Assembly (NCBI RefSeq): GCF_029626225.1
Contig: NZ_JARUBP010000001.1
Coordinates: 4,092,001 to 4,156,000 of the forward strand
Reading direction: 5' to 3'
Length of the DNA stretch: 64,000 nucleotides
DNA from: Asanoa sp. WMMD1127
GTDB taxonomy: Bacteria > Actinomycetota > Actinomycetes > Mycobacteriales > Micromonosporaceae
Positions 1 through 64,000 of the stretch are shown piece after piece. The notes below the pieces were generated by a model, which was not told where the DNA came from, searched no databases, and saw only the letters and a list, made by a program, of their open reading frames with translations. Numbering within the stretch: position 1 is the stretch's first letter; each line of letters begins with the position of its first letter. The translations under genes and the position numbers were made by a program.

Positions 1-1176
1 CTCGGCGTCGGGCGCGACGTCCGCGCCGCCGGGCCCGTCGGGCCGCGGCTCGTCCGGACCCGGCCCGCCGCTACTGCCGCCCGGTCCCGGATCGTCGTCC
101 GGACGCGGCCCGCCGCCGCTACCGCCCGGTCCCGGATCGTCGTCCGGCTCCGGCGGCGGGTCGGCCGCCCGCGCCTGGGCCAGCGCGTCGTCCAGGGCCT
201 GCTGGTCGGCGCCCGGCGGGTCCAACGGGTCGCGCCGCCGCCGGTGGGGCAGCGCCAACCGAGCCGCGTCGTCGACCTCCTGGTCGGTGACCGTCGGCCG
301 GTCCCGCCAGGCGGCCAGCGCGACCGCGGTGCGCGCGATGACGATGTCGGCGCGCAGCCCGTCGACGCCGTACGCCAGGCAGATGCGGGCGATCCGGACC
401 AGCACCGCGTCCGGCAGGGCGACCTTCGGTAGCCGGGCCCGGGCGGTGACGATCCGCTCGGCGGTCGCCGCGTCGGCGTCGGCGAACCGCGCCGCGAACG
501 CGGACGGGTCCGCCTCGTGGGCCAGCCGGCGGCGCACCACCTCGGCCCGCTCGGTGGCCTCCGCCGGCGCGCTCACCTCGACCACCAGCCCGAACCGGTC
601 GACCAGTTGCGGGCGCGGCTCGCCCTCCTCCGGGTTCATCGTGCCGACCAGCAGGAAGCGGGCGGCGTGCCGGAGCGAGACGCCGTCGCGCTCGACGAAC
701 GCCCGGCCCATCGCGGCCGCGTCGAGCAGCAGGTCGACCAGGTGGTCGGGGAGCAGGTTGACCTCGTCGACGTAGAGCGCGCCCCGGTGGGCGGCGGCCA
801 GCAGGCCGGGCTCGTAGGCCTTGGTCCCCTCGGTCAGGATCCGCTGCACGTCGAGGGTGCCGACGACCCGGTCCTCGGTGGCGCCGACCGGCAGCTCCAC
901 CAGTCGCGCCGGCCGGGTGCTCGACGCGGCGCCGGCGTGCGGGCCGTCGGGGCACGACGGGTCCGGCGCGGCCGGGTCGCAGGCGAAGCGGCAGCCCGGC
1001 ACCACCGCGATGGCCGGCAGCAGCGCGGCCAGCGCACGCACCATCGTGGACTTCGCGGTGCCCTTCTCGCCGCGCACCAGCACCCCGCCGATGACCGGCG
1101 AGACGGCGTTGAGCAGCAGGGCCAGGCGCAGGTCGGCGAGGCCGACGACAGCGGAGAACGGGTACGCGGGGCTCAA
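1..1176 (-). CDS. ChlI/ChlD-type magnesium/cobalt chelatase subunit (3' end outside window)
   Basis: AAA+ chelatase subunit expected to work with CobN in inserting cobalt into the corrin ring. The translation begins with a YPFSAVVG block and contains a Walker A of the form GEKGTAKST, then the ChlI inserts and the motifs VDEVNLL and [10 protein letters not shown] Pro/Asp/Gly-rich linker (about bases 50-160) marks the ChlI-to-ChlD junction typical of fused actinobacterial proteins; the ChlD/VWA part lies beyond base 1. It follows cobN on the same strand behind a cobalamin riboswitch. The start is uncertain. No ATG is in frame. I chose TTG at 1176, which overlaps the stop of a tiny leader ORF; TTG at 1206 is the other option but sits directly against the Shine-Dalgarno. 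The family is sure; the exact start is not. Confidence 0.85.
61..147. repeat. two 42-bp tandem copies in the chelatase linker
   Basis: Bases 61-102 and 106-147 are near-identical 42-bp copies with a 45-bp period. On the minus strand they encode Asp/Pro/Gly/Ser-rich linker residues, so copy-number change would stay in frame. Confidence 0.75.
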
Positions 1177-1199
1177 CCCACGTGCCGGCGCGACGACAT
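1173..1199 (-). CDS. possible 8-residue leader ORF before the chelatase gene
   Basis: The best Shine-Dalgarno in the region, GGAAGGGA at 1214-1207, is followed at good spacing by ATG (1199-1197). That frame encodes only MSSRRHVG and stops at TGA (1175-1173). The TGA overlaps a TTG in the chelatase frame (TTGA). This could be translational coupling through a micro-ORF, or a one-base error that separates the true ATG from the chelatase frame. No known leader peptide is recognised. Confidence 0.35.
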
Positions 1200-1250
1200 G
1201 GCGCAATCCCTTCCGCGGGTGTCCACGCCCGCGATGGTTCGACGGCGAGC

Positions 1251-1425
1251 GGCCGAGTGTCCTGGCTCCCGGATCGACGCTTCCCCTCGGCCTTCCAACC
1301 CTTGCGGGCCGTGACCATCGGGTGAGGGTTCGCTCCCCGGTGACAGTGGCGGGACCGCCCCGGAATCGCACCGGGTTCCTCCGCACCGCTCGTTGCCCAT
1401 GCTGACCCACCGAGGCGGGCCGCGT
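1251..1425 (-). ncRNA. cobalamin (B12) riboswitch
   Basis: On the minus strand the conserved core reads GGAACCCGGTGCGATTCC, then GGGGCGGTCCCGCCACTGT. It includes the B12-box GCCACTG (1350-1344). The 3' conserved element GAGCCAGGACACTCGGCC lies at 1268-1251. Order and spacing match the adenosylcobalamin riboswitch family. It starts about 15 bp after the cobN stop and ends about 75 bp before the chelatase gene, so it controls that gene rather than cobN. A small hairpin (stem 1214-1219/1228-1233) lies between aptamer and Shine-Dalgarno and could be part of the switching platform. The outer boundaries are approximate. Confidence 0.9.
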
Positions 1426-1439
1426 CAAAGGGAGGGGAA

Positions 1440-4400
1440 TCACGCCCCCTCCAGATCGCCCTCCGTCCGCAGGTACTCCGCCCGCAACGCGTCGATGGTC
1501 TCCGGCGCCGGCGCGGCCCACAGACCGCGTTCCGCCGCCTCCAGCAGCCGCTCGGTGATGCCGCGCAGCGCCCACGGGTTCGACTTGTCGAGGAACTCGC
1601 GCACCGACGGGTCCAGCACGTACGCGGCCGCCAGCTGCTCGTACATCCAGTCGTCGACCACGCCGGCCGTGGCGTCGTACCCGAAGAGGTAGTCGACCGT
1701 CGCGGCGAGCTCGAACGCGCCCTTGTAGCCGTGCCGGCGCATCGCCTCGATCCAGCGCGGGTTGACGACCCGTGCCCGGAACACCCGCTTCGTCTCCTCC
1801 GCGAGCGAGCGCGTGCGGACGTCGTCGGGACGGTGCGAGTCGCCGATGTACGCGGCCGGGTCGCTGCCGCGCAGGGAGCGCACCATGGCCACCATGCCGC
1901 CGTGGTACTGGAAGTAGTCGTCGGAGTCGGCGATGTCGTGCTCGCGGGTGTCGACGTTCTTGGCCGCCACGGCCATCCGCCGGTAGACCGTCTCCAGGTC
2001 GCCGCGCGCGGCCCGGCCGTCCAGCCCGCGACCGTAGGCGTAGCCTCCCCAGACCGCGTACACCTCGGCGAGGTCCCGGTCGTCGCGCCAGTTGCGGGCG
2101 TCGATCAACGGCAACAGGCCCGCGCCGTACGCCCCCGGCTTGGAACCGAAGATCCGGGTGGTGGCCCGCCGCCAGTCGCCGTGCGTGGCCTGGTCGGCCA
2201 GGGCGTGGGCGCGGACGAAGTTGTCGGGCTCGTCCAGCTCGGCCACGGCCGCGATCGCGTCGTCGAGCAGGGCGATCACGTGCGGGAACGCGTCGCGGAA
2301 GAAGCCGGAGATGCGCACGGTGACGTCGATGCGCGGCCGGCCCAGCTCGGCGCGCGGCACGATCTCGAAGCCGGTGACCCGGCGGGACGCGTCGTCCCAG
2401 ACCGGGCGGGCCCCGATCAGCGCGAGCACCTCGGCGATGTCGTCGCCCTGGGTACGCATCGCGCTGGTGCCCCAGACGGTCAGCCCGACCAGCGGCGGCC
2501 AGTTGCCGGTGTCCTCCCGGTGGCGGGCGAGCAGCGAGTCGGCGAGGGCGCGGCCCACGTCCCAGGCGTTGCGGGAGGGGATCGCCTTGGGGTCGACGGA
2601 GTAGAAGTTGCGGCCGGTCGGCAGCACGTTGACCAGACCGCGGGTAGGTGAACCGGACGGGCCGGCGGGCACGTAGCCACCGTCGAGGGCGTGCGTGACG
2701 GCGGCGATCTCGTCGGTGGTGGCGGCGAGCCGGGGCACCACCTCGGTGGCGGCGAACCGCAGCACCTCGACGACCGCGTCGGGGGCGCGGCCCAGGGTCT
2801 CGGTCGTGGCGGCCGCCGCCTCGCCGGGCGCCCAGTCGCGCTGCTCCATGGCCACCACCAGCCGGCGGGCGACATCTTCCAGGGCGTCGCTCTCCAGCGC
2901 GGTGTCGTCGAGGCCGAGGTGCGCGGCGAGCGCCTCGCGCAGGCCGGGCAGCGCGCCGCGGCGGCCGCCCCAGACCTGCCGCGCCCGCAGGATGGCCAGC
3001 ACCATGTTGGTCCGGGCCTCGCCCTGCGGCGGCGCGCCGAGGACGTGCAGGCCGTCGCGGATCAGCGAGTCCTTGATCTCGCACAGGTAGCCGTCGACGT
3101 GCAGCACGAAGTCGTCGAACTCGTCGTCGCCCGGCTGCTCGCTCGTGTGCAGGTCGTGGTGTAGCTCGGCGGCGCGGATCAGCGTCCAGATCTGGGCCCG
3201 CAGCGTGGGCACCTTGGCGGGGTCGAGCGCCGCCACGGTGGCGTACTCGTCGAGGAGCTGTTCGAGCTTCGCCATGTCGCCGTAGGTGTCGGCGCGGGCC
3301 ATCGGCGGCACCAGGTGGTCGACGATCGTCGCGTGGCCGCGCCGCTTCGCCTGGGTGCCCTCGCCCGGGTCGTTGACCACGAACGGATAGACCAGCGGGA
3401 GGTCGCCGAGGACCGCGTCCGGGGCGCACTCCGCCGACAGGCCGAGCCCCTTGCCCGGCAGCCACTCCAGGGTGCCGTGCTTGCCGAGGTGCACGACGGC
3501 GTCCACGTTGGACGCGAGCCAGCGGTACGCGGCCAGGTAGTGGTGTGACGGCGGCAGGTCGGGATCGTGGTAGATGGCGATCGGGTTCTCGCCGAAGCCG
3601 CGCGGCGGCTGGATCATCAGCGTGACGTTGCCGTAGCGCAGGGCGGCCAGGACGATGTCGTCACCGTCGACGTAGAGCTCGCCGGGCGGCGGTCCCCAGT
3701 GCGCGGTCAGGGCGTCCCGCAGCGCCGGCGGCAGGTCGGCGAACCACTGCCGGTAGGTCGCCGCGGGCACGCGGACGGGCGCGGCGGCGAGCTGGTCCTC
3801 GGTGAGCCACTCGACGTCGTGGCCGCCGGCGGCGATCAGCGTGTGGATCAGGGTGTCGCCGTCGGTGGGCACGTCGCCCACGTCGTAACCCGCCGCGTCG
3901 AGCGCCGCGAGCAACGCGACGGCGGAGGCCGGCGTGTCGAGGCCGACGGCGTTGCCGACGCGGGAGTGCTTGGTCGGGTACGACGACAGCACGATCGCCA
4001 AACGCTTCTCGCTGTTGGGGATCTCCCGCAGGCGCGCGTGCCGGACGGCGATGCCGGCGACCCGGGCGGCGCGCTCGGGGTCGGCGCGGTAGACGGGGAC
4101 GCCGTCGGGGCCGGGCTCCTTGAACGAGAACGGCACCGTGACGAGCCGGCCGTCGAACTCGGGGATGGCCACCTGCATGGCGGCGTCCATCGGGGTCAGG
4201 GCCGCGTCCGACCGCTGCCAGGTGTCGCGGGTGGTGGTGAGGCACAGGCCCTGCAGCACCGGGACGTCGAGGGCGGCCAGCGCATCGACCGACCAGGCCT
4301 CGTCGTCACCGCCCGCGCTCGCGTCGGCCGCGTTGGTGCCGCCGGCGGCCAGGACCGTGACGATGAGCGCGTCGCAGCCGTCCAGCAGCTCGTAAAGGCC

Positions 4401-4985
4401 GGTCTCGGCGGAGCGCAGGGACGAGGCGTACACCGGAAGTGGTGTGCCGCCCGCCTTCGCCACCTCCGCGGCCAGGGTGTCGACGAACTCCGTGTTGCCG
4501 GCCAGGGCGTGGGCGCGGTAGAAGACGATGCCGATCGTCGGGCCGGTCTTCGCGCGGGCCTCGCCGTGGCGTCCGTAGGCCGGGAACTCGACCGGGGGCG
4601 CGAAGCCCTCGCCGGCCATCAGCAGCGTGTCGGCCAGGAAGCGGCGCAGCTGGAGCAGGTTGGCCGGGCCGCCGGCGACGAGGTAGCGCTGCGCGTCGGC
4701 GACCACGCCGGCCGGCACGGTGGACAGGGCGGTGAGCTCGGCGTCCGGAACCGCCTCGCCGCCGGTCGCGACCACCGGGAGGCCGGCCGCGAGCACCGCG
4801 TCGACCCCCTCGGGCCAGGCCCGGCGGCCGCCGAGGAGCCGCAACACGACCCCGTCGGCGCCGTCGAGCAGGGCGGGCAGGTCCTCGGTGGTCAGGCGGG
4901 CCGGGTTCGCCACGCGCCAGCCCGCGCCGGCCGCGGTGGCGGCGAGCAGGTCGGTGTCGGCGGTCGAGAGGAGTACGAACGTCAC
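1440..4985 (-). CDS. cobN: cobaltochelatase subunit CobN
   Basis: Large subunit of the aerobic cobaltochelatase, which inserts cobalt into hydrogenobyrinic acid a,c-diamide with a ChlI/ChlD-type AAA+ partner. At 1181 aa it has the usual CobN length. Family blocks are visible: the [15 protein letters not shown] motif near the middle, the [14 protein letters not shown] block and a C-terminal [15 protein letters not shown] segment. The GTG start overlaps the cobK stop (GTGA), indicating translational coupling in cobF-cobK-cobN. The partner chelatase gene follows after the B12 riboswitch. Magnesium chelatase BchH/ChlH is related, but the corrin-pathway neighbours support CobN. Confidence 0.96.
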
Positions 4986-5719
4986 GCGTCGGAGACTAGT
5001 TCGCGGACCCGTGCCGCGGCCGCCTCGGGTGTCTCGACAGTGGGCATCGCGACGGTCAGCGGGCGGTCGACCAGGACGACCGGGATGCCGCGCTCGCGGG
5101 CGGCGTCGAGCTTGGCGCGGGTGGCATCGCCACCGCTGTCCTTGGCGACGACGACGTCGATCGCATGCCTCCGCAACAGTTCACGTTCACCGTCGATGGT
5201 GTACGGGCCGCGGTCGAGGAGCACCTCGACGGTGTGCGGAAGGTCCTCCGTCGGTGGGTCCACGCACCGGACCAGCATCGGCATGCCGAGTGTGACGAAC
5301 GCGGCGAGGTGCTGCCGGCCCGTGGTCACGAACGGGCGGGCGCCGTGCCGGGGCAGGACGGCGGCGGCGGTGTCGAGGTCGGGGACGCGGTGCCAGCGGT
5401 CGCCGGGCTGCTCGGTCCATCCTGGACGCAGGAGGCGCAGCTTCGGTGTGCCGTGCGCGGCGGCGGCGTGGGCGCTGACGGTGGTGGCGAACGGGTGGGT
5501 GGCGTCGACCAGGACGGCCGGTCGATGGGCGGCCAGCCACGCGCGGAGGCCCTCGGCGCCGCCGAAGCCGCCGATGCGGGTCCCGCCCGGCGGGGTGCGC
5601 GGTTCGCGCGTGCGGCCGGCCCAGGACGTGACGACGGTGAGGCGCTCGTCTCCGTGCAGGAGGGTGGCGAGCGCGCGGGCCTCGGTGGTGCCGCCCAGCA
5701 CGAGGACCGTGGTGGTCAT
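4982..5719 (-). CDS. cobK: precorrin-6A reductase CobK
   Basis: NADPH-dependent reduction of precorrin-6A to dihydro-precorrin-6A in aerobic B12 synthesis. The 245-aa product begins with a nucleotide-binding strand-turn (VLVLGGTTEARALA) and contains DATHPFA, a CobK/CbiJ signature. It also has VTTGRQ and a C-terminal VVAKDSGG block. The ATG at 5719 overlaps the cobF stop (ATGA), and its own stop overlaps cobN. The reading frame is open further upstream, but that stretch is antisense-like Arg/Pro sequence lying within cobF. Confidence 0.95.
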   Translation of the reverse strand: MTTTVLVLGGTTEARALATLLHGDERLTVVTSWAGRTREPRTPPGGTRIGGFGGAEGLRAWLAAHRPAVLVDATHPFATTVSAHAAAAHGTPKLRLLRPGWTEQPGDRWHRVPDLDTAAAVLPRHGARPFVTTGRQHLAAFVTLGMPMLVRCVDPPTEDLPHTVEVLLDRGPYTIDGERELLRRHAIDVVVAKDSGGDATRAKLDAARERGIPVVLVDRPLTVAMPTVETPEAAAARVRELVSDA

Positions 5720-6459
5720 CCGCGGCGGCGGAGGAGGTAGGTGTCCATGATCCAGCCCTTGCGGGCGCGGGCCGCCGCGCGTACCTCGTCGATCTCGTCC
5801 CTGATCTCGCCCAGCTTGCCGGCGCGCAGGATCTCGTCGTCGGTGCCGACGTAGGCGCCCCAGTAGATGTCCACGTCGGGATCGACGGTCCGGTACGCGT
5901 TGCGGGCGTCGAGCATCACCACCACGTCGTCGACGCCGTCGGGCAGGCCGTGCTCGGCCAGCCGGCGGCCGGTGGTGATCTGGACGGCCCGGCCGACGCG
6001 GTTGAGGGTGATCCCGTGCCGGGCGGCCAGCGCGCTGACGCTGGAGATGCCGGGGATGACCCGACATGTGAAAGCGACGCCGTGGATCTCCTCGAGCGAG
6101 GCGATCGTGCTGTCGAAGAGCGCCGGGTCGCCCCAGACCAGGAAGCCGCCGGTCTGGTGCTCGGTGAGCTCGTCGCGGATCAGGTCGCGGAAGAGGGCGG
6201 CCCGCCGGCGGCGCCAGTCGTCGACCGCGCCCGGATACGCGCGCGCGGTGCGGTCGCGTTCCGGGTCGCCGACGGTGACGACGCGGGCGCGGGCCGCGTA
6301 CTCCTGGAGCATGGTCCGGCGCAGGTCGGTCAGGTCGCGCTTCTCGTCGCCCTTGTCGACGAGGAAGGCGGCGTCGAGGCGGCCGAGCGCCTTGACCGCC
6401 TCGATGGTGAGCTGGTCAGGGTCGCCGGCCCCGATTCCGATGACGAGCACCTCGCGCAT
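5716..6459 (-). CDS. cobF: precorrin-6A synthase (deacetylating) CobF
   Basis: SAM-dependent methyltransferase that methylates C-1 and extrudes acetate in the aerobic cobalamin pathway. The 247-aa product starts MREVLVIGIGAGDPDQLT, the tetrapyrrole methylase N-terminal glycine loop. It contains a VWGDPALFDST block and VIPGISSVSALAARHGI, both typical of CobF. The length matches the family. It heads the minus-strand cobF-cobK-cobN unit; only 42 bp separate it from the divergent FhuF-like gene, so the promoter must be compact. No riboswitch is visible upstream of it. Confidence 0.95.
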   Translation of the reverse strand: MREVLVIGIGAGDPDQLTIEAVKALGRLDAAFLVDKGDEKRDLTDLRRTMLQEYAARARVVTVGDPERDRTARAYPGAVDDWRRRRAALFRDLIRDELTEHQTGGFLVWGDPALFDSTIASLEEIHGVAFTCRVIPGISSVSALAARHGITLNRVGRAVQITTGRRLAEHGLPDGVDDVVVMLDARNAYRTVDPDVDIYWGAYVGTDDEILRAGKLGEIRDEIDEVRAAARARKGWIMDTYLLRRRG

Positions 6460-6501
6460 GGGGTCCAAGTGTGCTCCATCGATGGGTTTAGGCTCGCACG
6501 C

Positions 6502-7293
6502 GTGCCGCCGCCCCGCCCCACCGCCGCAGCCGCCGCTCCGGCGCTGGCCGCCGCCGCCGCGATCGGACCCTATTTCGCCTGGGAGGCGTGGTCGCCGGCG
6601 GCGTCCTGGCGGCCGTTCACCGACCTTTTGACGCCGTCGGTGGCGCGGGACCGGGTCGCGGTGGCACGGTCGACTTTGGTCGGTGCGTTCGGCCTGTCCT
6701 CGGACGACGTGCCGGCGCGGGTGGTGGCGTCGATCTACTTCATGGGCGTGGCGTCCCGGCTGCTGTCGCCGCCGTACGGGGCGGCGGTGGCGGGCGGCGC
6801 GCTGCCGCAGCCCAGCCGGGCCAACCTGTGGTGGCGGCCGGTCGCGGCGGGGCCCGTTCCGATCGCCTACGGGGCGGTGCCGGCTGTGTCCACCGCCGGC
6901 GCGGCGCCGGCGGAGATCGCGTCGATGCTGGTCACCGTTCCGCTGGCGGAGACGGTGACGCCGCTGCTCGAGCTCTTCCGGGCCGAGTTCCGGCTCTCGC
7001 CGAAGGTGCTGTGGGGCAACGTCGCGTCGGCGCTGGCCGGCGCGGCCGGCGTCCTCGCCGACACGATGCCGCGCCACGCGGCCCGGGCGGGCGCGGTGCT
7101 CGACCATGCGCTCGCGCTGCCGCCACTGGCCGGCTCCGGCACGGTCGTCCGCCCGGCGGCCGACCCGCGGCGCTTCCTGGTGCGCGCGAACTGCTGCCTC
7201 TACTACCGCATCCCGGGCGGTGGCACCTGCGCGGACTGCGTGCTCACCTCGGACGCGGACCGCCGCGAGCAGTGGGCCGCGCTACTGGGGTGA
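6502..7293 (+). CDS. FhuF-like (2Fe-2S)-binding protein
   Basis: The C-terminus carries four cysteines spaced CC-x10-C-x2-C (within NCCLYYR and CADC). This is the [2Fe-2S] signature of FhuF-type ferric-siderophore reductases. The 263-aa product is otherwise Ala/Pro-rich, with a helical body that includes an LLSPPYGAAVAGG block. No transmembrane or signal sequence is evident, so a cytoplasmic reductase is likely. The GTG at 6502 is the earliest plausible start in the short gap from divergent cobF. No siderophore gene is nearby; the pairing with cobalamin genes may simply be positional. Confidence 0.75.
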   Translation: MPPPRPTAAAAAPALAAAAAIGPYFAWEAWSPAASWRPFTDLLTPSVARDRVAVARSTLVGAFGLSSDDVPARVVASIYFMGVASRLLSPPYGAAVAGGALPQPSRANLWWRPVAAGPVPIAYGAVPAVSTAGAAPAEIASMLVTVPLAETVTPLLELFRAEFRLSPKVLWGNVASALAGAAGVLADTMPRHAARAGAVLDHALALPPLAGSGTVVRPAADPRRFLVRANCCLYYRIPGGGTCADCVLTSDADRREQWAALLG

Positions 7294-7475
7294 GCCCCCT
7301 CTTTTATTTCGAAAACCATCAATGTTGCCCGTGCCGGGGCAGACGTGGTGGAATGGCTCGCATCGCCGCAGCACGGGGGCAACCGTGCTGATCACGGCCA
7401 GTGCCGGGCCACCTCCACGACGACGGGCTTCGCGGTCCCGTCGGCCAACGCTTCACGATCGGCGACGAGGTGACC

Positions 7476-8039
7476 ATGATTTCCAGACAGACATTCGCGG
7501 GGTGGCACCGCAACCGCTTCGTATGGGTGGCGGTCGTCCTGCTGGCGGTGTCGGCCGGCGCCGCCGTGCTGGCCAACACGTCCGAGGCGCAGCCGGCTGA
7601 CCTGCGCGGGCAGATCCTGAGCCGGATGCGCACGACGCTCGAGCAGGCCGATCCGGGGCAGCACCACCACGCCGGGCACCCTGGCCAGTCGGCGGTGGCG
7701 GCGTCGGTGGTCTGCGGGGTGCACGTCTACGGCTACGAGCCGGCCTCGGTCACGGCGCTGGCGGACGTGCGTACCGTCTATGGCTTCCATCTCTGCGGTG
7801 TCGCCGAGGCCAAGCGTCCCTGGGACGTCGCGGTCAAGCTGGCCGGCCCCGTGATCATGGACATGGCCACCGAGCCGCCGGGCATCCAGGTCGTCGAGGC
7901 GACGGCCGAGGTGAAGTTCGTGGACCGGCTGCGGGAGATGTTCCCGCCCGCGTACGCGGACCTGGCGTCGAAGGAGGCGCTGGCCGAGTCGGAGATGGCC
8001 GACCTGCGCCGCCGGTACGACGCCGCGGCGGGACTTTGA
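7476..8039 (+). CDS. membrane-anchored or secreted protein of unknown function
   Basis: The 187-aa product has basic N-terminal residues followed by a hydrophobic stretch at about 15-33 (VWVAVVLLAVSAGAAVLA). It is therefore a signal anchor or uncleaved signal peptide with the rest outside. The extracellular part has a His-rich spot (QHHHAGH) and two cysteines about 44 residues apart that could form a disulfide. ATG 7476 is chosen because GAGG lies 5 nt upstream; upstream in-frame codons lack a ribosome site. I do not recognise the family. Confidence 0.6.
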   Translation: MISRQTFAGWHRNRFVWVAVVLLAVSAGAAVLANTSEAQPADLRGQILSRMRTTLEQADPGQHHHAGHPGQSAVAASVVCGVHVYGYEPASVTALADVRTVYGFHLCGVAEAKRPWDVAVKLAGPVIMDMATEPPGIQVVEATAEVKFVDRLREMFPPAYADLASKEALAESEMADLRRRYDAAAGL

Positions 8040-8080
8040 CCCGTTACCTTGCTATTTATCACCATCGATGCCATAGTCGA

Positions 8081-8094
8081 TGGAAGCGCTCCCA
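8081..8094. promoter_or_regulatory. CebR-like LacI-family operator before the LPMO gene
   Basis: TGGAAGCGCTCCCA differs at one position from the palindrome TGGGAGCGCTCCCA, known as the binding site of the cellobiose repressor CebR in Streptomyces. It lies 34 bp upstream of the LPMO start, a place suited to repression. Confidence 0.65.
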
Positions 8095-8127
8095 TTCCGA
8101 CCGTTTCATCAGAACGGAGGATGAACA

Positions 8128-8775
8128 GTGCATCCACGTAGATCCCGCCCGGCCCTTCGGGCGCTCGTCCTGCTGACCGCCATCGTGGTCGGCATGTTGC
8201 CCTGGGCCGGCGCGGCCCAGGCCCACGGCACGATCATCAACCCGCAGAGTAGGGCCTACCAGTGCTGGAAGACCTGGGGCAGCCAGCACATGAACCCGGC
8301 CATGCAACAGCAGGACCCCATGTGTTGGGCGGCCTTCCAGGCCAACCCCGACACCATGTGGAACTGGATGAGCGCGTTGCGGGACGGCCTCGCCGGCCAG
8401 TTCCAGGCCCGCACCCCGGACGGGCAGCTGTGCAGCAACGCCCTGTCCCGGAACAACACGCTCAACCAGCCCGGCGCCTGGAAGCGGACCAATGTCGGGA
8501 CCAACTTCACGGCCCAGTTGTACGACCAGGCCAGCCACGGCGCTGACTACTTCCGGGTCTACGTCACCAAGCCGGGGTTCAACCCGGCCACCCAGAGCGT
8601 CGGGTGGGGCAACCTCGACCTGGTGGCGACGACCGGTCGGTACGCGCCGGCACAGAACATCTCGTTCAACGTCTCGGTCTCCGGACGCTCCGGCCCGCAC
8701 GTGCTCTTCGTGATCTGGAAGGCGTCGCACATGGACCAGACCTACATGTGGTGCAGCGACATCAACATCGCCTGA
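8128..8775 (+). CDS. secreted AA10 lytic polysaccharide monooxygenase
   Basis: Copper monooxygenase of the AA10 (CBM33) family, which oxidatively cleaves chitin or cellulose outside the cell. The 215-aa precursor has a signal peptide ending AQA, so the mature protein begins with His33, the obligatory first residue of the copper histidine brace. The second brace histidine is His137 in QASHGADYF. The C-terminus (WCSDINIA) matches the family end. No carbohydrate-binding module is attached. The GTG start has GGAGG 7 nt upstream. A CebR-like operator precedes it and a strong hairpin follows, so it is a single-gene unit. Chitin versus cellulose preference cannot be read safely here. Confidence 0.93.
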   Translation: MHPRRSRPALRALVLLTAIVVGMLPWAGAAQAHGTIINPQSRAYQCWKTWGSQHMNPAMQQQDPMCWAAFQANPDTMWNWMSALRDGLAGQFQARTPDGQLCSNALSRNNTLNQPGAWKRTNVGTNFTAQLYDQASHGADYFRVYVTKPGFNPATQSVGWGNLDLVATTGRYAPAQNISFNVSVSGRSGPHVLFVIWKASHMDQTYMWCSDINIA

Positions 8776-8802
8776 CCAACGAACGCGGGAGCCGTGCCTG
8801 CA

Positions 8803-8836
8803 CTCCGGCCCAGGGCAGCGCTGTCCTGGGCCGGAG
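8803..8836 (+). terminator. hairpin terminator after the LPMO gene
   Basis: A 12-bp perfect stem, CTCCGGCCCAGG paired with CCTGGGCCGGAG, with a 10-nt loop and followed by GTTT. It separates the LPMO gene from the hemerythrin-like gene and argues against starting the latter at 8794. Confidence 0.8.
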
Positions 8837-8871
8837 GTTTGCCGCCGCTGCGCAGTGGTATCTCCAGCGTC

Positions 8872-9438
8872 GTGACGGCAACGGATGAGGAGCGGGACGT
8901 CGTCGACCTGCTCCGCGCGCAGCACGACGAGATCAGGGCGCTGTTCACGCTGGTGCGCTCGAGCACGGGTGACCGCAAGCGCGAGGCCTTCCAGGAGCTG
9001 GTGCGGCTGCTGGCGGTGCACGAGAGCGCCGAGGAGCAGGTCGTGCACCCGGCGGCCCGCGGCGACGGCGACGACGCGGTGGTCGACGCCCGGCTGCGCG
9101 AGGAGGCCGAGGCGAAGCAGGTGCTGGCGGACCTCTACGACCTGGGGGTCGAGCACCCGAAGTTCGACATCAGGTTCGCGGACTTCGAGGACGGTGTGCT
9201 GTCACACGCGCTCAACGAGGAGCGCGACGAGTTCCCGGCGCTGCGCCGCCGTCACTCTCCCGAGAAGCTGCGCCGGATGGCCGAGGCGGTGGAGGCCGCC
9301 GAGGCGATCGCGCCGACCCGGCCGCACCCGGCGGCGGGGGAGAACCCGGTGACGAACCTGCTGGCCGGCCCGCCGGTGGCGATTGTCGACAAAGCCCGGG
9401 ACGCGGTACGCGACTGGCGACAGTCCCGGGACGCCTGA
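8872..9438 (+). CDS. hemerythrin HHE-domain protein
   Basis: A 188-aa alpha-helical protein with the iron-ligand pattern of HHE hemerythrin-like proteins: QHDEIR near the N-terminus, VHESAEEQVVHP in helix two, and HALNEERDEFPAL. It is probably a cytosolic diiron protein that senses or stores O2, NO or redox signals. The C-terminal 45 residues are a Pro/Ala-rich tail. GTG at 8872 is chosen because the preceding terminator hairpin occupies the region used by an upstream in-frame GTG at 8794. It converges on the sugar-transporter operon. Confidence 0.85.
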   Translation: MTATDEERDVVDLLRAQHDEIRALFTLVRSSTGDRKREAFQELVRLLAVHESAEEQVVHPAARGDGDDAVVDARLREEAEAKQVLADLYDLGVEHPKFDIRFADFEDGVLSHALNEERDEFPALRRRHSPEKLRRMAEAVEAAEAIAPTRPHPAAGENPVTNLLAGPPVAIVDKARDAVRDWRQSRDA

Positions 9439-9453
9439 CCATCTTCGGTCTCG

Positions 9454-10311
9454 TCACCCCTTGAGCGCGCCCGTGAGGCCGCCGACGATCCGGCGTTCGA
9501 AGAGGCTGAAGAAGACCAGGGCCGGGATCATCGACAGCGACGTGAAGGCCAGCACCTTCGCCGTGTCGACCGAGTACTGCGACGCGAACGCCTGCACCCC
9601 CAGCGGGAGCGTGAACGCCTCCTGGTCGTTCAGCAGGAACAGCGGCAACAGATAGCTGTTCCAGCTGCCGATGAACGCCAGGATCCCGGTCGTGATCAGG
9701 CCCGGCACGGACAGCGGCAGCGCCATCCGCCAGAAGAAGCCGAGCCGGCTGCACCGGTCGATGGCCGCCGCCTCCTCGATCTCCTTGGGGATCGCCTGCA
9801 GGAACGGCACGAGGATGATGACGGTCGTGGGCAGCCCGAAGGCGATCTGGGGGAGGATCACGCCGGGCAGCGTGTTCACCAGGCCCAGGTTCTTCACGAG
9901 GATGTAGAGCGGCGTGATCGCGACCGTGATGGGAAACATCAGCCCGGAGGCGAACAGCGCGTACATCGCGCCGCGGCCCCGGAACTTGTAGCGGGCCAGG
10001 ACGTAGCTGGCCATCACGCCCAACGTGACGACGCCGACCGTCGTGGCGACGGCCGCGATCGTCGAGTTGGTGACCTGACGCCAGAACGTCTCGCCGCCCA
10101 GCACGTCTGTGTAGTTGCTGAACACCCACGGGCTCGGCAGGCCGGCCGGGTCGACGGTGATCTGCGAGTTGGTGCGGAAGCCGCCGAGGATGATGTAGAT
10201 GACCGGCCCGAGCATGAGACCGATCAGCATCAGGGCGACGAGATAGACGATCGGGCTGCCCCAGCGGGTGTCCCGCCGCGGCCGGCGCCGGGCGGCACTG
10301 AGTGTGGCCAT
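9454..10311 (-). CDS. sugar ABC transporter permease (MalG type)
   Basis: Inner-membrane permease of a CUT1-type carbohydrate importer. The 285-aa product has six hydrophobic segments and the EAA loop (EAAAIDRCSRLGFFWRMALPL region) that contacts the ATPase. It is the last gene of the binding protein-MalF-MalG operon, 3 bp after its partner permease. No ATPase gene is present; CUT1 importers in actinomycetes commonly share the MsiK ATPase encoded elsewhere. The divergent GH10 xylanase suggests xylo-oligosaccharides as substrate, which is inference. Confidence 0.93.
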   Translation of the reverse strand: MATLSAARRRPRRDTRWGSPIVYLVALMLIGLMLGPVIYIILGGFRTNSQITVDPAGLPSPWVFSNYTDVLGGETFWRQVTNSTIAAVATTVGVVTLGVMASYVLARYKFRGRGAMYALFASGLMFPITVAITPLYILVKNLGLVNTLPGVILPQIAFGLPTTVIILVPFLQAIPKEIEEAAAIDRCSRLGFFWRMALPLSVPGLITTGILAFIGSWNSYLLPLFLLNDQEAFTLPLGVQAFASQYSVDTAKVLAFTSLSMIPALVFFSLFERRIVGGLTGALKG

Positions 10312-10314
10312 GTC

Positions 10315-11316
10315 CTACCGTCCTTCGGTGAGCGCGCCCTCGGTGTCCCGGCGCAGCACGAAGCGCTGGTACACGAGGGCGATGAGCAGAGAGATGAAGA
10401 ACACCACGACCGCCACCGCGTTGCCGTAGCCGAAGTTGCCCGCGTTGCGGCCCTCGGTGACCATGTACGTCACCATCGTCGACGTGCCGGCCGTCGACGC
10501 GACGTACTGGCCCCAGATGATGTAGACGAGGTCGAACAGCTGCAGCGCGCCGATGATCGACAGGAAGGCCCAGATCCGGATCGTCGGTCCCAGCAACGGC
10601 AGGGTGATCCGCCGCTGGGTCTGCCAATATGACGCGCCGTCCACCGCGGCCGCCTCGGACAGCTCCTCCGGGATGTTCTGCATCCCGGCCAGGAACAGGA
10701 TCACCGCGAAGCCGATGTACTTCCACGTCAGGATCGCCATCAGGGTCCAGATGGCGAGTTTGGGATTGGCCAGCCAGTCCTCGGCCAACCCGCCGAGACC
10801 GATCGACCGGAGCACGCCGTTGACCGCGCCGCTGGACTGGAGCAGCAGGCTCCAGGCGGTGCCGGCGATGACCTCGGCGATGACGTACGGGACAAAGATG
10901 AGCACCCGGATGACCGACTGGCCGCGTATGCGCTGGTTGAGCAGCAGGGCCAGGGCGATGGCGATCGGACCCTGGATGACCAGCGACAGCACGACGATCA
11001 GGCCGTTGTGCCACAGGGCCGACAGGAAGGCACTGTCCTGCAGGATGGTCCTGTAGTTGTCGAGGTTGACGAAGTTCGTCGGGACCCCGAAGCCCTTCCA
11101 CCGGTAGAAGCCGTAGTACCCGGCCAGGACGACCGGGAAGATGACGAAGCTGAGGAACATCAGGATCGCCGGACCGGACAGCGCCGCGATCTCCAGACGT
11201 TGGGCCCAACCGATTCCACGCCGGCGGGGACGGGGCGGAGGTGGCGCCTGCACGCCACCTCCGCTCCGCACGCGACCGCCGGGCGCATCCTGTGTGACCG
11301 CTGCGCCGTCGCTCAT
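10315..11316 (-). CDS. sugar ABC transporter permease (MalF type)
   Basis: Second integral membrane subunit of the CUT1 importer, 333 aa. It has a proline-rich cytosolic N-terminus, about six membrane spans and an EAA loop (EAAAVDGASYWQTQRRITLPLL). It lies 14 bp after the binding-protein gene and 3 bp before the MalG-type gene, so the three are co-transcribed. Confidence 0.93.
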   Translation of the reverse strand: MSDGAAVTQDAPGGRVRSGGGVQAPPPPRPRRRGIGWAQRLEIAALSGPAILMFLSFVIFPVVLAGYYGFYRWKGFGVPTNFVNLDNYRTILQDSAFLSALWHNGLIVVLSLVIQGPIAIALALLLNQRIRGQSVIRVLIFVPYVIAEVIAGTAWSLLLQSSGAVNGVLRSIGLGGLAEDWLANPKLAIWTLMAILTWKYIGFAVILFLAGMQNIPEELSEAAAVDGASYWQTQRRITLPLLGPTIRIWAFLSIIGALQLFDLVYIIWGQYVASTAGTSTMVTYMVTEGRNAGNFGYGNAVAVVVFFISLLIALVYQRFVLRRDTEGALTEGR

Positions 11317-11330
11317 CGTCGCGTTACCCC

Positions 11331-12620
11331 TCAGCCCTTCTTGGCTGCTTCGTTCACTGCCTTGATGATTCCGGCGACGTCACCCTTGCCGGCCAGCAGA
11401 TCCACGACGCTGACATTGAGGGCGTTGCCCACGTTCTGGCCGTACACCGTGTCCAGCCACTGCGAGACGTACGGCGCCTTGTTGTAGGCGTCGAGAACCG
11501 CCTTGAGGTAGTCCTCGGTGACCGCGCCCTGCGCGTCCTTGTTGACCGGCAACGCGTTGAAGCCCTTGTAGTAGGCCTCCTGCAGGTCCTTGGTCAGCAG
11601 GAAGTTCAGGAAGTCGGCGCACTCCTTGGGCGCGCCCTCCGAGCACGAGTAGCCGTCGGCGCCGCCCATGATCGCGGCCGGGTCGCCCTGGCCACCGGGG
11701 ACCGCCGGGAAGGGGAAGAAGCTCAGGTCGGGCAACGGCTTCTGGTCCTTCGTCAGCGAGGCGATCACGCCCGGGTCCCAGGCGCCCATGAGCTCCATGC
11801 TCGCCTTGTAGTTGGCGACCAGGCCGGCTGAGCTTCCCGCGCCCTGCTGGGCCGAGGTGGTCAGGAACCCGTCGTTGAACGGCTTGGTGTCGGCGAAGGC
11901 CTTCAGGTCCTCGCCGGCCTTCGTCCAGCAAGCGTCGTCGAAGGTCTTGCTCTTGGCCGTGGCCTCGAGCGTCGACTGGCTGCACGCGCGCAGCGCGAAG
12001 AAGTAGTACCAGTGCGCGGCCGGCCAGGCATCCTTGCCGCCGAGGGCGATCGGCGTGCCGTTGGCCTTGAGCTTGGTCACCGCGGCGTTGAGCTCGTCGA
12101 TCGTCGTCGGGACCGCCGTGACGCCGGCCTTCTCGAAGATGTTCTTGCTGTACCAGAGACCACCGGGAAGGATCGAGATCGGGACGGCGTAGGACTTGCC
12201 GTCGACCTGACCCGTCTGCAGCGCCGCTTCGCCGACCGCCTGCCTGGTCGCGTCGGTGATGTCGGCACTGATGTCCTTGAGCTGGCCGGCCTCGACCATC
12301 GCGGCCATCTTGCCGCCGCCCCGCTGCAGGAAGATGTCCGGCGCGGAGCCTGAGTTCAGCGCGGTCTGTAGCTTGCCGTCGAGGTCTTCGTTCTGAATGG
12401 ACTGAATCTTGATGGTGACGTTCGGGTTGGCCGCGTGGAAGTCGGCGGCCGCCTTGTCCCAGAACGCCTTGCCCGGGCCGGTCGTGGCATTCATCCACAG
12501 CTGCATCGTGACGTTGCCGCCGGAGCTGCCGCTGTCGTCGTCGCCGCTACCGCACGCGGCCAGGCTCGCGGCGGCCAACGCCACCACGGCGGCCATCGCG
12601 AAAGTCTTCTTAGGTGCCAT
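11331..12620 (-). CDS. extracellular sugar-binding lipoprotein
   Basis: Substrate-binding component of the CUT1 importer. The 429-aa precursor has a hydrophobic signal ending in the lipobox LAAC, predicting a lipid-modified cysteine, then a Gly/Ser/Asp linker. The body matches family 1 sugar-binding proteins (VTMQLWMN, GGGKMAAMVEAGQL, GADGYS blocks). It is first in the operon, with a promoter (TTGACA-18-TAGCTT) and a palindromic box upstream. The GH10 gene diverges from it, pointing to xylobiose or longer xylo-oligosaccharides. Cello-oligosaccharides remain possible. Confidence 0.92.
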   Translation of the reverse strand: MAPKKTFAMAAVVALAAASLAACGSGDDDSGSSGGNVTMQLWMNATTGPGKAFWDKAAADFHAANPNVTIKIQSIQNEDLDGKLQTALNSGSAPDIFLQRGGGKMAAMVEAGQLKDISADITDATRQAVGEAALQTGQVDGKSYAVPISILPGGLWYSKNIFEKAGVTAVPTTIDELNAAVTKLKANGTPIALGGKDAWPAAHWYYFFALRACSQSTLEATAKSKTFDDACWTKAGEDLKAFADTKPFNDGFLTTSAQQGAGSSAGLVANYKASMELMGAWDPGVIASLTKDQKPLPDLSFFPFPAVPGGQGDPAAIMGGADGYSCSEGAPKECADFLNFLLTKDLQEAYYKGFNALPVNKDAQGAVTEDYLKAVLDAYNKAPYVSQWLDTVYGQNVGNALNVSVVDLLAGKGDVAGIIKAVNEAAKKG

Positions 12621-12637
12621 GCAGTCACCCCTCGGAA

Positions 12638-12650
12638 CCGAAAGTTTCGG
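12638..12650. promoter_or_regulatory. palindromic box in the xylanase/importer intergenic region
   Basis: CCGAAAGTTTCGG is a perfect 13-bp palindrome around a central base. It contains the GAAAnTTTC core reported in actinomycete xylan-use promoters bound by LacI-type regulators. It sits 18 bp before the binding-protein start, just downstream of the predicted transcription start, a repressor-like position. Confidence 0.6.
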
Positions 12651-12673
12651 AGTGTTTCCGGAATATGACGCTC

Positions 12674-12703
12674 AAGCTAGGAACAGATCCATGTGCATGT
12701 CAA
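12674..12703 (-). promoter_or_regulatory. promoter of the sugar-importer operon
   Basis: On the minus strand a perfect -35 TTGACA (12703-12698) is followed after 18 bp by TAGCTT (12679-12674). Transcription would begin near 12667 and pass through the palindromic box at 12638-12650. Confidence 0.5.
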
Positions 12704-12804
12704 GATGTACGCGTGGACGGAAACTGGCGGTACATGAGCCGAATCCGCACCGAAATTATCTGTGGAAGTTGCGGCGGCCGCCCGGTCCTGGTCGGAGGCC
12801 CGAG

Positions 12805-14037
12805 GTGACCGGGGACCACCTCGGTCATCGCCTCGGCGACGTCCTGGTCACCGTGCTCGACGTCGATGGACGGCCGGTGTGCGACGACGAGGTCGTCGTC
12901 GAGCAGCGCGCCCACGCGTTTGCCTTCGGCAACATCGGCTTCGACCTCGTCCCCCTGGCCAACGAGGAGGCGGGCGGCGGCCTGGCGGGGCTGGCCGACC
13001 TGTGGCTGGACGTCTTCAACACCGCGACGCTGCCGTTCTACTGGGGTCCGTTCGAACCGCGGCCCGGTCGGCCCGACACCGCGCGGCTACGCCGGGCCGC
13101 GACGTGGTTCGTCGACCGCGGCTGCCGGGTGAAGGGCCACCCGCTGGTGTGGCACACGCTGAGCCCGGAGTGGCTGCACGAGCTGACCACCGACCAGGTC
13201 GAGGCCGCGGTCCGGCAGCGCATCCGGCGCGAGGTGGCCGGCTTCGCCGACGTCGTGTGGGCCTGGGACGCCGTCAACGAAGCGGTGATCATGCCGGTGT
13301 TCCGCAACGAGCGGCGCCGCAACGCGATCACCCGGCTGGCGTGGGACCGGGGGCGGATCGCGACCGTCCGGCTCGCGTTCGCGGAGGCGCGGGCGGCCGA
13401 TCCCGGGGCCACCCTGGTGATCAACGACTTCGACCTGACCACGGCGTACGAATGCCTGATCGAGGGTGTCCTCGAGGCGGGCGTCCGGATCGACGCGATC
13501 GGGCTGCAGAGTCACATGCACCAGGGCTACTGGGGTGAGGAGCGGACGCTGGCGATCCTGGATCGGTTCGCCCGGTTCGGGCTCCCGCTGCACCTGACCG
13601 AGACCACGCTGGTCTCCGGCCCGCTCATGCCACCGGAGATCGAGGATCTCAACGACTACCGTCCGGTGTCGTGGCCCTCGACGCCCGAGGGGGAGCGGCG
13701 ACAGGCCGACGAGATCGTGCGGCACTACCGCACGCTGTTCGCGCACCCCGCGGTCGAGGCCGTCACCTACTGGGGGATCACGGACGACGGCGCGTGGCTC
13801 GGCGCGCCCTGCGGTCTCGTCCGGGCCGATGGCACGCCGAAGCCCGCGTACGACGCCTTGCGGGGACTGGTGAAGGGCGAGTGGTGGCTTTCGCCGACCG
13901 TGCGGCGGACGGACGGAGCCGGGCGCCTGGTGGTACGCGGCTACCACGGGGATTACGTTCTCCGGTGCGCCGGGCGCGCGGCGCCCTTCACCGTTGACGC
14001 GACGGCGACGCCGGTGACGCTCCGGCTCGCGGAGTAG
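12805..14037 (+). CDS. GH10 endo-1,4-beta-xylanase without signal peptide
   Basis: Retaining glycosidase of family GH10. In the 410-aa form the acid/base is Glu159 (WDAVNEA) and the nucleophile Glu266 (HLTETT). GHPLVWH and INDFD are further family blocks. The N-terminal 40 residues match the preamble before the barrel, and the last 60 residues form a small beta domain. No signal peptide exists when the start is GTG 12805, which has GGAGG 6 nt upstream. The enzyme is therefore probably intracellular, cutting imported xylo-oligosaccharides. The frame is open upstream to 12409 but that part is antisense to the binding-protein gene. Confidence 0.9.
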   Translation: MTGDHLGHRLGDVLVTVLDVDGRPVCDDEVVVEQRAHAFAFGNIGFDLVPLANEEAGGGLAGLADLWLDVFNTATLPFYWGPFEPRPGRPDTARLRRAATWFVDRGCRVKGHPLVWHTLSPEWLHELTTDQVEAAVRQRIRREVAGFADVVWAWDAVNEAVIMPVFRNERRRNAITRLAWDRGRIATVRLAFAEARAADPGATLVINDFDLTTAYECLIEGVLEAGVRIDAIGLQSHMHQGYWGEERTLAILDRFARFGLPLHLTETTLVSGPLMPPEIEDLNDYRPVSWPSTPEGERRQADEIVRHYRTLFAHPAVEAVTYWGITDDGAWLGAPCGLVRADGTPKPAYDALRGLVKGEWWLSPTVRRTDGAGRLVVRGYHGDYVLRCAGRAAPFTVDATATPVTLRLAE

Positions 14038-14137
14038 GCGGCCCGCCCAGCAGTTGGTCGTCACTCACCGTTGTCGTTTTCTTCGGATCATGGCGTGCGA
14101 TCGCCGCCGGCGCGCGTCCGTAGCACGGCAAAAGAAG

Positions 14138-14172
14138 GCGCCGCGCGGAGTCGGCAGATCCCCGCGCGGCGC
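14138..14172 (-). terminator. rho-independent terminator of ssgB
   Basis: An 11-bp perfect stem (GCGCCGCGCGG with CCGCGCGGCGC) around a 13-nt loop. On the minus strand it is followed by TTCTTTT, and it lies just after the ssgB stop. Confidence 0.85.
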
Positions 14173-14186
14173 TTTCTTTCGGTGTT

Positions 14187-14618
14187 CTATCGGCCGGCCA
14201 GCAGCCGGTTGACCGCCGCGTCGACGTCCAGGTGGTCGGTTTCGCGACCGCGCGGGACGACGACGTAGGTCCGTCGCAGGAACCGCACCAGCACGCTGCG
14301 TGGCACCTCGAACAAGGCGTTCCCGTCGGGTGACGAGAGGGCCAGTGCGACGAAGTCGCCCCGCGGCGTGGCCCACGGCCAGACCCGGACGTCGCCGATG
14401 CCGGCGGGCTCGTCGAGGCCCGTGACGAGCAGCTCACGGGCGAACGACCAACTCACCGCCTCGCCGCCGGCCGAATCCGCGTGGAACAGGACGTGGACCG
14501 CGTACGGGTCGGCTGGGTCGTAGCGCAGGCTGGCGCGCACCGGCAGAGCGGTGGCGTCTGGTGCGACGAGCCGCAGTGAGGTTTCGACCTCAACGGTCGT
14601 CGGTCGGATGACACTCAT
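14187..14618 (-). CDS. ssgB: SsgB-type sporulation/cell-division regulator
   Basis: SsgA-like proteins occur in sporulating actinomycetes; SsgB positions FtsZ at septum sites in aerial hyphae. The 143-aa length and blocks such as LRYDPADPYAV, FARELLVTGL and GIGDVRVWP match this family. The conserved C-terminal VPRGRE...LDVDAAVNRLL end favours SsgB over the more divergent paralogs. It is a single-gene unit with a strong terminator downstream and an AT-richer leader upstream, compatible with developmental control. Confidence 0.88.
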   Translation of the reverse strand: MSVIRPTTVEVETSLRLVAPDATALPVRASLRYDPADPYAVHVLFHADSAGGEAVSWSFARELLVTGLDEPAGIGDVRVWPWATPRGDFVALALSSPDGNALFEVPRSVLVRFLRRTYVVVPRGRETDHLDVDAAVNRLLAGR

Positions 14619-14768
14619 GTACGTTCTCCCCCCGGCACCGCTGCGGGACGCGCTTGCCCCGCGTTTCCCATACTCAGGTGATACTCCTACTTACGCTCCG
14701 TCAATCGCTGATCTCACCCAGTAGTGGGAAGACGGTGCGTTATTGCATTACAAGCCCGGCAAATTGCG

Positions 14769-14774
14769 TATAAT
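14769..14774 (+). promoter_or_regulatory. consensus -10 box upstream of the PGPGW-protein gene
   Basis: A perfect TATAAT in an unusually AT-rich stretch (about 14700-14780), 120-130 bp before the next plus-strand start. A matching -35 is not clear. The rest of 14619-14860 shows nothing I can assign. Confidence 0.45.
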
Positions 14775-14897
14775 GCCCGACTTGCTGTGGTACTGGGCAC
14801 CGTCCGGCGTCGGGTAGCTCAGACGTCGACTCAGTTCGGTAACGTCGAGCGGTCCCGTTGAGTGACGGGCCGAAGCGGAGCCGGAGTGGATTGGGCG

Positions 14898-15434
14898 ATG
14901 AAACCATCCTCAATGGAGCAAATGGGCAGCGGCCCGGAGCTGGCGGCGACCACCGGGGAGGAGCACGGGGTGACGCTCGATCGGGGTAGCCCGCCCGAGA
15001 ATTCGGAATCCGGGGCGGTTACGGACCTTTCCAGCACATCCCGCCCCCATCGTGGTCGCGTCGGCGAGACTCTGGAGCTGATCCGGGCAAACCCGACCGG
15101 ACGGATGATCCTCCGCATCTCGGTCGCGATTGCCGGCCTGGCGGTGGTCGCTCTGGGTATTCTGCTCATACCGCTACCCGGCCCGGGCTGGTTCATCGTG
15201 ATCGGTGGCCTGGCCATTTGGGCGCTGGAGTTCACCTGGGCCAAAAAGCTCCTCACCTTCACCCGCCGCAACGTCCGCGCCTGGACCTCCTGGATCGGCC
15301 GCCAACCGTGGCCGTTACGGTCGGTAATCGGCGCGGTGGGGCTGGTCTTCGTGGCCTTCATCGTCTGGGCCTCGGTACGCGTCAGCTTCGACATCGACCT
15401 GATCACGGAGACACGGAACTACTTCGGTTGGTGA
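14898..15434 (+). CDS. PGPGW-motif transmembrane protein (TIGR02611-like)
   Basis: An integral membrane protein of 178 aa. After a polar N-terminal domain it has a hydrophobic pair containing the PLPGPGW motif between two spans, then ALEFTWAKK, and a third hydrophobic segment near the C-terminus. This arrangement is that of the PGPGW/TIGR02611 family, whose function is unknown. ATG 14898 is preferred; in-frame GTGs at 14862 and 14886 would lengthen only the variable N-terminus. tRNA-Val follows 50 bp downstream. Confidence 0.8.
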   Translation: MKPSSMEQMGSGPELAATTGEEHGVTLDRGSPPENSESGAVTDLSSTSRPHRGRVGETLELIRANPTGRMILRISVAIAGLAVVALGILLIPLPGPGWFIVIGGLAIWALEFTWAKKLLTFTRRNVRAWTSWIGRQPWPLRSVIGAVGLVFVAFIVWASVRVSFDIDLITETRNYFGW

Positions 15435-15483
15435 GGCCGGTGTGCACGGCAGTGTCGGGATCGGGTATTGTCGTGCGCGCTGA

Positions 15484-15555
15484 GGGCGATTAGCTCAGCG
15501 GGAGAGCGCTTCGTTCACACCGAAGAGGTCACTGGTTCGATCCCAGTATCGCCCA
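15484..15555 (+). tRNA. tRNA-Val (anticodon CAC)
   Basis: A 72-nt cloverleaf: acceptor arms GGGCGAT and ATCGCCC pair perfectly. The anticodon stem CTTCG/CGAAG encloses the loop TTCACAC with anticodon CAC. The T-arm contains GGTTCGATCCC. The 3' end reads A-C-A, so CCA is not fully encoded. Confidence 0.96.
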
Positions 15556-15567
15556 CAAGCTTCAGGT

Positions 15568-15600
15568 GCCCCTTGTCCGCGGAGTGCGCGGACCTGGGGC
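15568..15600 (+). terminator. hairpin after tRNA-Val
   Basis: GCCCC-tt-GTCCGCG pairs with CGCGGAC-ct-GGGGC around the loop GAGTG, 13 bp after the tRNA. There is no U-tract, but the position suits 3'-end formation. Bases 15601-15790 beyond it hold only GC-rich palindromes and two copies of CCCCACGGTGGTGG; no gene is seen. Confidence 0.6.
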
Positions 15601-15792
15601 GCTTGTCATGTCTGCCCCGGGGCCGAGCCCCGGGGGCCCCACGGTGGTGGTTGCTGCGTCGAGCCTCGGGTGCCCCACGGTGGTGGTGGTTGCTCTGCTG
15701 CCGGCTTGCTGCGGCGAGGGGTGGCCGCCAGCTGGGGGTCGGGCCGAGCCTGGGGTGAGGTTGGCACGCGTTTGCTTGCCTGCCGCGTGCGG

Positions 15793-16194
15793 TCACCGAC
15801 CGGGCGGGACGTCGGCCTGTTCCTCCCACCCCGCAACGGCGTCTACCTGATCCGCAACACTCTCTAACTCCAACGGCAACTCGATCACGGTCCCGCGGTC
15901 GTGCGATCTCCTCGTTGACGACCGCCGCGTTCGCGGGCGTGAATGGCTCGTCCTCGCAGATCGCGTGAATCCGTCCACCCTTCCGGCCGGCTGTCGTGAG
16001 CTTGTGCCCGAGAGGCTGGTCGCGCCGCCGTCCACCATGGACTTCATTACGTGGAGGGCGTACATCCGGATCCGCCGAATCGACGTCGAGTCCAGGCCCA
16101 GCGCGGCAGCGTCGTCACCATCGCGGACCTGCAAGCAGCAGCCGTGGACGTCGGAGCCATCGAAGACGCTGAAGAACCGGCGGCGGGTTAGCAC
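15793..16194 (-). pseudogene. composite remnant of a GyrI-like gene and an AlkX/YcaQ-like gene
   Basis: Reading from 16194, the first part (RRFFSVFD, QVRDGDDAAALGLDS) closely resembles residues about 40-70 of the intact GyrI-like protein at 21618-22034, but lacks the N-terminal third and then diverges. In another frame, bases about 15900-16015 encode HKLTTAGRKGG...CEDEPFTPANAAVVNEEIA. That matches the C-terminus of the winged-helix protein at 17474-18586 (KLDATADRKAG, HEDEPFDGATAAAVDEEIA). Two unrelated families are thus fused and frameshifted here. The nominal 133-aa frame has Arg/Ser-rich filler in the middle. I treat it as decayed DNA, not a functional gene. Confidence 0.7.
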
Positions 16195-16286
16195 GGGCTT
16201 AACCCGGCTTTATCCCGCCGCGCGCGAGGCTGGGCCGTGCTCAGGCCGGGGAGGGACCGGGCCGGGTCTACGCGGAAGGATCACCT

Positions 16287-17414
16287 ATGCGAATTCGATC
16301 GCTCGGAGTGCCGGCTCTGGCCGTCGCACTGCTGACGGCCGTCACACCGACCGCCGCCATGGCCGGGCCCGCTACCTTCGGCCCGCCGGTCGACGTCGCG
16401 GCGGGCGGTGTGCCGGGCGCCATGGCCACCGGGGACCTCGACGGCGACGGCCGGGCCGACCTGGCGGTCGCGCACCCGGACGCGGACCGGGTCTCGATCC
16501 TGCTCAGCCGCGGGGCGACCGGCTTCCGGAGCAGGACCGTGGTGGCCCTCGGCGGCGCGCCCCGCTCGGTCGCGCTCGCCGACGTTGACGGTGACGGCCG
16601 GCGGGACCTGGTCGCCACGGTCGTCGACATCGGGCTCGATCAGGTGGTGGTCGCCCGTGGTCGAGGCGACGGCCGATTTCGGGTGCCCCGGGTGATCGAC
16701 CTGGCCCCCAACAGCTTCCCCCGGAACCTGGTGCCAGCCGACCTGGACGGTGACCGGGACGTCGACCTCGCGCTGACCCTCGCCGGGCGGGAACAGGTGC
16801 AGGTGCTGCGCAATGACGGACGGGGCCGGTTCACACCAGGGGTGACGCTGGCGGCCGAGCCGACCGCCAACGACGGGCTGGCCGGGACCGACCTCAACGG
16901 GGACGGCCACACCGATCTGGTCGCGACCGGCGGCGGCTACGGCCGGGTGGTGACCTGGTTGAACGCCGGCGACGGCACCTTCGCGCCCGGGGTGTGGCAC
17001 GAACTGCCGACTCCGCGCAGCCCGGCCGTGCTCGCCGACTTCGACGCCGACGGTCGGGTCGACGCGGTCGTACCGGGGTCCGAGTGGAGCGACGCCCTCT
17101 ACCTGGCGGGCAACGGCGACGGCACCTTCACCGAGGAGCGCACGCTCGCTTTTGGCCAAGGTGAGCGGACCGCCGCCGCCGGGGACTTCGATGGCGACGG
17201 TCGCGCGGATCTCGCGTTCGGCGGCGGCTACTACGGCGTGCTGGTGATGCTCGGCAACGATGACGGCACTTTCCAGACTCCGGCCACCTTGGCCACGCCC
17301 GGTACTCCCGGCCCGCCCGTGGTCGATGACTTCACCGGGGACGGGCGGGACGACATCGTCGTGCCGAACGCCAACGGCCTGAGCGACATCCTCTGGTACT
17401 TCCCGGCCGGCTGA
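16287..17414 (+). CDS. secreted FG-GAP/VCBS repeat protein
   Basis: A 375-aa protein with a signal peptide (hydrophobic residues 7-22, cleavage near AMA-GPA). It then has about seven repeats built on the calcium-binding loop D-x-DGDG-x-x-DL (DLDGDGRADLAV, DVDGDGRRDLV, DLDGDRDVDLAL, DLNGDGHTDLV, DFDADGRVDAV, DFDGDGRADLAF, DFTGDGRDDIVV). This predicts an extracellular beta-propeller of FG-GAP/VCBS type. There is no attached catalytic domain, so binding or structural roles are likely. A strong bidirectional terminator follows. Confidence 0.88.
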   Translation: MRIRSLGVPALAVALLTAVTPTAAMAGPATFGPPVDVAAGGVPGAMATGDLDGDGRADLAVAHPDADRVSILLSRGATGFRSRTVVALGGAPRSVALADVDGDGRRDLVATVVDIGLDQVVVARGRGDGRFRVPRVIDLAPNSFPRNLVPADLDGDRDVDLALTLAGREQVQVLRNDGRGRFTPGVTLAAEPTANDGLAGTDLNGDGHTDLVATGGGYGRVVTWLNAGDGTFAPGVWHELPTPRSPAVLADFDADGRVDAVVPGSEWSDALYLAGNGDGTFTEERTLAFGQGERTAAAGDFDGDGRADLAFGGGYYGVLVMLGNDDGTFQTPATLATPGTPGPPVVDDFTGDGRDDIVVPNANGLSDILWYFPAG

Positions 17415-17437
17415 ACGCTGGCAAGCCCGCCGACCGA

Positions 17438-17467
17438 CGAAGCGCCCGGGATCCGCCGGGCGCTTCG
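17438..17467. terminator. bidirectional terminator between convergent genes
   Basis: A perfect 12-bp stem (CGAAGCGCCCGG with CCGGGCGCTTCG) and a 6-nt loop, placed between the convergent stops at 17414 and 17474. Confidence 0.8.
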
Positions 17468-17473
17468 TGCGGG

Positions 17474-18586
17474 TCACGCCGCCTCGCGGTCGTGGCGGAC
17501 CTCCAGACCCAGCCAGGTGGCCAAGCCCGCGATCTCCTCGTCGACCGCCGCAGCAGTGGCGCCGTCGAACGGTTCGTCCTCGTGGATCGCGGCGACGCGC
17601 AGGACGCCGGCCTTGCGGTCGGCCGTGGCATCGAGCTTTCCGATCAGGCGGTCGCCGTGCAGGATCGGGAGGGCGTAATAGCCCCAGCGGCGTTTCGCGG
17701 CCGGCTTGTACATCTCCAGGCCGTAGTCGAAGCCGAACAGCTCCAGCAACCGCCGGCGGTCGTGGACCAGGCGGTCGAAGGGCGACAACAGCGCCGTACG
17801 CCCGGCGAAGTGTCCATCGAGGTAGACCGGATCCACCCGCCACGTACCCTTGACGCCCTCGACGACCGCGGGTTCGCCGGCCGCACCCACGTCGTACGGC
17901 TCGATCGGGACCTTCGTGGTCTTCGCGCGGGCGATGCCTAGCGCCGTCAAGCGGCGGGCGTCGCGGCGGCGCAGGGCCTCCTCCAGCGGGACCGGCGGGT
18001 CGTCGGGATAGACCCGCTCCGCCAGGTCCCACAGCCGCTCGCGGCCCAGGCGGCCGGCCACCGCTACCTCGCCGAGGACCGACATGATGTCCAGGAGGCG
18101 GATCACGTTCTGGTCGTTGGTCCAGCCCGTCGACCGCCACGGTACGGCGCAGGTGTCCGGCAACAGCCGCGACGGCAGTGGGCCCTCCGCCCCCAACCGG
18201 GCCAGGATGTCGCGCCGGCAGGCGTCGTTGGCGGTCAGCCACTCACGGCGGCGTTGCTGCCACGCAGCCGCGGCGTCTCCCCGTGCGGCCGTCATCTCCG
18301 CCCGATACAACGTGACGTCCTCCGCCGGCCGGATCGTCGCCCACAGCTCGACCAGCGACCGTTTCGCCAGCGCCGACACCAGGTCCGCCTGCGAATGGGT
18401 CGCGCCGAGGCGGCTCCAGGCGACCAGGTCGGCCGTCGGAGCCACGGCCGCCGTCGGGTCGATCTGGAGCAAGGTGAGATGTCGCACCAGGTCCAGAAGG
18501 GACGTCGGCCGGGTCGCGTCGAGGAGCTGAGCCCGGACGGCGATCCGACGAGCGTCCTCAATGGATAGCTTGTGGACGGTCATCAC
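17474..18586 (-). CDS. winged-helix protein of the AlkX/YcaQ DNA glycosylase family
   Basis: The 370-aa product has the HTH_42 architecture. The N-terminus is LSIEDARRIAVRAQLL and is followed by an LTLLQIDPTAAVAPTADLVAWSRLG block (the QxD region). The middle and C-terminus carry LSPFDRLVHDRRR and EMYKPAAKRRWGYYALPILHGDRLIGKLDA. Members include E. coli YcaQ (AlkX) and Streptomyces AlkZ, glycosylases that unhook interstrand crosslinks. Whether this paralog is catalytic is not proven. Its ATG overlaps the stop of the upstream hydrolase gene (ATGA). A fragment of a paralog lies at about 15.9 kb. Confidence 0.85.
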   Translation of the reverse strand: MMTVHKLSIEDARRIAVRAQLLDATRPTSLLDLVRHLTLLQIDPTAAVAPTADLVAWSRLGATHSQADLVSALAKRSLVELWATIRPAEDVTLYRAEMTAARGDAAAAWQQRRREWLTANDACRRDILARLGAEGPLPSRLLPDTCAVPWRSTGWTNDQNVIRLLDIMSVLGEVAVAGRLGRERLWDLAERVYPDDPPVPLEEALRRRDARRLTALGIARAKTTKVPIEPYDVGAAGEPAVVEGVKGTWRVDPVYLDGHFAGRTALLSPFDRLVHDRRRLLELFGFDYGLEMYKPAAKRRWGYYALPILHGDRLIGKLDATADRKAGVLRVAAIHEDEPFDGATAAAVDEEIAGLATWLGLEVRHDREAA

Positions 18587-19161
18587 CGGCCCGCGAGGAA
18601 CTCCAGCGTCCGCCGCACGACGAGCGCGGTGGCGTCGGCGTCATAGGCCGCCAGGCTCGAATCCGTGAACAGGTGCTGGTCGCCGGGGTAAAGGTAGAGC
18701 TCGCCGTCGTCGGCGGCCGCGACGATCGCCCGGGCCGCGTCGATGTCGCCGCCCTCCTCCGCGAAATAGGGGTCGTTCTCCATCGCGTGGATCCGGACCG
18801 GCACCGCGGCCGGCCACTCGCCGCCGAACTCGGCCGGCGGAACGCTGGTGTGGTAGAGCAGCGCGCCCCGGGCGCCCGGGCGGGTCTGCGCGAGCAGCTG
18901 TGCCGGCATGCCGCCCAGCGAGAAGCCGCCGTAGACGACCGCCTCGGGCAACGCCGATGCCGCCGCCGCACCCGCCGAGAGCAGGGCGTCGAAGCCGACC
19001 TTCCGGGCGTACGCCATGCCGTCGTCGATGGTGTCGAAGGTGTTGCCCTCGTAGAGGTCGGGCGTGTGCACGGTGTGTCCGGCGGCGCGGAGCTCGGCGG
19101 CGAACGCGAGCACGCCCGGCGTCAGTCCCTGCGAGTGGTGGTAGAGCACAACCTCAGCCAT
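18583..19161 (-). CDS. dienelactone-hydrolase-like alpha/beta hydrolase
   Basis: A 192-aa cytosolic alpha/beta hydrolase. YHHSQGLTPGVLAFA at the N-terminus, GGFSLGGM as nucleophile elbow and PGDQHLFTD with the catalytic histidine match the DLH family. The usual DLH nucleophile is Cys, but here it is Ser, as in other DLH-like esterases. It is translationally coupled to the downstream winged-helix gene by an ATGA overlap. Its start lies 6 bp from the WYL-regulator stop, so the three minus-strand genes may be one unit. The substrate is unknown. Confidence 0.85.
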   Translation of the reverse strand: MAEVVLYHHSQGLTPGVLAFAAELRAAGHTVHTPDLYEGNTFDTIDDGMAYARKVGFDALLSAGAAAASALPEAVVYGGFSLGGMPAQLLAQTRPGARGALLYHTSVPPAEFGGEWPAAVPVRIHAMENDPYFAEEGGDIDAARAIVAAADDGELYLYPGDQHLFTDSSLAAYDADATALVVRRTLEFLAGR

Positions 19162-19167
19162 GCTGCC

Positions 19168-20109
19168 TCACTCTAGGTGGCCGGCGCGCCCCGCGCTGAC
19201 CAGCCGCTCGCCCAGCGCCGTGACCGCCGCCCGCAACTCGGGCCCGCCGACGACCGTGAAGGGCATCGGCATGGCGGCGAGCTGCCGCGCGTACCACTGT
19301 GGGTTGCTGGTCGTCGCCCGCAGGCGGGTGCGCGTCTCCGTGTCGGGCTCGAGCCGGCCGAGGCTGCGCGGCGTCCAGCGGCGGACCTCGGCGACGGGCG
19401 CGTCGATCAGCACCTCGACCCGATGATCCCAGTCGCGGGCCAAATGATCTTCAAGGGTACGCAACGCGTCGAGCTCGGCCGGCGGCTCGAACGTCTCGGC
19501 GGTCCGTGTGACCGTGGTGATCCGGTCGACGCGCAGTGCCCGGACGGCCTCGCGCGCCGGCGACCAGCAGAGCAGGTACCAGCGGCTGTGCCGGAGCACG
19601 ACGGCCCACGGGTCGACGGTCATGGCACCTTGCACCCGGGCGTATCCCAGGCTCAGTCGGCGGCCCGCCGCGCAGGCCTCGATCAGCTCGGCGACGGTCT
19701 CGTGCCGCACCGGGTCGGTGCCGGCCGGCCGCTGCCGCAGCGGGCGGATCGGCTCGACCACCTGGCGCGGTAGCACCCGGAGGATCTTGGCCAGCCCGCC
19801 GCCGACGAGATCGGTGGCGTCCGCCGCGCCGGGGTGGCCCTCCCGCACCGCCATCACGAGCCCCATCGCCTCGGCCGCGGTGAGCATCAGCGGCGGCAGG
19901 CGCAGGCCGCGACCGACCTGATAGCCGCCGTACGGGCCGGTGGTCGACTCGATCGGCATGCCGGCCTCGCGCAGGATCGCGACGTAGCGGCGGGCGGCCC
20001 GCTCCGTCACGCCGAGTCGCTGCCCGAGCCGCTCGGCCGTGATCCCTGGCGAGTTCTGGATGGCCTCGAGCGCGTTGAGCGCCCGCGCGGTCGGACTGAG
20101 GTCTCGCAT
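19168..20109 (-). CDS. WYL-domain transcriptional regulator
   Basis: The 313-aa product has an N-terminal DeoR-like helix-turn-helix (ITAERLGQRLGVTERAARRYVAILREAG) and a YQVGRGLRLPPLMLT wing. The middle WYL ligand-binding domain contains DPWAVVLRHSRWYLLCW, and a WCX-type C-terminal domain follows. Such proteins sense nucleic acids or small ligands in stress and defence control. ATG 20109 is chosen; the open frame upstream is antisense to the divergent DinB gene only 42 bp away, making that gene a plausible target. Confidence 0.9.
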   Translation of the reverse strand: MRDLSPTARALNALEAIQNSPGITAERLGQRLGVTERAARRYVAILREAGMPIESTTGPYGGYQVGRGLRLPPLMLTAAEAMGLVMAVREGHPGAADATDLVGGGLAKILRVLPRQVVEPIRPLRQRPAGTDPVRHETVAELIEACAAGRRLSLGYARVQGAMTVDPWAVVLRHSRWYLLCWSPAREAVRALRVDRITTVTRTAETFEPPAELDALRTLEDHLARDWDHRVEVLIDAPVAEVRRWTPRSLGRLEPDTETRTRLRATTSNPQWYARQLAAMPMPFTVVGGPELRAAVTALGERLVSAGRAGHLE

Positions 20110-20151
20110 CCCGGAAGTATTACGTCCGGGATCCGCTCTAGCCTCCTGCCC

Positions 20152-20700
20152 ATGACGCCTCTCCAGGAACCACCTGCCGCCGGCAACGAACTCGACACCC
20201 TGCTCGGCGCGCTCGAACGGCAGCGCCGCTACATCGCCTGGAAGTGCGGGGGCCTCGACGCCGCCGGCCTGCGTACCACCCTCGGCCCGTCGACGATCAC
20301 CCTCGGTGGCCTGCTCAAACACCTGGCCGTGGTCGAGGAGCACACGTTCGCGGTGAAGCTGTTCGGCCGTCCGATGAACCCGCCCTTCGCCGATGTCGAC
20401 TGGGACGCGGACCCGGACTGGGAGTGGCACTCGGCCGCCTCGGACCCGCCGGAGTCGCTGATGGCCAGGTGGGAGGCGTCGGTAGCGCGGGCGCGGGAAC
20501 TGGTGGCCGCGGCGCTGGCCGAGGGCGGCCTCGACCTCCTGGGCGTGGCCGCGTGGCCCGACGGCCGCCGGGCGAGCCTGCGGCGCCACCTCATCGACAT
20601 GATCGAGGAGTACGCGCGCCATGTCGGCCACGCCGACCTCATCCGCGAGTCGATCGACGGGGTGGTCGGCGAGGATCCGCTTGACGACCAAGCTCGGTAA
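20152..20700 (+). CDS. DinB-family protein (DUF664-like, mycothiol-linked)
   Basis: A 182-aa four-helix DinB/YfiT-fold protein. The metal-site pattern is visible as LLKHLAVVEEHTF and HLIDMIEEYARHVGHADLIRE. DUF664-type actinobacterial members use mycothiol in thiol transfer or detoxification; the exact reaction here is unknown. It is divergent from the WYL regulator. Its stop codon overlaps the operator of the next ArsR gene. Confidence 0.85.
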   Translation: MTPLQEPPAAGNELDTLLGALERQRRYIAWKCGGLDAAGLRTTLGPSTITLGGLLKHLAVVEEHTFAVKLFGRPMNPPFADVDWDADPDWEWHSAASDPPESLMARWEASVARARELVAAALAEGGLDLLGVAAWPDGRRASLRRHLIDMIEEYARHVGHADLIRESIDGVVGEDPLDDQAR

Positions 20701-20714
20701 GTCGTAGCTTACCG
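20695..20714. promoter_or_regulatory. inverted-repeat operator before the ArsR gene
   Basis: CGGTAAG-TCGTAG-CTTACCG is a perfect 7-bp inverted repeat with a 6-bp spacer, 3 bp before the ArsR start. It is a likely autoregulatory site that also covers the end of the DinB gene. Confidence 0.6.
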
Positions 20715-20717
20715 TTC

Positions 20718-21029
20718 ATGGCCACTTACCAAGCCTGGGAAGCCTTGGGAGACCCGCGCCGCCTCGCGATCGTCACGGCCCTGGCCGAGCGACCGCAGGC
20801 CGTCGGCGAGCTTGCCGACACGTTGCCGATCAGCCGGCCCGCCGTGTCCCAGCATCTGAAGGTGCTCAAGGACGCGGGCCTGGTCACCGACCGCGCGGTC
20901 GGCACGCGCCGGGTCTACCGCCTCAACCCGGCGGGCGTGGCCGCGCTGCGCGACCAGCTCGACACGTTCTGGGCCCGTGCGCTGGAGGGCTACCAGGAGG
21001 TCGTCGACGAGAATGAGGAGACGTCATGA
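20718..21029 (+). CDS. ArsR-family transcriptional regulator
   Basis: A 103-aa winged-helix repressor. LGDPRRLAIVTALAERPQAV leads into the recognition helix region ISRPAVSQHLKVLKDAGLV, then TDRAVGTRRVYRLNP. No metal-binding cysteines are present, so it is not a metal sensor of the classic kind. Its stop overlaps the ATG of the SRPBCC gene (ATGA), a very common ArsR-AHSA1 pairing in actinobacteria. Confidence 0.93.
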   Translation: MATYQAWEALGDPRRLAIVTALAERPQAVGELADTLPISRPAVSQHLKVLKDAGLVTDRAVGTRRVYRLNPAGVAALRDQLDTFWARALEGYQEVVDENEETS

Positions 21030-21499
21030 CACAGGCAGCGGACGTGGTGGTCCGCCGGCAGCTCGTCGTGGAGGCGCCGATCGAACGCGCGTTCGCGGTC
21101 TTCACGGAGCGGTTCGGCGACTTCAAGCCGCGCGAGCACAATCTGATGCAGGCCCCGATCGTGGAAACGGTCTTCGAGCCGCGCGTCGGAGGCAACATCT
21201 ACGACCGCGCGGAGGACGGCACCGAGTGCCGATGGGCACGAATCCTGGCGTACGAGCCGCCGAACCGGGTGGTCTTCAGCTGGGACATCAATCCGCGCTG
21301 GCAGGTGGAGACGGATCCGTCGGCGACGAGTGAGGTCGAGGTCCGTTTCGTGTCCGAGTCGCCCGGTCGGACGCGGGTGGAGCTGGAGCACCGCAACCTC
21401 GACCGGCACGGCTCGGGCTGGGAATCGGTCCGCGACGGCGTCGCGCACGACGAAGGTTGGCCGCTCTACCTGAAGCGGTACGCGGCGCTGCTCGACTAG
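21026..21499 (+). CDS. SRPBCC (AHSA1-like) domain protein
   Basis: A 157-aa START/Bet v1-fold protein. It shows VVRRQLVVEAPIERAFAVFT at the N-terminus, GGNIYDRAEDGTECRWARIL in the sheet and RTRVELEHRNLDRHG near the end. These fit AHSA1/polyketide-cyclase-like lipid or small-molecule binding proteins. It is translationally coupled to the ArsR regulator. The ligand is unknown. Confidence 0.9.
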   Translation: MTQAADVVVRRQLVVEAPIERAFAVFTERFGDFKPREHNLMQAPIVETVFEPRVGGNIYDRAEDGTECRWARILAYEPPNRVVFSWDINPRWQVETDPSATSEVEVRFVSESPGRTRVELEHRNLDRHGSGWESVRDGVAHDEGWPLYLKRYAALLD

Positions 21500-21617
21500 C
21501 CGCTACGTTGTGCGGGCGAGGCGGGGCGCCGCCTCGTCCGCACGTTCGGACGGGGGCGCGTTCGTTTCGACGGCTGGCTGCAGTAGTTTGTCGTACCCCT
21601 CTCCTAACCTCCTGAGC

Positions 21618-22034
21618 ATGGAGACGCCGGTGCGACGGGTCGAGCGGGCCGACACGCCAGTCATGTTCATCGCGGCCCGGGACGAGTCCGACGAGATCGG
21701 TCCGGCCTGGGATCGCCTTGAGTCCATTGTGGGATCGCTACGCGGTCGCCGTTTCTTCGGCGTTTTCGACGATTCCGGCGTCTACCGCTGCTGTGTGCAG
21801 GTCCGCGACGGTGACGACGCTTCGGCGCTGGGCCTGGAGTCGGCGGTGATCCCCGGCGGTTCATATCTGTGCGCGACGCTACGCGGACCGCAACCCGAGG
21901 CATACAGCCTCCTAACGCCGACGCACGACGAGCTACGGCGCCGCGGCGAGCGCGACGCCACTCGACCCAGCATCGAAAGCTACCGCCGCCACGACCGGAT
22001 CGACGTCCTCATGCCGGTGCTGTCCGGGCCGTGA
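21618..22034 (+). CDS. GyrI-like small-molecule-binding protein
   Basis: A 138-aa stand-alone protein with features of the GyrI/AraC effector-binding fold: RRFFGVFDDSG.., VRDGDDASALGLESAVIPGGSYLCATLRGP and a following helix. No DNA-binding domain is attached. Function could be antidote-like or ligand sequestration; I cannot tell. ATG 21618 follows CCTCCTGAGC without a strong ribosome site. A truncated copy lies at 16.1 kb. Confidence 0.7.
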   Translation: METPVRRVERADTPVMFIAARDESDEIGPAWDRLESIVGSLRGRRFFGVFDDSGVYRCCVQVRDGDDASALGLESAVIPGGSYLCATLRGPQPEAYSLLTPTHDELRRRGERDATRPSIESYRRHDRIDVLMPVLSGP

Positions 22035-22103
22035 CGCGCGGCTGGTTCGATCGGGGATCCGCGAGGGCCAGGACTTGGTGCTGGGTTCCGGCAGAATGCG
22101 TGC

Positions 22104-22841
22104 GTGCGAGTCCATCCTGAGGTCGAAGATCTGTACCCGGAGGTGGCGGCCGCAGGCAGCCTTGCCGCCGCCCTCGACGCCGGGGCGGTTCGCCATGGTC
22201 TGTCACTCGGCTTCGTTCGATCGCCGGACACACTCGCGCTGCTGACCTCGGCAATCGTCCCGAGTGGAGTTGCGGTTCGCAACGATCTTGCGGTGAGCGG
22301 ACGCAGGGATCAACGCCGTTTTGACGTCCAAGGATGGGGGGAGGGCATCTGGTTGATCGCCGGTGGCACCGGAGATCTGGTCGACGTCGTTCGAGCCGCG
22401 CACAGTTGGCGAGCCGGCGTGCCGCTGCACGACATCAGAAGCGCGGTGCCATTCGTGGAGCTGACTCGTCGAGCCGAGGTGGTCGAGCAAGGCCCGGCCA
22501 GCGTGGTGGAGGCTGAATGGCAATGGCTTCTGCGAAGCACTGACGAGACGGGTTCGCCGAACCAGCGAGCGCTGATCCAGGCGGCCTACCACGACCCGAG
22601 ACTACGGCGCCTGTATCCGTACACCAGCAACTCCGTCTTGAACTTCTCCACTACCACGGGATATCCGTTCTCGCCCAGCCCGGTCAACCTCAGCGCGCAT
22701 GGTGCGCGCTCGACCTTCCGGGTTGGGCGACATGTCGAAATCCTCGGAGAGACCGCCACTGCCGCGGAGGCCGTGGCGCTGGCCGTTGCTCACATCCCGG
22801 CAGACCTCGGCCCGGCCGTCGCTGGAAAATACGAGGCCTGA
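22104..22841 (+). CDS. DUF6193-like protein
   Basis: A 245-aa soluble protein. The blocks FDVQGWGEGIWLIAGGTGDL, AAHSWRAGVPL and a C-terminal AVALAVAHIPADLGPAVAG match what I know of DUF6193 proteins, annotated in actinobacteria as natural-product associated, without known activity. GTG 22104 is used. The GC content is slightly lower than its neighbours. No biosynthetic genes are nearby. Confidence 0.6.
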   Translation: MRVHPEVEDLYPEVAAAGSLAAALDAGAVRHGLSLGFVRSPDTLALLTSAIVPSGVAVRNDLAVSGRRDQRRFDVQGWGEGIWLIAGGTGDLVDVVRAAHSWRAGVPLHDIRSAVPFVELTRRAEVVEQGPASVVEAEWQWLLRSTDETGSPNQRALIQAAYHDPRLRRLYPYTSNSVLNFSTTTGYPFSPSPVNLSAHGARSTFRVGRHVEILGETATAAEAVALAVAHIPADLGPAVAGKYEA

Positions 22842-22917
22842 CCGCCGAAACGGCAGGCGTTCACCGGTCCGTCACTGGAGGTATCGGGACGGTGACGTTC
22901 GTTGATACCTTGAAAGG

Positions 22918-23229
22918 ATGCGGTCGCGGCGCGGAACCGACCCTGCCCCACAGGAACAGGACGTTCAGGCGTATCGCGGGGCCGTCAAGGATCTCCAGCG
23001 GTCCTCATACCGCAACCTGCGCTACGCCATCGCGAACGTGTGCGTCTTCTTCGGCTTCGCCGCGGCACTCAGCTCCACAACCGACGACGGACAAGCCGTC
23101 CCAATGATCGTGACGATCGTCGGCGGGCTCGTGGCGGCGTCGACCTACTTCATCAAGAGCTGGGCACTCGTGGTGTTCGCCGCCGTCGTTACCGCGTGTG
23201 GAGTGACGCTGATGGCGATCGCATCATGA
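22918..23229 (+). CDS. small two-span membrane protein, unknown
   Basis: A 103-aa protein with a basic N-terminus. Two or three hydrophobic segments follow (about residues 37-53, 63-78 and 82-101), separated by the short loop SSTTDDGQAVP. No family is recognised. ATG 22918 directly follows a GAAAGG ribosome-site-like sequence. Confidence 0.55.
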   Translation: MRSRRGTDPAPQEQDVQAYRGAVKDLQRSSYRNLRYAIANVCVFFGFAAALSSTTDDGQAVPMIVTIVGGLVAASTYFIKSWALVVFAAVVTACGVTLMAIAS

Positions 23230-23296
23230 TCTAGCGCGCCCCGGCATGCCCCGGCCGTGACCAGCCGCGAGACCGGCGTTCGCGTAGCCTCGGGCG

Positions 23297-23845
23297 GTGG
23301 TTATAGAGATCGTTCTCGAAACGCATGCTCTGACCGAGGACAACGAGCGCGGTGTCGCGACCGGATGGTTGCCCGGGCGGCTCTCCGCCCAGGGACGCGA
23401 AGATGCGGCGGCGATGGGGCGGCGGCGCCAGAATGACGGGATCGGTGCCGTGTTCTCTTCCGATGTGCGGCGGTCGGTCGAGACCGCGGAGATCGCGTTC
23501 GGGGGCAGCGGCATTCCGATCTTCTACGACTGGCGGCTGCGGGAGTGTGACTTCGGTGAGCTCAACGGGTCCCCGGGCGACCGGCTGAAGGCCGGTCGAG
23601 CCCAGCACATCGACCGGCCCTATCCCGGTGGCGAGAGCCACCGGCAGGCACTGCGAAGGGTGGCCGGCATGCTCGCTGATCTGCCGTCGCGGTGGGACGG
23701 TCGGCGCGTCATGTTGATCGGTCACCTGGCGACCTATCGGGCCCTGGAACACGTCGTCAACGGCGTCCCGGTCGAGGACGCCGTCAACGCCGACTTCACC
23801 TGGCAGCCCGGAGGCTGGGAATACCGCCTGGAGACAGCAGCCTAG
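23297..23845 (+). CDS. histidine phosphatase-superfamily protein with altered RHG motif
   Basis: A 182-aa phosphoglycerate-mutase-like fold. The usual catalytic start RHG is replaced by THA in LETHALTEDNERGVATGW, so the phospho-acceptor His is kept but the adjacent Arg is absent. Other landmarks are intact: LSAQGREDA, FSSDVRRSVETAEIA, LRECDFGELNG, a PGGES block and the second catalytic His in MLIGHLATYRALEH. Activity is therefore uncertain. The stop TAG overlaps the stop of convergent GH44 within CTAG. Confidence 0.8.
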   Translation: MVIEIVLETHALTEDNERGVATGWLPGRLSAQGREDAAAMGRRRQNDGIGAVFSSDVRRSVETAEIAFGGSGIPIFYDWRLRECDFGELNGSPGDRLKAGRAQHIDRPYPGGESHRQALRRVAGMLADLPSRWDGRRVMLIGHLATYRALEHVVNGVPVEDAVNADFTWQPGGWEYRLETAA

Positions 23846-26223
23846 GGTTCCGTGCCGGCCACGCGGACGCCGTCCACATAGACCGTGATCCGGATGTTGG
23901 TGTCGTAGCCCGGGGCGTTCGGGCGGTAGCTGTGGTCGTCGGCCTCGGCGAACCGCGACCAGTCCGACTTGGCCAGCCGAAGCTGGATCTGGCCCGTCGA
24001 GGCGTTCGCCGCCAGTGTGCCCGCGGTGAAGCCCACCTCCAGATAGGCGTCCGCCCCCGGCCGGGCCGTCGCCAGCGGGACCACCCGCCGGGTCACCGAG
24101 CCGCAGCCGACCGCGGCCCAGTCACACCACGCGTTGACCGTTGGCGCCCCACCGTCCCTCGTGAACCAGTAGCGCGCCGTGACCCGGTTCAGCGACACCG
24201 GTGTCGACCCCGCGTTGTCCAGCGCCAACCCCGGCTTGATCTGGTTGTCCGACGGCGACCAGTCCAGGTTGAGGTAACGCGCCGCCAACGGGGCGGCGCC
24301 AGGGCGCGGCGCGGTCACCACCGTCAACCCGGGGGAGGGCGGCGACTGGTTGCCCGCCGCATCACGTGCACGCACTGTGAAGCGGTACTCCGACGCCGGC
24401 TGCAACCCCGTCACGGTGACCGACGCGCCGGAAGACGTCGCCGCGCGGTAGATGTAGTCGGTGTGCTGCGCCCACACCTCGTAACCGGTAACACCGGTGT
24501 CGTCGGTCGACGCCGGCCACGACAGCGTCACCGAGTCCGGGGAGACGGCCGACGCGACCGGAGTGCCCGGTGCCGTCGGCGCGGTCGTGTCCGCCGCCGG
24601 CCGGTCCAGCACGAACAGCGTGATGCTGTCCGCGGGAAACGTCGCCGAGAAGGACGAGCCCGCCACCGGCTGGTCGGCGGCCCGGACGATCGCCGCGGGG
24701 TTGTCCGCGCCGTAGCGGTAGACCCGGGCGGTCCCGGACGAACGCCCGACCAGCGAGACCGGCGCCGTCTGCTCAGCCCCGCTCTTGTTCACCACCAGCA
24801 CCGTCAGCGCACCGTCAGACGACCGCTCGGCCCCGTACACGGACAGCACCGACTGGTCCGCGCTCGACGCCCGCACCCCGACATCGCCGAACCGACCGCC
24901 GGTGCCGTCATAGTTGCGGTACATCCGGAACGCGTACGCCCCCGGGTCGGACGACGCCGGCGGCGCCCACAACGTCGCCAGGTCCAGCCGCTCCCGACCG
25001 AAGATGCCGAGGATGTCCGCCTGCGCCAGCGCACCGTTCACATGGTCGAGCGCGCCCCAGTTGTATTCGGTCACCGCCGTCTTCGTACCCGGATACTGCG
25101 CCGCCACCAGCTCCCGCATCCGCGGCACCAACCGTACCGGCGTGTTGATCCAGCTCTCGTCCACATAGGTCGGATCCCACAGGGCGCGCGTCGACCGCAA
25201 GCGCAACGCATTGGTCGCCGGATCGGTTCCGTTGCCGAACGCCACCCCACTCGCCTGCGGATAGAAGTGCATGTCGAAGTAGTCCAGCACCCGCTGGCCG
25301 TGCGCCTCCTCATAGGCCCGCATCTGCTGCAGGTACCACGTCGCGAAGGGCAACCCGCCGCGCGCCGACTGGTCCGGCGGCGAGGCCCAGCAGCCGGTGC
25401 GGCCACACGTCTCCTGGTCGAGGCCCGAATAGTCCCAGCTCGTCCAGCCCCACCCGACAGGACCCAACGTGGCCGCGGACGGGTCGGCCGCCTTCACCGC
25501 CGCCCCGATCTCGTAGGCCCGGTCCCGCAACTCCACCGAGCTCGCCCCGACCGGATGCACGTCGCGATGCGTGCTGTGCCAGATGTCCGGCTCGTTGTCG
25601 AGGTTGTAGAACGCCACCCCGCCATCGGCGGCCGTGCCGTACTTCGACGTCAGATGCCCGATCCAGTCCCGCACATAGGCCGCACCCACCGGCGCGCTCG
25701 TGTCCCGCGGATCGTTGCCGGTGACGAAAGTGCCGTCCGGCCGCACACCGTTGCCGCAGTCGGGCCGCCACTCGTCCGTCCGTTGCTGCGGACCATATTT
25801 CGCCACCGAGAAGCCGCACGAACCGTCACGCGCCTTGGGCGCCCACCCGATCAGCGGCACGGTAAGGATCGTGTCGGCGCCGGTCGAACGATCCTGCTCC
25901 ACGAACCTGTCGGTCGACGACCCGTCCGGCAGGTCGCCCGGAGCGGCGTTCTCCTCCGCGATGTTCTCGAAGAACCAGTCGCTGGCCCGGTTCGTGGTGT
26001 CGTACCGATAGTCGTACCGCGTCGTGGCGTTGCCGCCCCACCGCCGCACCGGCAGGTCGAGCTCGGCGGCCAGCGCGGCGTCCGCGAAGTTCATGCCATA
26101 GACGTACGGGCTGATCGCGTGCCGGTCGGCGGTGACGTCGACCGTCAGCGCGGGACCGGCGGCGGCGGCAACCGCGACGGTGGGGGAGGCGGCCAGCAGG
26201 ACCGCGGCGAGCAACGGGCGCAT
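23842..26223 (-). CDS. secreted GH44 glucanase/xyloglucanase with Fn3 and CBM3
   Basis: A 793-aa secreted enzyme. A short signal peptide (residues 1-20) is followed by a GH44 catalytic region to about 540, a fibronectin type III domain (about 548-637) and a C-terminal CBM3 cellulose-binding module (about 645-793). GH44 residues are visible: acid/base Glu211 in NLDNEPDIW and nucleophile Glu386 in AVTEYNWG. The RRWGGNATTRYDY block near residue 60 is also typical. It would cut cellulose, xyloglucan or mixed glucans outside the cell. The divergent AraC gene at 26377 may regulate it. Confidence 0.92.
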   Translation of the reverse strand: MRPLLAAVLLAASPTVAVAAAAGPALTVDVTADRHAISPYVYGMNFADAALAAELDLPVRRWGGNATTRYDYRYDTTNRASDWFFENIAEENAAPGDLPDGSSTDRFVEQDRSTGADTILTVPLIGWAPKARDGSCGFSVAKYGPQQRTDEWRPDCGNGVRPDGTFVTGNDPRDTSAPVGAAYVRDWIGHLTSKYGTAADGGVAFYNLDNEPDIWHSTHRDVHPVGASSVELRDRAYEIGAAVKAADPSAATLGPVGWGWTSWDYSGLDQETCGRTGCWASPPDQSARGGLPFATWYLQQMRAYEEAHGQRVLDYFDMHFYPQASGVAFGNGTDPATNALRLRSTRALWDPTYVDESWINTPVRLVPRMRELVAAQYPGTKTAVTEYNWGALDHVNGALAQADILGIFGRERLDLATLWAPPASSDPGAYAFRMYRNYDGTGGRFGDVGVRASSADQSVLSVYGAERSSDGALTVLVVNKSGAEQTAPVSLVGRSSGTARVYRYGADNPAAIVRAADQPVAGSSFSATFPADSITLFVLDRPAADTTAPTAPGTPVASAVSPDSVTLSWPASTDDTGVTGYEVWAQHTDYIYRAATSSGASVTVTGLQPASEYRFTVRARDAAGNQSPPSPGLTVVTAPRPGAAPLAARYLNLDWSPSDNQIKPGLALDNAGSTPVSLNRVTARYWFTRDGGAPTVNAWCDWAAVGCGSVTRRVVPLATARPGADAYLEVGFTAGTLAANASTGQIQLRLAKSDWSRFAEADDHSYRPNAPGYDTNIRITVYVDGVRVAGTEP

Positions 26224-26357
26224 AGGGAGTCCAAGGCGGTCAAGGCCCGCGAACGGGCGGCAGAGGATGAGGTCCCAGCCCGGACCGCTGCAGACTAACT
26301 GACCGACGTCGATTCCCGCTACCTCGGACGAGGCGCATGGGATGCGGGATCGCGCAG

Positions 26358-26375
26358 GCCCGACTACGGTCGGGC
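26358..26375 (+). promoter_or_regulatory. hairpin directly before the AraC start codon
   Basis: GCCCGAC-TACG-GTCGGGC forms a perfect 7-bp stem ending 1 nt before ATG 26377, where a Shine-Dalgarno would lie. It may reduce translation initiation, or the real start may be further downstream. The rest of 26224-26357 shows no clear operator. Confidence 0.3.
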
Positions 26376-26376
26376 G

Positions 26377-27312
26377 ATGGCCCTAATCGGTCAACCAGCA
26401 GGAGGCGGCGCGGGTGCGACGCCCGCTCCCGGCTGGGCCGGCGTCAGCACGGTCACTCTCCGCGAGCTGTCCGAAAAGCACGACCTGACCGCGGTACGCC
26501 GGTGCGACAGCCACGTCCTCGTGCTGGTCACGGTCGGCCACGGTCAGCACGAGATCGACTTCCGCACGTACCCGTGCCGGCCTGGGACCCTGCTCTGGGT
26601 CCGGCCCGGCCAGGTGATCCGGTTCGGTGGCAACGCCGGCCTCGACGCGATCGTCGTCTGCTGGGAGCCGGCCGCGGTCGCCGAGGTCGCCGACGACCCG
26701 GCGCTGCTCGACGGCGGCCTGGGGCCCGCCTACTGGCAGCTCGCCGGCGAGGACGAGGACGCCGTCATCAACGAGGTGAGCCAGCTCGTCGTCGACTGCC
26801 AGCGCCACAAGTCCGGGACCCTCGCCGCCGGCCTGCTGCGCCATCAGCTCGCCGTGCTGCTGCTGCGGATCGCGCTGCTGCCGGGCCGCGCGCCCGCCGA
26901 GCGCAACGACGCGTACGTCCGGTTCCGTCTGGAGGTCGAGAAGGACTTCACCCAGACCCGGCGGGTCGAGGAGTACGCGGAGCGGATGGGCTACTCCGTC
27001 CGCACGGTCACGCGGGCCTGCCTGGCCGCCACCGGACGCAGCGCGAAGCAGGTCATCGACGACCGGGTGACGCTCGAGGCGATGCGGCTGCTCGCGGTCA
27101 CCGAGGACCCGATCGCCGACATCGGCCGCCGGCTGGGTTTCCCGGAGCCGACCAATTTCGGCCGCTTCTTCCACCGCGAGGCCGGCACCAGCCCGGGCGC
27201 GTTCCGGGCCGCGCAACGGTCCGGGCCGCGGGGCGTGCTGCCGACCCAGCGGCGGGGTTCGCCGGCAGATCTCCACGGGCGGCCCGCGCCGCGGATCGCC
27301 GGCGAGGCATGA
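26377..27312 (+). CDS. AraC-family transcriptional regulator
   Basis: A 311-aa regulator with an N-terminal cupin-like sensor (VLVTVGHGQHEIDFRTYPCRPGTLLWVRPGQ) and a C-terminal AraC/XylS double helix-turn-helix (VEEYAERMGYSVRTVTRACLAATG and IADIGRRLGFPEPTNFGRFFHREAGTSPGAFR). A basic Pro-rich tail follows. It diverges from the GH44 gene and lies 7 bp before the Rrf2 gene, so it may be co-transcribed with it. Confidence 0.9.
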   Translation: MALIGQPAGGGAGATPAPGWAGVSTVTLRELSEKHDLTAVRRCDSHVLVLVTVGHGQHEIDFRTYPCRPGTLLWVRPGQVIRFGGNAGLDAIVVCWEPAAVAEVADDPALLDGGLGPAYWQLAGEDEDAVINEVSQLVVDCQRHKSGTLAAGLLRHQLAVLLLRIALLPGRAPAERNDAYVRFRLEVEKDFTQTRRVEEYAERMGYSVRTVTRACLAATGRSAKQVIDDRVTLEAMRLLAVTEDPIADIGRRLGFPEPTNFGRFFHREAGTSPGAFRAAQRSGPRGVLPTQRRGSPADLHGRPAPRIAGEA

Positions 27313-27319
27313 TGGTCCC

Positions 27320-27775
27320 GTGCAGATTTCGGCGCGTGGCGACTACGCGGTCCGGGCGGCACTGAGCCTGGCCGCGGCGTACCCGTCGGTCATGTCGGCC
27401 CAGGCGTTGGCCGCCGACCAGGACATGCCGCGCAAGTTCCTCGAAGCGGTCCTCGCCGACCTGCGCCGCGCGGGCATCGTGCGCGCGCAGCGCGGCGCCG
27501 AGGGCGGCTACACGCTGACGCAACCGCCCCGCGAGGTGACGATCGGCGCGATCCTGCGCGCGGTCGACGGCCCGCTCGCCGGAGTGCGCGGCCTGCGCCC
27601 CGAGGAGACGGCCTACGAGGGATCGGCCGAGAACCTGCCCCGGGTCTGGGTCGCGGTGCGGGCCGCCGTGCGCGAGGTGGTCGACGAGACGACGCTGGCC
27701 GACGTGCTCAGCGGCAAGCTGCCGGCCCACATCCGCAAACTCACCACGCTTCCCGACGCCTGGCAGCCGCGCTAG
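27320..27775 (+). CDS. Rrf2-family regulator without iron-sulfur cysteines
   Basis: A 151-aa winged-helix protein starting QISARGDYAVRAALSLA, with the Rrf2 recognition region MPRKFLEAVLADLRRAGIVRAQRGAEGGYTL. It contains no cysteine at all, so it cannot bind the [2Fe-2S] or [4Fe-4S] cluster of IscR/NsrR-type members. It resembles the cluster-free YwnA/CymR-like branch. GTG 27320 is the start. Its stop overlaps that of the convergent methyltransferase. Confidence 0.88.
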   Translation: MQISARGDYAVRAALSLAAAYPSVMSAQALAADQDMPRKFLEAVLADLRRAGIVRAQRGAEGGYTLTQPPREVTIGAILRAVDGPLAGVRGLRPEETAYEGSAENLPRVWVAVRAAVREVVDETTLADVLSGKLPAHIRKLTTLPDAWQPR

Positions 27776-28431
27776 CCCGCTGACGCCACGCACCGCACCC
27801 CCGTCAACGCGATCCCGGCCCGCCGCTCGTCGTCCTCGTCGAGGCCGAGATCGGCGAAGAAGTACGGCGCGGCGGCGAGCGAACGCACCACGAACCGCCG
27901 GCGCAGCGCCGCGACGATGCGGTCGGCCCGGTGCAGGCCCTCCGCCGCGGCCCAGCCGTCGAGGTAGTCCGCCCAGGCCAGTCCCGACTCCCGCCACCGG
28001 GCCGCGTGCCGGTGCAACCACCCGTCGCCGCCGGCCGGGAGCCGGTCGAAGCACCAGCGGGCCGTCCGCTCGTCGAAGCGTTCCCGCGCCCACTCGACCA
28101 CCACCACCGTGCCGCCCGGTCGCAGCGCGCCGGCGATCCGGTCCACCATCACGTCGAGGTCGGCAACGTGGTGCAGCGATGTGCACGCCACCACCGCGTC
28201 GACGGGTTCGGGCGCCGCGAAGCGTTCGAACTCCATCTGATGGAACCCCGCGCCCGCCGGTGCCTCCGGATCGACCCCGTCGGCGGCATGGCCGGCGGAG
28301 AGCAGCGCGGGAACGAACCCACCCGACGGTCCGCAGCCGATCTCGACCACCCGGGCCGGCGCCGGCGGCAGCGCGGCCCGCACGAACGGCCAGGTCGCGT
28401 CCAGCCACCGCCGGGTCGGCTCCGCCGTCAT
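27772..28431 (-). CDS. class I SAM-dependent methyltransferase
   Basis: A 219-aa Rossmann-fold methyltransferase: motif I VVEIGCGPSGGF, an acidic post-I residue in GVDPEA, ACTSLHHV and LRPGGTVVVVEWARE. The substrate is unknown. Its ATG overlaps the stop of the upstream ABM-like gene (ATGA), and both are divergent from a TetR gene across a large dyad. Confidence 0.88.
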   Translation of the reverse strand: MTAEPTRRWLDATWPFVRAALPPAPARVVEIGCGPSGGFVPALLSAGHAADGVDPEAPAGAGFHQMEFERFAAPEPVDAVVACTSLHHVADLDVMVDRIAGALRPGGTVVVVEWARERFDERTARWCFDRLPAGGDGWLHRHAARWRESGLAWADYLDGWAAAEGLHRADRIVAALRRRFVVRSLAAAPYFFADLGLDEDDERRAGIALTGVRCVASAG

Positions 28432-28712
28432 CGTTCGTCCACGACCTCGGCCGTCTCGACGCCCGTGACGGTGACCAGGGCGAACGCCTCGCCCGCGACG
28501 GGCAGTCGGGCCGCGGCGGCCGCCTCCACGTCGGCGACCGAGTTCCAGGACCAGGTGTCGGTCCAGGTTCCCTCCTCGTCCTTCGTGAGGCGGGTGGCGG
28601 TCGGGCCCGCGAACCCGGCACGGACGCTGGCGATCAGCTCCGCCCGCTTGGCCAGCAGTCCGTCGGTGTCCGAGGTGTTCGCGGTGAACCGGGTGACACG
28701 CACGATCGACAT
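28428..28712 (-). CDS. antibiotic-biosynthesis-monooxygenase-like (ABM) small protein
   Basis: A 94-aa ferredoxin-like-fold protein. It has VRVTRFTANTSDTDGLLAKRAELI at the N-terminus, DTWSWNSVADVEAA in the middle and ALVTVTGVETAEVVDE at the end. This size and pattern fit dimeric ABM-type enzymes or heme/quinol-processing relatives. It is coupled to the methyltransferase and probably controlled by the divergent TetR. Confidence 0.7.
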   Translation of the reverse strand: MSIVRVTRFTANTSDTDGLLAKRAELIASVRAGFAGPTATRLTKDEEGTWTDTWSWNSVADVEAAAAARLPVAGEAFALVTVTGVETAEVVDER

Positions 28713-28726
28713 TTCCGATCTCCTCG

Positions 28727-28756
28727 CTAGAGTTGCTCACTAGTGACTGACTCTAG
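28727..28756. promoter_or_regulatory. 30-bp nested dyad, probable TetR operator
   Basis: Outer arms CTAGAGT (28727-28733) and ACTCTAG (28750-28756) flank the perfect inner palindrome TCACTAGTGA (28737-28746). Both share the same centre. It lies 14 bp from each of the two divergent start codons, ideal for controlling both. Confidence 0.75.
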
Positions 28757-28771
28757 AGTTACACTAGGGCG

Positions 28772-29404
28772 GTGACGAGCGTCAAGGGCAAGGCAGCGAA
28801 CCGGCGTACGGCCAAGGCGCGCGAGACGCGCACCCGCATGCTGGATGCGGCGCGGGAGCTGTTCGTGGAGCGAGGCTACGGCGCGACGACGCTGGCCGAG
28901 GTGGCCGAAGCCGCCGGCGTGGCGGTGCAGACGATCTATTTCACCTTCGGCAACAAGCGGGCGCTGCTCAAGGAGATGGTCGACGTCACCATCGCCGGTG
29001 ACGACGAGCCGGTGGCCACCATGGACCGCCGGTGGTTCCAGGACGCGCTGGCCGCCCCGACCGCCGCCGCGCAGCTCCGCGCCCAGGTGGCGGGCTCCTG
29101 CGCGACGCTCGACCGGGTGGCGCCGATCATCAAGATGCTCACCCTCGCCGCGTCCAGCGACCCCGAGATCACGGGGCTGTGGCCCGACGCCGACCCGCGC
29201 TACACGGTGCTCTCGACCTCGGCGGCCGCCCTCGTGGCGAAGCCCGACGCCAGGCCCGGCGTCACCGCCGCCGACGCCGCCGACCGGCTCTACGCGATCC
29301 TCTCGCCGGAGCTCTACCTGATGCTGGTGCGCGAGCGGGGCTGGTCGCCGGAGCGCTACACGGAATGGGCGTTCGACACGCTGCGTCCACAGCTCTGCGC
29401 TTAG
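28772..29404 (+). CDS. TetR-family transcriptional regulator
   Basis: A 210-aa repressor with a basic N-terminal tail and a TetR helix-turn-helix (MLDAARELFVERGYGATTLAEVAEAAGVAVQTIYFTFGNKRALL). The C-terminal ligand domain is variable. It is divergent from the ABM-methyltransferase pair. The stop codon TAG is shared with the left end of a MITE-like element: TA is the flanking dinucleotide and G the first element base. Confidence 0.9.
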   Translation: MTSVKGKAANRRTAKARETRTRMLDAARELFVERGYGATTLAEVAEAAGVAVQTIYFTFGNKRALLKEMVDVTIAGDDEPVATMDRRWFQDALAAPTAAAQLRAQVAGSCATLDRVAPIIKMLTLAASSDPEITGLWPDADPRYTVLSTSAAALVAKPDARPGVTAADAADRLYAILSPELYLMLVRERGWSPERYTEWAFDTLRPQLCA

Positions 29405-29567
29405 GGCCTATCCGGTGGATCATGCCGGCGCTCCGGCGGGCCCAGACGACGACCGACCGCACGTGGGGAGGGGCCGGATACAACACCGGTATCCGACCCC
29501 TCCCCACGCACGCCCGGACGCCGCCTGGACCTCGCCGGAGCACCACCCTGACCCACCGGATAGGCCC
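29404..29567. mobile_element. 164-bp MITE-like palindromic element flanked by TA
   Basis: Terminal inverted repeats GGGCCTATCCGGTGG (29404-29418) and their exact complement (29553-29567) continue imperfectly for about 20 more bases. An inner pair of 20-bp arms with one mismatch (29462-29481 and 29489-29508) makes almost the whole element fold as a hairpin. TA flanks both ends (29402-29403 and 29568-29569), as expected of a target duplication by a TA-targeting transposase. No ORF is inside, so it is non-autonomous. Confidence 0.8.
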
Positions 29568-29594
29568 TAGCGGGAGCGGAGGCAGGATGGCACC

Positions 29595-30002
29595 ATGCCG
29601 ACCGACGACACCGCCGCCATCGAGCGGCTGATCCGCGACTGGGCAACGGCCGTGCACACCGGTGACCTCGACACGGTGCTCGCCGACCACGCCGACGACA
29701 TCGTGATGTTCGACGTGCCACCGCCGTACGCCGGGGTCCGTGGCCTGGCCGCCTATCGCGAGACCTGGCCGCCGTTCTTCGAGTGGCAGCGGCAGGGCGC
29801 GGAGTTCACGATCGAGTCACTCGACGTCACGGCCGGTGACGACGTGGCCTTCGTGCACGCCCTGCTCCGCTGTGGCACCGCCGCCGAGCTCGAGGCGAAG
29901 CCGGAGATGCGGCTGCGGCTCACCGTCGGCCTGCGCAAGCGCGACGGTCGCTGGCAGGTCACCCACGAGCACCACTCGTTCGCCGACGACAGCGCGAGCT
30001 GA
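29595..30002 (+). CDS. SnoaL/SgcJ-like NTF2-fold protein
   Basis: A 135-aa cone-fold protein. IERLIRDWATAVHTGDLDTVLADHADDIVMFDVPPPYAGVRGL is the typical N-terminus of SgcJ/EcaC- and SnoaL-like proteins, and GRWQVTHEHHSF is the typical end. It may be an isomerase, hydratase or cofactor-less oxygenase; the substrate is unknown. It is monocistronic, with the nitroreductase 50 bp downstream. Confidence 0.88.
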   Translation: MPTDDTAAIERLIRDWATAVHTGDLDTVLADHADDIVMFDVPPPYAGVRGLAAYRETWPPFFEWQRQGAEFTIESLDVTAGDDVAFVHALLRCGTAAELEAKPEMRLRLTVGLRKRDGRWQVTHEHHSFADDSAS

Positions 30003-30055
30003 CACCGTCCACATCGGATGGTCCGGGCCGGCCGGTTCGGCGGTACGGTGATGCG

Positions 30056-30658
30056 ATGGAGTTTCAGGATGTCGTCCGCAAGCGGCGGATGGTGCGCAGC
30101 TACGATCCCGACCGGCCGGTGCCCGCCGAGGTCGTCGACCGGATCGTCCGCAACGGGCTGCGCGCCCCGTCGGCCGGCTTCTCGCAGGGGTGGGGCTTCC
30201 TGGTCCTCGACCAGCCCGCGGACCTCGACCGCTTCCGGGCGGCGATGCACCGCTCGGCCGAGCCCGAGAAGTGGTTCGCGTCGCAGTTCGCCGCTCCGCT
30301 GCTGATCGTGCCGTGCTCGCACAAGGACGCCTACCTCGACCGTTACGCGCAGGCCGACAAGGGCCACGAGGACCGCTCCGACGCCTGGTGGCCGGCGCCC
30401 TACTGGGACATCGACACCGGCATGGCGTCGCTGATGATGCTGCTCACGGCCGTCGACGCGGGGCTCGGCGCCTGCTTCTTCGGCATGCCGATCGACGCGA
30501 TCGAGCCGTTCAAGGACGAGTTCGGCGTGCCGGCCGGCTTCACCCCGATCGGCGCGATCTCGGTCGGCTACAGCGACGAGCCGCCGCGCGACCTCAAAGG
30601 CCGCCGCCGGCCGACCGACGACGTCGTCTTCCGCGGCCAGTGGGGGGAAGCTGGTTAG
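30056..30658 (+). CDS. nitroreductase-family FMN protein
   Basis: A 200-aa NfsB/FbiB-like fold: VVRKRRMVRSYDPDRPVP with the FMN-phosphate-binding arginines, GLRAPSAGFSQGWGF, and GLGACFFGMP near the C-terminus. It is likely a flavin-dependent reductase. The inserted segment with WWPAPYWDIDTG is typical of the BluB/F420-linked subgroup, but the exact reaction is not deducible. Its stop overlaps the stop of the convergent gene. Confidence 0.88.
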   Translation: MEFQDVVRKRRMVRSYDPDRPVPAEVVDRIVRNGLRAPSAGFSQGWGFLVLDQPADLDRFRAAMHRSAEPEKWFASQFAAPLLIVPCSHKDAYLDRYAQADKGHEDRSDAWWPAPYWDIDTGMASLMMLLTAVDAGLGACFFGMPIDAIEPFKDEFGVPAGFTPIGAISVGYSDEPPRDLKGRRRPTDDVVFRGQWGEAG

Positions 30659-30969
30659 GCTTCCGCCGGCGGGAACGCCGGCCCCCAGTCCGCCAGCATG
30701 GCGGTGCGCAACGCCTGCCCGTCGGTTACGAACGGGCACAGCAGAGACTCGGTGACGCTGAGTCGGGCCGCATGGTCGACCACGCGGAGGACCGCCGCGA
30801 GGGGAATCCATCGCCATCCCTTCCGGCCGCCCTGCCACGCCGACAGCAGCATGCCTCTTCCCTGCCGCGAACCACCGCCATCGCCTTCCGGATCGAAGAC
30901 GCCGTCCACGATGCCGACGAAGACTCCGCTGATGTCGATCACCGCCATGCCCGCCCGGACATCGTTCAT
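30655..30969 (-). CDS. small PRC-barrel-like protein
   Basis: A 104-aa protein. The core VRAGMAVIDISGVFVGIVDGVFDPEGD resembles PRC-barrel/DUF2171 strands and is followed by WIPLAAVLRVVDHAARLSV, the closing strands. ATG 30969 is chosen because GGAGGAG lies 8 nt upstream. Function unknown; PRC barrels in actinobacteria often mediate protein contacts. Confidence 0.6.
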   Translation of the reverse strand: MNDVRAGMAVIDISGVFVGIVDGVFDPEGDGGGSRQGRGMLLSAWQGGRKGWRWIPLAAVLRVVDHAARLSVTESLLCPFVTDGQALRTAMLADWGPAFPPAEA

Positions 30970-31068
30970 GTCAGGCTCTCCTCCCGCCGGGAACTGCGCA
31001 CCCTTGGTTCGCGGTTGCTGGCCTGAACGGATGCACAAGCGTCGCGAAAAGTGCGGGAGCGGAGAAGA

Positions 31069-32631
31069 TCAGCTGACCAGCACCGGGTCGCTCTCGTTGT
31101 TGGCGCGGTCGAGCGACGTCACGCAGTAGTTGCCCGCCGGGCCGATCCAGCTCGGCAGGTCGCTGGCCCGGACCGTGGCGACCAGGCTGGCCTTCTGCGC
31201 CTCCGGGTCGGCCAGATAGATCGCGTAGCCGGTCACGTCGTCGACCGGGCGCCAGGTCAGCACCGTGCGGTCGCCGTCGCGCCGGGCCCCGGTCGGGGTC
31301 GGCGCCGGCGGCCGCGCGTCGCGCAGCCGGGTGACGGTCGGCACCAGGGCGGGCGCCGCGTAGTGCGCGTCGCGATAGCGGGTCACGGCGCCGAGCCGGT
31401 CCGCACGCACCTGCTTGGCGCTGAAGTGGATGCTGCCGCTGACCCCGTAGCGGTCGTTGAGCGTGAGCTGCCGGTCGAGCTCCGTCGGCTTGCTCCACGG
31501 CCCCGGCTCGCCGACCCGGTAGTCGGCCTGCCCGACGTAGAGCTGCACGCCGGTGTCCTTGACCGTGTCGGCCCACCAGGGCAGCAGCTTCGCGTAGTCG
31601 GCCTTGTCGAACCCGATGTTCCAGTAGAGCTGCGGGACGATGTAGTCGAGCCACTTCTCCCGTACCCACTTGCGGGTGTCGGCGTAGATGGCCTCGTAGC
31701 TCTCCAAACCCTTGGTCGGTGAGCCGGCCGGGTCGGACGCCTTGTTGCGCCAGATGCCGAACGGGCTCAGGCCGAAGCGTACCCACGGCTTGGATTCGCG
31801 GATCCGCTGGCTGATCTCCTGCACGAAGGTGTCCACATTGGCCCGTCGCCAGTCGCCGCGGGACATGCCGCCGCCGTAGCGCGCGTAGCTGCGGTCGTCG
31901 TTGAACTCGTGCCCTTCCGGGTACGGGTAGAAGAAGTCGTCGAAGTGCACACCGTCGATGTCGTAACGTTTGACCGCGTCGAGGATCGCGTCCTCGACGT
32001 GCCGCCGCGCCTCGGGCACGCCCGGGTCGAAATAGAAGCGACTGTTCCGCGTGCCCTCCGGGAACGCCACCGCCCACTCGGGGTGCTTGCGCAACGGGTG
32101 GTCCGGCGCCAGCTTGGCGAAGTCGGCGCCGGCGCCGCCCGAGGTGGCCGGCTGGCTGCCCCGATAGGGGTTGAACCAGGCGTGGAACTCGAGGTTGCGG
32201 GCGTGCGTCTGCTCGATCATCCAGGCCAGCGGGTCCCAGCCCGGGTCCTTGCCGCGCTCGCCGGTCAGCCATTCCGACCACGGCGCGTACGCGGACGGCC
32301 AGAACGCGTCACCGCTGGGTCGGACGTGCACGAACATCGCGTTGTGGTTCATCTTCTGCGCGAGGTCGAGCCAGCCGAGGAACTCGGCCTTCACCTTGGC
32401 CTCGGGCAGCCCGGGCCGGCTCGGGAAGTCGATGTTGCTGACCGTGGTGAGCCACATCCCGCGCAGCTCGCGCTTGGCGACCAGGCTGCGCGCGTCGCAG
32501 GTGAGTGACACCCCGGCGGGGTCGTCGTCGGCTGAATCGGAGCTGCCACCGAGCAGTGTGATGCCGGCCGGCACCGTCACCGCGAGAACGACGACCACCA
32601 GCCCGATGAGCAACCGACGCTGCACGGCCAC
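31069..32631 (-). CDS. secreted GHL10-family glycoside hydrolase
   Basis: A 520-aa protein with an N-terminal signal or anchor (residues 7-27) and a family 10-like (GHL10, DUF187/YngK) barrel. Motifs: RGMWLTTVSNIDFPS, NAMFVHVRPSGDAFWPS, EFHAWFNPYR, DIDGVHFDDFFYPYPEG and DYIVPQLYWNIGF. The last 90 residues form an Fn3-like domain (TGYAIYLADPE, NYCVTSLDRANNES). It acts outside the cell on an unknown polysaccharide, possibly cell-wall derived. It is monocistronic, with an AT-rich 110-bp leader shared with the divergent GNAT gene. Confidence 0.88.
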   Translation of the reverse strand: MAVQRRLLIGLVVVVLAVTVPAGITLLGGSSDSADDDPAGVSLTCDARSLVAKRELRGMWLTTVSNIDFPSRPGLPEAKVKAEFLGWLDLAQKMNHNAMFVHVRPSGDAFWPSAYAPWSEWLTGERGKDPGWDPLAWMIEQTHARNLEFHAWFNPYRGSQPATSGGAGADFAKLAPDHPLRKHPEWAVAFPEGTRNSRFYFDPGVPEARRHVEDAILDAVKRYDIDGVHFDDFFYPYPEGHEFNDDRSYARYGGGMSRGDWRRANVDTFVQEISQRIRESKPWVRFGLSPFGIWRNKASDPAGSPTKGLESYEAIYADTRKWVREKWLDYIVPQLYWNIGFDKADYAKLLPWWADTVKDTGVQLYVGQADYRVGEPGPWSKPTELDRQLTLNDRYGVSGSIHFSAKQVRADRLGAVTRYRDAHYAAPALVPTVTRLRDARPPAPTPTGARRDGDRTVLTWRPVDDVTGYAIYLADPEAQKASLVATVRASDLPSWIGPAGNYCVTSLDRANNESDPVLVS

Positions 32632-32743
32632 GACGCTAGGCCCACGATGTGGACGTGGTCAACGTAACAAAGCTGCCCCTAAGAAAAGCAATGCTTTCAG
32701 GTATACGGATGACCTTGGGCGGCCCGCCTGGTTGAATCGCACG

Positions 32744-33262
32744 ATGGTCCAGATCCGCCCGATCACGCCGGCCGACGCCGAGCCGTTCGCCGCACTCAAC
32801 GTCGCCAACCGGGAGTTCCTCGCCCCGTTCGAGCCCGACCGCGCCGAGTCCTTCTACACGCCCGCCGGGCAGTTGGCGATGATCGAGAGTGTGCGGGCGG
32901 ACCCGCACATGCACCGCTGTGTCATCGAGGCCGACGGCGAGCCGGTCGGCATGATCACGCTGAGCGTCATCGAGCGCGGCCCGGCGCAGTCCGCCAACCT
33001 CGGCTACTGGGTGGCCCAGGCGGCCAACGGCCGGGGCGTCGCCTCCGCGGCCACGGCGCTGATGGTCCGCGTGGCGTTCGACGAGTTCGGCCTGCACCGG
33101 CTGCAGGCCGGCACGCTGACCGACAACGTGGGTTCACAGAAGGTGCTCGCCCGCAACGGGTTCGAGCGGATCGGCCTCGCCCCGGCCTACCTGCGCATCG
33201 CGGGGCGGTGGCAGGACCACATCCTGTTCCAGCTGATCAACGACAAGTGGGAGCCGGCGTGA
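32744..33262 (+). CDS. RimJ/RimL-type GNAT N-acetyltransferase
   Basis: A 172-aa GNAT: IRPITPADAEPFAALN start, LGYWVAQAANGRGVASAA as the acetyl-CoA pyrophosphate loop, HRLQAGTLTDNVGSQKVLARNGFERIG and RWQDHILFQLI end. It probably acetylates protein or peptide N-termini. Its stop overlaps the GTG of the RidA gene (GTGA), and the DUF89 gene follows 9 bp later, so these three are one operon. Confidence 0.92.
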   Translation: MVQIRPITPADAEPFAALNVANREFLAPFEPDRAESFYTPAGQLAMIESVRADPHMHRCVIEADGEPVGMITLSVIERGPAQSANLGYWVAQAANGRGVASAATALMVRVAFDEFGLHRLQAGTLTDNVGSQKVLARNGFERIGLAPAYLRIAGRWQDHILFQLINDKWEPA

Positions 33263-33630
33263 GGATCACCAGCGGTTCGACCTTCGAGGAGCAGATCGGG
33301 TACGCGCGCGCGGTGGTCGACGGCGACCACGTCTGGGTCTCCGGCACCACGGGCTACGACTACGCGACGATGACGATCGCCGACGACGTGGTCGCCCAGT
33401 GCGCCCAGGCGATCCGCAACGTCGAGGCGGCCCTGGCCGAGGCCGGCTGCACGCTGGCCGACGTGGTGCGCGTCCGCTACCTGCTGCCGGACCGGGCCGA
33501 CTTCGAGCCGTGCTGGCCGACGCTGCGGGCGGCGTTCGGCGACGTGCGGCCGGCCGCCACGATGCTGGTCTGCGGGCTGGCCGACCCGGCGATGCGGTTC
33601 GAGATCGAGGTCGACGCCCGCCGCCACTAG
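33259..33630 (+). CDS. RidA/YjgF-family protein
   Basis: A 123-aa chorismate-mutase-like fold that deaminates reactive enamines or imines. Visible blocks are FEEQIGYARAVVDGDHVWVSGTTGYDY, QAIRNVEAALAEAGCTLADVVRVRYLL and FEIEVDARR. The usual RidA substrate arginine near the C-terminus (ARA.LP..V.VE) is replaced by PAMRFEIE, so substrate range may differ. It is coupled to the GNAT gene. Confidence 0.9.
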   Translation: MRITSGSTFEEQIGYARAVVDGDHVWVSGTTGYDYATMTIADDVVAQCAQAIRNVEAALAEAGCTLADVVRVRYLLPDRADFEPCWPTLRAAFGDVRPAATMLVCGLADPAMRFEIEVDARRH

Positions 33631-33639
33631 GGTTGTCTC

Positions 33640-34749
33640 GTGACACCTCCTGAGCTGCTCGTGGGGACCGACGGACGCTACGCGCGGGAGGTGTTCCACC
33701 AGCGCCATCCGACGCTGGTCGACCGGGTCGCCGACGCACACCCCTACACCGCGGCCCAGCGGGCGGCCCTGCGCGCGCTGCTCGACGAGTCGCTGGGCGG
33801 GGTGATCGGCCGGCTGCCCGCGGACGCCCCCGACCGGGCCGACTGGGACGCCTGGGACCGCGGCCACTTCGACCGGCCGTGGGCCGACGCGCCGTTCCTC
33901 TGGGCCGAGAGCTACTTCTACCGGCGGATCCTGGACGCGGTCGACTACTTCCGGCCGGGGCCGTGGCAGGGGGTCGACCCGTTCCGTCCGATGAAGGACG
34001 CGGAGCTGGCCGACCCCGACCTCGAACGCGACTTCGCCTGGGCCGCCGACCTGCCGGCGGCGCCCACCGAGGCCGGTCTCGCCACCGTGGTGCGCGCGGC
34101 GGTCTTCGGCAACCGGGCCGACATCAGCTTCCGGATGCAGGAGCCGGCATCGGCGGCCGACCCGGCCGCGCCGGACGAGCTGCTGGCCGACGACACCGGA
34201 GCACTGCGGGCCGCGTTGCGCACGCCGGGGCCGGTCTGCCTGGTCGCCGACAACGCCGGCCGCGAGGTGATGGCCGACCTCGTGCTCGCCGGGTGGCTGC
34301 TCGACACCGGCCTCGCCGACCGGGTCACCCTGCACGTCAAACCCTTGCCCTACTACGTCTCCGACGCCACGGCGTCCGATGTGGACGCGGCTGCGGCCCG
34401 GCTCGGCCGGCCGATGGACAAGCGCATCGCCGTGCGTACGCACCCGTTCTGGTGCGCCCCGCTGGACTTCCGCGCGCTGCCGCCGGACCTCACCGCCGAC
34501 CTGCGCGCGCACCGGGTCGTGCTGGTCAAGGGCGACCTCAACTACCGCCGGCTGGTCGGCGACCGCGACTGGGAACCGACCACGCCGTTTCCCGCCGCGG
34601 CCACCGACCTGGGCGTGCCGGTGGTCGCGCTACGCACCTGCAAGTCGGAGGTGGTGGTCGGGCTCCACCGGGCCACCGTCGCCCGGCTCGACGCCGCGGA
34701 ACCGCGCTGGCGGGTCAGTGGCCGGCACGGGTTGGTGCAGGCGCGCTGA
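33640..34749 (+). CDS. DUF89/ARMT1-family damage-control phosphatase
   Basis: A 369-aa metal-dependent phosphatase of the DUF89 group. LWAESYFYRRIL, GNRADISFRM, VADNAGREVMADLVLAGWLL (the metal-binding D-N pair) and VVLVKGDLNYRRLVGDRDW match ARMT1-like members, which hydrolyse fructose-1-phosphate and similar harmful sugar phosphates. GTG 33640 is the start. It is third in the GNAT-RidA-DUF89 operon. The gene set suggests metabolite repair. The 3' end overlaps the convergent transglutaminase-like gene by 35 bp. Confidence 0.88.
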   Translation: MTPPELLVGTDGRYAREVFHQRHPTLVDRVADAHPYTAAQRAALRALLDESLGGVIGRLPADAPDRADWDAWDRGHFDRPWADAPFLWAESYFYRRILDAVDYFRPGPWQGVDPFRPMKDAELADPDLERDFAWAADLPAAPTEAGLATVVRAAVFGNRADISFRMQEPASAADPAAPDELLADDTGALRAALRTPGPVCLVADNAGREVMADLVLAGWLLDTGLADRVTLHVKPLPYYVSDATASDVDAAAARLGRPMDKRIAVRTHPFWCAPLDFRALPPDLTADLRAHRVVLVKGDLNYRRLVGDRDWEPTTPFPAAATDLGVPVVALRTCKSEVVVGLHRATVARLDAAEPRWRVSGRHGLVQAR

Positions 34750-35623
34750 CCCGGCTCGCGAGGTCGACCAGGACCTCGCCGCCGTTCGGCGACATGCTGA
34801 GCACCTGACCGCGGGGGTTGAGCCGGTCGTCGGCGGCGTAGCGCTCGGCCAGCTCCGCCGACGCCCGCTCGTCGCCGGCGTCGGCGGCCAGCAGCAGCCC
34901 GGCGACCTCGTCGGTGAGGACCGCGCCGGCCTCATCGAGATGGTCCGACATGCCGCCCCAGATGTCCCAGAGCAGCAGCTCGTCGCCCTGCCGGGCCGCG
35001 AGCTCGCCGATCACGTAGCCATGGATCAACCAGGGACCGCGGATCGGCATGGACGGGTCCACGCCGTAGGTCTCGGCGTCGATCTCGCCGCGCCGGTAGG
35101 CCGTCCAGACGGCGGCCGCGGTGGCGAACGGCGTGCCGACGCCCTCGGGCCGGGGCATGTCGTCGGGGTCGAACGGCCAGTCGCCGGGGCCGATCTGCGG
35201 GTCGACCAGCACCCAGCGGTCGCCGTTCCAGTAGTCGACGACGACGTGGTCGTGGTGCCAGCCGGGCACGAAGAAGTAGTCGGCGAAGCCGATCCGGACC
35301 CGCGCCGGCACGCCCTGGTGTCGCAGCGCCGACACGGTGAGCAGCGAGAAGTCGCGGCAGCAGCCGCCGACCCGTTGGTCGGGCGCCCGCGGCACGTCCA
35401 ACGGGCAGTCGTGCCGGGCCTGGTCGGTGGCGAGGAGGCGGTCGATCCAGCGGTGGTTGATGTCGTCGGCGTGGTCGGCGGGCAGCGTCACGGTGGGGTC
35501 GCGGTAGTGGGTGATCACGTTGCGTACCACCGCGGTCAGCTCACGTGGGTCGGTGGGGAGCTTGTCGAGCAGATGCGCGTACGCCCCCGGGTCGCTGTAC
35601 GCGGTCTGTCGGGTGAGGTTCAT
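34715..35623 (-). CDS. transglutaminase-like domain protein
   Basis: A 302-aa papain-like-fold protein. The catalytic triad can be placed: Cys in GGCCRDFSLLTVSALR, His in WHHDHVVVDYW and Asp in VLVDPQIG. It is probably a cytosolic protease or peptide-processing enzyme. Its ATG overlaps the stop of the upstream MerR gene (ATGA), so both share the MerR promoter. Confidence 0.88.
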   Translation of the reverse strand: MNLTRQTAYSDPGAYAHLLDKLPTDPRELTAVVRNVITHYRDPTVTLPADHADDINHRWIDRLLATDQARHDCPLDVPRAPDQRVGGCCRDFSLLTVSALRHQGVPARVRIGFADYFFVPGWHHDHVVVDYWNGDRWVLVDPQIGPGDWPFDPDDMPRPEGVGTPFATAAAVWTAYRRGEIDAETYGVDPSMPIRGPWLIHGYVIGELAARQGDELLLWDIWGGMSDHLDEAGAVLTDEVAGLLLAADAGDERASAELAERYAADDRLNPRGQVLSMSPNGGEVLVDLASRVSAPAPTRAGH

Positions 35624-36465
35624 CGGATGTCACTCTCCATTGTGGTCCTGACGGGAACGGCGACGTGGACGAACGGGTCGGCGTCGCCGATGTCGCACCA
35701 TTCGGCGAAGTAGATCTCGCGAGGCGCCCCGACGGTCGGCAGTCCGGCGCCGCGCACGTGGTCGGTGACGTCGTCGTACGCGAGCATGATCTTGGGGTAG
35801 AAGCAGTCGCCGCGGGGCACGGTGGCCGCGGCCAGCGTCTGGGCCGGCTCGACCCGGATGACGATGTCGTCGCCCGGCTCGACCGTGCCGGTGAACGGCA
35901 CGCAGACCTCGACCGTGGCCTCACTGTCGGGCGTGACGTGGCCGTGGAACAGCAGCCACCGCTCGCCGGCCGGCTCGGCGCCCGCCGCCCGGATGTGCGC
36001 GCCGATCTCGGCGGTGCAGGCCAGCATCGTCGGCACCAGGCTCTGCTGGTCGCAGTCCCGGGTGATGCCGGCGACCTTGGTCCGCGGTCGCTGGAGCAGC
36101 CGCACCGGGTACGGCGTGCGGGCCGGGCCGCTCCTGGTCAGCTGCCCGCGCAGGTAGTCGACGCTGGACCGGCGGGACTGGGCCTGCGCCTCCTGCGCCT
36201 GCCACCACCGGTCGAGCCGGATCGCCGCCTCGGTGTCGTCGCCGGCCAGCACCTCCGCCACGACAGCGAGCGGCATGTCGAGCTGGCGCAGCAGACTGAT
36301 CCGGCGGGCCCGGTCGACCTGCTCGGGGCTGTAGCGCCGGTAGCCCGTGGCCGGATCGACGCTGGCCGGCCGGAGCAGCCCGGACACCTCGTACAACCGC
36401 AGTGCCTTTGGTGACAAACCGGTCCGCCGGCCGAACTCACCGATGGTCAGGTCGCGCACGTCCAT
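35620..36465 (-). CDS. MerR-family regulator with GyrI-like effector domain
   Basis: A 281-aa regulator. The N-terminal MerR winged helix reads LTIGEFGRRTGLSPKALRLYEVSGLLRPASVDPATGYRRYSPEQ. A long dimerisation helix and a BmrR/GyrI-type ligand-binding domain follow (EPGDDIVIRVEPAQTLAAATVPRG). It is translationally coupled to the transglutaminase-like gene, and a MerR-type dyad lies just upstream. The ligand is probably a hydrophobic small molecule. Confidence 0.92.
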   Translation of the reverse strand: MDVRDLTIGEFGRRTGLSPKALRLYEVSGLLRPASVDPATGYRRYSPEQVDRARRISLLRQLDMPLAVVAEVLAGDDTEAAIRLDRWWQAQEAQAQSRRSSVDYLRGQLTRSGPARTPYPVRLLQRPRTKVAGITRDCDQQSLVPTMLACTAEIGAHIRAAGAEPAGERWLLFHGHVTPDSEATVEVCVPFTGTVEPGDDIVIRVEPAQTLAAATVPRGDCFYPKIMLAYDDVTDHVRGAGLPTVGAPREIYFAEWCDIGDADPFVHVAVPVRTTMESDIR

Positions 36466-36479
36466 GCGGCCAAGTCTTC

Positions 36480-36500
36480 ACCTTGCCCAAGGGTCAAGGT
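36480..36500. promoter_or_regulatory. MerR-type dyad operator
   Basis: ACCTTG and CAAGGT form a perfect inverted repeat with a 9-bp spacer (CCCAAGGGT), which itself is nearly symmetric. On the minus strand TTGACC forms a -35-like element inside it. Dyad and promoter overlap as in other MerR/BmrR promoters, 15 bp before the MerR start. Confidence 0.7.
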
Positions 36501-36562
36501 AAAGACCGCAACGCATTGGGTATCCGGATGCGTCTCTCTAATAAGCGACGGGGAGGACGCTG

Positions 36563-37732
36563 ATGCCGCCGGAGGAGTCAGGTTCGAAGCCCAGGAACTC
36601 GAAGCCCAGGAACTCGAAGCCCACGAAGAGGTCGCGGTTCGGCGCGCTGCCGCGCTGGACCCGGGTCTGCGTGATCCTGGGCGCGGTTCTCATGGTCGTC
36701 AGCGGCGGCCTGCTCGTCACGTCGCAGGCGCTGCTCGCCCGCTACGAAGGCGCGGTCACCACCGAGGACCTGTTCGGCGAGGGCGACGACGTCAAGCCCC
36801 GCGAGAGCGACATCAAGGGGCCGCTCAACATCCTGCTGGTCGGCATCGACCCGCGCGAGGCCACCCAACTGCCGCTGGCCGACTCCATCATGATCATGCA
36901 CGTTCCGGCCGGGCTCGACCGCGGCTACCTGTTCTCGCTGCCGCGCGACCTGCTGGTCGAGATTCCGGCGTTCCCGAAGTCCGACTACCGGGGCGGGCGC
37001 GACAAACTCAACGCCGCGATGGCGCTGGGCAGTCGCGTGCCGGGCGGCGGCAACCCTGACCGCGCCAAGGGTTTCGAGCTGCTGTCGAAGACGGTCACCA
37101 ACTACACCGGCATCCAGCGGTTCCACGCCGGCGCGATCGTCAACTTCAACGGCTTCAAGAAGATCGTCGACGCCATGGGCGGGGTCGTGATGACCGTCGA
37201 CCAGGACGTCGTCTACTCCGAGCACCTGAAGCCCGACGGGACCCACCGGCCCAACAACGGCTGCGGCTGCGAGCACCCCTACTACGGGCCGCGGGCGAAA
37301 TACACCAAGGGCACGCACAAGTTCAAGGGCTGGCAGGCGCTGGACTACGTGCGGCAGCGCTACGGCGTCAAGGACGGCGACTACGGCCGGCAGCGGCACC
37401 AGCAGCAGTTCGTCAAGGCCATGGCCCAGCAGGCGTTGAGCAAGGACGTGCTGACCGACCTGCCCAAGCTCGACCGGGTGATCCGGGCGGCGGGGGAGTC
37501 GCTGGTGTTCAACGGGCGCGGCCACAGCGTCGCCGACTTCGGGTTCGCGCTGCGCGGCATGCGCGAGGACGCGATCACGATGGTCAAGCTCAAGGGCGGC
37601 ACGGTCCGGAACTCCAGCGGTGGGTACGCGGGTGAGGGGCTGCAGCCCGAGGCGAAGCAGTTCTTCGCGGCGATCCGGGGCGGCACGGTCGACGCGTTCA
37701 TCGCCGCCAACCCGGAGATGGTCAACAGGTAG
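36563..37732 (+). CDS. LytR-CpsA-Psr (LCP) family cell-wall ligase
   Basis: A 389-aa membrane-anchored protein. It has a basic cytosolic tail, one transmembrane segment (about residues 36-58) and an extracytoplasmic LCP domain. LCP residues are visible in NILLVGIDPRE, LADSIMIMHV, LFSLPRDLLVEIP, GGRDKLNAA, GGVVMTVDQDV and ALDYVRQRYGVKDGDYGRQRHQQQF. These enzymes transfer teichoic-acid or polysaccharide chains from lipid carriers to peptidoglycan. A GGGGAGGA ribosome site precedes ATG 36563. The tail has a 15-bp DNA repeat. Confidence 0.93.
   Translation: MPPEESGSKPRNSKPRNSKPTKRSRFGALPRWTRVCVILGAVLMVVSGGLLVTSQALLARYEGAVTTEDLFGEGDDVKPRESDIKGPLNILLVGIDPREATQLPLADSIMIMHVPAGLDRGYLFSLPRDLLVEIPAFPKSDYRGGRDKLNAAMALGSRVPGGGNPDRAKGFELLSKTVTNYTGIQRFHAGAIVNFNGFKKIVDAMGGVVMTVDQDVVYSEHLKPDGTHRPNNGCGCEHPYYGPRAKYTKGTHKFKGWQALDYVRQRYGVKDGDYGRQRHQQQFVKAMAQQALSKDVLTDLPKLDRVIRAAGESLVFNGRGHSVADFGFALRGMREDAITMVKLKGGTVRNSSGGYAGEGLQPEAKQFFAAIRGGTVDAFIAANPEMVNR
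36586..36630 (+). repeat. 15-bp tandem repeat in the LCP cytosolic tail
   Basis: GAAGCCCAGGAACTC occurs twice in a row (36586-36600, 36601-36615), followed by a diverged third copy. It encodes KPRNS repeats in the basic tail and can change length without frameshift. Confidence 0.85.
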
Positions 37733-37742
37733 CCTTCCGGGA

Positions 37743-38390
37743 ATGTCGGAGAGCCGGATCCGCGACACGTACGACACGGTGGCCGCGGCGTACTTCGCCG
37801 CCCTGCGGGACGAGCTGTCGGGCAAGCCGGTCGACCGGGCGTTGCTCGACGCGCTGCTCGAACTGTGTCCGGGCATCGTGGCCGACGTCGGCTGCGGTCC
37901 GGGGCACGTGACCGGTTATCTGGCCGCACGGCACCGCGCTGTGGTCGGCGTCGACCTGTCGCCGGCGATGGTGGAGATCGCCCGGGGCGCGTACCCCGGC
38001 CTGAGCTTCGAGGTCGGCTCGATGCTCGACCTGCCGGTCGCCGACGACGCGTGGTCGGGGATCGTGGCGTTCTACTCGATCATCCATCTGCCGCCGGTTG
38101 CGCGGGCGCGGGCGTTCCAGGAGTTCGCGCGGGTGCTGGCGCCGGGCGGATGGGCGCTGGTGGCGTTCCACGTCTCGGCCTCGGACCAGCCGCCGGGCAG
38201 CACCCACCACCTCGACTCGTGGTTCGGCTCGCCGGTCGACCTGGACGCGTTCTACCTTTCTCCGGCCGCGGTGGCGGACGACCTGGTCGCGGCCGGGTTC
38301 TCGGTGATGGCCAGCACCGAGCGGGCGCCGTTGCCCGGCGTCGAGTACCCCAGCCGGCGTTGCTATCTGCTAGCCCAGCTGGACGCGTAG
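37743..38390 (+). CDS. class I SAM-dependent methyltransferase
   Basis: A 215-aa methyltransferase: IRDTYDTVAAAYFAALRDEL, motif I VADVGCGPGHVTGYLA, VVGVDLSPAMVEIARGAYP, FEVGSMLDLPV and FARVLAPGGWALVAFH. It fits the UbiE/small-molecule methyltransferase group, substrate unknown. It lies 10 bp after the LCP gene, so may be co-transcribed. The last 21 bp overlap the convergent P450 gene. Confidence 0.9.
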   Translation: MSESRIRDTYDTVAAAYFAALRDELSGKPVDRALLDALLELCPGIVADVGCGPGHVTGYLAARHRAVVGVDLSPAMVEIARGAYPGLSFEVGSMLDLPVADDAWSGIVAFYSIIHLPPVARARAFQEFARVLAPGGWALVAFHVSASDQPPGSTHHLDSWFGSPVDLDAFYLSPAAVADDLVAAGFSVMASTERAPLPGVEYPSRRCYLLAQLDA

Positions 38391-39530
38391 CGCGGGCAGG
38401 CGCCAGGTGGCCGGGTCCGGAATCCGCTGCGGCGCGCCCACCAGCGTCAGGTGGGGATAGCGCTCGAACAGCGCGGTCAGGGCGACCTCGGTCTGCACCC
38501 GGGCCAGCGGCGCGCCGAGGCAGAAGTGCGGGCCGTGGGCGAAGCTGAGGTGCGGGTTCTGGGCGCGGCGCACGTCGAAGCGGTCGGGATCGGTGAACGC
38601 GCGGGGGTCGCGGTTGGCGGCGGCCAGCACGGCGGTGACCCGGTCGCCCTTGTGGATCAGCTCACCGCCGAGGTGGAGGTCCTCCTGGGCCTGCCGGGGG
38701 ATGGTCAGCAGCTGCGGGCCGCACCACCGCAGGAGCTCCTCGACGGCGCCGGGCGCCTCGCCGGCGCGGAAGGCGGCCAGCTGGTCCGGGTGGTCGAAGA
38801 GGACGGGCAGGGCGTTGGCGATCAGCAGCGTCGGGGTCTGGCCCGCCAGCACCAGGTGCCAGACGAACGTGACGAGCTCGGCGTCGGTGAGCCGGTCGTC
38901 GTCGTGGCTGCGGAGCAGCTTGCTGATGACGTCGGATCCGTGATCCTGGCGACGCCGCGTGGTCGCGGCCCGGGCGCCGTCGACGATGGCGGGGATCGCC
39001 TCTGTGAACGCCTCGCCGTGGCCGGCGGCGACCGCCCGGCCGTACTCGCGCCACTGTGGACGGTCGTCGTCGGGGACGCCGACGAGGTCACAGATCACGT
39101 CCATGGGTAGGGGAGTGGCGAAGTGGGTGATCAGGTCGACGGTGCCGGCGCTGTCGGCGTGGCGGGCGAGGTCGTCGAGGAGGGCGTCGACGATCTGCTG
39201 GAGTCGGGGCCGGCCGGCTGCGGCGCTGCGGGCCGAGAACTCCGGCGTGACCAGTCGCCGCAGCCGGGCGTGCTCGGCCCCGGTCATGTGCTGCATGGTG
39301 CGCAGGTAGGGCCGGCAGTGGTCGGGCACGTCGAGGTGCTGGTAGCTCTCCTCGCCGAGCGCCAGCCGAGGGTCGGCCAGCATCGCCCGGGCCTCGGCGT
39401 GCCGGGTCACGCCCCAGATGCGGCCGAGGCCCGGTGCTGCGAGGGCCACGACGGGCGCGTGCTCGCGGGCTCGGCCGTACGCGCCGAAGGGGTCGTTCAT
39501 CAGGTTCGGGTCGTTGAGCTGGATCTCCAC
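38370..39530 (-). CDS. cytochrome P450
   Basis: A 386-aa soluble bacterial P450. The heme-binding loop SFAHGPHFCLGAPLAR places the thiolate at Cys337, the K-helix has EELLR (264-268) and the I-helix has AGQTPT (229-234). In the I-helix the usual acid before the conserved Thr is replaced by Gln-Thr-Pro, so the proton relay may differ. Redox partners are not encoded nearby. It is divergent from a TetR gene, with an operator-like dyad overlapping its promoter. Confidence 0.95.
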   Translation of the reverse strand: MEIQLNDPNLMNDPFGAYGRAREHAPVVALAAPGLGRIWGVTRHAEARAMLADPRLALGEESYQHLDVPDHCRPYLRTMQHMTGAEHARLRRLVTPEFSARSAAAGRPRLQQIVDALLDDLARHADSAGTVDLITHFATPLPMDVICDLVGVPDDDRPQWREYGRAVAAGHGEAFTEAIPAIVDGARAATTRRRQDHGSDVISKLLRSHDDDRLTDAELVTFVWHLVLAGQTPTLLIANALPVLFDHPDQLAAFRAGEAPGAVEELLRWCGPQLLTIPRQAQEDLHLGGELIHKGDRVTAVLAAANRDPRAFTDPDRFDVRRAQNPHLSFAHGPHFCLGAPLARVQTEVALTALFERYPHLTLVGAPQRIPDPATWRLPALRVQLG

Positions 39531-39553
39531 CGGCAGTCCTTGGGATGTTAATA

Positions 39554-39574
39554 TCAGATGGTCTCATCATCTGA
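39554..39574. promoter_or_regulatory. inverted repeat, probable TetR operator at the P450 promoter
   Basis: TCAGATG-GTCTCAT-CATCTGA is a perfect 7-bp inverted repeat with a 7-bp spacer. It lies 24 bp before the P450 start and 77 bp before the TetR start, in an AT-rich stretch. Confidence 0.65.
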
Positions 39575-39650
39575 ATGGTGGCGTTATTTTGACACGGACG
39601 TTCACGGCGGCGCCACCCCTGGCGTCGCGACCGGTCGCGACGGGGGTGGC

Positions 39651-40700
39651 ATGGCGAGGCTCAGCCGGGCCGAGGCGCAGGAGCGCAACCGGGAGAAGGT
39701 GCTGGCGGCGGCGCGGGCGGAGTTCATCGAACGCGGCTACCGCGCGGCCAAGATCGACGCGATCGCCGAGCGGGCCGACCTCACCCGGGGCGCCGTCTAT
39801 TCGAACTTTCCGGGCAAGCGGGCCCTCTATTTCGCCGTGCTCGCGGCGGCCGCGATGACCGAGCCCGTCGACCCTCCGCTCGGTGTGCCCTCACCCCGGG
39901 AGGCGCTCGCCGCGTTCGCCCGCGCCTGGTGCGCCCGGCTGCCGATGTTCACCGACGACGACAACTCCCCGGCCCGGCTGGCCACCGACCTGCTGCCCGA
40001 GGTGATGGCCGACGACCAGACCCGCCGGCCGTACGCGCAGCTGATGCGCCTCAACGCGTTGATCCTCGGATTGGCGCTGGAAGGCCTGGAGTTCGCTGAC
40101 CTGCGCACGCGCACCGGCCGCCGCGTCCGGGTGGCCGAGAGCGCACTGACCACATTGCACGGTGCCAGCCAGCTCGCGGCGGCCGCGCCGGGCTTCGTGG
40201 AGCCGTTCGACGTGGTCCGGGTGTGCGGCCAGCTGGCCGACCTCGACCTGGACGACGCCTGGCTGCCGCCCCACCTGCCCTACGCGGTGCGCCCGCGCCC
40301 GGTCGACGAGCGCTGGTCCCCGCCCGCCGGCGTGGCCGCCTCCGGTGTGGTGGCGGTGCTGGGCCTGCACCGGCTGGGCTCGGTGGAGGAGGCGGTCCGC
40401 ACGGTCCCGCCCGGCGTCCCGGTGACGGCCGTGCTGGTGAGCAGCGCGCCGGCCGAGCTGTCACCGCTCGCCCGGCTGGCGTTGGCGGAGGTGGACAGCT
40501 GCCTGCGGTCGGCGTTCCCACCCACCGCGTGGTCGCGGCTGGCGATCGTGCACGACGACTCCGGCGCGGTCGCGGCCGCGGCGGGGGTGGCGGCGGTGAG
40601 CGACGCGACGGAGGCGGCGGTCCTGGTGCGCGACGGGCGGATCGTCGCGCGGGCCGAGGGCTTCGGCGCCTGTTACGCGGCCGCGACCGCCGCGGGCTGA
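39651..40700 (+). CDS. TetR-family regulator with extra C-terminal domain
   Basis: A 349-aa protein, well above the usual 190-220 aa. The N-terminus is a standard TetR helix-turn-helix (VLAAARAEFIERGYRAAKIDAIAERADLTRGAVYSNFPGKRALYF). The normal ligand domain ends near residue 210. The remaining 140 residues (VAVLGLHRLGSVEEAV, VPVTAVLVSS, AAVLVRDGRIVARAEGFGACYAA) look like a thioredoxin/AhpC-like fold without a redox CxxC. ATG 39651 is used. It is divergent from the P450 gene. Confidence 0.88.
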   Translation: MARLSRAEAQERNREKVLAAARAEFIERGYRAAKIDAIAERADLTRGAVYSNFPGKRALYFAVLAAAAMTEPVDPPLGVPSPREALAAFARAWCARLPMFTDDDNSPARLATDLLPEVMADDQTRRPYAQLMRLNALILGLALEGLEFADLRTRTGRRVRVAESALTTLHGASQLAAAAPGFVEPFDVVRVCGQLADLDLDDAWLPPHLPYAVRPRPVDERWSPPAGVAASGVVAVLGLHRLGSVEEAVRTVPPGVPVTAVLVSSAPAELSPLARLALAEVDSCLRSAFPPTAWSRLAIVHDDSGAVAAAAGVAAVSDATEAAVLVRDGRIVARAEGFGACYAAATAAG

Positions 40701-40707
40701 GCGGACC

Positions 40708-40815
40708 GCGTCCGCTGCGCGGGCGTGACCGGCGCGCCTTGCCGCGGGGCGATCAGGCCGGCGTCCGCCACGCGGGCGTGACCGGCGCGAGCCGGCGCCT
40801 CGCGGCGGGGCGACC
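40708..40815. repeat. imperfect tandem duplication, about 50 bp per copy
   Basis: Bases 40708-40754 and 40761-40815 share GCGTCCGC, GCGGGCGTGACCGGCGCG and GCGGGGCGA blocks in the same order. The 186-bp gap 40701-40886 otherwise holds nothing recognisable. Confidence 0.6.
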
Positions 40816-40886
40816 GGAGCGCGGGCCGGCGCGGTGGGATCGCTCGTTGCGGGGACCCGCCACTCTGGTGCGCGGGAGGTGGGCCG

Positions 40887-41357
40887 ATGTCGTCCGATGG
40901 AGAGCGACCGAAGGCGGTAAGGGTGCCGCCGCGTTGGTTCGTCCGGCTCGCGTGGTCGGTGCACCGCGGCCTGGTCCGGCTGACCGGGCGGCGCGTGGCG
41001 TTGTGGCAGCCGCGGGGGCGGCGCTGGGGCACGCTGCGGTTGACCACGACCGGCCGGCGGACCGGCCGCCGGCGCAGCGTGATCGTGGCGTACTTCGAGG
41101 ACGGACCCAACCTCGTCACGCTGGCCATGAACGGCTGGGGCGAAGGCGAGCCGGCCTGGTGGCTCAACCTGCGCGCCGACCCGGATGCCGAGGTCGAGCT
41201 CACCCGCGGCGAACGCCAGGTCCGCGCCCGGGCCGCGACCGGCGCGGAGCGGGAGCGCCTCTGGAACCGATGGCGCGAGCTGGACACCGACCTGGACGGC
41301 TACGCGGCCCTGCGCCCGCAGCCAACCGCCGTGGTGGTCCTGGAGCCGCGCGCCTGA
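40887..41357 (+). CDS. Ddn-like F420/FMN-dependent nitroreductase-family protein
   Basis: A 156-aa split-barrel protein. The blocks LRLTTTGRRTGRRRSVIVAYFEDG and AWWLNLRADPDAEVELTRGERQVRARAA match the deazaflavin-dependent nitroreductase (Ddn) family of actinobacteria. It probably binds F420 and reduces quinones or nitro compounds. It is followed by an alpha/beta hydrolase gene 51 bp downstream. Confidence 0.88.
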   Translation: MSSDGERPKAVRVPPRWFVRLAWSVHRGLVRLTGRRVALWQPRGRRWGTLRLTTTGRRTGRRRSVIVAYFEDGPNLVTLAMNGWGEGEPAWWLNLRADPDAEVELTRGERQVRARAATGAERERLWNRWRELDTDLDGYAALRPQPTAVVVLEPRA

Positions 41358-41408
41358 CCCGGCGATCGCCGCGACCCGCGCGGCGCGCCGGTGGCGGAGG
41401 ATGGCGAG

Positions 41409-42227
41409 ATGGGCAGGGTGCCGGTTCCACTGCGGGTGGCGTTGCTGCTGGCGCTGGTCGTCGTGCTGCTGCTGGCGGCGGTGTGGCTGCTGCAACGCCG
41501 GCTGGTCTACTTCCCGGACCGCACGGCGCCCGCCGCCGTTCCGGGGGTCGCGAACGTCGCGCTCCGCACCAGCGACGGACTGGCGCTGCGGGCCTGGCTG
41601 GTCCGGCCGCCGGCCGAGCGGGACCGCAGGATCGCCGTGCTCGTCGCCCCTGGGAACGCCGGCAACCGCGGCGACCGCATGCCGCTGGCTGACGCGCTGG
41701 CGGCCGAAGGCCTGACCGTCCTGCTGCTCGACTACCGCGGCTACGGCGGCAACCCCGGCAGCCCGACCGAACGCGGCCTGGCCGACGACGCCCGCGCCGC
41801 CAGGCAGGCCCTGCTGCGCGAGCCGGGCATCGCCGCCGACCGCCTGCTCTACCTCGGCGAGAGCCTCGGGGCCGCGGTGGTCACCGCGCTCGCCACCGAA
41901 CATCCGCCGGCCGGGCTGGTCCTCCGCTCACCGTTCACCAGCCTCGCGGACGTGGGTGGCGCGCACTATCCATGGCTGCCGGTCAGCCTGCTGCTGCGCG
42001 ACCGGTTCCCGGTGGCCGATCAGATCTCCCGTGTCGAGGCGCCCACGGTGGTCGTCTACGGCACGGCCGACACGATCGTGCCGCCCGACCAGAGCCGCAC
42101 CGTGGCCGGCCGCGCCGGCGACCTGGCGGGCGTCGTCGCCGTCGAGGGCGCCGACCACAACGACGCCGCCCTCGTGGCCGGTGACGACCTGGTGCGCGCC
42201 GTGACGGATCTGGCCCGGCGGGTCTAG
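41409..42227 (+). CDS. membrane-anchored alpha/beta hydrolase
   Basis: A 272-aa protein with an N-terminal transmembrane helix (about residues 6-26) and an alpha/beta-hydrolase domain. The nucleophile elbow is LGESLGAA, the acid lies in YGTADTIVPP and the His in EGADHND. DYRGYGGNPGSPTERGLADD is typical of the BEM46/YtmA-like group. ATG 41409 has GGAGG 8 nt upstream; an in-frame GTG at 41391 adds six residues. The stop overlaps that of the convergent FAD gene. Confidence 0.88.
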   Translation: MGRVPVPLRVALLLALVVVLLLAAVWLLQRRLVYFPDRTAPAAVPGVANVALRTSDGLALRAWLVRPPAERDRRIAVLVAPGNAGNRGDRMPLADALAAEGLTVLLLDYRGYGGNPGSPTERGLADDARAARQALLREPGIAADRLLYLGESLGAAVVTALATEHPPAGLVLRSPFTSLADVGGAHYPWLPVSLLLRDRFPVADQISRVEAPTVVVYGTADTIVPPDQSRTVAGRAGDLAGVVAVEGADHNDAALVAGDDLVRAVTDLARRV

Positions 42228-43519
42228 GGTCGATCACCTCGCCAGGCCGGACGCAGGGTGCGGGCGATCATCGACGGGCGGACGAGTCGGCTCGACGGGT
42301 CCTGAAGGGCAGCGACGCGCAGGAACTGATGGGCCACGACCGGGTCGCGCTCCGCGGCGCCGAGCAGCCGCCTGCTGTAGGCGCCGGCCAGCCGGACGCT
42401 CAACGGTCGCCGGCCCGGCACCTCCGGCAGCGCCAGGTCACCGCCGGTCGCGGCCGCCCACGCCGCACCGGCCGGCTTCGCGGCGGCACGGAAGTACCGG
42501 CGGGCCAGGTCCTGGTCGCCGGCGGCCACCACGGCGCGGAGCATTTCGGCCTGCCGGGCGGCCACCGACATGCCCAACGCGTACGCCGGATTGGTCGAAC
42601 AGATGGCGTCCCCGAGCACGAGGAAACCGGGTGGGAAGCGGCGGAGGCGGTCGTAGCGGTGGCGGACGTTCGCCGGGAAGTGGGCCACCACCGGGTCGCC
42701 GAGCGGTTCGGCGGCCCGGAGCGCGGAGACCACGTCGGGCGGCGCGAGGGACGCCAGGGCGTCGAGGAGCCGCTCCGGCTCGCGCGGTGGGTGGTGGGCG
42801 CCGTAGCCCGAGACGGTGAGGACGCACCGGCCCTCCTCCTGGGCGAACAGCACCATCCCGCGTGCGCGGCCGGGTCGGGCGCTGACACCGACGACCAGCG
42901 CCGGCAGGTGGGGCTGGCGGAACTGGCGGGTCACGTACATCAGGTCGATCGGGACCCGCTCCTCGCGTGGCGCCGGGTAGCCGAGCTCCACCAGCCAGTT
43001 AGGCGCGCGGCTGCCCCGGCCGGTCGCGTCCACCACCAGGTCGGCGGCGAGGGGCTGCGACAGGCGTACGCCGGTGACGCGACCTCCCTCGGCGGTCAGC
43101 CCGGTGGCCGCCACGCCGTCGCGAATGACCACATTGGACAGTTTACGGACCCGGGCGCGAATGTGCGCCTCCAGGCACGGCCGGCTGACGAGGCCGGCGA
43201 ACGGCTCCGGCGGTGGGCCGCACAGGCGCAACGGCGCCCCGCCACCAGGGGCGAGGCGGAAGGCGGAGAAGTCCCGGACGACCGGTGCGCCGGCCGCCAC
43301 CATCGACGCGTAGATGCCGGGAAAGAGCCGGTCCACGGCCTCGATGCCGGCGGTGACCAGCACGTGCGCGTGCCGGCCCTGCGGCACGCCGCGCCGTGCG
43401 GCCGGCCCGGCCGGCAGGGCATCCCGCTCGACCAGGGTCACCCGTTCGCAGACGGCGCTCAGCGCCCCCGCCGCACACAGCCCGCCGATCCCCGCGCCCA
43501 GCACCACCGCGTGTCGCAT
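42224..43519 (-). CDS. FAD-dependent monooxygenase/epoxidase-like protein
   Basis: A 431-aa flavoprotein. The N-terminal dinucleotide loop is VVLGAGIGGLCAAGAL with an acidic strand end VERD. The second FAD motif is FLVLGDAICSTNPAYALGMSVA. This is the NAD(P)/FAD 'squalene-epoxidase-like' group in actinobacteria. The substrate is not known. ATG 43519 is preferred over GTG 43528 for ribosome-site spacing. It follows the LuxR gene on the same strand by about 110 bp. Confidence 0.88.
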   Translation of the reverse strand: MRHAVVLGAGIGGLCAAGALSAVCERVTLVERDALPAGPAARRGVPQGRHAHVLVTAGIEAVDRLFPGIYASMVAAGAPVVRDFSAFRLAPGGGAPLRLCGPPPEPFAGLVSRPCLEAHIRARVRKLSNVVIRDGVAATGLTAEGGRVTGVRLSQPLAADLVVDATGRGSRAPNWLVELGYPAPREERVPIDLMYVTRQFRQPHLPALVVGVSARPGRARGMVLFAQEEGRCVLTVSGYGAHHPPREPERLLDALASLAPPDVVSALRAAEPLGDPVVAHFPANVRHRYDRLRRFPPGFLVLGDAICSTNPAYALGMSVAARQAEMLRAVVAAGDQDLARRYFRAAAKPAGAAWAAATGGDLALPEVPGRRPLSVRLAGAYSRRLLGAAERDPVVAHQFLRVAALQDPSSRLVRPSMIARTLRPAWRGDRP

Positions 43520-43628
43520 CGCGGCCACCCCCTCCGACGCGTCGACGCTAGGCGGGCCGGGTGGGCGCGCGCTTCGGTGCGACCACGCACGGACGGGCGC
43601 GGACGCGTGGGTGATTTCCCGCAGCGGC

Positions 43629-45323
43629 TCAGCGGATGCCGTGGGCGAAGGCGTACGCGGCCGCGGCCGTGCGGGAGCCGACGCCCAACTTGGTGAGGAT
43701 GTTGCTCACGTGCCGCTCGACGGTGCGATTGCTGATCGCCAGCTCGCCGGCGATGGCGCGGTTGGAACGGCCGACCGCGACCAGCCGGAGCACCTCCACC
43801 TCGCGGGCGCTCAGGCCGGCCACCTCCGCGCGTGGGCCGGGCGTCGCCGCGCCGAGCCGGGCGAACGTCTCGTGGGCCGCGTCCAGCTCCAGGGTGGCCG
43901 AATCCTCGTCGCCGAGCGCCCGGCACGCAAGACCGATCCCGATGCGGGCGCGGGCCGCCTCGTAGGGCGCCGTCAGGTCGCGCCACAGCTGTGCCGCCCG
44001 GCGCAGCGGCGGCAGGGCGGCGTCCGGTTCGCCGGCGGCCAGGTGGACCACCCCGTCGGCGTACGCGGACCGGGCCCGCAGGCCGGCGGTGTCGAACGCG
44101 TCGGCGATCCGGGCGAGCTCGGCCGCGGCGGAGCGCGCCGCCACGCGATCGGTCGCGGCCACCATGATCTCGACGTACGCGGGCAGCAGCCGGGCCCGGG
44201 CCAGCGGCGGCCCGGTCTCGAGCAGCTCCCGCCGGATCGCGGCGGCGGCCGCGCCCGCCCGGCCCTGGGTAAGCCAGAGCAGCGCGAGCCCGGGCTGGGT
44301 CGGCCCGCCGAATGCGCTCGCCGCGCGGTAGGCGTCGGCGGCCGCGGTGGCATCGCCCCGCAGCCGGTGCGCCTCCGCGAGCTGGTAGTGCGCCGGCCCG
44401 GCCATCGCGGCGCCGTGGCCCGCCGTCAGCTGGGCGCAGGCGAGCCGGGCCTCGCGCACCGCGTCCGGCCACTCGCCGCCGAGCAGCAACAGCTCCGCGC
44501 GATGGATCCGGCACACCGCGGAGAACACACCGGAGAACTGGGGTCGCGCGTCGCACCACGCGTTGAGCGCGACCGTCCACTCGCGAGCCCGGGTCAGCTC
44601 GTGCAGCTCGCGGCAGGCGTCGATGACGCTGCAGTAGAGCCAGCTCGTGACCGGCGCGGACGTCGCGCCGGAGGTCACCTCCAGCAGCGCCTCGTCGAGC
44701 AGGGCGAGCCCGTCGGACACGTGGCCCTGCCGGATGCGGGCCCGGCCCTGGATGTGCACCGCGATCGCGGCCAGGTCCGGGTCGCCGAGCCGGGCGGCCA
44801 GCAGGGCCACCTCCGCGGCCGTGGCTTCGGCCCCGGCGAGGTCGCCCGCGCCGAACCGCTGCTCCGCCTCCGGCACCAGCAGATAGCCGACCTCGGCCGG
44901 CTCGACGGCCGGCCCCGCGCCCGGCCCTGCGCCGGGCCCCGCGCCCGGCCCTGCGCCGGGCCCCGCGCCCGGCCCCGCGCCGGGCCCCGCGCCTGGCCCC
45001 GCGGCCGGCGCGGCGAGCCGGCGGGCGCGGGCCAGCCAGCCACCGGCCAGGGCGGGCTCACCCTTCACGACGAGCGCGTGCGCCAGGTAGAAGGCGGTGC
45101 GCATGGCCGGGCCGGTGGCCCCGGCGGCGGCGTACGCCGTGTAGAGGCGGTGCCGCACCGCCACCGCCTCGTCGAGGCGGCCGAGCACCTGGGCGCACTC
45201 GGCCAGCCGTTCGAGGTCGTCGAGCGACAGCGGGGCGGCCGCGTCGGCCGCGGCGAACGTGGCGCAGGCGTCCACCCACGCGTGCCGGCGGTGGTGTTCC
45301 CGGGCCTGTGCGAGCGTGTCCAC
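43629..45323 (-). CDS. TPR-like LuxR-type transcriptional regulator with PGAG repeats
   Basis: A 564-aa regulator. Most of the length is Ala-rich helical hairpins of TPR type, and the C-terminus is a LuxR helix-turn-helix (LSAREVEVLRLVAVGRSNRAIAGELAISNRTVERHVSNILTKLGVGSR). No N-terminal NTPase domain or Walker A is present, unlike LAL proteins. Residues about 110-145 are an uninterrupted Pro-Gly-Ala-Gly repeat encoded by 12-bp DNA units. Target genes are unknown; the FAD gene downstream is a candidate. Confidence 0.87.
   Translation of the reverse strand: MDTLAQAREHHRRHAWVDACATFAAADAAAPLSLDDLERLAECAQVLGRLDEAVAVRHRLYTAYAAAGATGPAMRTAFYLAHALVVKGEPALAGGWLARARRLAAPAAGPGAGPGAGPGAGPGAGPGAGPGAGPGAGPAVEPAEVGYLLVPEAEQRFGAGDLAGAEATAAEVALLAARLGDPDLAAIAVHIQGRARIRQGHVSDGLALLDEALLEVTSGATSAPVTSWLYCSVIDACRELHELTRAREWTVALNAWCDARPQFSGVFSAVCRIHRAELLLLGGEWPDAVREARLACAQLTAGHGAAMAGPAHYQLAEAHRLRGDATAAADAYRAASAFGGPTQPGLALLWLTQGRAGAAAAAIRRELLETGPPLARARLLPAYVEIMVAATDRVAARSAAAELARIADAFDTAGLRARSAYADGVVHLAAGEPDAALPPLRRAAQLWRDLTAPYEAARARIGIGLACRALGDEDSATLELDAAHETFARLGAATPGPRAEVAGLSAREVEVLRLVAVGRSNRAIAGELAISNRTVERHVSNILTKLGVGSRTAAAAYAFAHGIR
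44909..45002 (-). repeat. 12-bp/24-bp tandem repeat encoding PGAG units
   Basis: About eight copies of a 12-bp unit (GGCCCCGCGCCC alternating with GGCCCTGCGCCG, plus-strand sense) run without break inside the LuxR gene. Gain or loss of units keeps the frame. Confidence 0.85.
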
Positions 45324-45365
45324 CGATGCCTCCCGGTTCCATTCAACTCCCGGGCGGCCCGCACG

Positions 45366-46367
45366 TCAGCCCGCGGTGACGACCACCTTGCCGATGGCGG
45401 CGGAGGCCTCGACCCGGGCGTGCGCGTCGCGCATCGTGGCCGCGTCGAGGGGGCCGAGGCGGGTGGTCATCGTGGAGCGGACCGTGCCGGCGTCGACCAG
45501 CTTCGCCGTCTGCGTCAGCAGGTCGCTCTGGTAGGCGTCGTCCGGCAGCAGGATCGGCCGCGTGAACATCAGCTCCCAGTGCCACGTCACGCTCTTCGGC
45601 TTGAGCGGCAACAGGTCCAGGCCCGCCGGTTCGTCGGTGGCGGCGATGTGGCCGAGGGGTCGGATCAGCTCCGCGTACGCCTCGATGTTGCCCTTGGAGA
45701 ACGGGCTGATGATGTAGTCGACGCCGTCCGGTGCCACGGCGCGCACCGAGTCGACCAGGTGGTGGCGGTCGACGACGTGGTGCGCGCCCATGTCGCCGGC
45801 CCACTGCTGCGAGTCGCCGCGACCGGCCGTGCCGACCACCGTCAACCCGGTGCGGGCGCGGGCCAGCTGCAGCACCATCGAGCCGACGCCGCCGGCCGCG
45901 CCGACCATCAGCAGGGTTCCGGTGCTGGCCTCGGTCAGTCCGAAGTGGTCGAACAGCATCTCCCATGCCGTGATCGTGGTCAGCGGCAACGCGGCCGCCG
46001 CGGCGAAGTCCAGCGACGCCGGCTTGGGTCCGACGATGTTCTCGTTGACGGTCTGGAACCGGGCGTTGCTGCCGGGGCGGTCGATGCGTCCGGCGTACCA
46101 GACCTCGTCACCGACCCCGAACCGCGTCACCGCGGCGCCGACGGCCGTCACGACACCGGCGGCGTCGTACCCGAGGATCCGGAAGCCGTCCGGGTCGCTG
46201 CCCGATCGCGACTTGACGTCGGCCGGGTTGACCGACACCGCCTCGACGCGGACCAGCAGGTCGTGCGGCCCGGGGGTGGGCACCGGCACGTCCGCGTCGA
46301 CCAGGCTGTCGGGATCGGAGATCGGCAATGCCTTGCGGTAGCCGACCGCATGCATGAGATCGCCCAT
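45366..46367 (-). CDS. zinc-type alcohol dehydrogenase-like quinone oxidoreductase
   Basis: A 333-aa MDR-superfamily NADPH enzyme. It has VEAVSVNPADVKSRSG, ILGYDAAGVVTAVG, PLTTITAWEMLFDHFG and the nucleotide loop LMVGAAGGVGSMVLQLA. Zinc-binding cysteines are absent. It matches the zinc-binding alcohol dehydrogenase/YogA-like quinone oxidoreductases. ATG 46367 is used; ATG 46355 is equally possible. It is divergent from the SHOCT gene. Confidence 0.9.
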   Translation of the reverse strand: MGDLMHAVGYRKALPISDPDSLVDADVPVPTPGPHDLLVRVEAVSVNPADVKSRSGSDPDGFRILGYDAAGVVTAVGAAVTRFGVGDEVWYAGRIDRPGSNARFQTVNENIVGPKPASLDFAAAAALPLTTITAWEMLFDHFGLTEASTGTLLMVGAAGGVGSMVLQLARARTGLTVVGTAGRGDSQQWAGDMGAHHVVDRHHLVDSVRAVAPDGVDYIISPFSKGNIEAYAELIRPLGHIAATDEPAGLDLLPLKPKSVTWHWELMFTRPILLPDDAYQSDLLTQTAKLVDAGTVRSTMTTRLGPLDAATMRDAHARVEASAAIGKVVVTAG

Positions 46368-46494
46368 GTGCTCAACGGTAGGGGCTGCGTCCGGCTGCGT
46401 ACGCCGGATGTCGCTCGTGGGCCGACGCCGGACGCGGCCGCGCGCGAGACCGTCGAGAGCGTCAGCAGATGTCTTTCCCGGTGAGGAGCTCATG

Positions 46495-46761
46495 ATGTTG
46501 GGACAGCTCACGACCTATGCCGCCGACCCCGCCTGGCACAACGGCCCCTGGAACCACGGCGGACCCGGCTGGTGGATCGTCTTTCCGATCGTGTTCTGGG
46601 TGCTCGTGGTGTCGGTGATCGGCTACTTCATCTGGAACCGCTCACCGCGCCGGTCCGCCCGGCACGCGGCCGAACAGACGCTGGCGGAGCGGTACGCGCG
46701 CGGTGAGATCGACGAACACGAGCTGCGCGAGCGGCGTGCGAACCTGCGCGACAAGCGCTGA
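46495..46761 (+). CDS. small SHOCT-domain membrane protein
   Basis: An 88-aa protein with one transmembrane helix (about residues 28-46) after a Trp/Gly-rich N-terminus. The C-terminal SHOCT motif reads LAERYARGEIDEHELRERRANL. ATG 46495 has GGAG 6 nt upstream. The role of SHOCT proteins is unclear; they often act in oligomerisation. Confidence 0.85.
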   Translation: MLGQLTTYAADPAWHNGPWNHGGPGWWIVFPIVFWVLVVSVIGYFIWNRSPRRSARHAAEQTLAERYARGEIDEHELRERRANLRDKR

Positions 46762-46822
46762 CGGGCCGGGCCCGGCCGGGCACGCCGCTCGGCCGGGCAC
46801 GCCGCGCCTGCGGCAGGGGGCG

Positions 46823-46844
46823 GTGCCGGCCGTCAGGCCGGCAC
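46823..46844. terminator. hairpin between SHOCT and recQ genes
   Basis: GTGCCGGCC-GTCA-GGCCGGCAC forms a perfect 9-bp stem between the convergent stops at 46761 and 46850. There is no U-tract. Confidence 0.6.
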
Positions 46845-46849
46845 AGCCC

Positions 46850-48832
46850 TCATTCGTCCCAGTCGGGCTCGATCAACTCCTCGTCGCCCCACAGGTCGTC
46901 GTCCGCGCGGCCGGCGCGTGGCGCGGGCGCCGCCCGCCCGGCGGGCACCGCCCGCCCAGCCGGCGCCGCCGGCGCCGCGGGCTCCGCGGGCGCGGCCGGT
47001 AGGGCCTCGGCCAGCACGTCGAGGACCTGCTGGCCGTACTTGGCCAGCTTGTTCTCGCCGACGCCGCTGATCCGGCCCAGGTCGGCCAGCGTGTGGGGCT
47101 CGTCGGTGGCGATCTGGCGGAGCGTCGCGTCGTGGAAGATCACGTAGGCCGGGACGCCCTGCTCCTTGGCTGTTGCCGCCCGCCAGGCGCGTAGGCGCTC
47201 GAACAGGCCGACCGCCTCGCCGGCCAACGGCGCGGCCGCCTTGGGAGCCGCGCGGCTCGCGGACTGGCGCGGCGTCCTGGGTGGGTCGCGGCGGAGCATG
47301 ACCTGGCGCTCCTTGGACAGCACAGTGCGGCTGGCGTCGGTGAGCACCAGCGTGCCGTAGTCGCCCTCGACCGCGAGCAGGCCCTGCGCCAGGAGCTGGC
47401 GGACCGCCCCGCGCCACTCGGCCTCGGACAGTTCGGTGCCCACGCCGAAGACCGAGAGCTTGTCGTGCCGGAACTTCGAGATCTTGTCGGTCTGCCGGCC
47501 GAGCAGGATGTCGATCACCTGACCGGCGCCGAATCGCTGGTTGCGCTCGCGGTCGAGGCGCAGCACCGCGGAGAGCAGCTTCTGCGCGGCGATGGTGCCG
47601 TCGAAGGAGGACGGCGGCGTCAGGCACGTGTCGCAGTTGCCGCACGGCGAGCCGGTCTCGCCGAAGTAGGCCAGCAGCTGCACCCGCCGGCACGAGACCG
47701 TCTCGCACAGCGCCAGCATCGCGTCGAGGTGCTGGGCCAGCGCGCGGCGGCGGGTCCGGTCGGCGTCGGAGGTCTCGATCATCTTGCGCTGCTGCACCAC
47801 GTCCTGCAGGCCGTAGGCCAGCCAGGCCGTCGACGGCAGCCCGTCCCGCCCGGCCCGGCCGGTCTCCTGGTAGTAGCCCTCCACCGACTTCGGCAGGTCG
47901 AGGTGGGCCACGAAGCGCACGTCGGGCTTGTCGATGCCCATGCCGAACGCGATCGTGGCCACCATGACCAGACCGTCCTCGCGCAGGAAGCGGGACTGGT
48001 TGTCGGAGCGGGTGCGGGCCTCGAGGCCCGCGTGGTAGGGCAGGGCCGCGACCCCGTTGGCCACCAGCAGCTCGGCGGTGCGCTCCACCGACGCCCGGGA
48101 CAGGCAGTAGACGATGCCCGCGTCGCCCTTGTGCTCGGTGCGCAGGAAGTCGAGCAGCTGGGTGGCCGGGCTCTTCTTGGGGACGATGCGGTATTGGATG
48201 TTGGGCCGGTCGAAGCTCGCCACGTAGCGCTCGGCGTCGGTCAGCTTGAGCCGCGTGGCGATCTCGTCGCGGGTCTCGGTGGTGGCGGTCGCGGTCAGGG
48301 CGATCCGCGGCACGTCGGGCCAGCGCTCGTGGAGCACCGAGAGGCCCAGGTAGTCGGGCCGGAAGTCGTGACCCCACTGCGCCACGCAGTGCGCCTCGTC
48401 GATGGCGAACAGGGATATCCGCCCGCGCTCGAGCAGGCGCATGGTGGTGGGCGAGCCGAGCGCCTCGGGCGCCAGGTAGAGCAGGTCGAGGTCGCCGCGG
48501 GTGAAGGCGGCCTCGGTCTCCCGGCGCTCGTCCCAGTCCTGGGTGGAGTTGACGAACCCGGCCCGCACGCCCAGCGCGCGCAACGCGTCGACCTGGTCCT
48601 GCATGAGGGCGATCAGCGGGGAGATCACCACGCCGACGCCGGGGCGGACGATCGCCGGGATCTGGTAGCACAGCGACTTGCCGCCACCGGTCGGCATCAG
48701 GACCAGCGCGTCACCCCCGCCGACCAGCTGGTCGATGATCTCCGCCTGCTGGTTGCGGAACGTGTCGTAGCCGAACAGGCGCCGCAGCACCTCGATCGGC
48801 TTGGCGCCCACCATCTCCGCTGACGTCGTCAC
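46850..48832 (-). CDS. recQ: ATP-dependent DNA helicase RecQ
   Basis: A 660-aa RecQ helicase. Motif 0 is FRNQQAEII, Walker [17 protein letters not shown] box [18 protein letters not shown], motif [14 protein letters not shown]. The zinc-binding cysteines lie in [25 protein letters not shown] winged-helix RQC part and an HRDC domain ([25 protein letters not shown]) follow, then a Pro/Ala-rich acidic tail. It unwinds DNA during recombination repair. Confidence 0.97.
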
Positions 48833-48942
48833 CCGGCGATTCTATGGGGCTGGCAGCCTAGCCCAGGAAGGCCTGTGGATAACCCGTTTACCAGGGATAA
48901 CTCGTCGCGTTTGGGGTGCCCTCCCGAGGGAAACCCGAAGCG

Positions 48943-49794
48943 ATGAAGCAGCTGCTGACCAGACTCGAACAGGCGTCCGGTCTCGACCGGATCAGCGATC
49001 CTATTCAGCGCGCGCTGCGGGCGGTGCTCAAGCCCCGCCTCCTGCGGGACACCCTGCACGGCGTACAGCTGGGTCATCCGGTCCATCCGGCCCTGGCCTC
49101 CTTCACGCTGGGCTCGTGGACGAGCGCCGCGGTGCTCGACGTCATTCCCCGCCAGGAGCTGCCCGCGACCACGCTGGTGGGTGTCGGCGTGGCAGGCGCG
49201 GTGCCGACCGCGCTGGCCGGCCTCAACGACTGGGCCGAGCTCGACCACGAACAGCGCCGGGTGGGCCTCGTGCACATGGCGGCCAACGTCGTGACGCTCG
49301 GGCTCTACAGCGCCTCCCTCGCCGCCCGCCTGCGCGGTGACCACCGGACCGGCCGGATCCTCGGCTTCGCGGCGTTCGGCGTCGTCAACGTCAGCGCGTT
49401 CCTCGGCGGCCACCTCGCCTACAAGCAGGGCGCCCAGGTCAACCAGGCGGTCGCGCAGCTGCACCGGATCAGCGACGGCTGGCACCCGGTGGCCGACATC
49501 AGCGCGCTGCCACACGGTGTGCCGGTCGCCCGCAGCATCGGCGAGGTGCCCGTGCTGGTCTACCGCGACGGCGACCGGGTGTCGGTGCTGCTGGAGCGCT
49601 GCGGCCACGAGACCGGCCCGCTCAGCGAGGGCCGCGTGGTCGACGTCGACGGCGACACCTGCGTCGAGTGCCCGTGGCACGGCAGCGTGTTCCGGCTCAA
49701 CGACGGCCTCGTCATGCACGGGCCCGCCGGGTCGGACCAACCCGTCCTGCGTACGCGCATCGTCAACGACGTGGTCGAGGCCAACCTTCCGTAG
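48943..49794 (+). CDS. DUF2231-Rieske [2Fe-2S] fusion protein
   Basis: A 283-aa membrane protein. The N-terminal DUF2231 part has about four hydrophobic helices (LGHPVHPALASFTLGSW, LVGVGVAGAVPTALAGLNDW and two more). The C-terminal Rieske domain binds the cluster through RCGHETGPL and CVECPWHG (C-x-H..C-x2-H). It is probably a membrane electron carrier, partner unknown. ATG 48943 is used; GTG 48916 is an alternative. A metallophosphoesterase follows 30 bp later. Confidence 0.9.
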   Translation: MKQLLTRLEQASGLDRISDPIQRALRAVLKPRLLRDTLHGVQLGHPVHPALASFTLGSWTSAAVLDVIPRQELPATTLVGVGVAGAVPTALAGLNDWAELDHEQRRVGLVHMAANVVTLGLYSASLAARLRGDHRTGRILGFAAFGVVNVSAFLGGHLAYKQGAQVNQAVAQLHRISDGWHPVADISALPHGVPVARSIGEVPVLVYRDGDRVSVLLERCGHETGPLSEGRVVDVDGDTCVECPWHGSVFRLNDGLVMHGPAGSDQPVLRTRIVNDVVEANLP

Positions 49795-49824
49795 CCCGCG
49801 CGGCCGTCGTGACATGCTTCGCCC

Positions 49825-51012
49825 GTGACCGCTGCTGAGATCGTGCCGGAGCCGCCGCCGTACCAGCCCATCCGGCGGCGGCGGACGGCGCTCACGCTCG
49901 CCACGATGGTGCTCATCCTGTTCGGAGTGCCGTGCGGGCTGCTGGTGTTCGCCGGGCAGGACTGGCCGGCCTGGGTGCTCGGCCTCGGCAGCGCGATCTT
50001 CTTCTTCGGCGCGGTGGCCTACGGCCGGCTGATGGTGCTCGGCCACGGCCGGCGCCACCGCGACTGGGCGGCCCGCATCGGCGACACCATGCTCGGCGTC
50101 ATCTGGGTGCTGTTCACGTGCACGATCCTGGCCCAGCTCGTGCGCCTCGGTCTGTTTCTCGGCGGTGTCGACGACCCGCTCCGGTCCCGCGTCACGGCCG
50201 GCGCCGCGGTGCTGGCCGCGCTGGTGCTGCTCGGCTGGGGCCACTACGAGGCGATGCGGGTCTCCCGGGTACGCGCGATCGACGTCACCGTCCCGCGCCT
50301 GGGCGCCGGGCTCGACGGCCTGCGCGTGGTGCTGCTGACCGACACGCACTACGGCCCGATCAACCGGGCGCGCTGGTCGGCCGGCGTCGTCGACGTGGTC
50401 AACGCGCTCGACGCCGACCTGGTCTGTCACACCGGCGACATCGCCGACGGCACCGTCGCCGAGCGGCTCGAGCAGGCGGCGCCGCTGGGGCAGGTGAAGG
50501 CCCGCTACGGCCGGGCCTACGTGACGGGCAACCACGAGTACTTCTCCGAGGCGCAGGGCTGGCTCGACCACATGCGCGACCTCGGCTGGGAGTCGTTGCA
50601 CAACCGCCACTTCGTGCTGACCCGCGACGGCGCGAGCCTGGTCGTGGCCGGTGTCGACGACCGCACCGCGGCGAACTCGGGCGACCCCGGACACCGCACC
50701 GACCACGCCGCCGCCCTCGCCGGCGCCGACCCGGACCTGCCGGTCCTGCTGCTGGCCCACCAACCGCGGCAGATCGACGGCGCCGTCGCGCACGGCATCG
50801 ACCTGCAGATCTCGGGGCACACCCACGGCGGCCAGATCTGGCCCTTCCACTACCTGGTGCTGACCGACCAGCCGGTGCTGCAGGGGCTGAGCCGGCACGG
50901 CGAGCGCACCCAGCTCTACACGAGCCGCGGCACCGGCTTCTGGGGGCCGCCGTTCCGGGTCTTCGCGCCGAGCGAGATCACGCTGCTCACGTTGTGGGCC
51001 GGTCACAGGTAG
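49825..51012 (+). CDS. membrane-bound metallophosphoesterase (YkuE/YaeI type)
   Basis: A 395-aa protein with three to four N-terminal transmembrane segments (about residues 22-45, 50-68, 88-112, 128-142) and a calcineurin-like phosphoesterase domain. The metal motifs are TDTHYG, GDIADG, GNHEY and SGHTHGGQ. Relatives hydrolyse lipid-linked phosphates such as UDP-diacylglucosamine. GTG 49825 is the start. It converges on the DoxX gene with a 10-bp overlap. Confidence 0.92.
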   Translation: MTAAEIVPEPPPYQPIRRRRTALTLATMVLILFGVPCGLLVFAGQDWPAWVLGLGSAIFFFGAVAYGRLMVLGHGRRHRDWAARIGDTMLGVIWVLFTCTILAQLVRLGLFLGGVDDPLRSRVTAGAAVLAALVLLGWGHYEAMRVSRVRAIDVTVPRLGAGLDGLRVVLLTDTHYGPINRARWSAGVVDVVNALDADLVCHTGDIADGTVAERLEQAAPLGQVKARYGRAYVTGNHEYFSEAQGWLDHMRDLGWESLHNRHFVLTRDGASLVVAGVDDRTAANSGDPGHRTDHAAALAGADPDLPVLLLAHQPRQIDGAVAHGIDLQISGHTHGGQIWPFHYLVLTDQPVLQGLSRHGERTQLYTSRGTGFWGPPFRVFAPSEITLLTLWAGHR

Positions 51013-51353
51013 CAGAGGCTGACCAGGCCCGAGACCACGCCGAGGGCGATCGCGTTGCGGAAGTTGCGGTGGAGGTCGTGGGCGCGGATGTGCATGGCGA
51101 CGGCGATCGCGAAGTAGGCGACCAGCGCGGCACAGGTCACCACGCCGAGGTACGGGACGACCAGGCCCAGCAGCAGGCCGGTGCCGGCGGCCGCCTTGAT
51201 GGGCGTGAGCAGGCGCCGCACCAGCGGCGGGGTGTGCACGTCGTCGAGGCAGCGGCGGACGAAGTCGACGGGCTTCCAGCAGAAGGCGGCGTCGGCGTAC
51301 TGGACGGCGGCGAACGCCACCACCGGCCAGACCGGGTCGGCGAGGATGGCCAT
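51003..51353 (-). CDS. DoxX-like membrane protein
   Basis: A 116-aa protein with four hydrophobic helices. ILADPVWPVVAFAAVQYADAAFCWKP, LLTPIKAAAGTGLLLGLVVPYLG and MHIRAHDLHRNFRNAIALG fit the DoxX_3/DoxX-like family. It may be part of membrane redox protection. ATG 51353 is preferred; an in-frame GTG lies six bases upstream. Confidence 0.8.
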   Translation of the reverse strand: MAILADPVWPVVAFAAVQYADAAFCWKPVDFVRRCLDDVHTPPLVRRLLTPIKAAAGTGLLLGLVVPYLGVVTCAALVAYFAIAVAMHIRAHDLHRNFRNAIALGVVSGLVSLCYL

Positions 51354-51401
51354 GGTCACAGGACGGGATGACCACCGGATGTGTGACATAGATTCGACGG
51401 C

Positions 51402-52370
51402 GTGCGATGGGTGATCGTGGGCGCCGGCGCTGTCGGCGGTGTGGTCGGTGGCCGGTTGGCCGCCGCCGGCGAGGACGTGGTGCTGGTGGCCCGCGGGGCG
51501 CACCTCGACGCGATCCGCCGCGACGGGCTCGCGCTGCACTCGCCGGAGGGCCGGCAGACGCTGCGGCTCCCCGCGGTCGGCGCGGTCACCGAGCACGAGT
51601 GGCGCCCCGGCGATGTCGCCGTGCTCGCGGTCAAGGGCATGGACACGCCCGACGTGCTGCCCCCGCTGGCGGCCGCCGCGCCGCCGGAGACGCCCGTGCT
51701 CTGCCTGCAGAACGGCGTGGCCAACGAGCGGGCCGCGCTGCGGCACTTCCCCAACGTGTACGGCGTATGGGTGATTCTCCCCGCCACCCACCTCGCGCCG
51801 GGCGTGGTGGTCGCCCACAGCGCGCCGACGCCCGGCGGGCTCGACGTGGGCCGCTATCCGGGCGGTGTCGACGACACGGCCACGGCGGTCGCGGCGGGTC
51901 TGCGCGGCGCCGGCTTCGCCTCGGAAGCACGCCCGGACATCATGCGCTGGAAGTACGCGAAGCTGCTGATGAACCTCGGCAACTCGATCCAGGCCCTGTG
52001 TGGCCCCGAGGCCGACGGCATCGACAAGGTGGACGCCCTGCTCCGCGCCGAGGCGACCGAGGTGCTGCGGGTGGCCGGCATCGACGTGGCCACGGCGGCG
52101 GAGGACGCGCAGCGCCGGCGGAACCTGCTGTCGATCCAGCCGGTCGAGGGCACGCCGCGCGGCGGCGGGTCGAGTTGGCAGAGCCTCGCCCGGGGCACGG
52201 GCACGGTCGAGGCCGACTACCTCAACGGCGAGATCGTGCTGCTGGGCCGCCTGCACGGCGTCGCGACCCCGGCCAACGAACTGGCCCGCCGGCTGGTCAA
52301 CCGCGCGGCCCGCGACCACACCCGACCCGGCGCACTCACCCCCGCCGAGTTCCTGTCCCTGCTGCCCTGA
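51402..52370 (+). CDS. ketopantoate reductase-family (PanE/ApbA) protein
   Basis: A 322-aa NADPH enzyme. RWVIVGAGAVGGVVGGRL is the nucleotide loop, VLAVKGMDTPDVLP and LCLQNGVANERAALRHF follow, and KYAKLLMNLGNSIQAL with NGEIVLLGRLHGVATPANE forms the C-terminal domain. PanE makes pantoate for CoA, but actinobacteria hold several paralogs, so the exact substrate is open. GTG 51402 is the start. Confidence 0.88.
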   Translation: MRWVIVGAGAVGGVVGGRLAAAGEDVVLVARGAHLDAIRRDGLALHSPEGRQTLRLPAVGAVTEHEWRPGDVAVLAVKGMDTPDVLPPLAAAAPPETPVLCLQNGVANERAALRHFPNVYGVWVILPATHLAPGVVVAHSAPTPGGLDVGRYPGGVDDTATAVAAGLRGAGFASEARPDIMRWKYAKLLMNLGNSIQALCGPEADGIDKVDALLRAEATEVLRVAGIDVATAAEDAQRRRNLLSIQPVEGTPRGGGSSWQSLARGTGTVEADYLNGEIVLLGRLHGVATPANELARRLVNRAARDHTRPGALTPAEFLSLLP

Positions 52371-52391
52371 CACCGCGTAGCGTGCCGGGCT

Positions 52392-55073
52392 GTGATGGTT
52401 GGACGCTCAGCCGAACAGTCGCGGATCAATCGTGTGGTGGCCGACGCGAAGGGCGGTCGCAGTCGCTCGCTGGTGCTACGCGGGGAGGCCGGAATCGGCA
52501 AGACGGCGCTCCTCGACTACGCGGAGAGCGTCGCTGGCGGCATGCGGGTGCTGCGGGTGGTGGGGATCGAGTCCGAGGCCGAGGTGGCGTACGCCGCTCT
52601 GCACCTGATGTTCGTCCGCGACCTGCACCTGCTGGAGAGGTTGCCCGAAGCGCAGGCGGAGGCGCTGCGGGCCGCGTTCGGCGCCAGCGACGCCTCCGTC
52701 GAACGGATGCTGCCGGGCGCGGCGACGCTGTCGCTGCTCTCCGAGATCGCCGACCACCGGCCGCTGCTGTGCCTGCTCGACGATGCGCAGTGGTTCGACC
52801 AGTCGTCGATCGACGCCCTGCTGTTCGCGGTGCGCCGCCTGCACGCCGACCCGGTCGCGACCATCTTCGCGGCGCGCGACGGCGAGGCCGCGTTCCCGGC
52901 GTCCGGTGTGGAGAGCATCGCGCTGCGGCGACTGGACACTGTGGATGCCGCTCGCCTCGCCGTGGCCGCGTCGGCGCTGCCGAGCGGTGTCGTCGACCGC
53001 ATCGTGGCGGAGTCCGGCGGCAACCCGCTCGCGGTCGTCGAGTTGGCGGCCCACGCGACGGAGGCGCCGGAGGACCCGGCGCCGGTCGCGCCCTTGCCGG
53101 CCGCGGGGCGGCTCGACGCGCACTTCCGCCGGCTGGTGGGCGCGCTCGCGGAACCGACCAGGACGGTCCTGCTGCTGGCCGCGGCCGACCACGGCTCGCC
53201 GCTGCCGACCCTGCTCGCCGCCGCGGCCGAGCTCGGCAGCGACGCGGCTGACTTCGAGCCGGCCGAGCGGAGCCGGCTCGTGCACGTCACGGCCGACGGC
53301 GTGCTGTTCCGCCACCCGCTGATCCGGGCCGCGGCCTATCAGGAGGCGCCCTTCGCCCGTCGGCTCGCCGCCCACCGCGCCCTGGCCCGGGTGCTGACCG
53401 ATCCGCGCGATGCCGACCGGCGGGCCTGGCACGTCGCGGCCGCCGCCGCCGGGCCGGACGACGCGGCCGCGGACGGTCTGGAGCAGGTCGCCCAGCGGGC
53501 CACGGGGCGGGGCGCGGCGGCGGCCGTGGCGCGGGCCCTGGATCGGGCAGCCCATTTGACCGCGGCGCCGACCGTCCGCGGCCGGCGGCTGGTCGCCGCC
53601 GGCCGGGCGGCCTACGACGCCGGGCAGCTCGATCGGGCTGTCGAGCTGGCGGCGGCCGGCGCCGAGCTGACCGACGTGCCCGCCGAGATCGCGGAGGCCG
53701 GCTGGATCCGCGCGCAGGTCGCCTACGAGCGGGCGTCGCCGGCCGAGGCGTGCCGACTCGCGTTGGCGGCCGCGGCGCCGGTGCTCGCGACCGACCCGCG
53801 TCTCGCCGTCTCGATCCTGATCGAAGCCACCTGGTGCGCGCGCGACGCGGCGGACGTGGAGCTGCTGCGGCGCTGCGCCGGGTGGCTCCGGGCGCTGACG
53901 CAGGACGCCGTGCCCTCGATCGGTGGTCTGGTGGGCTTCGCCGACCTGCTGTGCGGTGACGTGGCGGCGGCGGTCGGGCCGATGCGCGACGCGCTCCTCG
54001 CGGCCCGCGACAGCGAGAACGGGGCCAAACTGGAGCGCTTGAACGCCGCGTTCCTCGGGTTGCTGGTGGGGGAGGACGACCTGGCCCTGGCGATGCTCGA
54101 CCGCCAGGTCGGAGAGCTGCGTGGCCGCGGCGAGCTGGGCTGGCTGCCGTACGCCCAGGAGCCCTTGGCGCTGGCCCAGCTGGCGACCGGCCGCCTCCGC
54201 GACGCGGACGGCAGCGTCGCCGAGGCGATGGCGCTCGGCGCGGAGCTCGGCCTGGAGCTCCAGGTGGTCGTCCTCTCCGCGACGGCGGCGTGGCTCGCCG
54301 CGGCCCGGGGCGAGCCCGACCACGCCCGTCGGCTGGCGACCCGCGTCGTCGCCGACTCCCGCCGGCACGGGATGGCGGCCGCACAGGCCAACTGGGCACT
54401 CGGTCTCGTGGACCTCACGAGCGGCGACCCCGGGCGCGCGCTGGAGCGACTCGAGGACGCCTGCGTGGCCGCGCCCGGCCGCGACATCATGGTGCGGGCG
54501 GTCCCCGACCACGTCGAGGCGGCGGTACGGGTCGGCGACGCCGCTCGGGCCCGGCTGTTCCTGCCCCGACTCGCGGAGTGGGCGGCGCACACGAAGAGCC
54601 CGGTGGCCGCCGCGCTCCTGCTGCGGTGCGAGGCGCTCCTGCACGACGGGGAGGCCGCGGACCGCCGGTTCGAGGAGGCGTTGGCGGCCGAGCGCTGCGG
54701 CCCGTACGACCGGGCCCGGACCCGGCTCGTGTTCGGCGAGTGGCTCCGCCGGCACCGGCGTCCGACGGCGGCCAAGGAGCAGCTCCTGGCGGCGTACGAA
54801 TCCTTCGACCGGATCGGCGCACAGGGTTGGCTGCCGCGCGTGCGGGCCGAGCTGACCGCGCTCGGGGAGACCGCACCGGGGGAGGCCGGGAGCGCCACCG
54901 GGCTGACGCCGCAGGAGCTGCAGGTGGTGCGGCGCGCGGCGACCGGCATGAGCAACCGGGAGATCGCCGCCGAACTGTTCCTCAGCCCGCGCACGGTGGG
55001 CCATCACCTCTACAAGGCGTACCCGAAACTCGGGGTCAGGCGGCGGGCGGAGCTGGGGAAGCTCGACTTATGA
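52392..55073 (+). CDS. LAL-type LuxR regulator with AAA ATPase domain
   Basis: An 893-aa regulator of the LAL (MalT-like) group. The N-terminal NTPase has Walker A LRGEAGIGKTALLDY (about residues 30-44) and Walker B LLCLLDDAQWFD. A long helical TPR-like middle follows. The C-terminal LuxR helix-turn-helix is LTPQELQVVRRAATGMSNREIAAELFLSPRTVGHHLYKAYPKLG. GTG 52392 or ATG 52395 start it. It lies 22 bp after panE-like but is likely an independent regulator; targets are unknown. Confidence 0.93.
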   Translation: MMVGRSAEQSRINRVVADAKGGRSRSLVLRGEAGIGKTALLDYAESVAGGMRVLRVVGIESEAEVAYAALHLMFVRDLHLLERLPEAQAEALRAAFGASDASVERMLPGAATLSLLSEIADHRPLLCLLDDAQWFDQSSIDALLFAVRRLHADPVATIFAARDGEAAFPASGVESIALRRLDTVDAARLAVAASALPSGVVDRIVAESGGNPLAVVELAAHATEAPEDPAPVAPLPAAGRLDAHFRRLVGALAEPTRTVLLLAAADHGSPLPTLLAAAAELGSDAADFEPAERSRLVHVTADGVLFRHPLIRAAAYQEAPFARRLAAHRALARVLTDPRDADRRAWHVAAAAAGPDDAAADGLEQVAQRATGRGAAAAVARALDRAAHLTAAPTVRGRRLVAAGRAAYDAGQLDRAVELAAAGAELTDVPAEIAEAGWIRAQVAYERASPAEACRLALAAAAPVLATDPRLAVSILIEATWCARDAADVELLRRCAGWLRALTQDAVPSIGGLVGFADLLCGDVAAAVGPMRDALLAARDSENGAKLERLNAAFLGLLVGEDDLALAMLDRQVGELRGRGELGWLPYAQEPLALAQLATGRLRDADGSVAEAMALGAELGLELQVVVLSATAAWLAAARGEPDHARRLATRVVADSRRHGMAAAQANWALGLVDLTSGDPGRALERLEDACVAAPGRDIMVRAVPDHVEAAVRVGDAARARLFLPRLAEWAAHTKSPVAAALLLRCEALLHDGEAADRRFEEALAAERCGPYDRARTRLVFGEWLRRHRRPTAAKEQLLAAYESFDRIGAQGWLPRVRAELTALGETAPGEAGSATGLTPQELQVVRRAATGMSNREIAAELFLSPRTVGHHLYKAYPKLGVRRRAELGKLDL

Positions 55074-55149
55074 GGGCCGCCGGGCCGGTGGTCGCGCAGC
55101 AGTCGTTCGACAGATGCGGACCCCATCGACCGGCTCCTAGCGTGATCGC

Positions 55150-55704
55150 ATGGGAAAGGTCGTCGTCCACAACCAGGTCACCGTCAACGGCGCTTTCGAG
55201 GCGCCCACACCCGAGGAATGGCTGGAGCTCGACGCCGACAGCGGCGACGCCGGCCTCGAGCAACTGATCCTCGCCGACGCGCTGCTGCTCGGCCGCAAGA
55301 CCTATGAAGGGCTGGCGGCGGTCTGGCCGCACCTCGCCGCGGACCCGACGATGGGCCACTACGCGGGGCGGATCAACGACATGCCGAAGTACGTCGCCTC
55401 GCGGACGCTCTCGGGGCCGCTGGAGTGGAACGCCACGCTGATCGAGGGCGAGGTCACGCAGGCCGTACCCGCGCTCAAGGACAAGCACACCGGCAACCTG
55501 ATCATCTCCGGGTGCGGGGAGCTGGCGCACACGCTGGCCGCGCAGGGGCAGGTCGACGAGTTCTGGTTCTGGATGAACCCGCACCTGTGGCCGGACGGGC
55601 CGCGAATCCTCGACGGTGTGGGCCCGATCCGCCTGCAGCTGGTGTCGGCCACGCCTTATCGGTCCGGGGTGGTCTGGCTGCGCTACCGGCCGGCCGGCGC
55701 GTGA
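55150..55704 (+). CDS. RibD-C/DHFR-fold reductase-like protein
   Basis: A 184-aa dihydrofolate-reductase-like protein. VVVHNQVTVNGAFEAP start, ADALLLGRKTYEGLAAVWP, MPKYVASRTLSGPLEWNATLI, NLIISGCGELAHTL and WLRYRPA end are typical. It belongs to the RibD C-terminal family common in actinobacteria, of unknown substrate. A relative lies at 59491-60036. The isomerase gene follows 14 bp later. Confidence 0.9.
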   Translation: MGKVVVHNQVTVNGAFEAPTPEEWLELDADSGDAGLEQLILADALLLGRKTYEGLAAVWPHLAADPTMGHYAGRINDMPKYVASRTLSGPLEWNATLIEGEVTQAVPALKDKHTGNLIISGCGELAHTLAAQGQVDEFWFWMNPHLWPDGPRILDGVGPIRLQLVSATPYRSGVVWLRYRPAGA

Positions 55705-55718
55705 GGGGGAGTGCCGCG

Positions 55719-56495
55719 ATGAACACGTCCTCATATCTGAGCGGTGTTGTCGAGCAGACGAACACCTTCGCCGACTGGGTGCACGACAAGGATGCGGCGA
55801 CCCCGGTGCCGACCTGTCCGAAGTGGACCGTGGCCGACCTCGTCGACCATGTCGGCTCGACACAGCGCATGGTGGCGATGCTCGTGGGCGAGCGGATGCT
55901 CGAGCCGAGCAACGCGTTCGCCCGATACGTTCCCGCTCCGACCGACCCGGCCGAGTGGCGCGCCTGGTTGACGCAGGGCGCGGCCGAGGCCAAGCAGGCG
56001 TTCGAGTCGGTCACCGACGACACGCCGGTGTGGGACCCGTCCGGCGCGGACGCGGGCGTGCCGTTCTGGTCCCGCCGGCTGTTCGGGGAGGCCAGCGTGC
56101 ACCGTGCGGACGCGGCCGCGGCGCTCGGCGTGCCCTACGAGTTGGCGCCCGAGCGGGCCGTCGCGGCCATCGAGGACTGGCTGGACACCCTGACCTCGCG
56201 CGGCTACTGGGAGAACAGGCCGGACTTCGCCGACGCGCTGCGCGGCGACGGCCAGACCCTGCACTTCCACGCGACCGACGCGACCGGGGAGTGGCTGGCC
56301 CGCCGCGAGCCGGACCAGGTCGCCCTGGAACGCGCACACGCCGACGCGGACGTCACGGTCAGCGGCCCGGCCGTCGACCTGCTGCTCGTGCTGAGCCGCC
56401 GCCGCCCCCTGGCCGCGGCGTCCAGCCTGGCGATCGACGGCGACCGCGCCCTGCTCGACCTCTGGATCAACCACATGGACTGGGTCACCGACTGA
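55719..56495 (+). CDS. maleylpyruvate isomerase-family, mycothiol-type DinB protein
   Basis: A 258-aa two-domain protein. The N-terminal DinB-like metal domain has TCPKWTVADLVDHVGSTQRM and FGEASVHRADAAAALG. The C-terminal domain is of the MDMPI type (ADVTVSGPAVDLLLVLSRR). Such actinobacterial proteins use mycothiol as thiol cofactor. The isomerase name is by family only. It forms a likely operon with the DHFR-like gene. Confidence 0.9.
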   Translation: MNTSSYLSGVVEQTNTFADWVHDKDAATPVPTCPKWTVADLVDHVGSTQRMVAMLVGERMLEPSNAFARYVPAPTDPAEWRAWLTQGAAEAKQAFESVTDDTPVWDPSGADAGVPFWSRRLFGEASVHRADAAAALGVPYELAPERAVAAIEDWLDTLTSRGYWENRPDFADALRGDGQTLHFHATDATGEWLARREPDQVALERAHADADVTVSGPAVDLLLVLSRRRPLAAASSLAIDGDRALLDLWINHMDWVTD

Positions 56496-56562
56496 CCCGC
56501 GTCACCGCGTCCGTCGTGGACGGTCGGGCGGTGTCGCGCTTCTGACAGGGATTGTGTGCACG

Positions 56563-56591
56563 TTGGTCACTAGTGTGTCTCGCGGTGTAAG
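56563..56591 (+). promoter_or_regulatory. possible promoter of the DUF262 defence-like pair
   Basis: TTGGTC (56563-56568) is followed after 17 bp by TGTAAG (56586-56591), 35 bp upstream of the GTG start. The match is weak. No inverted repeat operator is seen in this 131-bp gap. Confidence 0.3.
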
Positions 56592-56626
56592 CCATCGGCG
56601 GAATCCGTGGGACGGGGTGGTCGACC

Positions 56627-57310
56627 GTGGACGCGAAGTTGCTCGTCAAGCAGTTCAACACCGACGCCGGGCTGGCGTTCATCGAGATCATTCGGGCTGT
56701 GGACAGGCCCGTCGGGGCGCGGGAGATCAAGCAGGAGATCGTCGCGGCCGGCGGCAAGCAGGGTGATGTCGATCGGCAGTGGAAGCGGCTTCAGCCCTAT
56801 CTGAAACTGCACCCGCATGTCGAGAAGTCGGGCGCCACGCGCTACGAATGGTCGGCGGCGCCGCACTCGTCGGCCGAGTCGCTGCAGCTGCTGTCCGCGC
56901 AGTCGTCCGTACGCGTGCCCGGCTGGCTCACCCAGGCCCTCGCCGCCAACGTGGCCGACAGCCTCGCGGTCGCCGAGACTTCCGGCGACCGCGCCCAGGC
57001 CAGCTGGACGCGGCAGCGCGAGCAGGACAAGGCCCGCGTCCTCGCCGACCTCGCGACGGTGATCGGGGCCATGCGCGCCGAGGGCGCGACGCTGGCCGAT
57101 CTGGACGGCTGGCTGCGCGACGAGACCGAGCGCAAGCGCCTGCGCCCGGTGGCCCAGGTGGGCGAGACGGTGACCTTCGACCCCGACCGACACGAGATCG
57201 CCGGCGGCCGGGCCGCACGCGGGGCCGCGGTCACCGTCACCCGCACGGGCTACCTCTGGCAGGGCGGCGACGGCCCGGTCGTGCTGGTCAAAGCCACCGT
57301 CGCGCCATGA
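56627..57310 (+). CDS. winged-helix protein with GrpE-like C-terminal beta domain
   Basis: A 227-aa soluble protein, first gene of a two-gene unit. Residues 1-76 (IEIIRAVDRPVGAREIKQEIVAAGG, QWKRLQPYLKLHPHV, RYEWS) look like a winged-helix domain. The middle (about 90-170) is helical and charged. Residues 173-227 (VAQVGETVTFDPDRHEI, GAAVTVTRTGYLW) resemble the beta domain of GrpE nucleotide-exchange factors. There is no catalytic motif. Its TGA overlaps the ATG of the DUF262-RAMA gene, so the products are made together. Possibly a DNA-binding or regulatory partner; function unknown. Confidence 0.75.
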   Translation: MDAKLLVKQFNTDAGLAFIEIIRAVDRPVGAREIKQEIVAAGGKQGDVDRQWKRLQPYLKLHPHVEKSGATRYEWSAAPHSSAESLQLLSAQSSVRVPGWLTQALAANVADSLAVAETSGDRAQASWTRQREQDKARVLADLATVIGAMRAEGATLADLDGWLRDETERKRLRPVAQVGETVTFDPDRHEIAGGRAARGAAVTVTRTGYLWQGGDGPVVLVKATVAP

Positions 57311-59496
57311 GGCGCCGCGCGAAGAACCTCGTCGACGCCTGCGGACACACCGTCTACGACCTGTTCCAGGAGCGGTACTACTACCTCGACTACTTCCAGC
57401 GGGACTACGTCTGGGAGGAGCCGCAGGTCAAGAAGCTGATCACGGATCTCGCCGACAAGTTCCTGGACCAGTGGAAGACTCCTCACGCCGCTCGCGACGT
57501 GGACTATTACGACCCCTACTTCCTCGGTCCGTTCATCGTCTACGAGAACGACCGCAAGACGTATCTGGCCGACGGGCAGCAGCGGGTCGTCACGCTCATG
57601 CTGTTGCTGATCTATCTCCGGCGGCTCGTGGACGAGCTGGACGGGCAGCCGGGCCACGGCGCCACGCTGGCCACCCTCGTCGTGACCGAGCGGTTCGGCC
57701 GGAAGACCTTCGCGGTGGACGTCGACAAATACCGGGCCTGCTTCGAGGCGCTCGTCGACGGTCGCGACTACAACCTCGACGGCGAGCCACCATATGTGCG
57801 GCGGATCTGGGCGGCGTTCCAGCACATCGAGACGCATCTGCCGGCGCCCCTGCGCGGTGAGAGCCTGCCGCTGTTTGTCGAATGGCTGCTCTACCGCGTC
57901 TCGCTCATCGCACTGTCGGCGGGCGACCGCGAACGCGCGATCGAGATGTTCCAGTCGATGAACGACCGCGGCGTGCACCTCTCGCCGATGGACCATCTGA
58001 AGCGCTATCTGCTCGGCGACGCCGCCGACCACGACTATGAGCTGCTCGACCACCAATGGCAGTCGATGGTGTCCGACCTGGAGTCGGTGGAGCGGGGCTC
58101 GGCTTTCCGCTACGTCCGCGAGGTTCTCCGCGCGAAGTACTTCGACCCGGCCCACGACGGCGGCCCCAGCCTGGACAACGCCACGCACGAGTGGGCGCTC
58201 GCCCACGAGAAGGACATCTGGCCCGACCGCAGGAACGGCGATCGCGCGCGGTTCTTCACCGACGTGCTCGCACCCATGAAGCAGACCTACGCCACCCTGC
58301 TGCGGGCGCAGACCAAGGTCGTCGCCGGACTGGAGGCCGTCCGCTACAACGCCTGGAACGGCGTTTCCAGCCAGTTCACCCTGACGCTCGCGGCCATGCG
58401 ACCGGACGACAGCAGGGCGGCCCGTCAGCGCAAGGCCCGCCTGGTGGCCAACGTCATCGACCTCTTCGTCGTGACACAGGGCGTCAGCAACGAGCCCTAT
58501 GACCAGAAGGCCGTCGACGCCCTGGTCGAAGCGCTGCTGCCCAGGGTGCGGCTGTGTCACACCGAGGACGAGCTGCGCGAGGCGCTGGCCGAGGCGGCGG
58601 ACGGTTGGGTGGAACGCCTCGCCGACCTGGTCGACCTGCGCTTCCACAACAACGGCCCGTTCATCCACTATCTGCTGACCCGGCTCACCGCGTGGCTGGA
58701 GGTCGGCGCCGAGCGTGAGGACCCGACGGACCGGTTCCTGCGCCGCCGCACGGGCGACCGCGGTTTCGAGATCGAACACCTCCTCACCAGCACGGCGGCC
58801 AAGTATGCCCACGTGCAGCCCGACGCCCGCGCCTATGCCCTGCTGCGCAGCCGCCTCGGCGCGCTCGTGCTGCTCGACGGTCCCGACAACGGCAGCTATG
58901 GCGGGCTGCCGCTGGCCGACAAGGTGCCGCTCTATCGCGGCGACACCCTGCTCGCCGCCACCCTCAACCCCGGCTTCTTCGACGAGAAGGGCAAGGTGCG
59001 GCTGCGCCGGTTCGTCAAGGAGCAGCGGCTGGCCGGCGCCTTCCCGGCCTATGCCGGCGACGCCGGGTTGGCCGATCTCGTCGAGGCCCGGGGCAAGCTC
59101 TATCGCCTCATGGCCGAGCGGATCTGGGACCTCGGCAGCCTCGGGCTCGTTACCAGCGGCGCGCCGCCGCTCAGCGGAAAGGGGGCCGGGCAGCCCAGAC
59201 GCACGCGCCGCCACCACGGCGTGCGCCTGACCGACCTGGTCGCGGCCGGCCTGGTGCGCCCCGGCGACCGGCTGGAGGGCAACCGCAAGGGCCGCGCGCA
59301 CCTGGCCCAGGTGCTCGACGGCGCGCGGATCCGCACCGCCTCCGGCGCGGTGTTTCCCAGCCTTTCGGCCGCGGCGATGGACGCCCTCGACCTGTCGGCG
59401 GCGAACGGCTGGACCTTCTGGCGCCTTTCGCGGACGGGCGACAGCATGGACGCGCTGCGCGACCGCCTGCGCGCCCGGGCGGACGGCGGCTCATGA
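57307..59496 (+). CDS. DUF262-DUF1524(HNH)-RAMA protein, GmrSD-like
   Basis: A 729-aa protein. The N-terminal DUF262 (ParB/Srx-like NTPase) domain has QRDYVWEEPQ (31-40), FLGPFIV (72-78) and DGQQRVVTL (89-97). After a helical region, DUF1524 brings the nuclease motif FEIEH (His491) and LGALVLLDGPDNGSYGGLPLADK, an HNH/His-Me finger layout. From about 638 to the end a RAMA-type domain follows (LTDLVAAGLVRPGD.., NGWTFWRLS), known from restriction and methylation systems. GmrSD-type type IV restriction enzymes share the first two parts. The open frame further upstream is a shadow of the preceding gene. Confidence 0.85.
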   Translation: MRRRAKNLVDACGHTVYDLFQERYYYLDYFQRDYVWEEPQVKKLITDLADKFLDQWKTPHAARDVDYYDPYFLGPFIVYENDRKTYLADGQQRVVTLMLLLIYLRRLVDELDGQPGHGATLATLVVTERFGRKTFAVDVDKYRACFEALVDGRDYNLDGEPPYVRRIWAAFQHIETHLPAPLRGESLPLFVEWLLYRVSLIALSAGDRERAIEMFQSMNDRGVHLSPMDHLKRYLLGDAADHDYELLDHQWQSMVSDLESVERGSAFRYVREVLRAKYFDPAHDGGPSLDNATHEWALAHEKDIWPDRRNGDRARFFTDVLAPMKQTYATLLRAQTKVVAGLEAVRYNAWNGVSSQFTLTLAAMRPDDSRAARQRKARLVANVIDLFVVTQGVSNEPYDQKAVDALVEALLPRVRLCHTEDELREALAEAADGWVERLADLVDLRFHNNGPFIHYLLTRLTAWLEVGAEREDPTDRFLRRRTGDRGFEIEHLLTSTAAKYAHVQPDARAYALLRSRLGALVLLDGPDNGSYGGLPLADKVPLYRGDTLLAATLNPGFFDEKGKVRLRRFVKEQRLAGAFPAYAGDAGLADLVEARGKLYRLMAERIWDLGSLGLVTSGAPPLSGKGAGQPRRTRRHHGVRLTDLVAAGLVRPGDRLEGNRKGRAHLAQVLDGARIRTASGAVFPSLSAAAMDALDLSAANGWTFWRLSRTGDSMDALRDRLRARADGGS

Positions 59497-60036
59497 CACG
59501 GCGTAGGTCAGGTAGGCGAACGGACCGACCTGCTCGACCGAGGTGAGCGACAACCGGGACGAGGTGAGCCGCCGGGGCAGCAGCGGCGCGCCCGCGCCGA
59601 GCGTCACCGGCGCCATGCCGAGGATGATCTCGTCGAGCAGGCCCGCGTCGGCGAACGTGCCGACCAGCTCACCACCGCCCACCAGCCAGATGTCGCGATC
59701 ACCTGCCGCCGCGGTCATCGCCTCGTGCACCGGACGCACGTCACCGGAGACGAACGTGATGTCGGCCCCAGGGATCGCCGGTAGGTCGCGGTGCGTGAAC
59801 ACCCAGGCCGGGCGGTCCGCATACCACTCCTGCCATTTCTCCGGATGCTCCAGCAGTTTCTCGTGGTCGAGCACCCACTCATAGGTCGTCGCGCCCATCG
59901 CGAAGGCGCCGATCCGCGCGAAGAACGGCGCGAAGCGGTCGTCGCGGTCGGTGACCTCGAAGAGCCAGTCGAGCGAGTTGGCGGAGTCGGCGATGAACCC
60001 GTCGATCGTGGTCGCGGTGTAGTAGCGGGTAGCCAT
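59491..60036 (-). CDS. RibD-C/DHFR-fold reductase-like protein
   Basis: A 181-aa dihydrofolate-reductase-like protein: TRYYTATTIDGFIADSANSLDWLFEV start, AFAMGATTYEWVL, DIWLVGGGELVGTFADAGLLDEIIL and PLLPRRLTSSRLSL. It is the second such protein here but not a close copy of the one at 55150. It converges on the RAMA-protein gene with a 6-bp overlap. The substrate is unknown. Confidence 0.9.
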   Translation of the reverse strand: MATRYYTATTIDGFIADSANSLDWLFEVTDRDDRFAPFFARIGAFAMGATTYEWVLDHEKLLEHPEKWQEWYADRPAWVFTHRDLPAIPGADITFVSGDVRPVHEAMTAAAGDRDIWLVGGGELVGTFADAGLLDEIILGMAPVTLGAGAPLLPRRLTSSRLSLTSVEQVGPFAYLTYAVS

Positions 60037-60070
60037 GAAGACACCACACCACGTGGGTGCGACAGAAAAG

Positions 60071-60601
60071 CTAGAGCGCGGGCGGCGGGTCGGACCGCAA
60101 CCGGCTGTAGAGGTAGCCGTCCCGCCAGGCGCCGTCGCGGAACTCGCACGCCCGCACGACGCCCTCCAGCTGGAACCCGGCCTTCACCAGGGACCGCTGC
60201 TCGGCCACGTTCTCCGCGTGGGTGCCGGCCTGGATCCGTTGCACCGGCGCCAGCGCGAACAGGTAGTCGCACAGCATCGCCTGCGCCCGCCAGCCGAGGC
60301 CCCGACCGCGGAACTCCGGCAACAGCGCGATCCCGATCTCGAAATAGGGCCCCCGCCCGGCATAGAGCCCCTCGGCGTAGCTGACGAACCCTGCCCGCCG
60401 CTCGCCCGCGCAGACCATCAGCCGACCATCGCGCGAGCCGAGGAAGCCGTCCTCGGCAAATCGCTTGGCCACACCCTGGACGTCCTGGAACCCGCGCCAG
60501 TCGAGCCCGATCAGCCCGGGCTCGACACAGAACCGGCGGAACAGGTCGAGGTCGTCTTCGTCGCTGACGGGCCGCAGCACAGGGAGGTCGCTCGCCACCA
60601 T
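60071..60601 (-). CDS. RimJ/RimL-type GNAT N-acetyltransferase
   Basis: A 176-aa GNAT: LPVLRPVSDEDDLDLFRRFC start, IGIALLPEFRGRGLGWRAQAMLCDYLF with the acetyl-CoA loop, and RIQAGTHAENVAEQRSLVKAGFQLEGVVRACEFRDGAWRDGYLYSRL. ATG 60601 is used; the open frame upstream is antisense to the ComB gene. The target is unknown. Confidence 0.9.
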   Translation of the reverse strand: MVASDLPVLRPVSDEDDLDLFRRFCVEPGLIGLDWRGFQDVQGVAKRFAEDGFLGSRDGRLMVCAGERRAGFVSYAEGLYAGRGPYFEIGIALLPEFRGRGLGWRAQAMLCDYLFALAPVQRIQAGTHAENVAEQRSLVKAGFQLEGVVRACEFRDGAWRDGYLYSRLRSDPPPAL

Positions 60602-60647
60602 CCACCCATCCTGCCGCCCGCGCCCGCGGCTGTGTGACCCTCGACCG

Positions 60648-61460
60648 ATGGAGGCATGGCTGCAACAGGGGTACGGCGTCCGCTTCGACTGGGGACCCGA
60701 AGGAGCGCGGAGGTTGGCGCCGGGCAGCGCGTACGCCGTTGTCGTCGACGTCCTGTCGTTCACCACCTCGGTGTCGGTGCTGGTCGACGCCGGCACCCGG
60801 GTCCACCCGCGGGCGTGGCACGAGGCGCCGCCCGCGTCCGACGGCGGTATTCCCGTCGCGACCGGCCGCCGCTCCACCACACCCGAGCGTCCGTGGTCGC
60901 TGTCGCCGGCCGCGCTGCGCCGGGCGCCGCGTACGCCCGACCTGATCCTGCCGTCCCCCAACGGGTCCGCCATCGCCGCCGCGATCCAGGACCACTGCGG
61001 CCTCGTCGCGGGCAGCCTCCGCAACGCCGCGGCGGTCGGCCGGTGGCTGCGGGCGGCCGGGGTGGGAACGCCAGAGCGCCCGCTCACCGTGATCGCCGCC
61101 GGGGAGCGGTGGCCCGACGGCAGCCTCCGCCCGGCCATGGAGGACCTGCTCGGCGCCGGCGCCGTCATCGCCGCCCTGCGAACCGGAAGTCCGTCGCCCC
61201 GGGGCACGGCGGACCTGGCCGCCCGCGCCACCGCGGACCTGACCACGTTGTCGCCCGAGGCGGACCTGGCCGCGCGCGCCTACCGCGCCACCGCCGACCC
61301 ACGACAGGCCATCATGGACAGTGCCTCCGGTCGTGAGCTGGCCGCCATCGGCTTCGCGGACGACGTGGCCGTCGCCGTCGAGATCGGCGCCAGCGACACC
61401 GTCCCGATCCTGCGCGACGGCGCGTTCAGCGCAGCAGGCCCCGGATCGGGTGCGGGCTGA
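60648..61460 (+). CDS. 2-phosphosulfolactate phosphatase-family (ComB-like) protein
   Basis: A 270-aa protein of the ComB family. AYAVVVDVLSFTTSVSVLVDAG at the N-terminus and LPSPNGSAIAAAI with an AAGERWPDGSLRPAMEDLLGAGAVI block match. ComB acts in coenzyme M synthesis in archaea; the family in actinobacteria has no settled role. ATG 60648 is used. Its last 35 bases overlap the restored end of the convergent def gene. Confidence 0.87.
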   Translation: MEAWLQQGYGVRFDWGPEGARRLAPGSAYAVVVDVLSFTTSVSVLVDAGTRVHPRAWHEAPPASDGGIPVATGRRSTTPERPWSLSPAALRRAPRTPDLILPSPNGSAIAAAIQDHCGLVAGSLRNAAAVGRWLRAAGVGTPERPLTVIAAGERWPDGSLRPAMEDLLGAGAVIAALRTGSPSPRGTADLAARATADLTTLSPEADLAARAYRATADPRQAIMDSASGRELAAIGFADDVAVAVEIGASDTVPILRDGAFSAAGPGSGAG

Positions 61461-61966
61461 CCTTGACCCGGGCCTGCTGCCCAGTTGGCGTCCCGGATGT
61501 CGCGCATCGCGCCCCGCCGGGTCACCGGATCGAGCCGGTCGAGGAACAGCACGCCGTCAAGATGGTCGGTCTCGTGCTGGAGGCACCGCGCCACCTCGTC
61601 GGTGCCCACCACCTGCGCCGGCCGGCCGTGCTGGTCGACCCCGTGCCCGACCGCGTGCCGCCGCCGCCGCGTGTCGTAGTGGAGCCCCGGGATCGACAGG
61701 CACCCCTCCGGACCGAACTGATCCTCGTCGGACGGGAACTCGAGGGCCGGGTTGACCAGATGGCCGCGTACGCCGTCGACGTCGAACACGAACACCCGCA
61801 GCGGCACGCCGATCTGGGGCGCCGCGAGCCCCGAGCCGCGCTGGTCGCGCAGCGTCTCGGTGAGGTCCTTGACCAGCGTGCGGAGCGCCTTGTCGAAGTC
61901 GGTGACCGGGTCGGCCGCGCTCGTCAACACCGGGTCGCCGAAGAGCCGCACGGGCCGGATCGTCAC
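61426..61966 (-). pseudogene. def: peptide deformylase with apparent +1 frameshift near its 3' end
   Basis: Removes the formyl group from N-terminal methionine. All metal motifs are present: GSGLAAPQIGV, EGCLSIPG and HETDHLDG. GTG 61966 has GGAGG 6 nt upstream. The frame as written runs on to 61280, adding an unrelated 60-residue tail antisense to the ComB gene. Removing one G from the TGGG run (plus-strand CCC at 61480-61482) instead gives DANWQQARVKVSPHPIRGLLR and a stop at 61428-61426. That is a normal deformylase C-terminus and a 179-aa protein. Either a sequencing error or a real late frameshift; the catalytic part is intact either way. Confidence 0.85.
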
Positions 61967-61986
61967 GACGCACCTCCACAGCTCAC

Positions 61987-62004
61987 TTTGCAAAGCTTTG
62001 CAAA
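61987..62004. promoter_or_regulatory. 18-bp perfect palindrome between def and the ArsR-type gene
   Basis: TTTGCAAAGCTTTGCAAA is fully self-complementary. It lies 12 bp before ATG 62017 and 20 bp before the def start, so a bound dimer would cover both promoters. It is the probable operator of the adjacent regulator. Confidence 0.75.
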
Positions 62005-62016
62005 CAGCAGGGTACG

Positions 62017-62526
62017 ATGCGAGGCGTGATCGGGCAAGAGACCGAGTTGGCGTTGCGGCACCCGCTGCGGGTGGCGCTGCTCGACCTCCTGGCCGCGGCC
62101 GGCTCGGTCACCGCCAACGAGGCGGCCCGCCGGCTCGGCGAGAGCTCGGGCGCGTGCTCGTTCCACCTGCGACAGTTGGAGCGCTATGGCTACGTCGAGC
62201 CGGTGGCCGGCGCGCACGGCCGGGCGCGGCCGTGGCGGCTGCGCCCGAGCGCTCAGCCGCGGCAGGACTTGGGCCCGCTGGCGCGGGAGCTGGAGGACGA
62301 GGGCTACCACCGCTGGCTGGCCCGCCGCGACACGGCACCCGAGCACTGGCAGCGCGACGAGGCGTTCAGCGACGTCCTGCACCTGACGCCCGCGGAACTG
62401 GCCACGGTGGCCGACGAGATCCGCGCGGTCCTGGCCCCCTACACCCGCCGCGAGCCACCACCCACCAGCGCCCCGGTCGGCGTCGTCGCCCGCCTCTTCC
62501 CACTTATCCCGGAGGCCGACGCATGA
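62017..62526 (+). CDS. ArsR-type winged-helix regulator
   Basis: A 169-aa regulator. ELALRHPLRVALLDLLAAAGSVTANEAARRLGESSGACSFHLRQLERYGYVEPV is an ArsR-like winged helix, followed by a helical C-terminal domain (LARELEDEGYHRWLARRD, LTPAELATVADEIRAVL). ATG 62017 or GTG 62026 begins it. Its stop overlaps the ATG of the AAC(2')-like gene (ATGA), so it probably controls that gene through the upstream palindrome. Confidence 0.88.
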   Translation: MRGVIGQETELALRHPLRVALLDLLAAAGSVTANEAARRLGESSGACSFHLRQLERYGYVEPVAGAHGRARPWRLRPSAQPRQDLGPLARELEDEGYHRWLARRDTAPEHWQRDEAFSDVLHLTPAELATVADEIRAVLAPYTRREPPPTSAPVGVVARLFPLIPEADA

Positions 62527-63050
62527 TCGAGCTCGTGCACACGTCCGCGGCGGGTGCGACGGCACTGGGGGCTGCCTACCGGCTCTTGGAAGAGGTGTTC
62601 GAGGGGGACTTCGGCGCCGAGGACTGGGAGCACTCGCTCGGTGGCATGCATGCCTTCGCGTGGGAGGGTGACGATCTCGTCGGGCACGGGAGCGTCGTGC
62701 AGCGCCGCCTCGTCCACAACGGACGTGCGCTGCGCTGCGGCTACGTCGAGGGGGTCGGCGTCCGCGCGGATCAGCGCCGCCGCGGCCACGGCGCCGCGGT
62801 GATGGGGGCGCTCGAGTCGGTGATCCGGGCGGCGTACGACCTGGGCGCGCTCGGCACCACCGACCTCGGCGAGCCGTTCTATCGCAGCCGTGGCTGGCTG
62901 CGGTGGACCGGCCCGCTCGCCGCCCTCACCCCCGACGGCAGCAAGCCGACCCCCGAGGAGCAGGGCGCCGTCTACGTCTTCCCGGGCGTCATGCCGCTCG
63001 ACCTCTCGGCCCCGCTCACCTGCGACTGGCGCGACGGCGACGTCTGGTAG
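62523..63050 (+). CDS. aminoglycoside 2'-N-acetyltransferase, AAC(2')-I type
   Basis: A 175-aa GNAT enzyme. The AAC(2')-I hallmarks are clear: ELVHTSAAG start, DWEHSLGGMHAFAW, VQRRLVHNGRALRCGYVEGVGVRADQRRRGHG with the acetyl-CoA loop, FYRSRGWLRWTGP and the terminal CDWRDGDVW. They line up with mycobacterial AAC(2')-Ic from memory. It would acetylate the 2'-amino group of gentamicin, tobramycin and similar drugs; in vivo it may have another role. It is coupled to an ArsR-type regulator. The 3' 79 bases overlap the convergent Nudix gene. Confidence 0.9.
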   Translation: MIELVHTSAAGATALGAAYRLLEEVFEGDFGAEDWEHSLGGMHAFAWEGDDLVGHGSVVQRRLVHNGRALRCGYVEGVGVRADQRRRGHGAAVMGALESVIRAAYDLGALGTTDLGEPFYRSRGWLRWTGPLAALTPDGSKPTPEEQGAVYVFPGVMPLDLSAPLTCDWRDGDVW

Positions 63051-63505
63051 CCGGCCTCCAGATAGACGTCGCCACCGGACAGCGCCGCCCGCACCCGGCG
63101 GGCCAGCCGCGGGCGCAGATGCGCGTCGAGCGCCGCCGGCGCCACGAAGGCGAACGCCGACAGCTCGGCGGCCGGCAGCACGATTTGCGCCACGTCGGCG
63201 GTTGTCAGGACGCCGCCGTCGAACAGGAACATCAGGCCGGCGTCCCACGGCGGCTCGGCCGCGAGCCAGTCGACCACCCGCAGCGGCCCGACCGGGAAGT
63301 CGGCGCCCAGCTCCTCGCGCACCTCGCGGCGCGCCCCGGCGAGCGGCGACTCGTCGGCCTCGACCGCGCCGCCGGGCACCTCCCAGCCGGTCTTGTAGGT
63401 CGGCCGGACCAGCAGCACCCGCCCGGCGCCGTCCTCGAACACCACGCCCGCCGCGACCCGCACCCGGGCCAGGCCGGCGATGTGCGCGGCCAGGTCGAAA
63501 GTCAT
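62972..63505 (-). CDS. Nudix hydrolase
   Basis: A 177-aa Nudix protein. The Nudix box reads GGAVEADESPLAGARREVREELGAD. VRVAAGVVFEDGAGRVLLVRPTYKTGWEVPG precedes it. It hydrolyses nucleoside-diphosphate-linked compounds, substrate unknown. The last 25-30 residues are polar, unlike the family, and lie antisense to the AAC(2') gene, so the extension may be neutral. Confidence 0.9.
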   Translation of the reverse strand: MTFDLAAHIAGLARVRVAAGVVFEDGAGRVLLVRPTYKTGWEVPGGAVEADESPLAGARREVREELGADFPVGPLRVVDWLAAEPPWDAGLMFLFDGGVLTTADVAQIVLPAAELSAFAFVAPAALDAHLRPRLARRVRAALSGGDVYLEAGYQTSPSRQSQVSGAERSSGMTPGKT

Positions 63506-63561
63506 GCCGGAAATTCTTCCGGGCCATGTCGAGAATCCGGCGCCGGCCGCTACGTATCAGC

Positions 63562-64000
63562 ATGAGGAGAACAGAAACGCTTCGTACGCTGGTGTCCGGG
63601 ATCGCGATGGGCGAGTCGCCGCGGTGGCGGGAGGGGCGCCTGTGGTTCTGTGACTGGGGCCGGGGGCAGGTCGTCCGGGTGGAACCCGACGGCACGCCGA
63701 CCACCGTGGCCGAGATCGCCGACCTGCCGATCTGCATCGACTGGTTGCCCGACGGGCGGCTGCTGGCCGTGTCGGGCCAGCAGGGGCTGCTGCTGCGGGT
63801 CGGCGCCGACGGCGCGCTCGAGCGGCACGCCGTTCTCGGCGACGGCCGCTGGAACGAGATCGCGGTCGACCGGCGCGGCAACATCTTCGTCAACGACATC
63901 GGCTTCGACTTCCCGGGCGGCGAGTTCCGGCCGGGCCGGGTCTGCGTGCTCACGCCCGGCGCCGACACGCCGCGGGAGGTGGCCGGCGGGCTCGCGTTCC
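63562..64000 (+). CDS. SMP-30/gluconolactonase-like beta-propeller (3' end outside window)
   Basis: The 146 visible residues match the SMP-30/LRE family: GESPRWREGRLWFCDWG with the metal-binding Glu, IDWLPDGRLLAVSGQQGLLLRV and the metal-binding Asn in WNEIAVDRRGNIFVND. The family comprises calcium- or zinc-dependent lactonases. ATG 63562 is the start; the gene runs off the right edge. Confidence 0.9.
   Translation, partial: MRRTETLRTLVSGIAMGESPRWREGRLWFCDWGRGQVVRVEPDGTPTTVAEIADLPICIDWLPDGRLLAVSGQQGLLLRVGADGALERHAVLGDGRWNEIAVDRRGNIFVNDIGFDFPGGEFRPGRVCVLTPGADTPREVAGGLAF

Follow-up and report, generated by a model that had tools for sequence, protein, structure and literature searches.

The two genes of the locus described here, which we call P1 and P2, can be compared with several groups of described systems (what is cited from published work, here and below, comes from excerpts of the papers). 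First, in type IV restriction enzymes of the GmrSD/BrxU group, the BrxU dimer separates on nucleotide binding and hydrolysis comes before cleavage, with residues D474 and H475 required for cutting and not for hydrolysis (PMC8565348); the published motifs of GmrD are (I/L/V)(E/D)H, L(G/A)NLxLLxxxN and NxxFxxKK (PMC4619093). P2 shares with these enzymes a DGQQR motif, an E/D-H motif, the Asn at N528, a single fused chain and a match in fold, but lacks the first Asn of the HNH motif and the proline of EHxxP, and differs further in its RAMA tail and in the GrpE-like partner gene, which looks obligate. Secondly, the phosphorothioate-sensing DUF262 proteins SspE and DndI are the best sequence and fold matches of P2 among solved structures, although P2 differs in its RAMA tail and no dnd or ssp gene was recognisable on reading the gene lists. 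Thirdly, RAMA-type tails occur on other restriction or methylation proteins, namely CcrM, RAMA-Mrr-NTPase, GIY-YIG-RAMA and GmrSD-DUF4357, the last of these described in 2015 (PMC4619093); the RAMA of P2 differs in sitting on DUF262-DUF1524 and in being tied to P1.

P1 has its own set of likely relatives. In gene pairs composed of an HSP70 gene and a wHTH/GrpE-like gene a P1-type protein likewise adjoins a partner gene, but unlike these pairs and the PADLOC candidate PDC-M61, the partner of P1 is a restriction-type enzyme and HSP70 is absent. Chaperone parts are also reported in predicted immune systems, with HSP70 and GrpE in GAP1-N2 conflict neighbourhoods and Hsp70-like domains in type IV CoCoNuT systems (PMC7159879, PMC11090510); HSP70 is retained in these, and GrpE with a GmrSD enzyme is not described in the excerpts. 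Literature searches, with bioRxiv and most subscription journals outside their scope, found no work joining GmrSD and GrpE, and none on a phage defense system with GrpE, Hsp70 and a winged helix. What seems to be new is that a GrpE-like protein is stably coupled to a GmrSD-RAMA enzyme.

The two genes and their predicted proteins

The window is the whole stretch of DNA analysed, 64,000 nt of Asanoa sp. WMMD1127 (GCF_029626225.1, NZ_JARUBP010000001.1, positions 4,092,001-4,156,000), and its relevant features are as follows.

56532..59490, no strand: two-gene cassette, bounds from comparison with genus mates
56627..57310, + strand: P1 gene, 227 aa, GTG start; GrpE-like protein with a probable winged helix (11-row alignment)
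56663..56857, + strand: probable winged helix-turn-helix, P1 residues 13-77 (low-confidence model; weak Pfam hits in relatives)
57014..57301, + strand: GrpE-like helix and beta domain, P1 residues 130-225 (hhalign probability 95, E 4e-8)
57307..57310, + strand: ATGA shared by the stop of P1 and the start of P2, read directly from the sequence
57307..59496, + strand: P2 gene, 729 aa, DUF262-DUF1524-RAMA protein
57355..58011, + strand: GmrSD_N (DUF262), aa 17-235 (Pfam E 2.6e-25, passes cut-off)
57571..57585, + strand: DGQQR motif, aa 89-93, kept in 38/38 aligned P2 relatives
58666..58950, + strand: GmrSD_C (DUF1524, HNH-type) part, aa 454-548 (Pfam E 0.0053, under cut-off; fold match)
58774..58779, + strand: E490-H491, corresponding to the E/D-H nuclease motif, in 36/37 relatives
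58888..58890, + strand: N528, the Asn conserved in the HNH motif, in 36/37 relatives
59179..59481, + strand: RAMA domain, aa 625-725 (Pfam E 1.4e-20; CcrM 6pbd E 6e-8 on 631-724)

The coordinates, strand and four-base overlap given in an earlier sequence-only reading of this DNA were exact when the sequence was re-read. Among the 11 loci measured the overlap is unique to the window, the remaining loci having a gap of 9-54 bases, such that the spacing overall ranges from -4 to 54 bases. The neighbourhood of the window copy consists of metabolic genes, and an Rfam search of 55900-60200 gave no match.

P2 is composed of GmrSD_N, a divergent GmrSD_C and a RAMA domain. The GmrSD_C part scores 17.1 bits against a Pfam cut-off of 23, and the RAMA domain 73.7 bits against 35.2; DUF4357 is matched only at 0.075. 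A residue comparison over 38 relatives indicates that P2 satisfies the published GmrD motifs in part: K539 is kept in 36/37 relatives, and all 11 pair P2 proteins have Ala or Gly in place of the first Asn of the GmrSD E/D-H-N-N motif, with nine Ala and two Gly at the Asn position of L(G/A)NL. Compared with solved structures, the P2 sequence profile matches the DUF262 chain of 9jfl (named DndI in the Foldseek listing), SspE, and the RAMA of CcrM (631-724), and the PADLOC models resembling P2 are HEC-06, Orf5 and SspE. The AF2 model of P2, built from a 13-row alignment (mean pLDDT 74, pTM 0.56), has Foldseek matches to six chains at E <= 0.001, with DndI at 5e-12, SspE at 5e-8 and BrxU at 7e-6, and the residues matching these three lie in the first 610. 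Whole-chain TM-scores are low (0.22-0.38, with rmsd of 12-25 A), so that the domains of P2 match those of DndI, SspE and BrxU and the domain arrangement does not. The proposal that P2 is a GmrSD-type nuclease is thus supported by DGQQR, E490-H491 and the fold matches; together with N528 these make nuclease activity likely.

Structure prediction served P2 unevenly, matching restriction-enzyme folds and leaving the RAMA part mostly below pLDDT 50, so the RAMA call rests on sequence (Pfam and the CcrM match). The presence of a RAMA domain, as first read, is upheld by its Pfam score, but the suggestion that it recognises modified DNA is not: the RAMA domains of CcrM and MPND touch the DNA backbone, and in the excerpt MPND binding is not increased by 6mA (PMC9963953). 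RAMA as a 6mA reader is a proposal of other authors (PMC11037411). The RAMA of P2 is best read as a probable DNA-docking module, with 6mA reading disputed among authors.

The C-terminal half of P1 is GrpE-like as judged from sequence profiles, in agreement with the initial call of a GrpE-like partner. The hhalign match is between the 11-row P1 alignment and a 21-row GrpE alignment and spans the helix and beta domain, and the GrpE core (G179 F184 D185 H189 G199 V202 R206 G208 W211) is common to the P1 proteins of the pair and to relatives encoded beside HSP70 genes (referred to as pair-type and HSP70-type). With P1 as the query, a search of 396 phylum genomes reached a true GrpE between dnaK and dnaJ at E 2.8e-4. 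Pfam GrpE is reached weakly by 4/11 P1 members (best 0.02), while the window P1 alone has no Pfam hit, and in the PDB the P1 profile has no more than weak hits (best 0.045). The N-terminal part probably forms a winged helix: the domain proposed at the outset is favored by weak WH_Rok hits in 3/16 HSP70-type relatives (best 0.003) and by an HHH-beta-beta order, although the latter comes from a low-confidence model (pLDDT 44.6), a single-sequence prediction of a quality too poor for a fold search.

Conservation of the gene pair

The association of the two genes was examined in a same-family sample of 300 genomes, with thresholds of E <= 0.01 for P1 and E <= 1e-10 for P2, and each is matched in 39 genomes. 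Each of the 10 best P1 relatives has one of the 10 best P2 relatives as its immediate downstream neighbour (11/11 with the window), and the pair is held by 11 of the 39 P1-matching family genomes, the window's own included. Were 11 P1 and 11 P2 genomes drawn independently from the 300, the chance of full agreement would be 2.7e-20, a figure that serves only as a yardstick, since the groups were picked post hoc. Sampling across the class (345 genomes, profile A1) yielded eight genomes, these being the window's own, one designated G008, and six of a second family, f98. In all six f98 loci P2 is directly downstream of P1; five have an entire P2 including RAMA, and in the sixth a contig end truncates it. 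Overall, P1 is directly upstream of P2 in 17/17 loci from two families, window included; a whole P2 is in view in 16 of the 17, all 16 with RAMA, and the remaining P2 is the one cut by a contig end. P1-P2 is therefore a real unit, as the sequence-only reading had it, and conservation across genomes, set beforehand as its test, was observed; the explanation that they are chance neighbours is rejected by the constant order.

No HSP70 match is present in any of the 17 pair stretches. Apart from reading frames within the P1-P2 footprint, the 11 family loci have nothing in common beyond P1 and P2, except that three of them share one further gene (window 62972-63505, Nudix-like by eye). In trees, the pair P1 proteins form one clade (96/96) as do the pair P2 proteins (100/100), with branching that largely matches; the P1 tree omits L102, L104 and L106, the P2 tree omits the truncated L041, and the six f98 loci are in neither.

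Relatives outside the pair and a proposed mode of action

RAMA-type tails are present in 30/38 P2 relatives, 11 of them pair members, and the DUF262-DUF1524-RAMA protein alone is spread more widely than the pair. With GmrSD-DUF4357 already reported (PMC4619093), the novelty initially claimed for the RAMA fusion is correspondingly weakened. From 33 P1-less P2 match rows, 20 family loci were fetched (13 weak or partial rows being left out), and there is no P1 match nearby in any of the 20. In eight of these, a lower bound given the single marker queries, hsdM/hsdS genes are present, seven directly beside P2 and one (L139) within 1 kb; genome G023 has an hsdM-hsdS-P2-RAMA arrangement. In G008 a RAMA-less P2 relative shares its island with BrxL and a DrmD-like helicase, and at a distance of a few kb there are HSP70 and P1-like genes. 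The restriction or defence role first suggested is plausible, as the nearest solved relatives are restriction enzymes and hsdM/hsdS genes lie near P1-less relatives, and we regard a defence role for the pair as likely with some assurance.

The P1-less loci also bear on the view that P1 acts as an autoregulator with a winged helix, or as an antitoxin-like brake, and silences a harmful P2 until infection, with the GrpE-like half only dimerising or binding P2. P1 is first in the operon, the gap is short and the winged helix is probable, and SspE, a close effector relative, is reported to arrest growth without its modification partner (PMC12707154), all of which would suit a brake. The 20 P2 relatives that manage without P1 indicate that this type of enzyme does not need it, and we consider a brake rather unlikely.

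The relatives of P1 outside the pair have a different partner. The family has 37 non-pair P1 match rows, of which 26, in 24 loci, were examined (ten at E >= 0.0013 and one contig-edge fragment were left out), and an HSP70-like ATPase gene is adjacent in 22/24 loci; the two exceptions, L102 and L104, match the winged-helix part of P1 only. Four HSP70-like neighbours scanned have Pfam HSP70 E-values of 3e-20 to 2e-27. At six of the loci (L098, L099, L101, L103, L105, L106) and in G008, an SNF2 helicase resembling DrmD/BrxHII is also encoded, together with a P1-like protein of greater length. The combination of winged helix and GrpE domain, at first taken as unfamiliar, is accordingly less novel; what these loci suggest is that a type IV-like restriction enzyme has here been coupled to a protein of GrpE type whose relatives elsewhere accompany HSP70. 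The PADLOC candidates show a thin link to P1 at the sequence level: PDC-M61A matches P1 at 0.0064, over the last 69 residues only (0.00032 for the P1 of G609), and PDC-M61B matches one HSP70 neighbour at 2.6e-6, while PDC-M61 was matched neither by a second HSP70 nor by any of three HSP70-type P1 relatives scanned. We take the PDC and HEC labels to denote published defence candidates.

The C-terminal halves of pair-type and HSP70-type proteins fall into separate groups (96/96 and 93/81), and it is the partner gene, restriction enzyme or HSP70, that distinguishes them. In a residue comparison that omitted L096 and the long P1 forms (window numbering), HSP70-type relatives have Glu145, Glu148 and Pro207, which pair-type P1 lacks, and pair-type P1 has Trp100, Glu166, Arg171 and Gly213. 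The lack of the first three suggests that nucleotide-exchange activity may be lost. Because the established role of GrpE is nucleotide exchange on HSP70 (PMC7159879; also textbook), HSP70 is the likelier first partner of P1-type proteins, earlier than the restriction enzyme, an order that the midpoint-rooted trees do not show.

Two further accounts of P1 are affected by these comparisons. One is that P1 is a specificity subunit, recruiting the P2 nuclease to DNA through a winged helix that recognises modified bases or sequence; in certain type IV enzymes 6mA is sensed by winged helices (PMC11037411), and modification reading by the RAMA of P2 is not supported, but HSP70-partnered relatives have a similar N-terminal part and no nuclease adjacent in the stretches compared with P2, and the winged helix itself is weakly supported, making this role distinctly unlikely. 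The other is a guard-type arrangement in which P1 senses the host chaperone, engaging DnaK as GrpE does and releasing or activating P2 when phages divert the chaperone. The GrpE core retained in P1 and its cousins beside HSP70-like genes are compatible with a guard, as is bNACHT25, for which a paper title reports DnaJ-mediated phage sensing (PMC12169576); the lack of Glu145, Glu148 and Pro207 in pair-type P1 and the absence of an HSP70 gene near the pair speak against it, and we judge it improbable.

We favor, as somewhat more probable than otherwise, the interpretation that the two genes form a mobile immune cassette of restriction type, with P2 as effector and P1 as its dedicated regulator. 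The DUF262 domain of P2 would bind and hydrolyse nucleotide, the DUF1524/HNH domain would cut DNA, and the C-terminal RAMA would dock the enzyme on DNA. P1 would bind P2, a physical complex being likely, and set its nucleotide or assembly state through the GrpE-like domain, the relatives of which act on an HSP70 ATPase or are predicted to do so; the winged helix may contact DNA, its own promoter, or P2. The nucleotide and dimer cycle of BrxU suggests that a GrpE-like partner could act on such a cycle in P2. Whether P1 does so by nucleotide-exchange-like action is doubtful, and we offer only as speculation the specific version in which a GrpE-type exchange factor that once served an HSP70 ATPase took the ParB-like DUF262 NTPase as its new client, and P1 toggles P2 between a resting dimer and a cutting form by expelling or exchanging nucleotide. 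If this were true, restriction would be gated by a chaperone cofactor.

The pairing would tie DNA restriction to a chaperone-type switch, and P1 as a dedicated GrpE-like partner would give a direct handle on how NTP binding gates GmrSD-type enzymes. The two P1 groups, with restriction-enzyme and HSP70 partners, would constitute a natural experiment on client change in a cofactor family, and they suggest that the little-known HSP70 and wHTH/GrpE-like cassettes of actinobacteria may be defence candidates too.

Distribution, selection and neighbours of the cassette

The cassette is absent at the same site in 4/5 sampled genus mates, a pattern compatible with either gain or loss. In these four an ApbA-type gene is followed by a RibD_C gene, the aligned blocks being separated by 6, 9, 87 and 164 bases, and in genus mate G482 P1-P2 alone lies between the two. 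The same flanks are present in the window (ApbA-type gene 51402-52370, RibD_C gene from 59491), with an additional 4.1 kb (52375-56530) to the left of the cassette compared to genus mates. A housekeeping role for the pair is unlikely, given the empty site in 4/5 genus mates and the presence of P1 in only 39/300 family genomes.

Searches for P1 gave no match in plasmids and no relative in viral contigs, and scans of the genome_contigs set likewise found no relative. P2 was not found in phage records, and a P2 scan of viral contigs returned 15 loci, none with a P1 match among the called genes. In the phylum sample P1 is matched in 4/396 genomes, including the true GrpE (L006), the HSP70-type G008, and G393, the last of which is taken as a chance match. 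As for hsdM/hsdS beside P2 in the pair, the gene lists of the pair loci and a crude methylase-motif scan of 11 of them gave no hit.

Pair identity does not follow host relatedness, with a RecQ-like core gene as the yardstick. Identities for the core gene and P2 are 86.8 and 97.9 between G530 and G565, 77.9 and 91.5 between G423 and G625, and 88.0 and 41.5 between G504 and G609. The pair is under purifying selection, with dN/dS of 0.12-0.28 in four genome pairs.

Pfam searches of pair-locus neighbours covered L081, L226, L228, L229 and the window. In L226 the gene immediately upstream encodes an Mrr-type nuclease and there is an SNF2 helicase nearby; L228 has a resolvase and an integrase-type gene, and a Phd/PIN pair lies near the cassette in L229.

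The helicase, HSP70 and wHTH/GrpE-like gene trio

Longer relatives of P1, the small wHTH/GrpE-like protein of the cassette, occur at six loci (L098, L099, L101, L103, L105 and L106) together with a DrmD/BrxHII-like SNF2 helicase and an HSP70-like ATPase of about 550 aa. At L098 the PADLOC scan matched the helicase to DrmD (3e-138), gave no match for the HSP70, and matched the long wHTH/GrpE-like protein at 0.032 only. The trio is possibly an undescribed defence system. It is also present in genome G008, within the following island.

G008:C12:43000-60000, island L039: BrxL, a GmrSD lacking RAMA, a DrmD-like helicase, HSP70 and a 689-aa P1-like protein

All five genes lie inside about 14 kb, and the HSP70 is retained here where P1-like and P2-like genes occur side by side. 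Outside this island, proteins of about 187 aa at loci L102 and L104 match P1 in its winged-helix part alone (residues 2–95); they lack the GrpE-like half, and neither HSP70 nor P2 is nearby.

The region to the left of the cassette

Window 52375-56530: 4.1-kb stretch separating the cassette from the ApbA gene

This stretch, which encodes an AAA/LuxR regulator, a RibD_C protein and an MDMPI protein, is absent from the corresponding site in the five genus mates compared.

Other DUF262-type genes

C1:16274-16702: second GmrSD_N gene of the window's genome (L002; E 4.5e-21), in a 389-aa frame

Elsewhere, type I hsdM/hsdS genes adjoin DUF262-DUF1524-RAMA genes (L038, L138, L142–L146 and L149), and the latter are perhaps accessory nucleases of type I systems.
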